A DNA stretch of 33,001 bases from Anaerolineales bacterium (lineage in GTDB: Bacteria > Chloroflexota > Anaerolineae > Promineifilales > Promineifilaceae): assembly GCA_011524645.1 (NCBI GenBank), contig WTJY01000046.1, positions 1-33,001 of the forward strand. Direction: 5' to 3'. Below, piece by piece: positions 1 through 33,001 of the stretch (positions are counted from its first letter, which is position 1; each line of letters starts with the position of its first letter). The notes beneath the pieces were generated by a model. That model made no database searches, had not been told where the DNA came from, and was given only the letters and a program-made list of their open reading frames with translations. A program made the position numbers and the translations under genes.

Positions 1-30
1 ATTATACAGGTGTTGAACCTATGGTTCTGG

Positions 31-100
31 CTCCCCTCCACGGAGGTCGGGGCGGGGGAGGCGGAATTGAAATAATTTCCCCTCTGCTGCAAGGGAGGGG
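31..100. repeat. GC-rich nested inverted repeat upstream of nadK
   Basis: The gene-free start of the window holds nested complementary tracts. CTCCCC (31-36) pairs with GGGGAG (55-60), CCTCC (35-39) with GGAGG (42-46), and CCCCTC (79-84) with GAGGGG (95-100). A longer-range pairing of CCCCTCC (33-39) with GGAGGGG (94-100) could close the whole 68-base structure. It is much more G/C-skewed than the surrounding sequence. It may be a dispersed intergenic foldback repeat or a terminator-like structure from the gene to the left. Only the complementarity is seen; the role is not known. Confidence 0.45.
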
Positions 101-138
101 CGGCTTGTCGCTTCACCTGTATCGTTACAAAAAAAGAT

Positions 139-963
139 ATGCAAATCGGTATTCTCTATCATCCACATAAGCCTGATAGCCAAGTCATGGCGCAAGAAGT
201 TGCAGGCTGGCTTCATTATCGCAAACATGACACCTGGATTTGTGCCAATCATGATGCCGGTGAATACTTGGTAGGCAACCCTCAATCCAAAATGTTGGTG
301 GTATTGGGGGGAGATGGGTCGATTCTGCGTTCGGCGCGAGTGGCGACACCTTACAATATTCCAATTGTAGGGATCAACCTCGGCCGGATCGGATTTTTGA
401 GCGAAGCGGAAAAAAATAATTGGCAGAGTGTTCTCGGTGATATTTTAGCCAATCGTTATTGGTTAGAACGCCGTTTAATGCTCCAAGCCGAACTTCATCG
501 GAAAGGGAAAATCATTGATCGTTATTTAGCGCTCAATGATTTTGTGATTGGTGCGGCGAAGGCACGTGTCATTCGGCTCGATTTGCGTGTCGATAATGAT
601 GCGATTACGACCTATACGGCCGATAGCTTGATCGCTGCAACGCCGACCGGCTCGACCGCTTATTCGATGGCGGCCGGTGGGCCACTGTTGCCCCCTCAGT
701 TACGTAATTTCTTGCTGATTCCGGTCGCGCCCTATCTTAGCTTAGATCGGGCGTTGGTTTTGCATGAAGAGGCGGTGGCCCGGATTCGGGTTCGATCTTA
801 TCATGATGCATTCCTGACGGCCGATGGGCAAGATGCGGTTCCCTTGCTCAATGAAGACGAGATCATCATCTTTAAACATCAACATGAAGCAAGCTTTTTA
901 CGTGTCGGGCAGACGAGCTATTTTTATCGTCGTTTACTGAAACGTTTGGGCTTTGAACGGTAG
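139..963 (+). CDS. nadK: NAD kinase
   Basis: ATP-dependent (or polyphosphate-dependent) phosphorylation of NAD to NADP in the cytosol. The 274-residue length is close to the family norm. Visible family motifs are GGDGS at 57-61 (the GGDG nucleotide and catalytic motif), NLGRIGFL at 80-87, LND at 132-134, and the conserved block ADSLIAATPTGSTAY at 161-175 followed by AAGGP, which forms the NAD site. The C-terminal TADGQ (228-232) matches the usual DGQ strand. ATG 139 is chosen because the protein begins directly with the first beta strand (MQIGILYHP). No clear Shine-Dalgarno is visible. The stop lies 5 bases before the next gene, so the two are probably co-transcribed. Confidence 0.96.
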   Translation: MQIGILYHPHKPDSQVMAQEVAGWLHYRKHDTWICANHDAGEYLVGNPQSKMLVVLGGDGSILRSARVATPYNIPIVGINLGRIGFLSEAEKNNWQSVLGDILANRYWLERRLMLQAELHRKGKIIDRYLALNDFVIGAAKARVIRLDLRVDNDAITTYTADSLIAATPTGSTAYSMAAGGPLLPPQLRNFLLIPVAPYLSLDRALVLHEEAVARIRVRSYHDAFLTADGQDAVPLLNEDEIIIFKHQHEASFLRVGQTSYFYRRLLKRLGFER

Positions 964-968
964 AAAAC

Positions 969-1865
969 ATGACTCCAAAAATACGAAACTTGGTCCGGCA
1001 AGCGGATAAAGTTGCAGCATCGGGCAAGCGCGCCGCCGCTAGAGAGCTGTATCAACAAATTTTAGCTGAGGACGATACTGTCTATGAAGCATGGCTCGGT
1101 TTGGGTAATGCTTTGACCAACAAGGGTGATCAGACCGCCGCATATGAAAAAGCGATTGCGTTAGATGCAGACCGGCCGGAAGCACCACGCGCTTTAGCGA
1201 TTTTGCGTGGAGAGATTGTTGAAGAAGAGGAAGAGGCGGTTGTGTCCACACCGAAACCTCTTGTTTCTACAGCTTCTAGTAAGCCTGCACCCTCTGTTAA
1301 GGAAATTAAGAAAGAAGAGCAAGTCGTTGCCGACAGCATTTATCCAGTGCCGGTCGATATTAGCGAATTTATACAGCCGGATGGCACGATGGTGTGCTAT
1401 GGCGATCAGAAGACCCCCACAACCTTGCGTTGTAACCGTTGCGGTCGGCCGATTTGTGCCAAGTACTTCAAACGAACTTCGGTTGGGTATCGCTGTCTGG
1501 TTTGCATTCGCGAAATCGAAGAAGAGTTTTTTACAGTCGAGACTAAAGATTATTTTATCGCTTCTGCTGTCGCTATCCCGCTTAGCTTGATCACTGGCGG
1601 GCTGGCTTTGTTACTTAGTTCCTTCTTGGGTTTTTGGTTTATCTATATTCTCTTGTTTCTGGGGGGCGGTGCTGGCGGTGCTTTTGTGGCGCGAATTTCT
1701 TCGCAAGCGATCGGGCGACGACGCGGCCGTTACATTCCGGTTGTGGTCGCGACTATTGTCGCCCTCGGCTCAATGGCCCCATTTTTGATATTCTTTAATA
1801 TCGTTTTGGGTTTGGTCTATACCTTTGTCGCCACCAGTGCGGCTTATTATCAACTTAAATCTTAA
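969..1865 (+). CDS. TPR / zinc-ribbon membrane protein
   Basis: The 298-residue protein has three parts. Residues 1-80 form one or two TPR-like helical hairpins (AWLGLGNAL, then AAYEKAIALD). Residues 84-125 are a charged, Ser/Pro-rich linker. Residues 143-179 form a cysteine-rich module with C143, C155, C158, C163, C176 and C179, arranged as CxxC pairs like a B-box or zinc ribbon. After that come two to three hydrophobic segments (about 195-215, 217-240 and 256-292) separated by a basic loop with RRRGR. The likely topology is a cytosolic TPR and zinc module anchored in the membrane. I do not recognise a characterised homologue. The gene follows nadK by 5 bases, but the functional link is unclear. 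Confidence 0.8.
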   Translation: MTPKIRNLVRQADKVAASGKRAAARELYQQILAEDDTVYEAWLGLGNALTNKGDQTAAYEKAIALDADRPEAPRALAILRGEIVEEEEEAVVSTPKPLVSTASSKPAPSVKEIKKEEQVVADSIYPVPVDISEFIQPDGTMVCYGDQKTPTTLRCNRCGRPICAKYFKRTSVGYRCLVCIREIEEEFFTVETKDYFIASAVAIPLSLITGGLALLLSSFLGFWFIYILLFLGGGAGGAFVARISSQAIGRRRGRYIPVVVATIVALGSMAPFLIFFNIVLGLVYTFVATSAAYYQLKS

Positions 1866-1895
1866 GTGTGGCGTGTTCGATGAGGCTGTGCTTCC

Positions 1896-1923
1896 TCTCT
1901 ACTCTCTACTCTTTACTCTCTAC
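1896..1923. repeat. 7-bp tandem repeat upstream of recN
   Basis: Four consecutive heptamers are present: TCTCTAC, TCTCTAC, TCTTTAC and TCTCTAC. They end 16 bases before the recN start codon. Heptameric short tandem repeats can slip during replication and change promoter or leader spacing. Here the repeat lies in the 74-base gap between the TPR gene and recN. An effect on expression is inference only. Confidence 0.8.
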
Positions 1924-1939
1924 ATTCTTAAGGTGAAAC

Positions 1940-3688
1940 ATGCTGGCAGAACTGTCGATTCGTAACTTTGCCATCATTACAGAACTGACGCTTACGTTTA
2001 ATCGCGGGTTTAATGTGTTAACCGGTGAAACAGGTGCAGGTAAATCGATTATTTTGGACGCGGTCTCTCTGATTTTAGGTGGCCGTGCCGATACTTCATT
2101 TGTACGGGCTGGTGCCGATAAAGCGATGGTTGAGGCGACGTTTGAATTGAGTTCGAGTGCGGCCGAGGCCGTGCAAAAATTACTTGCTGAGCATGATTTA
2201 GTCGATGACGATGATCCGAATGGAGTGACCGTTTCACGTGAGCTAAGGAGCACCGGCCGTAATGTTTGCCGAATTAACGGCTCGACTGTGCGGGTGAGCC
2301 TTGTGCGTGAGCTTGGTGAATTATTGATCGGGATTCATGGACAAGGGGAGCATTTAGCTTTGCTTCACCCCAAAGCGCATCAACCTTTGCTAGATGCTTA
2401 TGCCGGTTTGCAGACGGCGCAGAAAAAGCTGGCCGAAGATGTTCGTGCGCTACGTGGGTTAGAACGGGAGCGGAACGATCTACAGCAAGATGCGCGAACC
2501 CGACAGCAGCGTATCGATATGTTGCGTTTTCAAGTTGATGAGATCGATTTGGCTCAGCTGACGGCCGGCGAAGAAGAATCTTTGCGCCAAGAGCGAACCC
2601 GATTGAGCAATATGGAGCAGCTTTTGCAAGCGTCTAGCGTCGCGACCGCTGTTTTATTGGGGCTTGATGATGGAGAAACGCCAAGTGCTGTTGATTTGCT
2701 GGGCGAAGCTGAATCGTCTGTCGCGACATTGGCTCGGCTGGATGAAAGTCAGCAGGAAATGTACGGCCGTTTGCAAGGGCTCGTATCTGAGTTTAACGAT
2801 CTCGCAGGGGAGGTGCGCGACTATTTAGAGAATTTAGAGCATGACCCTGTTCGCTTAAACGAAATCGAAGAGCGTTTAGAGTTAATTAGTCGCTTGAAAC
2901 GAAAGTACGGAGACGATATCGCTGAGATTTTGGCTTTGCGCGATGAGGCTGCGGCCGAGTTGGACAAAATCGAAAATAGTGATGAACGTCTGGCTGAATT
3001 ACAAGTTGAAATCGATAAAAAGCTACGTGATTTAGGTGGGAAAGCGGCTAAACTGTCTCAAAAGCGGCAAAAATCGGGGGAAAGATTGTCCCGTGTGGTC
3101 GAAAAAGAGTTGGGGCATTTGAAAATGAAAGCCCAATTTGGTGTTCAGTTCTCTACCGTAGAAGATCCCGAGGGGCTGTATGTCGGTGAAAATCGTTACG
3201 CATTTGATCATACCGGCTACGATAAGCTGGAATTTATGATTTCTGCCAATCCGGGTGAACCGCTTAAACCGATGGCGAAAGTGGCGAGTGGTGGGGAAAC
3301 TGCGCGGATCATGTTGGCTCTTAAAACGGCTCTGGCCGCAGTTGATTCAACCCCGACCTTGATTTTCGACGAGATCGATCAAGGGATTGGCGGCCGGATC
3401 GGTTCGATTGTTGGTGAGAAGCTGTGGAGTTTGGCTGGTGTGGCCCAACATCAAGTGATTGTCGTGACCCATTTGCCACAAATGGCTGGTTTCGGAGATG
3501 CCCATTTCCATGTGCGTAAGCGGGTGCAACAGGGGCGGACAAGCACGGCCGTGACTCAATTAGATCATCAAGAACGGGTTGCTGAATTGGGGGCGATGTT
3601 GGGAACCAAAGAGGATTTGGCTATAGTTGGGGCGCGCTCGATTTTGCAAGAGGCGCGAAAAGTGAAAGAAAGTCGCCTTGGGGCTTAG
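1940..3688 (+). CDS. recN: DNA repair protein RecN
   Basis: SMC-like ATPase recruited to double-strand breaks in recombinational repair. The N-terminus carries Walker A GETGAGKS at 29-36. A long charged coiled-coil arm occupies roughly 150-390 (many E/R/L/Q heptads). The C-terminal half of the ATPase has the ABC signature VASGGE (448-453), Walker B TLIFDEIDQG (473-482), and a switch histidine in VTHLPQMA (509-516). At 582 residues it is slightly longer than the common 550-570. ATG 1940 is the first codon of the conserved MLAELSIRNFAII start. It follows the TPR gene after a 74-base gap containing a heptamer repeat. No obvious terminator is seen in the 193 bases downstream (3689-3881). Confidence 0.97.
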   Translation: MLAELSIRNFAIITELTLTFNRGFNVLTGETGAGKSIILDAVSLILGGRADTSFVRAGADKAMVEATFELSSSAAEAVQKLLAEHDLVDDDDPNGVTVSRELRSTGRNVCRINGSTVRVSLVRELGELLIGIHGQGEHLALLHPKAHQPLLDAYAGLQTAQKKLAEDVRALRGLERERNDLQQDARTRQQRIDMLRFQVDEIDLAQLTAGEEESLRQERTRLSNMEQLLQASSVATAVLLGLDDGETPSAVDLLGEAESSVATLARLDESQQEMYGRLQGLVSEFNDLAGEVRDYLENLEHDPVRLNEIEERLELISRLKRKYGDDIAEILALRDEAAAELDKIENSDERLAELQVEIDKKLRDLGGKAAKLSQKRQKSGERLSRVVEKELGHLKMKAQFGVQFSTVEDPEGLYVGENRYAFDHTGYDKLEFMISANPGEPLKPMAKVASGGETARIMLALKTALAAVDSTPTLIFDEIDQGIGGRIGSIVGEKLWSLAGVAQHQVIVVTHLPQMAGFGDAHFHVRKRVQQGRTSTAVTQLDHQERVAELGAMLGTKEDLAIVGARSILQEARKVKESRLGA

Positions 3689-3881
3689 CCAAAGGGGTGT
3701 CACGCTTTCGATTCGAACTGTCAGCGCGTGTGCCCCATCGTTTTGGTGGTGATGTCCGAACGGCCGAGTTGATCCTATCCCTTGGCCCAAGATCGATAGA
3801 CGTGGAGCGCACGCAAGACTACATGTAGATCCCAATAGATTATATTTTGCCAAAGTTCGGCCTTGATCGACCTGTCTGCAC

Positions 3882-5123
3882 TCATGACACTTGATTTTGC
3901 AATTCGCTTTTTAGGTCGGTTATTAGCTTTTCTAGTTGCTCTTTTGTTGCTGAAAAACCGCTGACTTGAACGAAGTCGGCACCCCCACGGACGGGAATGT
4001 TTTCGAATAGTGGCACGTTTCTACTGTCTGTCTCGAGCACTAAAGGAAGTTGTTTGTCGCATTTCGCTAAGAATTGCGCTTTGGAACCGGCTAGTGCGAT
4101 CAACGCGACCGTTTTGCCTTGTTTGGGGATGAGCGCGTTGATGAGCGGCCGTAGGTCGGCCGTGTCTAGCTCCCCATCTTGATAGACTTTGGTAATCCAG
4201 CTAATCCCAGCATGTTGTGTACAGCTCGCTTTTAATTCTTTCGCTTCATATCGCAATAAAGCTTGTTTGAGTCCTTTGATTTGCTTGTTTTTTTGCTTAA
4301 GCTCTTGTCGGGATTTTTGAATCGATTCAAGCAAAACATCTTGACCGGTGGTTAGTTCGTTGGTCAATGCGGTGAGAATACCGTTTTTGTGTTCGTAATC
4401 ACGCCAAGCGCGCGCACCACACACAAAGGTTAGGCGCAGTTTCTTTTTGCGCTTTTCGATCTTGATAATCTTGATTTGACCGACTTCACCTGTGTGCAAA
4501 ACATGGGTTCCGCCACAAGCGTTTAGGTCAAATTTGCTGATTTCGACAAGGCGTAGCTGGTCGGATGCGACTGGTGGGCGCTTGCGCAAGGGTAGCTCTG
4601 CCGCTTGTTGATGGGAGACAAAACGGATATGAACCGGCCGATTTTCCCAAATGATTTGGTTGGCGCGCTCTTCAGCTTGGCGAATATCGGCCGTGCTGAG
4701 CTTGCTCTGATTTAGATCAATGGTGCAATAATCTGCGCTGAGGTGAAAGCCGACCGTGTCTGTGTCGTACAGTTCGATAAAAGCGCGAGACAAGATGTGT
4801 TGCCCTGTATGTTGTTGCATATGGTCGAAACGGCGTGACCAATCGATTTGGCCTGTAATTTGTTCACCAGCTTCGCATGAGGGCTTTTCTGGGGTGATGT
4901 GTAGAACCGCTTGGTCCGTTTCTCGAATAAGGACATTGTGAATGGGGTGAGAGCCTAAACGGCCGTGGTCGGCCGGTTGCCCACCTGATTCTGGATAGAA
5001 GTAGCTACCATTTAGAATAATTGCGAATTGTTCTGTCTCTTCTATCGTAATCGGCTCAATTTGTACAACCGTAGCTTTAAACTCGGTTTGGTAGGCATCG
5101 TTATAGTATCTTTTTTTACTCAT
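3882..5123 (-). CDS. Alanyl-tRNA editing protein (AlaX, long form with DHHA1)
   Basis: Trans-acting editing enzyme that hydrolyses mischarged aminoacyl-tRNA(Ala), as the editing domain of AlaRS does. The N-terminal barrel has FYPESGGQPAD at 42-52. The zinc and catalytic site is HMQQHTGQH at 101-109 plus C203 and H207 in the CGGTH motif, matching the HxxxH...CxxxH pattern of the family. A charged coiled coil (about 265-300) leads to a C-terminal DHHA1-like domain ending near RGGADFVQVSGF (375-386 region). The length of 413 is typical of AlaX-L, and there is no synthetase catalytic domain, so this is not AlaS. Its start lies 11 bases after the stop of the sensor kinase, so it is probably co-transcribed with it. 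Confidence 0.92.
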   Translation of the reverse strand: MSKKRYYNDAYQTEFKATVVQIEPITIEETEQFAIILNGSYFYPESGGQPADHGRLGSHPIHNVLIRETDQAVLHITPEKPSCEAGEQITGQIDWSRRFDHMQQHTGQHILSRAFIELYDTDTVGFHLSADYCTIDLNQSKLSTADIRQAEERANQIIWENRPVHIRFVSHQQAAELPLRKRPPVASDQLRLVEISKFDLNACGGTHVLHTGEVGQIKIIKIEKRKKKLRLTFVCGARAWRDYEHKNGILTALTNELTTGQDVLLESIQKSRQELKQKNKQIKGLKQALLRYEAKELKASCTQHAGISWITKVYQDGELDTADLRPLINALIPKQGKTVALIALAGSKAQFLAKCDKQLPLVLETDSRNVPLFENIPVRGGADFVQVSGFSATKEQLEKLITDLKSELQNQVS

Positions 5124-5134
5124 GGGGACTTTGT

Positions 5135-7825
5135 TTATGCTTGTTGTGGGAGAGCGGTTCTATCTGTAGGCATGATCGTTTCAGGCATGATCGGTAGACA
5201 GAAACAGAATTTTGCACCACCGTGTTTCGATTCATCTACCCAAATTTGACCATTGTGGCCTTGCACCGCTAAGCGACAAAATGCGAGACCCAATCCGATC
5301 CCTTTACGACCACTGCCATCTTTGATGCGCCGGAATTTATCGAAAATAACCTCGCGGAACTCTTTCGAGATACCGGGGCCTTGGTCGCTAATTGCGATGA
5401 CGACAGACTCATTACGCACATCTTCGGTGACTGAAATTGTGATTCGGTCCCTATCGAGGCTGTACTTGAGGGCGTTGTCTAGCAGATTGATTATAACACG
5501 GCGAATCATGTCGGCGTCGATATAGATATCGGGCAAAAAGAATGGGATGTTGCGTGCCAAACGGATATTGCGCCGTTCCAGAGATGCTTTTATCGTTTCT
5601 TCTGCATCGTCGATTAAATCGACAATGTTGGCAAATTCTTGGTTTTGAATTGAATGTCCAGCTTCAAGACGATTAATGTCTAGCAATGATTTGATGAGAC
5701 GTTGTAAGCGTAGACTGCTTTTGGCTGCGACATCAACCATGTTGATGATTGAAGGGCGGCTGTCGGCCGGTAAATCTAAGGCGACCAGCTCTAAGCTGGT
5801 GATAACATTTCCTAATGGGCTTTGTAGGTCATGGAACAACATGGCGGTAAGGTCTTCCCTCATTTGTTGCAGTTCCACTTGTTCGGTTACATCATGGTAA
5901 ATCCATTGGATGAGCTGACCATCCCCAAGTTGCTCAGATTTATTGACAAAGAGCCGTTTGGCATACGCTTCAATAAATGTTGTGCGGGTATTGGTTTGGA
6001 TTTTGGTAGAAAATGCTTTGCCCTGTTTGGTTTGAACTTTGTTCAATTCGCTTGGTGCTAATTCGGCAGCCATTTCAGGGTGTAATGTTTGAATCGTTTC
6101 TTGCAAGAGCACTTCACGAGCTAACCCGAGAAGTTCTTCGGCCCGGCCGTTGATTTCAACGATTTTTCCATCTTGGTTTGTTAAGACAATCGGATCAATA
6201 CTGTCTTGGAATAGGCCGATGTATCGCGCTTCCGCCTGTTGTGTCCGGATAAACTGCTGAGCATTGGCGATGGCACTGCTCGCCAGATTGGCTAAGTTCA
6301 CTAAAAGCTGTAAATCAGCTTCCGTAAACTGAGATTTTTCAATCGGATTGATCGCCTGAATCGTACCCAAGACCGCTTTGCGCGCTTTGAGTGGCGCAAC
6401 AATGATCGCTTTTGTGGCATGGCCGGTACGCTCATCGCCACGCTTGTAAAAGCGGGGATCATTGAGCGTGTCATTGACCATAGCTGGTGCACCATGTTGC
6501 ATGACCCATCCCGAAACACCATTTTCCATCGGTAATCGCATGCCGATAATTTTGTTGCTACCAACCCCTTCCGCAACCGTGTAAACGAGTTCGTTTGTCT
6601 GTGTATCAACCAAAGCGATCGATAGAGCTTCCGCATTGAGAAAGTCATTCATGTGAGCCAACAGGGACTGCATGATTTGACCGAGATCAAGCGATGAATT
6701 AATGACTTTACTCGCTTCATTGAGTAGAGTCGTGACACGGAGTTGTCGTTGGGTTTCTTGATAAAGTCGCGCATTTTGCACCGCAACCGTGGCTTGATTC
6801 GCCAATGTTTGGACCATCGAGATTTCATGTTCTTTGAAGACACGTGCATTTTGCCGGTCCATTAACATGGCTAATCCGATCGTATGATTTTGTGCTTGGA
6901 GTGGCACAATTAATAGGGAGCTGAGCCCTAAGCGGTGTAAAAGATATTTTTCGTTGTTTTCTAAGTGGGGTAAGTCGATATTAATTTGCGCCGCATGTGG
7001 GTTTTGTAGAATACCTTGCACGAATGGGGAGCTGTTTAAGCGCATTCGATCTTGTTTCGGGAGATGGTTACCACCGGCCGCTCTAACATAGAGCGTGCGG
7101 CCGATCAATATTTCTTGATGGATATTCCATTCTAAAATGGCACAAGCTTCTACATTGACAAGGTGTGTAATTTGCTCCGCAACAATTTTGATAACGCGAT
7201 CAACATCTAATGATGAAGAAATAAGCGCTGTTGCATTGACTAACGAGGAGAGTTCGCTCGCTTGTCGCACGCTTTCTTGATAGAGCTGGGCATTGGCGAT
7301 CGCACTGGCTGATTGATCGGCGATGGTCCCGAGCATGTTGAGGTCATTAGCTGAGAATTGGTTGATTCCTGCTTTTACTATCGTAATGGTGCCGTTGATT
7401 CGGCCGTGTACTTTGAGTGGAACCGACATGACCGATTCCGCTCCCTCGTGCTTTTTGCTAGCTGATGGTAGCCAGCGATCATCGTTGGTAGAGTCGACGA
7501 TTAAAATAGACTCACCTGTCGCGATGACACGGCCGGATAACCCGTTTCGTACAATATCGGCTACATATTTTGAATTACTATCTTCAAACTCATCATCCCC
7601 ATTAATCATCCATGCTTTTTCCAATTGGAAATCGTTGGTAAGGACAAAGATGCTGCCCGAATCCGCTTCTAATGTATCAACACAAGCACGTAAGACCTCT
7701 GGTAGGATACGATCCATTTCTAGCCCCGCAGTAGCTTGATTGAGCATTGCACCAACCGCGTAGAGCGTTTTGAGATGCCGACTATCGCCATTGGTTGGAG
7801 GGTAAGGATTGTTGTGGTCTGACAT
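5135..7825 (-). CDS. Soluble multi-GAF/PAS sensor histidine kinase
   Basis: Cytosolic sensor kinase of 896 residues with no membrane segment. Three GAF domains in tandem (about 37-180, 205-355 and 380-525), each ending in the usual SAIANAQLYQE-type helix, precede a PAS domain (about 530-650). The HisKA helix carries the phospho-acceptor H665 in FHDLQSP. The ATPase domain has the N box NLLDNALKYS (780-789, N784), G1 box DQGPGIS (814-820) and G2 box GIGLGLAF (842-849). No receiver is fused and no response regulator gene is adjacent, so the partner is elsewhere. The signal is unknown; GAF ligands could be cyclic nucleotides, small molecules or light-absorbing cofactors, and no bilin-binding cysteine stands out. 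AlaX follows 11 bases downstream. Confidence 0.94.
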   Translation of the reverse strand: MSDHNNPYPPTNGDSRHLKTLYAVGAMLNQATAGLEMDRILPEVLRACVDTLEADSGSIFVLTNDFQLEKAWMINGDDEFEDSNSKYVADIVRNGLSGRVIATGESILIVDSTNDDRWLPSASKKHEGAESVMSVPLKVHGRINGTITIVKAGINQFSANDLNMLGTIADQSASAIANAQLYQESVRQASELSSLVNATALISSSLDVDRVIKIVAEQITHLVNVEACAILEWNIHQEILIGRTLYVRAAGGNHLPKQDRMRLNSSPFVQGILQNPHAAQINIDLPHLENNEKYLLHRLGLSSLLIVPLQAQNHTIGLAMLMDRQNARVFKEHEISMVQTLANQATVAVQNARLYQETQRQLRVTTLLNEASKVINSSLDLGQIMQSLLAHMNDFLNAEALSIALVDTQTNELVYTVAEGVGSNKIIGMRLPMENGVSGWVMQHGAPAMVNDTLNDPRFYKRGDERTGHATKAIIVAPLKARKAVLGTIQAINPIEKSQFTEADLQLLVNLANLASSAIANAQQFIRTQQAEARYIGLFQDSIDPIVLTNQDGKIVEINGRAEELLGLAREVLLQETIQTLHPEMAAELAPSELNKVQTKQGKAFSTKIQTNTRTTFIEAYAKRLFVNKSEQLGDGQLIQWIYHDVTEQVELQQMREDLTAMLFHDLQSPLGNVITSLELVALDLPADSRPSIINMVDVAAKSSLRLQRLIKSLLDINRLEAGHSIQNQEFANIVDLIDDAEETIKASLERRNIRLARNIPFFLPDIYIDADMIRRVIINLLDNALKYSLDRDRITISVTEDVRNESVVIAISDQGPGISKEFREVIFDKFRRIKDGSGRKGIGLGLAFCRLAVQGHNGQIWVDESKHGGAKFCFCLPIMPETIMPTDRTALPQQA

Positions 7826-8022
7826 GAAAAATGATTGATATTATTATGAAGGGGTGTGGTGATTTGTTTGGAGGCTAGTAAATTAAGCCTTGTCCACGAT
7901 GATCATAATTTTAGATGCTTTTGCTCGTTTTGCACGACTTATCAAATCAAAGTCTGAAGATTACCCTTAAGTATAGCACAGCTTATCCCTGTTTTGAGAG
8001 CACCTGGGAGAGTTTTTTGGAT

Positions 8023-9018
8023 TTATTGTGAAGAATCTTGCCTTTGTTGCTGTAACATGCCATCAATTTTTTTGTTGTAGCTATTTTCCAAATCGATATC
8101 AAAGTCATTGGCCAATTGAAAGATTCGAGACAGCATTCCTGCTAGGTGATTGGTAATGCTTTCTTTGTTGTTTTTCGAAATCGGGTTAGGTTCGGTTTTT
8201 CTTGTTAATCCTGTTTGTGGCAATAGCTGACTTAACTTTCCCATTGTATTGACGAGCTGTAAATAGTGGCGAACTGAATTTTGTTCACTGCGCCCTTGTG
8301 TACCTAGCGATTGCCATAGTGCTTGGTAATTGTTAAGCGTGTTACGGTTGATAAAGCTCGATTTTGCGGTGGGAGAAGATGATGGTGGATAGATCGATTG
8401 TTTTTGCTTGTTTTGGTCAAGCGCATTCGCGATTTGGCGGTAGACAAACTCTAAATCATCTTGATTTGTAATGACATCGCGATGTGTCATGTCCAAAATC
8501 AATACCGGAATATCTGTCAGACTGGCGATCCACGCTTCATATGCTGAAGAAAGCTGTCGGATATATTCGGGGTCCATATCTCGCTCATACGGCCGATCTC
8601 TTAGCGCAATTCTTTGCATAACAGCATTATGATCTGCATGCAGATAGACCAATAAATGGGGGCGCTGAATTTTATCGCTTAGGGCGGAGTGAACACGGCC
8701 GTACATCGCCAACTCGTCGTCTTTTAGGTTAAGCCACGCAAATAATTCATCCTTTGCGAATGTATAATCTGCTAACACATTACCTTGAGCTAGCGCCTGT
8801 GGAACGGTTTGCATCTGTTGCTGGTAGCGACTTAATAGAAAAAACAGTTGTGTTTGGAACGCATATCGCTGGCGATCCGCATAAAAATCAGCGAGGAATG
8901 GGTTTTCTTCGAAGACTTCTAACAAGGCGGTTGCTTGAAAATAAGGTTTTAACAGGCGGGTCAATGTGGTTTTACCGACACCAATTACCCCTTCTATGGC
9001 GATAAATTGAGGGTTCAT
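8023..9018 (-). CDS. Deoxynucleoside kinase with MazG-like C-terminal extension
   Basis: Residues 1-205 are a deoxyadenosine/deoxycytidine/deoxyguanosine kinase-type P-loop enzyme, which salvages deoxynucleosides. Evidence: P-loop GVIGVGKTT at 10-18, ENPFLADFY at 38-46, an aromatic/Gln/Arg substrate block (FQTQLFFLLSRYQQQ, 54-68), DYTFAKD at 84-90 and the LID motif RDRPYER at 140-146. Bacterial dNKs normally end near here. This protein continues for about 125 residues. Its tail includes SVRHYLQLVNTMGKLSQLL (248-266) and LAGMLSRIFQLANDFDIDL (292-310), which resemble the two helical motifs of MazG-type NTP pyrophosphatases. The acidic metal ligands expected there are replaced (EExGE reads NTMGK; ELAD reads HLAG). 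The kinase call is firm; the tail assignment is by eye. The stop of tilS is 22 bases upstream of the start. Confidence 0.88.
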   Translation of the reverse strand: MNPQFIAIEGVIGVGKTTLTRLLKPYFQATALLEVFEENPFLADFYADRQRYAFQTQLFFLLSRYQQQMQTVPQALAQGNVLADYTFAKDELFAWLNLKDDELAMYGRVHSALSDKIQRPHLLVYLHADHNAVMQRIALRDRPYERDMDPEYIRQLSSAYEAWIASLTDIPVLILDMTHRDVITNQDDLEFVYRQIANALDQNKQKQSIYPPSSSPTAKSSFINRNTLNNYQALWQSLGTQGRSEQNSVRHYLQLVNTMGKLSQLLPQTGLTRKTEPNPISKNNKESITNHLAGMLSRIFQLANDFDIDLENSYNKKIDGMLQQQRQDSSQ

Positions 9019-9040
9019 AAATATATTGATTAGTCAAAGA

Positions 9041-10468
9041 TTATTTGTTAGGTTGATGTAATTTGAGTAACACAAGGCGTGCTTGTTCAGTGGTCATGGC
9101 GACTTGTTGGCTAATCTCTTGTTGGACGACCCAAATTGGCGTGTCGGATTGTCTTATACAAATAAGCGGCCAGTAAAGACGCAATATCGCTGGTATTTTA
9201 CGATCAATCATCCAATCTTTCAGCTTTTTACTCCCCTTTGCTCCGAATGAATGAAATCTCTCTCCTGAACGGCGGCTGCGAATTTGTAGTGTATCGTTTT
9301 CGTCTAATTGGACTAGGGCGATGTTGTCGTTATGGCGTATATCATCCCAGACTAGATCGGCCGGATTAGCAGCTTGCGCTGTAATGAACCACCCTTCCTG
9401 TAACTCTGCGCGGCCGGGGATCGGAAGTGGAATCACTTCTGAACTGGGCAATTGCGGTACCGTAAACGCTTGCGCGGTCGGTTTACCGATCGAAGCGACC
9501 GCATCGTCATAGAAAATATGAATTTGGATTGATTGCCCCAGCGTGGCTATTTGCCCTGTTTGCTGTTTTGTTAAAACATCTCGTGCTTGTTCGATTTCTT
9601 TAAAAGAAAGATTGGCGGTACTGCCTGATAAATGGGTGCAAATTTGTCGTAGTAGCAATCGCTGGATGCTGATCGCCTGTGCCTTAAACGTTTCGACATC
9701 GAAACGGACAAATGTTGTGGTGACCGTATGACAAATGTTTGGCCAATGCTGGGTTGTTATGTCGTGTAGTGCTTGGTAGTCGGCCGCTAAAATGTCGGCC
9801 GTTTGGGTGAGCGTCTTAACCAAGCTTGGATTATATTTCTTTAGTAGAGGGAGAAGCTGTTGCCGAACATGATTCCGTTGGTATGACAAATCGTTATTTG
9901 ATTGGTCTTGTACAAATGGTAGTTGATGTGCTTCGGCGTATTGTTGGATTTCAGCCTTTTTTGCATTGAGTAGTGGCCGGATTAGTTTTAAGTGGCGAAA
10001 TTGCTCGATGGGAAATGGCGAAATTGCTTGCATTCCAGCCAAGCCTGCTAGCCCGCTGCCACGTAATAAATGTAGCAATAGCGTTTCAGCCTGATCGTCT
10101 GCATGGTGCGCCACAAAAACCCCTTTTGCGTCATGTGCTTCTGCGATTTCGCCCAGTAATTGATAGCGAGCTTGTCTTGCGGCCCCTTCACTTTTGTAGA
10201 TAGGGTCGGTTACTCGGCCGATAATGCAGGTTGTTCCCCAAACATCGGCCAATGCCTCAATAAATTTCTCTTCATTTGCCGCTTCTTGGCGCCAGCCATG
10301 ATTAATATAGGCTAGGATAATTTGATTACGATCAAAAAAATTGCCATGGATTAAGGCATAGGCCATGACCACCGAGTCTATTCCACCTGATAGACCAACA
10401 ACACAAGGAGCATAGGACGATAAACCTTGCTGGGTGGTCCAAAATGCTTGTATTTTTTCACCAATCAT
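9041..10468 (-). CDS. tilS: tRNA(Ile)-lysidine synthetase
   Basis: ATP-dependent ligation of lysine to the wobble cytidine of tRNA-Ile(CAU), which converts its identity from Met to Ile. Motifs: PP-loop SGGIDS (27-32), INHGWR in the strand after it, HHADDQAETLLLHLLRGSG with the catalytic region, and a C-terminal TilS domain with RRSGERF, GSKKLKDW and the P/W-rich end typical of the family. The 475-residue length fits the two-domain form plus C-terminal domain. The start at 10468 lies only 10 bases beyond a strong hairpin (10479-10512). No good Shine-Dalgarno is visible there. A tRNA-Leu gene lies just upstream in the same direction. Confidence 0.96.
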   Translation of the reverse strand: MIGEKIQAFWTTQQGLSSYAPCVVGLSGGIDSVVMAYALIHGNFFDRNQIILAYINHGWRQEAANEEKFIEALADVWGTTCIIGRVTDPIYKSEGAARQARYQLLGEIAEAHDAKGVFVAHHADDQAETLLLHLLRGSGLAGLAGMQAISPFPIEQFRHLKLIRPLLNAKKAEIQQYAEAHQLPFVQDQSNNDLSYQRNHVRQQLLPLLKKYNPSLVKTLTQTADILAADYQALHDITTQHWPNICHTVTTTFVRFDVETFKAQAISIQRLLLRQICTHLSGSTANLSFKEIEQARDVLTKQQTGQIATLGQSIQIHIFYDDAVASIGKPTAQAFTVPQLPSSEVIPLPIPGRAELQEGWFITAQAANPADLVWDDIRHNDNIALVQLDENDTLQIRSRRSGERFHSFGAKGSKKLKDWMIDRKIPAILRLYWPLICIRQSDTPIWVVQQEISQQVAMTTEQARLVLLKLHQPNK

Positions 10469-10478
10469 TATTCTTTAA

Positions 10479-10512
10479 AGCACAATGGCCCGCAATTGCG
10501 AGCCATTGTGCT
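10479..10512 (-). terminator. Near-perfect hairpin between tRNA-Leu and tilS
   Basis: AGCACAATGGC (10479-10489) and GCCATTGTGCT (10502-10512) are exact reverse complements. Inside them, CGCAA/TTGCG (10491-10500) continues the palindrome after one mismatch. On the minus strand the hairpin follows the tRNA-Leu 3' end by 21 bases and is followed by TTTAAAG, a poor T tract, then the tilS ATG. It could be a weak terminator for the tRNA transcript, a processing site, or an attenuator of tilS, since it occupies the place where a ribosome binding site would be expected. Confidence 0.65.
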
Positions 10513-10533
10513 GGTGATGTTCTGTAAAATTTG

Positions 10534-10617
10534 TAGGGCGGGTGGGACTCGAACCCACAAGAACCGAAGTTCGGCGGATTTTAAGTCCGCTGCGTCTGCC
10601 AATTCCGCCACCACCCC
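10534..10617 (-). tRNA. tRNA-Leu (anticodon UAA)
   Basis: On the minus strand the sequence folds as a class II tRNA. The acceptor stem is GGGGTGG paired with CCGCCCT (two G-U wobbles), with discriminator A at 10534. The D-arm region is GCGGAATTGGCAGACGC. The anticodon stem is GCGGA/TCCGC with loop CTTAAAA, giving anticodon TAA. There is a long variable arm with an ACTTCGGT-type hairpin. The T arm is GTGGG TTCGAGT CCCAC. The CCA end is not encoded (the next bases are CAA). The length of 84 fits tRNA-Leu. Confidence 0.97.
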
Positions 10618-10646
10618 AAATTTTGATTTAAGTTGAACGGCTTGCG

Positions 10647-10676
10647 ATTATACTGTAACTATATGCTAGATGGCAA
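10647..10676 (-). promoter_or_regulatory. Sigma-70-type promoter for tRNA-Leu
   Basis: On the minus strand there is a -35 box TTGCCA (complement at 10671-10676; five of six matches to TTGACA), an 18-base spacer and a perfect -10 box TATAAT (complement at 10647-10652). The expected start point is near 10640, about 23 bases before the mature tRNA 5' end. This promoter could also read through into tilS. Confidence 0.65.
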
Positions 10677-11001
10677 TAGCTTTTTTGCAGTAATTGTTTG
10701 GTTTTGGGTTATTTGTGGTATTCTGTGTTTTGCTAACCTCTATGATTGCTTCAAATTGATTGTTTGTAATGGGGTGTTTCAGTTCGTTTGACGGGTATAT
10801 AACCGAAAGATATAATGACTTTAAAACTCCAACAATATGAAGCTGTAAAATCACTGACATATTTCTCATTTCAACAATAAAATTTTCATGTCAAAATTGT
10901 AGGGGTCATAAAGACAAATCTACTTGTTTCTAAAGATGTGTTGTCTTTGTCTTAATTGATTTACAAGTTTATATAATCCCTTTGACTATTGTAGTAAAGC
11001 C
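10677..11001. other. AT-rich divergent intergenic region
   Basis: This 325-base stretch separates the minus-strand tRNA/tilS unit from the plus-strand signalling locus. It is AT-rich and I see no convincing gene; a 67-codon minus-strand reading frame overlaps the tRNA promoter and has no recognisable features. On the plus strand a possible promoter for the DUF4388 gene is TTGTCT (10947-10952), a long 19-base spacer and TATAAT (10972-10977), 24 bases before the start codon. This is a weak match. Confidence 0.4.
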
Positions 11002-11847
11002 ATGGCATTAAAAGGCAATTTAAGTGATTTCACCACAACCCAGTTACTGAACCTGATTAATCTGGCTCGTAAAACGGGGACCTTGTCTGTACAAGGACAG
11101 GATCAAAATACAGAAGATGTAACGGCCGATATCAGTTTCCGTGAAGGCAAATTGATTTATGCCGAACTTGGCGCGCAAGGTGGGAGTTTGACCCAAATCC
11201 TGCATAGAGCCGGCAAGTTGACCGAAGATCAAGCTCGGCTAATTCATGAGCGACTTCAAGGCAAGACTGATAAGCAATTAGGTCATCGTCTAATCCAATC
11301 TAAACTTGTTACGCAAAATGATATTATCCAAAGCATTCGGCAACATGTCTTAGATGTTGTCTATGGATTGTTTACATGGGCGGATGGGTCGTTTAAGTTC
11401 GATACTGGACGGCTTCCGGAAGCATCACGAATCACGATTCCAATCGATTTGGAAATGGTAATTATGGAAGGGAGTCGCCGATTAAAAGAATCGGAGCAAC
11501 TTCAAGAAGAATTGCCTGATCTAGACGCTTCTCTTCGCTTCGTTGATCGACCTGATGCGCGCCTGCGCAATGTAAACTTGACTGTTGATGAATGGAAAAT
11601 CGTTTCCTATGTCAACCCTAAAAATACGATCCGTCAAATTGCCAAAGCGAATAAATTAGATGATTTCCAAGTTCGTCGCACTGTTTATGGCATGATGCAG
11701 GCGGGAATTGTTGAATTGATTCTGCCTAAGAAACCTGAAGTGGAAGAGCCGAAGAAAACGACACGTCGTGGTCGCCGACCGGAGCAAACTGTGGCGGAAC
11801 GTAAGAGTGTTGTCAATCGTTTGATTGACCGCATTCGCAGTTTATAG
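11002..11847 (+). CDS. DUF4388 (PATAN) protein with winged-helix-like domain
   Basis: Residues 1-145 match the PATAN/DUF4388 architecture: start MALKGNLSDFTTTQLLNLI, TGTLSV strand, ISFREGKLIYAE (45-56), then helical hairpins with LGHRLIQSKLVT and a terminal LFTWADGSFKF (123-133). PATAN domains are found in bacterial signalling proteins, often near small GTPases and two-component proteins. Residues 192-241 look like a winged helix (LTVDEWKIVSYV, TIRQIAKANKLDDFQVRRTVYGM, GIVEL). The tail (250-281) is basic with TRRGRRP. No membrane segment is seen. It is the first gene of the plus-strand signalling locus; the gap to the GTPase gene is 113 bases. Its role as an effector or scaffold for the GTPase is inferred. 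Confidence 0.88.
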   Translation: MALKGNLSDFTTTQLLNLINLARKTGTLSVQGQDQNTEDVTADISFREGKLIYAELGAQGGSLTQILHRAGKLTEDQARLIHERLQGKTDKQLGHRLIQSKLVTQNDIIQSIRQHVLDVVYGLFTWADGSFKFDTGRLPEASRITIPIDLEMVIMEGSRRLKESEQLQEELPDLDASLRFVDRPDARLRNVNLTVDEWKIVSYVNPKNTIRQIAKANKLDDFQVRRTVYGMMQAGIVELILPKKPEVEEPKKTTRRGRRPEQTVAERKSVVNRLIDRIRSL

Positions 11848-11960
11848 TGTTTAAATTAGCAACCAACATCAAATTCGCGTTAACATAAACAACTTTTTGG
11901 TGTAAACTCATTGCGATATTTAGTTTAGATAGCAATATTTAATTCGAAAGCGAGACTTGT

Positions 11961-12503
11961 ATGCAAGCAGTAAAAATGGTAATTACGGGCCCTTTCTCAG
12001 CGGGTAAGACGGCGTTTATTGGTTCCGTTAGTGAGATTGATGTTGTCAGCACGGAGCGCACAATATCAAATGCCGCTGAGCGCGTGAAGGATAAGACAAC
12101 GGTTGCCATGGACTTCGGCCGTATCACCGTTGATGATGATTTGGTTTTGTATCTTTTCGGTACACCTGGCCAGCGCCGATTTGACTTCATGTGGGAAATC
12201 CTATCGGAAGGTATGTTAGGGTTTGTGGTATTGGTAGATAGTACAAAGCCGGAAACATTCCGCGAAGCGAAGCGTATTTTGGAAACCTTCCAAAGTTATG
12301 CATCAACTCCATACGTGGTTGCGGCGAATAAGCAAGACCATGAAGATGCTTGGCCCCCAGATGATTTACGAATCATTTTGCGCTTAGACCCTAGCGTAAA
12401 AGTACTGCCTTGTGTTTCTTTGCAAAAAGAAAGTGTCAAGAATGTGCTTTTGGAACTTCTTTACTCTATTTTGGAACAATTGGATAAAGAAGGCTCGAAG
12501 TAA
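11961..12503 (+). CDS. Small Ras-like (MglA/Rup-type) GTPase
   Basis: Single-domain GTPase of 180 residues. The P loop is GPFSAGKT (10-17). A switch I threonine is available in KDKTTVAMDFG (43-53). The G3 motif reads FGTPGQ (66-71), with glycine in place of the usual Asp, a form known in the bacterial MglA/Rup and Cvn-type GTPases. G4 is NKQD (123-126). A C-terminal helix ends the domain and there is no lipidation motif. Such proteins act as polarity or signalling switches controlled by GAP or Roadblock proteins. No Roadblock gene is visible in the window, so the regulator may be the neighbouring PATAN protein or elsewhere. ATG 11961 begins directly with the first strand. Confidence 0.92.
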   Translation: MQAVKMVITGPFSAGKTAFIGSVSEIDVVSTERTISNAAERVKDKTTVAMDFGRITVDDDLVLYLFGTPGQRRFDFMWEILSEGMLGFVVLVDSTKPETFREAKRILETFQSYASTPYVVAANKQDHEDAWPPDDLRIILRLDPSVKVLPCVSLQKESVKNVLLELLYSILEQLDKEGSK

Positions 12504-12518
12504 GGCGACTATACATAC

Positions 12519-12537
12519 CAAATAGGTGCTCTATTTG
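12519..12537. repeat. Small hairpin after the GTPase gene
   Basis: CAAATAG (12519-12525), loop GTGCT, CTATTTG (12531-12537) is a perfect 7-bp stem beginning 15 bases after the GTPase stop. Together with the longer hairpin at 12566-12599 it may mark the end of the PATAN-GTPase transcript. Confidence 0.5.
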
Positions 12538-12565
12538 AGCATAGTTCTTACTCGAAAAAATGATC

Positions 12566-12599
12566 AAGAACAAACTATGTGGAAATATAGTTTGTTCTT
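12566..12599 (+). terminator. Putative transcription terminator after the GTPase gene
   Basis: A perfect 13-bp stem (AAGAACAAACTAT at 12566-12578, its complement at 12587-12599) encloses an 8-base loop. It is followed by CTGCATTTT, a weak T run, so rho-independent termination is plausible but not certain. The rest of the 313-base gap (12504-12816) holds a small TGGTAT/ATACCA hairpin (12662-12680) and a CACCGGTG palindrome (12743-12750) that could be an operator for the hydrolase gene; no small gene is seen. Confidence 0.5.
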
Positions 12600-12816
12600 C
12601 TGCATTTTAGGGGGGAGATCATTAATCTACACTCAATATTCACTGACAGATTGTTAAATGGTGGTATTTTTGTCATACCAACCGAATTGCTGTAAGAATT
12701 TGTTAACGGGGCCTATAAGACAAACGATATTTAATATTTAGCACCGGTGTCAAAATAATTTTTATTGTAGGGCGAAATTATTAAGTGACTAAGGGATACA
12801 AAAAACCGAGGGCATA

Positions 12817-13689
12817 GTGAGTTCTATTGTTACTGAGCAAGGAATCTTACACTATGAATCAATAGGGCGCGGTAAGCCGCTGATTCTTTTGCATGGGTGG
12901 ATTAACTCATGGGATGTTTGGCGTGATTCAATGATTGCGCTCTCTTCCCAAAGTCGTTTTCGTTTATATGCGTTAGACTTTTGGGGGTTTGGGGATTCTG
13001 CAAAAAGCGCACAAAACTCATTTGAAATCGATAGCTATGTCGAAATGGTTCATCAATTCATGAACACGTTGGGGATTATACGATCCCCTATCTTTGGCCA
13101 TTCTATGGGGGGGACAGTTGCATTGCAGTTTGCGCTGAAATATCCACAAAGAATTAGCAAAGTGGCCGTGGTAGGCTCACCGATTCACGGTGAATCGCTT
13201 AATGTGTTTTTAAAACTATCTGGTTATGGTTGGATAGCGGAACTGGTGTGGCGCTACCCCTTCTTGCGTGATTTTGTGATGCGTATGTTGTTGGCCGGTG
13301 ATTCCAAAGATGTGCGCTCGATGATTTCTCGCGATGTGCAACGTGCCAATTTAGAATCTTTCTTTAGAAGTATTGATGATTTGCGCCGGACCGATTTGCG
13401 CTCTCAATTAACTGGGGTTACGACTCCTATTCTGGGTATTTATGGTGCCAGAGATAATATTGTTTCCCCTAGAAATGGGCCAGTTTTAGACTCGATTGTT
13501 GATTCTTCGCAAGTTGCTATCATGAAACAGTCGAGACATTTTCCTATGATGGATGAGCCCGATGAGTTTTTGCGAGTCTTGATTAATTTTCTCGAAGATC
13601 GGCCGCTGACGACTCCCTTGCCTATACAAGCGATAAGCCGAAAAAATGACCAATTGAAATCATCTTTAAATGGTCATCTGCGCCGTTAA
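12817..13689 (+). CDS. Alpha/beta hydrolase (intact catalytic triad)
   Basis: Single-domain alpha/beta hydrolase of 290 residues, cytosolic, substrate unknown. The oxyanion motif is LLHGW at 24-28, the nucleophile elbow is GHSMGG with S96, and the acid and base are D213 (YGARDN) and H241 (SRHFPMM), so a complete Ser-Asp-His triad is present. The DFWGFGDS block (54-61) is shared almost exactly with the second hydrolase of this locus (19949-20722), so the two look like paralogues. The start is GTG 12817, preceded by CCGAGGG. A polar tail of about 30 residues follows the domain. Placement between a GTPase and a two-component pair suggests a signalling-linked role, perhaps producing or removing a small ligand. 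Confidence 0.9.
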   Translation: MSSIVTEQGILHYESIGRGKPLILLHGWINSWDVWRDSMIALSSQSRFRLYALDFWGFGDSAKSAQNSFEIDSYVEMVHQFMNTLGIIRSPIFGHSMGGTVALQFALKYPQRISKVAVVGSPIHGESLNVFLKLSGYGWIAELVWRYPFLRDFVMRMLLAGDSKDVRSMISRDVQRANLESFFRSIDDLRRTDLRSQLTGVTTPILGIYGARDNIVSPRNGPVLDSIVDSSQVAIMKQSRHFPMMDEPDEFLRVLINFLEDRPLTTPLPIQAISRKNDQLKSSLNGHLRR

Positions 13690-13723
13690 GTTATCAGAAG
13701 TGAAGTAATTTTGGATTTCCATA

Positions 13724-15028
13724 ATGCGTCGTATTATTCTCCCTTGTATCAGACATATACCACCGTTTAATGAGCCTGCGCGGGATTTGCGCATTCAAAA
13801 CAAGCCATTGTGGTTGCATCAACGTGACTTGTTAGCTCCGTATGTGACGGGCGAGATGGAGTATCCTAATTTAGAATTCGCCTGCCGTTTTGAAAAAAAC
13901 AATAATGATGAAGAAGTATTGCTTCACCGTGATAATCTTTACTTTAATCAAGCCTTAATTGAAGAATTTATTGATCGTGCTCGTGCCTTAAATAAACCTG
14001 TTCAACTAGCTTTCCATGCGGATGATCCTGCAATCAAAGAACATGTACGGCCGTTAACAACCTTGTTGACGAAACATGTCGGTGATATTTTGCTCGCTGA
14101 GATGTGGTTTTTGCCCCAAGGGTTATCTCAAATTGATAGCGCCGAGCCGATGGTGATTGATACGGAGGCGAGAGAGCGCGGCTATTACCACATTCCCCCA
14201 TATACAGCTTCCGTTTTCGGCGACCTTGTTTACCAGCTACCACGTAAGGCGTTTGTTGTTGTTGAAAGTTGGGTTCATGTGTTTGTTGCGGATATTCTTT
14301 TCGGTATTTTTTCATATGGTGTTGATATTGAAGATCGTATTAATATGAGTTGGCAGCAGAAAGTGTCGATTTTGCTAGCTTCTTTGATGGAGCAAAAGCC
14401 ATTTCTGTCTAGCTCTAAGATGGTACAGATTGGTACTAATGCGAACATCCACCCGACAGCACAAATTACAGGGCCCACAATTATTGGCAATAATGTTTCG
14501 ATCGATGCTGGGGCGGTCATTGATGCCTGTATTATCGGGGATAATGTTACGATTTCTCAGGGTGTGCAATTGCATATTAGTGTGGTTGGCGATGGTTGTT
14601 TTTTGCCTTTCCGAGCGGCATTGTTTATGACATCGATGATGGAAAACAGTATGGTGGCTCAAAACACTTGTTTGCAATTGTGTGTGGTCGGGCGTGATAC
14701 ATTTATTGGTGCTGGTTCCACATTTACGGATACCAGTATTTTGACGGCGCCAATTAAAGCGATTAACGGCCGTGATGAGCTAGAAGAAATACCATTACGT
14801 GTTATTGGTGGGTGTGTGGGACATCATTGCCACCTCGGGTCTGGATTGGTGATTTATCCAGCGCGTACTATCGAATCTGATGTGATGATTTTGCCAAATG
14901 ATGATCATCAATTCGTTAAGAAAAGTGTGCCATATGAGCAAAGCGATCATTTACAATATCCGCCTGATAAATTTAATCATCCACGTCTCTATCCTCGATT
15001 AGAACCGGAAGAAGTGATCGGCGATTAA
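13724..15028 (+). CDS. Left-handed beta-helix (hexapeptide repeat) protein
   Basis: The 434-residue protein has a C-terminal hexapeptide-repeat helix (about 236-345, resuming 358-390) with turns such as HPTAQI, IIGNNVSI, VIDACIIGDNVTI, VVGDGCF and TFIGAGSTF, each fitting the [LIV]-G-x4 rule. This fold is used by acyltransferases and by sugar nucleotidyltransferases such as GlmU. The N-terminal 230 residues are not an ordinary nucleotidyltransferase by eye: I see no LxxGxGTR-type motif. They do contain RDNLYFNQALIEEF (69-82), reminiscent of the N-terminal half of GlmU-like proteins of uncertain function. A lipid or sugar acyltransferase is possible but unproven. The gene follows the hydrolase after 34 bases. 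Confidence 0.75.
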   Translation: MRRIILPCIRHIPPFNEPARDLRIQNKPLWLHQRDLLAPYVTGEMEYPNLEFACRFEKNNNDEEVLLHRDNLYFNQALIEEFIDRARALNKPVQLAFHADDPAIKEHVRPLTTLLTKHVGDILLAEMWFLPQGLSQIDSAEPMVIDTEARERGYYHIPPYTASVFGDLVYQLPRKAFVVVESWVHVFVADILFGIFSYGVDIEDRINMSWQQKVSILLASLMEQKPFLSSSKMVQIGTNANIHPTAQITGPTIIGNNVSIDAGAVIDACIIGDNVTISQGVQLHISVVGDGCFLPFRAALFMTSMMENSMVAQNTCLQLCVVGRDTFIGAGSTFTDTSILTAPIKAINGRDELEEIPLRVIGGCVGHHCHLGSGLVIYPARTIESDVMILPNDDHQFVKKSVPYEQSDHLQYPPDKFNHPRLYPRLEPEEVIGD

Positions 15029-15360
15029 GGCAAAAATTGCCAGCTTATATTTGTTTACGATAATTGTTAAATCAATCGTTACGTCTCGCTTTTTTGGCTC
15101 GATATGCCAACGCGATAATGTCCAAGTTGCTAAAATGTTACGAATCTTTCACGTCTTGTTATCACGTCTAATTGTCAGAGGTAGCGACTATTGATAGAAT
15201 TGCGATTAAGTAACGTTTTTGTTAGGTCCGCTCTTTATAATTTTTTAGGGAAAAGACAAAATTTGTAAAAACAAATGCCTTAGGCTTTTATATAGCTTAA
15301 ATTTTATTTCATTTTCTCAAACATTGGTTGACTGTAGTAACAGCAATAAGGGAAATGCTT
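15029..15360. other. AT-rich intergenic region before the response regulator
   Basis: This stretch has no credible gene. It holds a small GGCAA-AAA-TTGCC hairpin right after the upstream stop (15029-15041), an ATTTGT-AAAA-ACAAAT hairpin (15261-15276), the GCCTTAGGC palindrome (15277-15285) and a TATAAT (15236-15241) without a clear -35 box. It probably carries the promoter of the two-component genes, and the two adjacent palindromes are candidate operator sites. Confidence 0.45.
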
Positions 15361-16260
15361 ATGAATAGCAACGGTCGTATTTTAGTAGTGGAAGACGATT
15401 TCGATATCGGTAATATGTTGCGTATCTACTTTTCGGGGCAAGGGTACAGTGTTGAAGTTGCTCCGCGTGGTAGTGATGCACTGACAGTTTGTCGCCGACA
15501 ACTGCCGGATCTGATCATTCTCGATATCATGCTTCCCGATATGGATGGGTATGCGGTCTGTCGCGAATTGCGCACGACGACACGTACAAAGCATATTCCT
15601 ATTATTTTCTTGACGCAGAAGGATGAGCGCACAGATCGCATTGCCGGTTTGGAATTGGGTGCAGACGATTACATCACCAAGCCATTCGATATTGAAGAGC
15701 TGAAATTGCGTGTTGGTCGAGCGATTTTTAATTATAAGCATACCAATATGACAGATCCGACGACCGGCTTGCCGAGTGGTAAATTGATTGAAGAAGAATT
15801 GCTTCAATTGATGCGCATGGGAGAGGACTGGTCGCTGGCATTGATTGGAATTGATGATGTTCAGCCTTTTATGGACAAATATGGATTTGTCGCGAAAAAC
15901 GAAGTGCTACGATTTACTGCGATGTTGGTGAATAATGTGATTGATGAATTAGGGACAATGAATGATTTTATTGGGCATCCCGGTTCTGAAACATTTATTA
16001 TTATCACTTTGTCACGCGAGGTTGAGAAATTGGTTGATACGTTGCGTGCAAGATTTAATCGTGAAATCCAAACACACTATGGATTCCAAGATGTTGAGCA
16101 AGGTGGTGTGATGACATCTGAGGGGGTAATGGCTCCATTGATGACATTATCGGCCGGTTTGGTATCTAGCCGGAATCAATCTTTCTCTGACATCCGAGAA
16201 ATCACAGAAATTGCGGCCGAATTGCGCCGCGAGGACCAACAGAAACAGGCGACAGAATAG
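15361..16260 (+). CDS. Response regulator with degenerate GGDEF output domain
   Basis: Residues 5-122 are a receiver domain: acidic pocket E11/D12/D13, phospho-acceptor D55 (LDIMLPDMDG), switch threonine T85 and lysine K107 (KPF). Residues 130-285 follow the secondary-structure pattern of a GGDEF domain (DPTTGLPSGKLIEEEL, then SLALIGIDDVQPFMDKYG), but the signature is HPGSETF at 206-212 instead of GGDEF. Diguanylate cyclase activity is therefore unlikely; it may bind nucleotide or act by protein contact. I prefer ATG 15361 over an upstream TTG (15328) because AAGGGA sits about 7 bases before it. The kinase gene follows after 80 bases, and the two are probably partners. Confidence 0.9.
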   Translation: MNSNGRILVVEDDFDIGNMLRIYFSGQGYSVEVAPRGSDALTVCRRQLPDLIILDIMLPDMDGYAVCRELRTTTRTKHIPIIFLTQKDERTDRIAGLELGADDYITKPFDIEELKLRVGRAIFNYKHTNMTDPTTGLPSGKLIEEELLQLMRMGEDWSLALIGIDDVQPFMDKYGFVAKNEVLRFTAMLVNNVIDELGTMNDFIGHPGSETFIIITLSREVEKLVDTLRARFNREIQTHYGFQDVEQGGVMTSEGVMAPLMTLSAGLVSSRNQSFSDIREITEIAAELRREDQQKQATE

Positions 16261-16340
16261 AGGGCGTCTGCTTGTTGTCCTTTTATATATGATCTGTCTG
16301 TAGATCATACGATTGACAGATTTGTCCCATTTCAACACTT

Positions 16341-19300
16341 ATGGATATTCCATTGACCACCAAAACTAAGGAGTGGTTTTTCCTAGACAACCTCAATGAG
16401 GGTGTTGTTGTTTTGCGGTTGACTGGTGATTTGGAGTACGCAAATTTGTCAGCCAACGAGCTGTTGCAACTCCCTGAGCAAACAAAAAATTTGCGCGATA
16501 TTTATCACGAAAATGCTACACATGAAAGATGGGATGCTTGGGCACGGCTATTAACACCACCCCATGATTGTTATTTAAAGACAAATTTAGGGTATTTGTT
16601 TATTCAGGCGAAGTCTGTTGTTCGGGAGGACGAAACTTTCATTCAACTGATTTTAAATGGAAGCCCTTATACGGATGTTTTGCCGAGTGAGCAGTCTCCG
16701 GAGCAGTTGCACGCGTATATTGAATCCCTCAGGCGTGAAAATCGTCGTTTAATGCAACACTCTAATCAAGTCGAGTACTTAACGATTATTTCAGAAGCGA
16801 GTCAGGGTTTTTCCCACAGTGGTGACGCTAGGCATATCTTGCAAACGCTGGGTGAATCGATGACGCGCATGGCGAACGGCTTCGGCTATAGTTTTTACTT
16901 ATGGGATGAAACGCAGTCATTTTTGACACTCGAAATTGATTGTATTCAGCTGCCTGAAAAAGCAGTGCGTTTTGTTGTGGATCGTTATCCATTGGCGCAA
17001 TATCGTATGTTTCGGCAACTGTTGGAAGAGCATACACTGTTGGTTCTCGAAAGTGGTGCGGGGCTTCCTGGATCTCCTTTGTGGTCGCAACCGGCCGTCC
17101 CTCATAATGTGATTTTGCTTTCGTTGTTTGTGGCAGGACGGCCGTATGGGGTGTTGGCCCTTGGCTTAACCGGTAACCAAAACGAACTGACTGAACATTT
17201 GATTCAGTTTATGGCAACGCAAATCAATCAGTCGAGTGTTGCGTTGGAAAAAGCGGAGCTGTTCAAAAGCGCTAAAGAGCGAGAACAGTTTTTAGAAAGC
17301 TTGGGCCGCGTGAGTTTGGCGATTAATGGGACGCTTGAGCTCTCCAAAGTCTTACAGCTTATTTGCCACGAAAGCCGCGAAATTTTCGGCGTGACCGATG
17401 TCTATATTTGGCAGAAGCGGGCTGGGGAAAAGCATGAATTTGTTGGGATTGCGGCTGAAGGCTTAGGTGATGATCAGTTTGTTGGCTTAACAATTGCCGA
17501 TGATGATGATCACTTGTTGGCTCACCACGTGGCGAAGAGCGGAAAAAGTTTCTACATTAATCAAGTTGGTGAGACGGATGATTTTACGATGCGTATCCCG
17601 CATCCAGAGACGGTGCAAGCGGTTTTGGGCGCACCTTTGGTTCGCCAAGATGAAACGATTGGCGTTTTATTGTTGATTAACCGCGATGCTAATATCATCT
17701 TTACAGATCGTCATTTGATCAATGCGGATTCCTTTGCGGTTCAAGTTGCCATCGCTTTAAGAAATGCCAGTTTGGTGACATCGTTGCGCCAAGTGAATGA
17801 GGAATTGGACCAACGTGTGGCGAGCAGAACCCATGATTTGGGTTTGGAGCGAGATCGTTTTCAAACGTTGCTACGCATTAATAATGAATTGGCGTCGACA
17901 CTAGATGAAGATCGTGTATTGATGCGGGCATTGGAGCTTGTGAATGATGTCGTACAGGCCGCCCATGCTGCGATTGTATTGATTGATGGCACAACAAATG
18001 ATTTGGTTTATCGTGGAATTTTTGGCGAGGAACTGGTCGGTCTCGAAGGTCAGCCTACAGGTTTGAAGAAAACAGATGGTGTTGTTGGTTGGATTATTGA
18101 TCAATTGCAACCGATTTTGGTTCATGATTTAGAAGCAGATTCTCGTTGGCCAGAACGGCCGATGTTGGGAGACGGCCGTTCTTTGATTGGCGCACCTCTC
18201 TTATTTAATCAGAATGTAATCGGTGCTATGATTTTCTGGCATCGTGAACCGAGCGCATTTGATGCCGAGCAGTTACGTCTTGTTGAAGGGGCCGCGACAC
18301 AATTTTCGACAACTTTATACAATGCCCATCTTTACCAATTGGTGAGTAGCCAAGCCGGCCGCTTAAGCAGTATGTTGCGTACAGAGCAAGTTAATGCTGC
18401 GAAGAATCAGTCGGTGCTAGAAAGTATTGCGGATGGGGTGCTCGTTTCGGATGAAAATGGGACGGTCATCGTGGTTAATGACGCGCTGGCTGATATTTTA
18501 GGTATGGCGAAGCACAATTTGTTGGGACGCGATGTTGCCGAACTGTCCGGTTTGTACAGCATTGCGGGTGATGCTTGGGGTGAAACGATCCAAACTTGGG
18601 CGGCTGGTGATAGCCCGACATCGCGGCAGTCATTGGAAGATACGATGTCATTGGCTGATGAAAACAAGATGGTGCGTGTCCATTTGGCACCGGTCTTTGT
18701 TGACGGTAAATTTTTTGGGACTGTTTCGATTTTCCGTGATATTACAAAAGATGTTGAAGTAGATCGAGTAAAAACTGAGTTCGTTTCGACCGTTTCCCAT
18801 GAATTACGTACGCCGTTGACATCGATTAAAGGATATACGGACTTGCTTTTGATGGGGGCTACCGGCCCGATTGGCGAGGGTCCATCTCGGTATTTGCAAG
18901 TTATTAAAAACAATGCGGATCGATTGCAAGAGCTGGTAAATGATTTATTGGATATATCTCGGATCGAAACAGGGAGAACGGAATTAGATGCTCGGCCGTT
19001 AGATGTCACATCGATTATCAAACAAGTTGTCAATGATCATTTACAAGGGCGTGTTCAGCACGAAAAGAAGCAGATTGAAACTAAAATTGCGGTGGCAGAT
19101 AGCTTGCCTTTGGCAAATGCGGACCACAAGCGTGTGACGCAGATTGTTACTAACTTGGTTGACAACGCATTTAATTACACACCTGAAGATGGCTGTATTA
19201 CGGTGTCGGCCGGATATGATGAAGAGTATGTTTTTGTCAGTATTTCTGATACAGGAATTGGGATTAGTCCTGAAGTGATGGAAAAGATATTTGATCGTTT

Positions 19301-19478
19301 TTATCGCTCTGATGATCATCGCGTGCAGCGCGTGTCAGGAACCGGCTTAGGTTTAGCGATTGTTAAAAGTTTGGTTGAGATGCATGGTGGACAATTAACG
19401 GTTGAAAGTGCTGTTGGAGAAGGGAGTACTTTCCGATTCAATTTGCCAAAAGTAATAGAAGAAGGGCAGTTGATTTAG
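16341..19478 (+). CDS. Large soluble multi-GAF/PAS hybrid-type sensor histidine kinase
   Basis: Sensor kinase of 1045 residues with no membrane segment. Order: a PAS-like N-terminus (about 10-110), a GAF-like domain (about 150-310), a second GAF (about 320-475), a coiled coil (480-500), a third GAF (about 510-665), a PAS domain (about 690-805), HisKA with H820 in VSHELRTPLTSIKGY, and HATPase with N942 (LVDNAFNYTP), D970 (DTGIGI) and the GTGLGLAIV box from G1000. No receiver is fused, but a receiver-only protein starts 1 base after its stop codon and another regulator lies upstream, so one kinase probably serves two receivers. The ligands of the GAF domains are not evident. Confidence 0.94.
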   Translation: MDIPLTTKTKEWFFLDNLNEGVVVLRLTGDLEYANLSANELLQLPEQTKNLRDIYHENATHERWDAWARLLTPPHDCYLKTNLGYLFIQAKSVVREDETFIQLILNGSPYTDVLPSEQSPEQLHAYIESLRRENRRLMQHSNQVEYLTIISEASQGFSHSGDARHILQTLGESMTRMANGFGYSFYLWDETQSFLTLEIDCIQLPEKAVRFVVDRYPLAQYRMFRQLLEEHTLLVLESGAGLPGSPLWSQPAVPHNVILLSLFVAGRPYGVLALGLTGNQNELTEHLIQFMATQINQSSVALEKAELFKSAKEREQFLESLGRVSLAINGTLELSKVLQLICHESREIFGVTDVYIWQKRAGEKHEFVGIAAEGLGDDQFVGLTIADDDDHLLAHHVAKSGKSFYINQVGETDDFTMRIPHPETVQAVLGAPLVRQDETIGVLLLINRDANIIFTDRHLINADSFAVQVAIALRNASLVTSLRQVNEELDQRVASRTHDLGLERDRFQTLLRINNELASTLDEDRVLMRALELVNDVVQAAHAAIVLIDGTTNDLVYRGIFGEELVGLEGQPTGLKKTDGVVGWIIDQLQPILVHDLEADSRWPERPMLGDGRSLIGAPLLFNQNVIGAMIFWHREPSAFDAEQLRLVEGAATQFSTTLYNAHLYQLVSSQAGRLSSMLRTEQVNAAKNQSVLESIADGVLVSDENGTVIVVNDALADILGMAKHNLLGRDVAELSGLYSIAGDAWGETIQTWAAGDSPTSRQSLEDTMSLADENKMVRVHLAPVFVDGKFFGTVSIFRDITKDVEVDRVKTEFVSTVSHELRTPLTSIKGYTDLLLMGATGPIGEGPSRYLQVIKNNADRLQELVNDLLDISRIETGRTELDARPLDVTSIIKQVVNDHLQGRVQHEKKQIETKIAVADSLPLANADHKRVTQIVTNLVDNAFNYTPEDGCITVSAGYDEEYVFVSISDTGIGISPEVMEKIFDRFYRSDDHRVQRVSGTGLGLAIVKSLVEMHGGQLTVESAVGEGSTFRFNLPKVIEEGQLI

Positions 19479-19479
19479 T

Positions 19480-19842
19480 ATGACAAAAATTTTGATTGCA
19501 GAAGATGAAAATGATATCCGTGAATTGATTAAGCTTACATTACAGTTTAATGGATTTGACGTGACTACTGCATATGATGGGCAAAATGCGGTAGAGTTGG
19601 CAGGAACGGCCGATTTTGATTTAATCATGATGGATGTACGGATGCCTCGCTTGACAGGATATGAAGCCTGTGAGGTTTTAAAAGCTGATCCTAAGACAAA
19701 AGACATTCCCATTATTTTCTTATCAGCTAAAGGACAAGAGTCCGAAATTGCAATAGGGAAAGAAGTGGGTGCGGCTGGGTATTTGCTTAAACCATTTGCT
19801 CCGGATCAATTGGTTAAGAAGATTCGTGAAATATTGGCTTAG
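19480..19842 (+). CDS. Single-domain response regulator (CheY-like)
   Basis: Receiver-only protein of 120 residues: acidic pair E8/D9, phospho-acceptor D52 (MDVRMPRLTG), switch serine S82 (FLSAKG) and K104 (LLKPF). It has no output domain, so it must act by protein contact or phosphotransfer. It starts 1 base after the stop of the 1045-residue kinase, implying translational coupling and a direct partnership. The pattern (kinase plus CheY-like receiver) suits a relay or a phosphate sink feeding the GTPase/PATAN part of the locus. Confidence 0.95.
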   Translation: MTKILIAEDENDIRELIKLTLQFNGFDVTTAYDGQNAVELAGTADFDLIMMDVRMPRLTGYEACEVLKADPKTKDIPIIFLSAKGQESEIAIGKEVGAAGYLLKPFAPDQLVKKIREILA

Positions 19843-19844
19843 AG

Positions 19845-19874
19845 TTTTTGTAAATTCTGACATCTTTTTGTAAA
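19845..19874. repeat. TTTTTGTAAA direct repeat, 20 bases apart
   Basis: Two copies of TTTTTGTAAA (19845-19854 and 19865-19874) lie in the 106-base gap before the second hydrolase gene, exactly 20 bases apart start to start, about two helical turns. This spacing is typical of tandem regulator sites, but no binding protein can be named and AT-rich coincidence is possible. Confidence 0.3.
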
Positions 19875-19948
19875 GTAACAGTGCTGTGTAGTACTGAAGT
19901 ATTATTCTCTTGGTTCTCGAACCGATACAAAGGTAAACGACGAAGCGC

Positions 19949-20722
19949 ATGAGTATCGCGACAGTTGGCGACAATCTAATTCATTATGAAGTTTTAGGCC
20001 GTGGTGAGCCGGTTATATTTGTACATGGCTGGCTAGGTTCTTGGCGTTATTGGTGGCCGTCTATGCAGGCTTTGTCGGCACGGCATCGGACATTCGCTTT
20101 CGATTTCTGGGGTTTTGGAGATTCCAGTAAATACAGTGAGAAATATGCATTTGACGCTTATGTTGAAATGCTGGGTGATTTTATTGATAAGCTCGGTATT
20201 TTTAAGCCGGTGACGTTGGTGGGGCATGCCTTGGGTGGCGCGGTTGCATTACGTTACACCGTGCAAAACCCGGATCGGGTGCAACGTGTTGCTTCTGTGG
20301 CGGTTCCCCTAGTTGGTGATGCGGTTAATGAGCGTTTGACAACATGGGATTCTTCTTCTGTATTGAGTCGTGTGGTTGGTGCGAGTTATCCGGAAGTCGA
20401 TATGGAGTTACGCAAAACAGATAATGTCGCGATGAATTCTACGGCGCGTGATGTTATTCAGGAAAACTTTATTCAAGATGCGCTGACTTGTCCACGGCCG
20501 TTTTTGATGATTTTTGGTGATCAAGATCCACTGGTGAAGCAGATGACTGACCGCTTAGTCGATACACCTGATTCAGTTGCTTATGTTTCACTTGAATGTA
20601 ATCATTTTCCGATGTTGGAACAAGCGATGAAATTTAACCGTTTGGTGCTTGATTTTACCCATTCGGATGGCAATTTGCAGGCTATCGCTCCGAAAGATCA
20701 TTGGCAAAGACGAAATCGCTAA
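19949..20722 (+). CDS. Alpha/beta hydrolase-fold protein lacking the nucleophile serine
   Basis: The 257-residue protein has the full alpha/beta hydrolase framework: VHGWLGSW (25-32), DFWGFGDSS (52-60), GDQDP with D193, and NHFPM with H219. The nucleophile elbow reads GHALGG, with alanine at position 94 where serine belongs (codon GCC at about 20228). The aspartate and histidine are kept. It is a close paralogue in layout of the intact hydrolase at 12817-13689, sharing the HGW, WGFGDS and HFPM blocks. A hydrolytic role is unlikely; a ligand-binding or regulatory role is inferred from position next to a two-component pair. The start ATG 19949 opens directly at the first strand. Confidence 0.9.
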   Translation: MSIATVGDNLIHYEVLGRGEPVIFVHGWLGSWRYWWPSMQALSARHRTFAFDFWGFGDSSKYSEKYAFDAYVEMLGDFIDKLGIFKPVTLVGHALGGAVALRYTVQNPDRVQRVASVAVPLVGDAVNERLTTWDSSSVLSRVVGASYPEVDMELRKTDNVAMNSTARDVIQENFIQDALTCPRPFLMIFGDQDPLVKQMTDRLVDTPDSVAYVSLECNHFPMLEQAMKFNRLVLDFTHSDGNLQAIAPKDHWQRRNR

Positions 20723-21148
20723 GCTTGGGCCACTTGGTGAGGTAAAAGATGTATTGGGAATAGAGGGAGTTACGCACCACCCAGAGATTTGTAAACTTAG
20801 GACTGCAAGCTAAATAACTGTCGTACTTGACTCGTCACCGCCTATGGCGGCTCATAATATTGTTTATTAGGTTTTTTCGTTGGCATTGTCAACGAAAAAA
20901 CCTAATCTAAAACTGTCTTGCTCGGCCGTAGGCCGAGCAAGACAATAGATAGTACATACGACAATTATTTAGCCGTTATTCCTTAATAGTCTGCTTTTTG
21001 CTTGAAATGTTTATGTTTTAGCGTTGTTGCGTTGTTGCGTTGTAAGTGTTTGGGCGTTTTGTAGATAGATAAATGTATCTTTGTGTTTTGTTTGCACTTT
21101 GTATTGTGCTTAGAGAATTGACAAGAGGTTCTTTGGAGTAGTATCGAT
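20723..21148. other. Intergenic region containing the foldback element
   Basis: This 426-base gap between two plus-strand genes has no credible gene. Its centre (20809-20973) is the foldback element described separately. The right side (20980-21148) is T/G-rich with short GTTGTTGCGTTGTTGCG repeats and ends with TTGGAG about 11 bases before the DUF3048 start. Confidence 0.6.
20809..20973. repeat. Foldback (MITE-like) element with terminal inverted repeats
   Basis: The ends are 17-base inverted repeats with one mismatch (20809-20825 and 20957-20973; core CTAAATAA-TGTCGTA). Inside are three hairpins: CCGCC-TAT-GGCGG (20838-20850), a perfect 17-bp stem with 7-base loop (20866-20882 with 20890-20906) and a perfect 14-bp stem with 3-base loop GTA (20914-20927 with 20931-20944). 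The last contains the CGGCCG motif. No target-site duplication is obvious at the edges and no transposase is encoded. It may be a non-autonomous mobile element, and the hairpins would also stop transcription from the signalling locus. Confidence 0.7.
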
Positions 21149-22387
21149 ATGGTCAGGCGAGTTTTGTTTGTTTGCTTAGCGTTGAGTCTGTTGTTGTGTG
21201 CTGTTGCTTGTGGCTCCGAGAGTCCTATAGCCGATGTTGAGCCGACGGTGATTGTGACCGAAACGGTGTTGCCCACGCCGACACTCATTGTGGCGACCCA
21301 TACGCTTCCGCCACCACCGACGATGGCTGAGCCGGCAACGAGCACACCGATGCCTACGGCCGTGCCAACTGAAACACCTGTATTGGTAAATGAGACAGTG
21401 CTGGTTACACCATTGCCTCCGTTTGTTGCCCCAGACGGTTTTGTTGATCCCGATGCGTTTCCGGACAACCTGAACCCTTTTACTGGCGCGCCGATTACAG
21501 AAGAACGACGCGAACAACGGCCGATCGCTGTTAAAATTTCTAACTATCCACCAGAAGTTCGGCCGCAATGGGGGCTTAATCAAGCGGATTTGGTGTTTGA
21601 GCATTATGCGGAAGGTGGTGTGACCCGCTTTACGGCATTGTTTTATGGGGGGCGTGCGCCACAAGTTGGGTCGATTAGAAGCGGCCGGTTGATTGATTTA
21701 GAAATTCCCAAAATGTATGATGCCGCATTTGCTTATTCCGGCTCTGCGGGGTTGGTGCGTGAGAAATTTAGGGACAGCGACTTTTTTGAACGGATTATTT
21801 CTCCCGACTTTGCTCATGGTGGGTTTGAGCGGATTCCGGATGGGGACAAAGCGTTTGAACACACCTTGTTTACGAATACAGATACACTGCACTATTTATT
21901 AGATTTGCGTGGTGAAGATGTTCGGCCGGTTTTGCCACAACATATGTCATTTAGTCGCGGATTGCCCGCTGATGGGCAGGCGGCTAGCCAAGTCGAAGTG
22001 CGATATGGTGGAACCAATAGCTTTTGGTCTTATCATTCCGGCCGGTATTGGCGCTGGACAGATGGGACGATTCATGTAGATGCCGCTACGGGTGAACAGC
22101 TCAACTTCAAAAACATTGTTGTGGTTTATGCACACCATCAAGATACTGATATTTTGGAAGACAATAATAACGGTGGCAATTATTCGATTCAGATTCAGAT
22201 TTGGGGCAGGGGCCGTGTCACGATTTTCCGCGATGGACAAATGTTTGAGGGAGAATGGCGACGCGAAGATCCGAATCACATGCTAATTTTTTATGATTTA
22301 GATGGAAATCCACTCCCTCTGGCTGTTGGGAACAGCTTTTTTCAAATGGCTCCTAATCAATTTGAAGGGGTGATTGTTACTCCGTAG
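21149..22387 (+). CDS. DUF3048 (YerB-like) lipoprotein
   Basis: Residues 1-20 are a lipoprotein signal (hydrophobic VLFVCLALSLLLCAVA, then C21 as the lipidated cysteine), so the protein is anchored on the outer face of the membrane. A Pro/Thr/Val-rich linker (25-95) forms a flexible spacer. The DUF3048 domain begins about 98 with NPFTGAP, RPIAVKISN and the family block LVFEHYAEGGVTRFTALFY (148-166), followed by GSIRSGR and a second beta-rich half to the C-terminus. Family function is not established. ATG 21149 is preceded by GGAG at 11 bases. Its last 11 bases overlap the convergent gene on the other strand. Confidence 0.92.
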   Translation: MVRRVLFVCLALSLLLCAVACGSESPIADVEPTVIVTETVLPTPTLIVATHTLPPPPTMAEPATSTPMPTAVPTETPVLVNETVLVTPLPPFVAPDGFVDPDAFPDNLNPFTGAPITEERREQRPIAVKISNYPPEVRPQWGLNQADLVFEHYAEGGVTRFTALFYGGRAPQVGSIRSGRLIDLEIPKMYDAAFAYSGSAGLVREKFRDSDFFERIISPDFAHGGFERIPDGDKAFEHTLFTNTDTLHYLLDLRGEDVRPVLPQHMSFSRGLPADGQAASQVEVRYGGTNSFWSYHSGRYWRWTDGTIHVDAATGEQLNFKNIVVVYAHHQDTDILEDNNNGGNYSIQIQIWGRGRVTIFRDGQMFEGEWRREDPNHMLIFYDLDGNPLPLAVGNSFFQMAPNQFEGVIVTP

Positions 22388-23147
22388 GGTATTTGTCAAT
22401 TAGAGGTGCGAGGTAAGATTGAAGCAACGGAATGGCGCGCGGGATTGCGCTGTCAATCGTCGATTGAACGAGGTCCCATGACACGCGCTGGAATACATGT
22501 TCATCCATCCATTCTGGGTCATTGAGACGATCGATAAACTCTTGCGCGGTCATTTGCATCCGTTTGGCGTAGATGGTGACCGTTTTGCTAATTGCATCAG
22601 GTTGGAGTTGTTCTGTGATTGTATTGTGCCATTTTTGTAAGTTTTCAATTGAGGCAAATGACAAAATGGTGGGGATGGGGGCCTTATTGAGCGGCGTTGT
22701 GACACGTCGGGTGAGGTGAGCTTGGGCTTCTCTATCGAGATAGGTCAGCATAATATTATGGGCGAGGTACCGTATGAGGGGTTCCGCCCATTCTGCGTTT
22801 CTGAAATGAGGGGTAAGGACATTGTGGTCCCAGATAAGATCGAATAGTAGATGTGTGCCGTAACCGGCCGTGAAAACCGCCTGATTTAGGCTGAGTTGTT
22901 CTGGATTGCCTAAGTGGGGTTCAGTTTCTAATAAGCGGCCAAACGCGTTATAGTCTCCTTTTTGGGGCGGGATTGGGTAAAAGTGGGTTACATCTCGCTT
23001 GACTTCACAAATGGCTTGAAAATCGGGAGCGATATTACCAAAACTAAACGCGGGCAAGTGGTTGATTAACAACGGCCGTAGCGGCTCGATTTCTGGATAG
23101 TCCAGCAACTTTTCAACCATATGGAGATGCATAAAAGGGGTTGGCAT
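22377..23147 (-). CDS. Zinc-dependent phospholipase C-like protein
   Basis: The 256-residue protein has the pattern of the zinc-dependent phospholipase C / S1-P1 nuclease-like helical family common as a housekeeping hypothetical: PFMHLHM at the N-terminus (H7/H9), GNIAPDF (38-43, D42), VTHFYP (H55), then GYGTHLLFDLIWDH (95-108; H99, D103). These histidines and aspartates could bind two or three metal ions. No signal peptide is seen, so it is likely cytosolic; the substrate is unknown. It converges with and overlaps the DUF3048 gene by 11 bases. Confidence 0.75.
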   Translation of the reverse strand: MPTPFMHLHMVEKLLDYPEIEPLRPLLINHLPAFSFGNIAPDFQAICEVKRDVTHFYPIPPQKGDYNAFGRLLETEPHLGNPEQLSLNQAVFTAGYGTHLLFDLIWDHNVLTPHFRNAEWAEPLIRYLAHNIMLTYLDREAQAHLTRRVTTPLNKAPIPTILSFASIENLQKWHNTITEQLQPDAISKTVTIYAKRMQMTAQEFIDRLNDPEWMDEHVFQRVSWDLVQSTIDSAIPRAIPLLQSYLAPLIDKYPTE

Positions 23148-23253
23148 ATTGTTTTTAGATATATGGGATCGAGACGATCTAAAAATGAGAAAAGGTTGAT
23201 CACCATCGATTATATGGGGGCGATTTCAGATAGGAAAGAGATTTTATTCAATC

Positions 23254-24234
23254 TTAGCGATGCCAGTTGGGGCAAGAAGATGGGGCGAACCAGCGCGTCC
23301 CTTGATTTTGTTGGCCCCGCAATCGGCTGATGCTCGGTAAACAAGCGATTATAACTCGGGGGCTTTTGGTGATTTGTTCTTTATTACTTATCGTTCCGAG
23401 CTTTACATTTAGATCGTCTTCAATGGTGTCGCTTTGGCCAAATTGGATCGGGTCCGGAGTGGGGACGATATAAGCGACAGGGACGATATATCCTTTGATT
23501 CGATAGGCACGGCCACTTTCGCCGATCGCATTATAAATGATGTGTTCCGCATACGTATGAAAGCCGGAGAGCGGTTGTTCACCTAAGATTTGTAGGTTGT
23601 TATGGGAGACATGCCCTTGGCTCACTTCGATGGCGAGGGTCCAGCGGTCCGCGATATCGGGGGAGAAGCCGGAGGTGACAAGCACGGCACGACTATAGTT
23701 GTCGATCACTTGGGCGGCGTACTGGCGGGGGACTGTTCGTGTGGCGTTGTGCCAGCCACCACTGTATGCGGCGAGCGCGGCTGAAATATCGCCGCCAGAT
23801 TGGCGTAAGATATCGGCTAAGATCGCGACCCCCCAGCGTAAATTAAGTCCTGGATTTGTGAGCTCTTCACTTGACGGTCGCCATTCGAGCCCTGGACTGG
23901 ATGGCATGACTCCCATGAGCCCTACAGCACCTACATGACTTACCCCATTGGGGTCTCCACCTGATTCTGAAAAGACCACAGATGCGACTAAATCTGGCGC
24001 GATTCCGTGGCTGTGAGCGACTTTGGTGATTGCGTTGCCCCATTGTTGGACATTGCTTGGCCAATACGTAGATATTTCAGATACGGCCGGAGCGGATGTG
24101 GCGTGGCTGACATTCCCCGCTGTTTGTGCGGCGTAGGTAGGGGACGGTGCAGAGGTTGAGGTGAGAAAAACACTCAACATGAGAAGCCCTGAGATTGTGA
24201 ATCTGTGCAATTTTTGCTTAAAGGGGAACAACAT
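23254..24234 (-). CDS. Secreted lytic transglycosylase (SLT domain)
   Basis: Peptidoglycan-cleaving enzyme. With the start at 24234 the protein is 326 residues: basic start MLFPFKQKLHR, hydrophobic segment TISGLLMLSVFLTS, and probable cleavage near TYAA (about 35). The SLT domain follows, with catalytic E90 in FSESGGDPNG, GAVGLMGVMP (102-111), LRWGVAILADIL and AALAAYSGG. About 150 further residues form an uncharacterised C-terminal region. An upstream in-frame ATG (24288) would add 18 residues before the basic start and spoil a simple signal peptide, so I prefer 24234. It stands alone, reading toward the phospholipase-like gene. Confidence 0.88.
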   Translation of the reverse strand: MLFPFKQKLHRFTISGLLMLSVFLTSTSAPSPTYAAQTAGNVSHATSAPAVSEISTYWPSNVQQWGNAITKVAHSHGIAPDLVASVVFSESGGDPNGVSHVGAVGLMGVMPSSPGLEWRPSSEELTNPGLNLRWGVAILADILRQSGGDISAALAAYSGGWHNATRTVPRQYAAQVIDNYSRAVLVTSGFSPDIADRWTLAIEVSQGHVSHNNLQILGEQPLSGFHTYAEHIIYNAIGESGRAYRIKGYIVPVAYIVPTPDPIQFGQSDTIEDDLNVKLGTISNKEQITKSPRVIIACLPSISRLRGQQNQGTRWFAPSSCPNWHR

Positions 24235-24400
24235 GAAAGATATTTGATCCAATGTACTGCAGAATATATGGATTAGGCATTTTAGCAAAGCGGAAAATGG
24301 GCGTCAATTCCGAGTTTATTTGTCTTTGTATAGGTGTCATGCTAAGATTTTTTACTTAGCGATTTAGTATGTCATAAACCACACGAAGTAGGCAGATGTG

Positions 24401-24757
24401 ATGACGAACATCTTGATTATTGACGATTCTCCACAAATGGGACATATGTTAACAGAGTTGGTGCGCTTGTTGGGGTATAAATCTCAGTTTGCGCAGGGAG
24501 GGGTGGCCGGTGTTGCTGCGGTTCAGGAGCAAATACCGGATTTGGTTTTGCTCGATATTATGATGCCCGAGCTAAATGGCTGGCAGGTACAGGAGCGGGT
24601 GCGGTGCTTTTCGTCTGTTCCGATTATTTTCGTCTCAACTGATAATTCGGCCGTTAGCCGGATACAGGCTGCACAAGTGGGATGCCGTTTATTGCCCAAA
24701 AATGTGACACCGGCCGTGCTAAAAAAGAACATTGAAGAACATCTACGCGTTTCGTAG
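24401..24757 (+). CDS. Orphan single-domain response regulator
   Basis: Receiver-only protein of 118 residues: D8/D9 (LIIDDSP), phospho-acceptor D52 (LLDIMMPELNG), switch T80 in VSTDN and K100 (LLPKN). The usual KPF reads PKN, a small departure. No kinase gene is adjacent. Start ATG 24401 is chosen over GTG 24398 directly before it; the difference is one residue. Relative to the other CheY-like protein here it diverges clearly, so it is not a recent copy. Confidence 0.9.
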   Translation: MTNILIIDDSPQMGHMLTELVRLLGYKSQFAQGGVAGVAAVQEQIPDLVLLDIMMPELNGWQVQERVRCFSSVPIIFVSTDNSAVSRIQAAQVGCRLLPKNVTPAVLKKNIEEHLRVS

Positions 24758-24781
24758 ACTTGTATTACAGGTTTGTTCGCG

Positions 24782-24997
24782 TTAACTGCTTACTGTGGTA
24801 AACGGTTTAGGTAAGGGGATCAGGTTGTTGACAACCGCTAAACCCAACAAAATGATCCCTAGCGCGATAATGCTGTTTGTGGTGATTTGTTCACCCAAGA
24901 AGACTGCGCCCCAGCTCTCACCATTGATCGGGATTAAATCGGTCACAAATGTGGCGTAAGTTGGGCCAGCAAGTGGGTTGAGGGGATAAAAACAGAG
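24782..24997 (-). pseudogene. EamA/DMT transporter remnant (C-terminal fragment)
   Basis: The reading frame encodes only the last pair of helices of an EamA (drug/metabolite) transporter: TYATFVTDLIPINGESWGAV, then FLGEQITTNSIIALGIILLG, matching the family's LIPv...LGE...G..lIl.G end. A complete protein would need about 220 more residues upstream, and none are present. The frame remains open to 25093, but that part runs into an imperfect hairpin and does not look like transporter. I read this as a truncated remnant. Confidence 0.7.
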
Positions 24998-25043
24998 GAA
25001 GGTTCCTACATTCGGCAGTATCAGGAATTTTTGTTTGTATGGC

Positions 25044-25104
25044 AGAAGCTCAACACTGTCTCTTAAGACGTGAACAGATGTCACGTGAGACAAATTGAGC
25101 TTCT
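25044..25104. repeat. Long imperfect hairpin next to the EamA remnant
   Basis: AGAAGCTCAA (25044-25053) pairs with TTGAGCTTCT (25095-25104), TGTCTC (25057-25062) with GAGACA (25087-25092), and CGTGA (25069-25073) with TCACG (25081-25085). The result is a three-step stem of about 60 bases. It lies 34 bases after the stop of the HTH-repeat protein gene (minus strand), so it may be its terminator, or the scar of the event that truncated the transporter. Confidence 0.6.
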
Positions 25105-25137
25105 TTTGTTGTGTGGATTATTTGTGTGATCCGCTAT

Positions 25138-26220
25138 TTATTGGTCCGAGATTGAAATTTCTTCTTCTGGTGGCTCTTCACGGCCGGTGCGTTGCTTTAG
25201 GTCGCTCCATTCCTCTTTGAGATTGTGATCAACAACTGACCAAATATCATTCCATGTCGCCGCGTTTAGAAAATCTTTAGGGGCTGATGTTTCTAGCTTT
25301 TGAGTCACACCGGTAACTAGCTTGGCTCCCGGTAGGGTGGAAAGGAACTCTTGGGCTTGTTTGGTTGCCGGTAGAGAATCGACGAACTCTTTGCCTTGCT
25401 TAATGCCGGGAAGTGATTCGATTTTTTCGCGGGTCTCGCCGATAGTAGGGAGCTTGTCGAACGCTTCTTTGCTTTGTTTGACGCCGGGGATTTTGTCGGC
25501 CGTTTCATTGACTGAATTGGCTAGGTTTTCGGCCGTTTGGCTAACAGATGTTGAGAGGTTTCCGGCCGTTTCACCTACTTTCCCCGCTAGGCTTTCCGCT
25601 TCTTTTTGTAAAGCGTAGCTGATGATGTCCCAGATGTCTCGCCAGATTTCAGTATTGCGAAAATCATCGGCCGTGGCGGTAACGAGCCGTGTTTCAATAT
25701 CTTTGATGACTTCTGGCTTGAGTTTGTCGATGTTGGCCCGTAAAGACGCCAAGAGCTCTTCGGGTGAGAAGGTTGGCGGGGTGAAGTTGGGGAACCGTTG
25801 GCGCAAATCTTCCGCTAATTTGCTCAATTGGGCCAAAATCGATTCGATTCGATTTGATGGATTGGCGCTCGGTTCTTCTGTCGATTCTTCTGTCTGCGCC
25901 TCATCTCTTTTGGCTTCGGCGGTGGCCTGTGCATTGGCAAATTCAGCTTTGGCTGTATCTAGCTTCGCTTTCACTTCTTGCGTTTGGGCGGCGATCGCTT
26001 CTTTTATTTCTGTTGCTTTGGTGACGGCCGATTCGGCCGTGTCTGTGGCGGTGGTTGCGATGTCGCCAATTTGCCGTTTCCAGCGTGTTAAGCTGCCCTT
26101 GGCTAACCCTAGATCTTTTTCAACTTGGGCCATTGATTTGTTGCTGACCTCTTTTTCTTGCATGTAGGTGGCAAGTGCTTCTTTTTTGAACTCAAGTGAG
26201 TAAGTTTTTCTTTTGCTCAT
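25138..26220 (-). CDS. Transposase-type HTH fused to 11- and 13-residue repeats
   Basis: This 360-residue protein is not a transposase. Residues 5-50 match the HTH of IS3/IS-type OrfA (TYSLEFKKEALATY... GLAKGSLTRWKRQI). After it come an Ala/Lys/Glu-rich helix (55-112) and an acidic Ser/Pro linker. A helical segment follows with the motif DFRN...W193xDIW (186-197). Three 11-residue repeats (VGETAGNLSTS, VSQTAENLANS, VNETADKIPGV; 215-247) lead into five exact 13-residue repeats (245-309), each starting with Pro and ending with Leu (for example PGIKQGKEFVDSL). A second W motif follows, DFLN...W323xDIW (316-327), and an acidic tail ends the protein. There is no signal or membrane segment. LEA- or apolipoprotein-like amphipathic helices and DNA binding are both plausible. 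No family is recognised. Confidence 0.85.
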   Translation of the reverse strand: MSKRKTYSLEFKKEALATYMQEKEVSNKSMAQVEKDLGLAKGSLTRWKRQIGDIATTATDTAESAVTKATEIKEAIAAQTQEVKAKLDTAKAEFANAQATAEAKRDEAQTEESTEEPSANPSNRIESILAQLSKLAEDLRQRFPNFTPPTFSPEELLASLRANIDKLKPEVIKDIETRLVTATADDFRNTEIWRDIWDIISYALQKEAESLAGKVGETAGNLSTSVSQTAENLANSVNETADKIPGVKQSKEAFDKLPTIGETREKIESLPGIKQGKEFVDSLPATKQAQEFLSTLPGAKLVTGVTQKLETSAPKDFLNAATWNDIWSVVDHNLKEEWSDLKQRTGREEPPEEEISISDQ

Positions 26221-26349
26221 ACGAATCTTTTTGGGAGGGTTTAAATTTATGATTGATATTAATAAGGAGGTGTAGACTGACTTACTATGGCGGAAAACGG
26301 GTGTAGGCTCGTTTTCTTATTATGATCTGTTTGCTGAGTTTGCTGTAGT

Positions 26350-27042
26350 CTAGGCCCAAGGGATAAGGTACATTGCCGCGACGAAGTGGCAGACGGTGCC
26401 ACCCAAGCAAAAAACATGCCAAACTGCATGACTGTATCGAACCCCATCTAAGGCGTAGAAGATGACACCGGCCGTGTATGTGATGCCACCGGCAACAAGC
26501 CAGCCGAAGCTGGAACTGGGCAAATTGGCTAGAATCTCTTGCCAACCGAATACGATCAACCAGCCCATTGCGACATACGCAAGGGTTGAGAAGATTTGGA
26601 AGCGATTGATAAAATAGATTTTGAAAAAGATGCCGAAAATAGCGATGCTCCATACCGCCACGAGCATGCTCCAGCCGAGTGGGCTTTGTAAGCCGACGAC
26701 CAGAAATGGGGTATATGTTCCGGCTATGAGTAGGTAAATTGCGGCATGGTCCAGAACTTGGAATACCTTTTTCGCTTTGGGAGATTGCAGGCTGTGATAC
26801 AGAGTCGATGCAAGATATAGCAAAAACATGGTTGTCCCATAGATGCTAAATGAGACGATATGAGTGACATCTCCCATCATGGCGGCGAAAACAATCAGTA
26901 GGGTTAATCCGGAAATGCTAAAAGCGACACCGATACCATGTGTGATCCCATTGGCGATTTCTTCACCAATCGAATAAATGGCATATGGGGTGGTTTTAGA
27001 TTCAGGACGAGAAAACAGGCTTTGATAGTTAAACTTATTCAT
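26350..27042 (-). CDS. trhA: Hemolysin III / PAQR family membrane protein
   Basis: Seven-helix inner-membrane protein of 230 residues, homologous to HlyIII/TrhA and to adiponectin receptors. Family motifs: SIGEEIANGITHG (24-36, with E27/E28 and N31), STLYHSL (79-85, H83), LDHAAIYLLIAGTYTPF (97-113), and SHAVWHVF (204-211; H205 and H209), with H83, D98, H205 and H209 as the likely zinc ligands. Such proteins are zinc-dependent hydrolase-like membrane proteins; proposed roles in bacteria include membrane energetics, and a hemolysin role is rarely shown. A 129-base gap without features separates it from the HTH-repeat gene. Confidence 0.93.
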   Translation of the reverse strand: MNKFNYQSLFSRPESKTTPYAIYSIGEEIANGITHGIGVAFSISGLTLLIVFAAMMGDVTHIVSFSIYGTTMFLLYLASTLYHSLQSPKAKKVFQVLDHAAIYLLIAGTYTPFLVVGLQSPLGWSMLVAVWSIAIFGIFFKIYFINRFQIFSTLAYVAMGWLIVFGWQEILANLPSSSFGWLVAGGITYTAGVIFYALDGVRYSHAVWHVFCLGGTVCHFVAAMYLIPWA

Positions 27043-27259
27043 TTATTTCACTTTGCCGAAATTGAATCATTGTCATCCAATTTCATTAGATCTTGCCTTA
27101 TTGTAGAATGACACGGATTTTCCCCAAAATCCTATAGCCGTGTAGGTTGAATAGTATCATTTTCCGAAGTGATTACAAGCGATGTTAATTGATTGAACAT
27201 GTTATAATTGATGGGGAGCTTGTCATTTTTAATAACTATCATTAAGTGTGTGAAATTCT

Positions 27260-28924
27260 ATGATCGGATTTGGCGATTTGAGTCCTTTAGAGCAAAAAGT
27301 GTTGGCTACAATCGATATGAATGCGTTGATTGAAGCGATTAAAACGGTCGTTGCTGTGCCTAGCCTTGATGGAAGTGAGGATGAAAGCCGGGTACAGGAA
27401 GTGATGGCTGATTTGATGCGTCAGTTGGGGTTTGATGTCGATATGTGGGAGATCGATTTTGCTGAATTGAGCCAGCACCCCGGATATAGTGTAGAAGTTG
27501 ATCGGGCGCGCGGTGTAGGAGTTGTGGGACGTTATGGACGGGCTACGGCCGATGGCAAATCCCTTGTGCTAAACGGACATACTGATGTGGTTCCGGCTGG
27601 TGAGTTAGAGAATTGGCAATACCCGCCGTGGGAAGCGACCGTCAACGAAGATGAAGGGCGGATTTATGGGCGGGGTGTTCTGGACATGAAAGGGGCTCTG
27701 CTTTGTGGTGTGTTTGCGGTCAAAGCGATTATGGATGCCGGTGTTGAGTTGGCTGGTCACGTTGCGGTCCAATCGGTTATTGGTGAGGAAGACGGTGGCG
27801 TCGGCACATTAGCCTCGATTATGCGTGGGCATGTGGCTGATGCGGCCGTGGTGATGGAGCCGACCGAGTTGATGATTTCGCCCGCTCAAGCTGGGGCGCA
27901 TAACTTTCGTGTTTCGATTCCCGGTATGGCGGCTCATGGTGCTTTGCGAGATGAAGGTGTTGACCCGTTAGAAAAATTCTTGCTGATTTATCAAGCGATC
28001 CTGATGTTTGAAAAAGTACGTAACCTGAATGTGTCACATCCGATGTTTAAGGATTATGCATTGCCTTACCCGATATGTGTGGGGACGATTCAAGGGGGTG
28101 TTTGGGCATCGACCGTGATGGAGACATTGACGTTTGAGGGACGGTTAGGGATTCAAGTCGATGAAGATCCGCAAGACGCGCGCCGAGCTTTTGAAAAATT
28201 GCTGTTAGACACCGCCGCTGCCGACCCGTGGTTGAGCCAGCACCCGCCGATACTAGAATGGTGGGGTGGGACGTTTGATCCGGCGAGCATTGCGGCTGAC
28301 CACCCGATTGTGACCACGGTGAGCGAATCGTACACTGTGATTACGGGGCAAGAGCCGTTGTTGCGCGGTATGCCATATGGGGCGGATATGCGTTTGTTAA
28401 TCAATTATGGTGAGATACCGACCGTTATGTTTGGTCCTGGCGATGTGCGGAAAGCCCATCAGCCGGATGAATTTGTGCCGATTGCGGAATTAGAAACGGC
28501 CGTGCGGACTTTGGCTCTCACTGTTCTGCGATTTTGTGGTGTGTATGAGGAAGCAAGCGAAGTAAATGAGGAGCTTGCGCCAAGCCCTGAGCAGGATGAG
28601 GTGGATGTAATGGCTGATTTTGATGATCTTGCTCATATGCTTGTGATCGATACGGCCGAGCCTGTGGAATCCGTAGTTGATATGGCTGAAGCGACCGGCA
28701 TCGCTCAAGAGGATCCACTTGATGATGTACAAGATGATGCGGCCGTATCTGACGCGGCCGAGGTGGTTGCGCCGGTGATCGGACAAGATGAAATGCCGTT
28801 TGATGATAGCTCTGTTGAGCCGGAAGTGACAGATGAGCGAGCGGAAATTGGACTGATTGTTGAGCCTGTAGATTTGCCTGAAACGGCGAGTGAGGTTGAT
28901 GAGGTGGAAAACAATGGAGAATAA
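27260..28924 (+). CDS. M20 family metallopeptidase with long acidic tail
   Basis: Residues 1-430 are an ArgE/DapE/acetylornithine deacetylase-like M20 enzyme. Metal ligands and catalytic residues: H107 and D109 (NGHTDVVPAG), D142 (GRGVLDMKGAL), E176/E177 (GEEDGG) and H400 (RKAHQPDEF), with a dimerisation domain between. The exact substrate (N-acyl amino acid or small peptide) cannot be read. Residues 430-554 are a low-complexity tail rich in Asp, Glu, Ala and Val with few basic residues. M20 enzymes of this type normally stop near 420-430, so the tail is extra. Its final codons overlap the methyltransferase start (ATG at 28914), which suggests coupled translation. Confidence 0.92.
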   Translation: MIGFGDLSPLEQKVLATIDMNALIEAIKTVVAVPSLDGSEDESRVQEVMADLMRQLGFDVDMWEIDFAELSQHPGYSVEVDRARGVGVVGRYGRATADGKSLVLNGHTDVVPAGELENWQYPPWEATVNEDEGRIYGRGVLDMKGALLCGVFAVKAIMDAGVELAGHVAVQSVIGEEDGGVGTLASIMRGHVADAAVVMEPTELMISPAQAGAHNFRVSIPGMAAHGALRDEGVDPLEKFLLIYQAILMFEKVRNLNVSHPMFKDYALPYPICVGTIQGGVWASTVMETLTFEGRLGIQVDEDPQDARRAFEKLLLDTAAADPWLSQHPPILEWWGGTFDPASIAADHPIVTTVSESYTVITGQEPLLRGMPYGADMRLLINYGEIPTVMFGPGDVRKAHQPDEFVPIAELETAVRTLALTVLRFCGVYEEASEVNEELAPSPEQDEVDVMADFDDLAHMLVIDTAEPVESVVDMAEATGIAQEDPLDDVQDDAAVSDAAEVVAPVIGQDEMPFDDSSVEPEVTDERAEIGLIVEPVDLPETASEVDEVENNGE

Positions 28925-29627
28925 ATCAACTGTAGAAGAGATTCGGGCCCGGTTTGATGGGGATGTGGAGCGGTTTTCTAATTTGCAAACCGGGCAATCG
29001 TCCACAGTTGATGCGGCTTTGGTCTTGGAACTTATCGGGCAAGCGGTAGAGGCGAGTACACCACACGGCCGGGCCTTGCTTGATGTGGGGTGTGGCGCGG
29101 GGAACTATTCCTTAAAAATGTTGCAAGCTGTGCCCAATATGAATGTCACGATGGTTGATCTGAGTCGGCCGATGTTGGATCGTGCTTATGAACGGGTGAG
29201 CGGTGCGACAACCGGAACGGTTACGACCCATCAATCAGATATTCGTTCGTTGGAATTGGGGGAAGAGCGATATGATGTGATTGTGGCGGCCGCTGTGCTA
29301 CACCATTTACGTGAGGATCAAGAATGGCACGATACGTTTAGCAAGTTTTATCGCGCGTTACGGCCGGGGGGATCGCTCTGGATTAGTGATTTGGTGGTGC
29401 ATAGCACACCGGAAATTCATCAATTGATGTGGGCGCGATATGGGGACTATTTGACCGAGTTAAAAGATGAAGCGTATCGGGATCATGTGTTGGCTTATGT
29501 CGAAAAAGAAGATTCGCCACGGCCGTTGCTGTATCAGATCGATTTGCTGCGCGAAGTCGGTTTTACCAAAGTGGATGTGCTACATAAAAACAGCAATTTT
29601 GCGGCGTTTGGTGGGATGAAAGGATAG
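28914..29627 (+). CDS. Class I SAM-dependent methyltransferase
   Basis: The 237-residue methyltransferase (from ATG 28914) has motif I DVGCGAGNY, an acidic strand end MVDLSRPMLDRA, motif DVIVAAAVLHHL and the post-motif LRPGGSLWISDLV. These identify a Rossmann-fold enzyme using S-adenosylmethionine; the acceptor is unknown. ATG 28914 overlaps the last 11 bases of the M20 peptidase gene in another frame, so reinitiation is likely. An upstream start (28890) would place eight extra residues in the acidic tail region and is less likely. Confidence 0.9.
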   Translation: MENKSTVEEIRARFDGDVERFSNLQTGQSSTVDAALVLELIGQAVEASTPHGRALLDVGCGAGNYSLKMLQAVPNMNVTMVDLSRPMLDRAYERVSGATTGTVTTHQSDIRSLELGEERYDVIVAAAVLHHLREDQEWHDTFSKFYRALRPGGSLWISDLVVHSTPEIHQLMWARYGDYLTELKDEAYRDHVLAYVEKEDSPRPLLYQIDLLREVGFTKVDVLHKNSNFAAFGGMKG

Positions 29628-29649
29628 CGAGCGAAGAGAATTGCGTCGT

Positions 29650-29727
29650 GCTGACTGAATAGAAGACGCGTGTTCTTCTATTCAGTTAGCCCGTTCAGTT
29701 AGCCCGTTCAGTTAGCCCGCTTTTTTT
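29650..29727 (+). terminator. Terminator between convergent genes
   Basis: A 16-bp stem with one G-U pair, extendable by one G-C (CTGACTGAATAGAAGA at 29651-29666 with its partner at 29674-29689, 7-base loop), is followed by repeats and by a run of seven T after GCCCGC (29721-29727). It ends the M20/methyltransferase transcript. The convergent hydrolase gene stops at 29726. Confidence 0.75.
29681..29719. repeat. Three tandem 13-bp repeats
   Basis: TTCAGTTAGCCCG occurs three times head to tail (29681-29693, 29694-29706, 29707-29719). The first copy is also the right arm of the adjacent hairpin, so the array looks like local duplication of part of the terminator stem. Confidence 0.85.
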
Positions 29728-30358
29728 ATTGAAGGAACGGATTGGTTTGCCGTTCTTGGCCGATGGTTGTGGGGCTGCCGTGTCCAGATAAGACATGGGT
29801 TTGGTCCGGTAAGGTGAGCAACTTGTCTTCGATGATTTGGATAAGTAAGCTGTGATCACCGCCGGGGAGGTCGGTGCGGCCGATGCTACCTTGGAATAAG
29901 ACATCGCCACTAAAAATCACGTTGAATTCAGGTAGGTAAAAGCTGACATGTCCTTCAGCGTGTCCCGGTGTGTAAAACACTTGGAGACGTAAATCCCCTA
30001 ATTCGATGATGTCACCTTCAGCAAGGTTTTTTTCTGCGGCTGGCGGTTGGATCAATTTCATCCCGAAGAACATCGCTTGCATGGCGGCTTGGCTAAGTTG
30101 CTCGGCCGCGTCGGGGTGAATATAGACGGGAATTTCTGGAAACGCCTCTTTGAGTTCGGCTAGCCCACCGACATGGTCAAAATGAGCATGGGTGAGCAGG
30201 ATATGGGTTAGATTGTGACCTCCGTCTGTCAGTGCGGCCGCTAGGGCGCGGCCGTCCCACGAGGGATCGATTACGGCGGTTTGTCCGGTGTTTTCACACA
30301 TGACGATATAGCAATTGGTTTGCATCGGCCCGAGAGGGAGTCGTTTAATTTGAATCAT
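29726..30358 (-). CDS. Metallo-beta-lactamase fold hydrolase (glyoxalase II-like)
   Basis: The 210-residue protein has the HxHxDH motif at 57-62 (THAHFDH), H133 (PGHAEGHVSF), D152 (SGDVLFQGSIGRTD) and H193 (LSGHGSPTT), the full di-metal site of the glyoxalase II-like branch. The likely activity is hydrolysis of a thioester or a related small molecule. It belongs to a minus-strand cluster with the barrel protein (64 bases upstream) and the cyclase. Confidence 0.93.
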   Translation of the reverse strand: MIQIKRLPLGPMQTNCYIVMCENTGQTAVIDPSWDGRALAAALTDGGHNLTHILLTHAHFDHVGGLAELKEAFPEIPVYIHPDAAEQLSQAAMQAMFFGMKLIQPPAAEKNLAEGDIIELGDLRLQVFYTPGHAEGHVSFYLPEFNVIFSGDVLFQGSIGRTDLPGGDHSLLIQIIEDKLLTLPDQTHVLSGHGSPTTIGQERQTNPFLQ

Positions 30359-30422
30359 GGGGGTATTTTAGCGCAGGTTGTACGATTAAGGTTGCTCATG
30401 ATGTAACCAAATCGTAATCGGA

Positions 30423-30722
30423 TTATTTGGGTGGATAGTTCTGGAATTGAGCGGATGTATAAACGATTGTTTGGCGTAGAGCTTTGTTACGTTCAGGGGT
30501 GAGCGCGGCCGTGCGTGGGTCGGCTAAATAGGCTTGCAAGTGGGATTCTGAGGGAAATTGTAGGAGGTGAATTTCGTCTGGGCCGTCCGGCTGATGGGGG
30601 TTAAAGGCGGAGATTAATACCCCTTCATGTTCTCTTATGAGTTGGATCGCTTTTTGCTCGAAGGCACGTAGGCCTTCGAGCCCTGATTCTCCAGCGTAGA
30701 GTAGCACTAGAACTTGAAACAT
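30423..30722 (-). CDS. Small dimeric alpha/beta-barrel protein (DUF1330/ABM-like)
   Basis: A 99-residue protein with the pattern of a ferredoxin-like barrel: first strand MFQVLVLLY, helix GLRAFEQKAIQLI, strand GVLISAFNP, then DEIHLLQFPSESHLQAYLADP, where the FPSESHLQAYLADP segment is the typical DUF1330 helix. Function is unknown in the family. The gene starts 13 bases after the cyclase stop and is probably in the same operon. Confidence 0.75.
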   Translation of the reverse strand: MFQVLVLLYAGESGLEGLRAFEQKAIQLIREHEGVLISAFNPHQPDGPDEIHLLQFPSESHLQAYLADPRTAALTPERNKALRQTIVYTSAQFQNYPPK

Positions 30723-30735
30723 GGTGAATGATTAC

Positions 30736-31392
30736 TTAAGAGATTGTGGCGTATGCGCGCACAGGGAATGTGCCGAACTCTTTGACTTTGGCGGGGACGG
30801 CGTTAAAAACAAATCCCTCGTTCGGGAGCTTTTCGAGGTGGCACATATGCTCGACGATCGGAATGTCTGCTCCGAGGAGGATTGTATGAACCGGCCGTTC
30901 CCCATCATTTGTGTCATCGATATTTAGAGAATCGATGCCTACCAGAGTTGCTCCGTGGTCGCGCAAATAAACGGCCGCAGCTTTTGTTAGAAACGGATGC
31001 CCCTCAAAATATTGGTCTGTGTTCCAATGTTTGGCCCAACCGGTATGGACCAACACCGCTTTGTCTTTGACATCGGCTGAAGTAAACAGGCCCGGTCCGA
31101 TCGCCTGCTGGCCGGTGGGGACACGGAACACGATACCTGGGAGCTGTGCGATTGATTCAAGCGGGAGTTGGGCGAGATCTCGGCCGTCTGCGAAACGATG
31201 AAATGGAGAGTCGATGTATGTGCCTGTATTGCCGACCATTTCAATTTTGCCGATGTGAAAGGTTGTCCCATCCGCATAATGAGATTCCGATTCTTCGCGA
31301 CTGAGAAAATCGCAAATGATAGGAGCGGGAAGCCCCTTGTAGGTGACTAAACCTTGTTCAATTGGGTGGCTGAGGTCGATTAATTGAGTCAT
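30736..31392 (-). CDS. Cyclase-family hydrolase (kynurenine formamidase-like)
   Basis: The 218-residue protein begins LIDLSHPIEQG as in the cyclase / formamidase family. The first metal motif reads NTGTYIDSPFH (55-65) instead of the canonical HxGTHxDxPxH; D61 and H65 remain. Later conserved segments are VLVHTGW, VGIDSLNIDD and RPVHTILLGADIPIVEHMCHLEKLP. NTGTYID forms occur in a subfamily to my knowledge, so this may be normal. The substrate is not known; kynurenine formamidase is only a family-level guess. Confidence 0.85.
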   Translation of the reverse strand: MTQLIDLSHPIEQGLVTYKGLPAPIICDFLSREESESHYADGTTFHIGKIEMVGNTGTYIDSPFHRFADGRDLAQLPLESIAQLPGIVFRVPTGQQAIGPGLFTSADVKDKAVLVHTGWAKHWNTDQYFEGHPFLTKAAAVYLRDHGATLVGIDSLNIDDTNDGERPVHTILLGADIPIVEHMCHLEKLPNEGFVFNAVPAKVKEFGTFPVRAYATIS

Positions 31393-31531
31393 AGAGCAGA
31401 TTTTAGCCCTTTTTGCCTATTGATCGAAATACAAATCGATAGATTTGCCCATTAATCTAAAACATAATGACTATCGTACTATATTGTGCGGTTGCGGCAA
31501 AAATCAAATAAGTCCCTTGGATATTACGTTA

Positions 31532-32926
31532 ATGAGCACTTCTATTATATTTGGTCACACATTTTCAAATACTCGACAATCAACCGATCAAAATGTTGAT
31601 TTTAGCACCAAAAATTTGCTTTTGACCTTGCAACTTGGGTTGATCGGGTCGATTGCGACGATATTAATCGGGCTATATCTCTATTTTTTTCCTACACCTC
31701 GGTTCGGTTTTGTGTATACCATGATCGTCATTGGTTCGGGTGTTGGCGCATTTGTGGGTGTTTGCCTGTCTCGGTGGTTGCTCTATAAAGGACGGCCGAA
31801 GCAAGCGGTTTATGTAATCTTATATTTTATATTGACCCTGCAGTTGGTCGCGCTCATTTTTTCGCAAGAAGGGTTTTATGACCCGTACATTTTTGCACCC
31901 TCTTTTATTATGATATTGGCCGGATATTATATTTCTGATCGGTTGATGTGGATGGTGGTTAACGTAAGCGTGGCAACTGTGGCCTTGGTTTTTTTCTTAG
32001 AAACATTAGGGATTAAAACGACTCCTCATCCAGAGCCCGCATTTTTTCAATTGTTTTTGTATGTGGCCTATATGTATGCTTTTCGCTGGTTCTTAGGGAA
32101 TTCATTGGTTCGCCTGCGCCAACAAGCGGCAGAGCTTCGTAAAAGCCGAGATCAGTTAGCCAACCATCAGATTGTTCTTGAGAAAGAAGTAGCCAGTCGG
32201 ACTGAGGATTTAGCCCGTTTGTTACAAGAAAAAGATGCATTTTTGACGATGTTGACCCATGATATGAAAACCCCGTTGACTTCGATTGGACTCTATGCTG
32301 AGATGTTGACACGTCAACCCGAGATCGCAATGAGCAAGCCGAATGTGATTCAGGGTATTATGCGAAGCAATAAAACACTTCATAATATGGTGAATAACTT
32401 GGTTGATATTGAGCGATTGGCTACCGACGGAACGCTCCCGCTTGATCGTCATCCATTTGTATTTGCTGATTTGGCGAAGAGTGCGGTGGATGAGCATTTG
32501 CCTTTGGCGGTTAATAAACGGATCGGGTTAGAGATTACCATTGCTGATGGTGTTGAAGAGATTGAGGTGTTTGGTGACAAATCCCAATTGGCACGAGCGA
32601 TGCATAATTTGATCGGTAATGCGATCAAATATAGTCCGGAACAACGGCCGGTTGCCGTATTTGTGAACAAAGGCAAAGATCAGAAAATCCGTTTTAGCGT
32701 GAAAGACAATGGGTACGGCATTCCTGCGGAGGATTTGCCACGTATTTTTGACCGTTACTGGCGTGTAGAGAAACACAAACATAAGGCGATTGGGAGTGGC
32801 TTGGGGTTAGCGATTGTCAAGGGGATTGTCGAAGCCCATGACGGCCGTACGTCGGCGGAAAGCTATGAAGGGTATGGGAGTACCTTCTCTTTTGAGCTTC
32901 CGGTGTTGCGTCAAAATTCTTATTAA
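31532..32926 (+). CDS. Membrane-bound sensor histidine kinase
   Basis: Inner-membrane sensor kinase of 464 residues with about six hydrophobic helices in the first 190 residues (near 29-52, 60-82, 91-112, 119-134, 138-157 and 170-186). A coiled coil (about 190-235), HisKA with H243 (LTHDMKTPLTSI), and a HATPase with N363 (NLIGNAIKYSPE), DNGYGI and GSGLGLAIVKG follow. No extracytoplasmic sensing domain is visible, so the signal may be sensed in the membrane. ATG 31532 is chosen over an upstream TTG (31445) because it gives a normal N-terminus. No response regulator gene is adjacent in the window. The 75 bases after it hold nothing recognisable. Confidence 0.92.
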   Translation: MSTSIIFGHTFSNTRQSTDQNVDFSTKNLLLTLQLGLIGSIATILIGLYLYFFPTPRFGFVYTMIVIGSGVGAFVGVCLSRWLLYKGRPKQAVYVILYFILTLQLVALIFSQEGFYDPYIFAPSFIMILAGYYISDRLMWMVVNVSVATVALVFFLETLGIKTTPHPEPAFFQLFLYVAYMYAFRWFLGNSLVRLRQQAAELRKSRDQLANHQIVLEKEVASRTEDLARLLQEKDAFLTMLTHDMKTPLTSIGLYAEMLTRQPEIAMSKPNVIQGIMRSNKTLHNMVNNLVDIERLATDGTLPLDRHPFVFADLAKSAVDEHLPLAVNKRIGLEITIADGVEEIEVFGDKSQLARAMHNLIGNAIKYSPEQRPVAVFVNKGKDQKIRFSVKDNGYGIPAEDLPRIFDRYWRVEKHKHKAIGSGLGLAIVKGIVEAHDGRTSAESYEGYGSTFSFELPVLRQNSY

Positions 32927-33001
32927 CTTACGTCTGCGTTGTCATAAATTTTTCTAGCCCTGTCGGATTTGGTGGGAGTTGATCAATTAACGATTGTCAT
33001 T

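Follow-up and report, generated by a model that had tools for sequence, protein, structure and literature searches.

What might a protein do that opens with the DNA-binding domain of a transposase and continues as a repetitive, amphipathic helical body? This question is raised by an ORF in the window, as we call the whole stretch of 33,001 nucleotides from an Anaerolineales bacterium that was analyzed here. The ORF (25138–26220, minus strand) is intact and encodes 360 amino acids, with an ATG at 26220 and a stop codon ending at 25138. Its layout and its synteny anchor are collected in Table 1. Elsewhere in the window, a 13-bp unit (TTCAGTTAGCCCG) is present three times in identical form between two genes (29681–29719). 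The window as a whole (33 kb, 1–33001) is rich in the palindrome CGGCCG, with 92 occurrences against 7.6 expected and a maximum of 14 in 100 shuffles. This palindrome is often found within ACGGCCGT, a hyper-abundant HIP1-like octamer that is dense in loci of the window's family (e.g., L066 and L137) and sparse in other families.

Table 1. Features of the swappable-head ORF and its synteny anchor in the window.
Feature	Coordinates	Strand	Description or evidence
Whole ORF, 360 aa	25138..26220	-	Swappable head, helical linker and two-copy body; profile A2, E = 7.9e-56
Residues 1–52, IS3 OrfA-type HTH head	26065..26220	-	PF01527, PDB 2jn6, 51% identity to L021 OrfA
Residues 53–111, Ala/Glu/Lys amphipathic helix, without OrfA leucine zipper	25888..26064	-	Moment z = 2.3
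Residues 121–143, amphipathic helix opening the conserved family region	25792..25860	-	Alignment A1; moment z = 3.4; helix in model
Residues 144–215, body copy 1 (P-x-FSP ... DDFRNTEIWRDIWDIISYALQKEAESL)	25576..25791	-	Alignment, profile A2, self-BLASTP
Residues 212–244, 11-residue amphipathic repeats	25489..25587	-	Moment and DNA repeat spacing
Residues 245–309, five tandem 13-residue P-x11-L units	25294..25488	-	Shuffle test, alignment A1
Residues 310–345, body copy 2 (PKDFLNAATWNDIWSVVDHNLKEEWSDLKQRT)	25186..25293	-	Alignment, self-BLASTP
HlyIII gene directly upstream of the ORF, synteny anchor	26350..27042	-	PF03006, E = 5.8e-43

The first-pass annotation of this locus had recognized an IS-type OrfA helix-turn-helix (HTH) at the N-terminus, and the profile, structural and pairwise comparisons agree. 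HTH_Tnp_1 (PF01527) matches residues 1–69 in a Pfam scan of the protein (E = 5.2e-5; 23.8 bits with a cut-off of 24.1) and scores 26.9 bits, above the cut-off, in the genome search, while PDB entry 2jn6 (Cgl2762) matches residues 4–75 (E = 1.9e-4). The head shares 51% identity over 51 residues with OrfA of an IS3-type element of a relative (L021) in which OrfB is still present, and its recognition-helix region SLTRWKRQI still matches OrfA. The rest of the element is missing, its DDE region and ends as had also been noted: the leucine zipper of the L021 OrfA (RENEILRQERDILKKA) is absent from residues 53–111, the ORF list of the window contains no transposase ORF (OrfB/DDE), and no inverted-repeat pair was found flanking the ORF or its HTH. 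The sole long inverted-repeat pair (25672/26647, 88% over 16 nt) has one arm within the body. The composition of the head gives no foreign signal (GC of 0.42 compared to a window mean of 0.47, sd 0.05, with typical GC3), and no plasmid source of the HTH was matched. A second HTH_Tnp_1 in the window genome (C152) is decayed by two stops and offers no clue to the donor.

The repeats behind the head are more irregular than initially described. The five P-x11-L units are real, the longest run in 20,000 shuffles of residues 190–345 being two, but they are exact in their period only and not in sequence. Among the 11-residue units at about 216–248, two are good and one is imperfect, with three DNA copies at a spacing of 33 nt; residues 212–243 are strongly amphipathic (moment z = 4.8). 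A related 13-residue-type linker is also present in the same-genus orthologues, and the 13-residue repeats are a linker seen in the window's genus. The real signature of the family, overlooked in the first-pass annotation, is an internal duplication, in which residues 148–216 match a stretch ending near residue 346 (BLASTP E = 2e-9) and which yields two copies of a DF-N--xW-DIW segment; the body, not the HTH, defines the family. Predicted structures are of low confidence (pTM 0.32 and 0.41), every Foldseek match of the models in the PDB has E > 1, and the head was modeled as one long helix since it had no aligned homologues, making the models uninformative on the HTH.

Whereas the first-pass annotation saw a novel repeat protein, the window protein does not stand alone but is a member of a hitherto undescribed, class-wide family with a shared helical body and exchangeable heads. 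A search with the whole protein matched 31 of 59 relative genomes, mostly via the body and not via the HTH. Profile A2, built from 19 rows and applied at E ≤ 1e-4 to 396 genomes of the class, matches 72 of them, and these belong to nine or more families in the grouping used for the collection. Its match to the window protein spans profile positions 2–176 of 177 (E = 7.9e-56), the family motif being DF-N--TWKG-W in two copies; the window protein is one of its own 19 rows, and a separate single-sequence search matched relatives too. The relatives that carry a name in public genomes (Promineifilum, Ardenticatenaceae, Anaerolineae) all belong to the Chloroflexota. In the rest of the phylum the body was found in single copy only, in ORFs of 416–590 aa, and within the class the single-copy form is fused to a PlsC-type acyltransferase (PF01553). 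The leader of an acyltransferase of this kind is a plausible source of the two-copy body. Two other origins were considered and rejected: the body as a diverged phasin (no match to the Pfam phasin family PF05597; hhalign probability of 0.3% against local phasins) and a viral or phage origin (no match in IMG/VR or phage records).

The survey of head diversity covered 79 family proteins, non-redundant and taken from the retrieved loci. A DUF5763-type Cys/His head is the commonest (42 proteins, three of them also with an acyltransferase), followed by a helix-hairpin-helix (HhH) head (10, and one more cut by a contig end), an IS630-type HTH (7), a SAP head (1) and the IS3 HTH of the window protein itself (1); the remaining proteins have no recognized head, and 10 of these carry an acyltransferase. 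Pfam supports these head types with E-values of 8e-8 (DUF5763), 3.5e-13 (HHH_5), 7.9e-10 (HTH_28) and 6.1e-11 (SAP), and the best NCBIfam match of the HhH head is the C-terminal part of the phasin PhaH (NF045508, E = 4.5e-8). Homologues of the body occur in the 72 genomes given above; the IS3 HTH head is seen in the window species only. The body tree (66 rows, IQ-TREE) requires a minimum of eight head changes. Some members in the window's family have a body without a recognized head, so DNA binding is not a trait shared by all members, and for the DUF5763-type Cys/His head it is an assumption on our part. One headless body paralogue (L083:2226-3218, minus strand) has a long amphipathic, repetitive N-terminus with a weak Apolipoprotein match, features that a droplet coat lacking a tether would be expected to show. 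Four body–acyltransferase fusions (L113, L119, L120 and L159) have a K/R-rich stretch in front (e.g., PAPRRGRRKK, PMPKRGRRKK) that looks AT-hook-like by eye; we rejected the AT-hook as a further head type since Pfam did not call it in a scan that covered L113, L119 and L159.

The origin of the head in the window protein can be read from its closest relatives. In three genomes of the same genus (G003, G001 and G002; loci L061, L063 and L064), a Cys/His-headed orthologue lies directly downstream of HlyIII, oriented as in the window. The window protein nests inside the same-genus orthologues in the body tree (100/99) and groups with L062–L064 at 99/92, leaving L061 outside. Given this shared HlyIII synteny with Cys/His-headed siblings and the nested position within their clade, the IS3 HTH is an in-place replacement of a DUF5763-type Cys/His head, and one of the at least eight head changes. 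No remnant of the Cys/His module was found in any frame of 24501–27300 of the window (control L063, 61.9 bits). Considering that no element ends are seen and that the composition is not foreign, the event is either old or a clean recombination. A chimeric assembly is unlikely, since about 150 bp would have to be replaced in frame between two syntenic parts. The central observation of the first-pass annotation, a transposase HTH stripped of its remaining element and fused in frame to an amphipathic helical body, is retained, and the syntenic siblings reveal which head was replaced. It had also reasoned that an HTH lacking in all relatives would point to a local fusion artefact. The relatives do lack it, yet they have different heads in this position, and the fusion is no artefact.

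The presence of the body strongly tracks that of WS/DGAT, the bacterial triacylglycerol/wax-ester synthase, and does not track PHA synthase at all. Of the 72 body-positive genomes 64 have WS/DGAT, compared with 34 of the 324 others (Fisher 2e-39); outside the window's family the counts are 41 of 48 and 29 of 317 (5e-28). Neither value takes phylogeny or genome incompleteness into account. PhaR is present in 62/72 vs. 44/324, whereas PHA synthase (PhaC_N) is present in 2 of the 72 body-positive genomes and 6 of the 324 others. PHA granules were rejected as the cargo of most members, since PhaC_N is present in only 8 of all 396 genomes and class III PhaC was matched in 4 of 59 relatives, none above the cut-off. 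In the window's family, genes adjoining the body gene include PhaR (PHB_acc_N, 4.4e-28), phasin (PF05597, 1.1e-19; also 2.4e-11), SCP2, a patatin lipase and CoxG. Of the 62 genomes having both PhaR and the body, 23 have the two within ~5.5 kb of each other by their match coordinates. In one genome (G086, locus L166), the single WS/DGAT-adjacent case, a patatin gene, WS/DGAT and a body–acyltransferase fusion are adjacent, the last two lying 45 bp apart on one strand. The window genome has both WS/DGAT and a phasin, and profile searches detected neither PhaC nor PhaR in it; in the window's own genus the body gene adjoins HlyIII, not granule genes. PhaR homologues, and phasins where searched, are common in genomes of the class without detectable PHA synthase (e.g., G003 and G022), which suggests that they serve other granules there.

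Taken together, we propose that the window protein links neutral-lipid droplets to the nucleoid, as a tether whose DNA grip can be exchanged; to this reading we assign an even chance. The duplicated amphipathic body, with its aromatic W/Y/M helices and 11- and 13-residue repeats, would lie at the surface of neutral-lipid droplets in the cytoplasm, whose cargo may be triacylglycerol or wax ester made by WS/DGAT. The N-terminal head would grip chromosomal DNA, probably without strong sequence preference, and head and body together could spread the droplets along the nucleoid and into the daughter cells. In the lineage of the window, the ancestral DUF5763-type Cys/His head gave way in place to the IS3-type OrfA HTH; in other lineages of the family, HhH, IS630-type HTH or SAP forms the head. 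That unrelated DNA-binding folds have replaced one another repeatedly suggests selection for a generic DNA grip. Points that speak against the tether are the HlyIII neighborhood of the gene in the window's own genus, the missing PhaR match in the window genome, the headless members and a body that resembles the local phasins neither by profile nor any PDB fold. The initial guess of a nucleoid or membrane protein pointed in the right direction, but the genomic context argues for a more specific role at storage-lipid granules.

The two main rival readings assign other functions to the same parts. The protein might be a granule-sequestered transcription regulator, the body of which docks on the granule while the head reads specific operators and so reports the storage level, like PhaR or MLDSR. 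The PhaR-like neighbors, the precedent of MLDSR (PMC5504291) and the sequence specificity of HTH heads in other contexts are all in line with such a regulator, which we nonetheless consider unlikely: at least four unrelated DNA-binding folds and headless forms on one body better suit an unspecific grip, and PhaR itself is usually encoded as well. Somewhat less probable still is a body that anchors or activates the lipid-synthesis machinery (PlsC-type acyltransferase, WS/DGAT) at the membrane or droplet, with heads contacting proteins and not DNA. This would account for the body–acyltransferase fusions inside the class, the WS/DGAT adjacency in L166 and the single-copy bodies in 416–590 aa ORFs elsewhere in the phylum, but it fits poorly with heads that were repeatedly recruited from DNA-binding families.

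The remaining two explanations concern the window protein more narrowly. Its HTH could be a functionless leftover of an IS that inserted and was then deleted, leaving only the body functional here, as its confinement to the window species and the existence of headless family members would allow. The intact frame, the SLTRWKRQI region that still matches OrfA and an in-frame junction where other members carry a DNA-binding head render this improbable. Least credible, and in our view very doubtful, is the initial reading, in which a DNA-binding protein domesticated from a transposase has a LEA-like body with a stress or nucleoid role. Beyond the 11-residue repeats it can draw on an Apolipoprotein match below the cut-off (20.4 bits vs. 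90), and the Pfam search of the window protein listed no match to a LEA family; against it, the body family exists without the IS3 HTH and its context is lipid storage, so a stress role is not favored.

Granule tethers have so far been known singly (PhaM, PhaF, PhaH, MLDS). The wider claim, on which we are evenly divided, is that of a Chloroflexota droplet-tether family whose body has repeatedly swapped DUF5763-type Cys/His, HhH, SAP and two different transposase HTHs as heads, including an in-place replacement by a mobile-element domain. If true, a constant granule side combined with an exchanged DNA side would mean that selection demands only a DNA grip, and one body with several natural heads makes this idea testable by comparison. 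In addition, the locus documents how a bacterial gene exchanged one of its parts for a transposase HTH, the prior state being visible in the syntenic siblings, and for a class with few cultures the body provides a marker of neutral-lipid storage.

Several known systems share individual elements with the window protein. IS3-family OrfA shares its HTH domain with the window protein (51% identity over 51 residues), whereas the window protein is devoid of the leucine zipper, OrfB/DDE and element ends. Perilipin coats droplets by means of an 11-residue amphipathic periodicity (PMC5889406), compared to which the 11-residue region of the window protein is short (about three units); no homology is claimed. 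Closer to the proposed function, the histone-like PhaM and PhaF and the HhH protein PhaH tether PHB granules to the nucleoid (PMC13052382, PMC3556143), in each case through unspecific DNA binding (PMC3556143, PMC13052382, PMC5658603), and MLDS binds lipid (triacylglycerol) droplets to DNA without sequence specificity (PMC5504291). PhaH of Caulobacter crescentus uses a helix-hairpin-helix grip as the HhH-headed members may do, the matched part being the PhaH HhH region; there, however, the HhH is C-terminal to a phasin body, whereas it is N-terminal to another body in the HhH-headed members. PhaM of Ralstonia eutropha and PhaF of Pseudomonas putida follow the plan proposed for the window family, an amphipathic granule part and an unspecific DNA part in one protein. 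They consist of a phasin domain with a C-terminal histone-like tail and act on PHA granules, whereas the window family has an unrelated body, folded N-terminal heads and genomes mostly without PHA synthase. MLDS of Rhodococcus jostii differs by its C-terminal lysine-rich PAKKA motifs and, like the proposed tether, links triacylglycerol droplets to DNA (PMC5504291).
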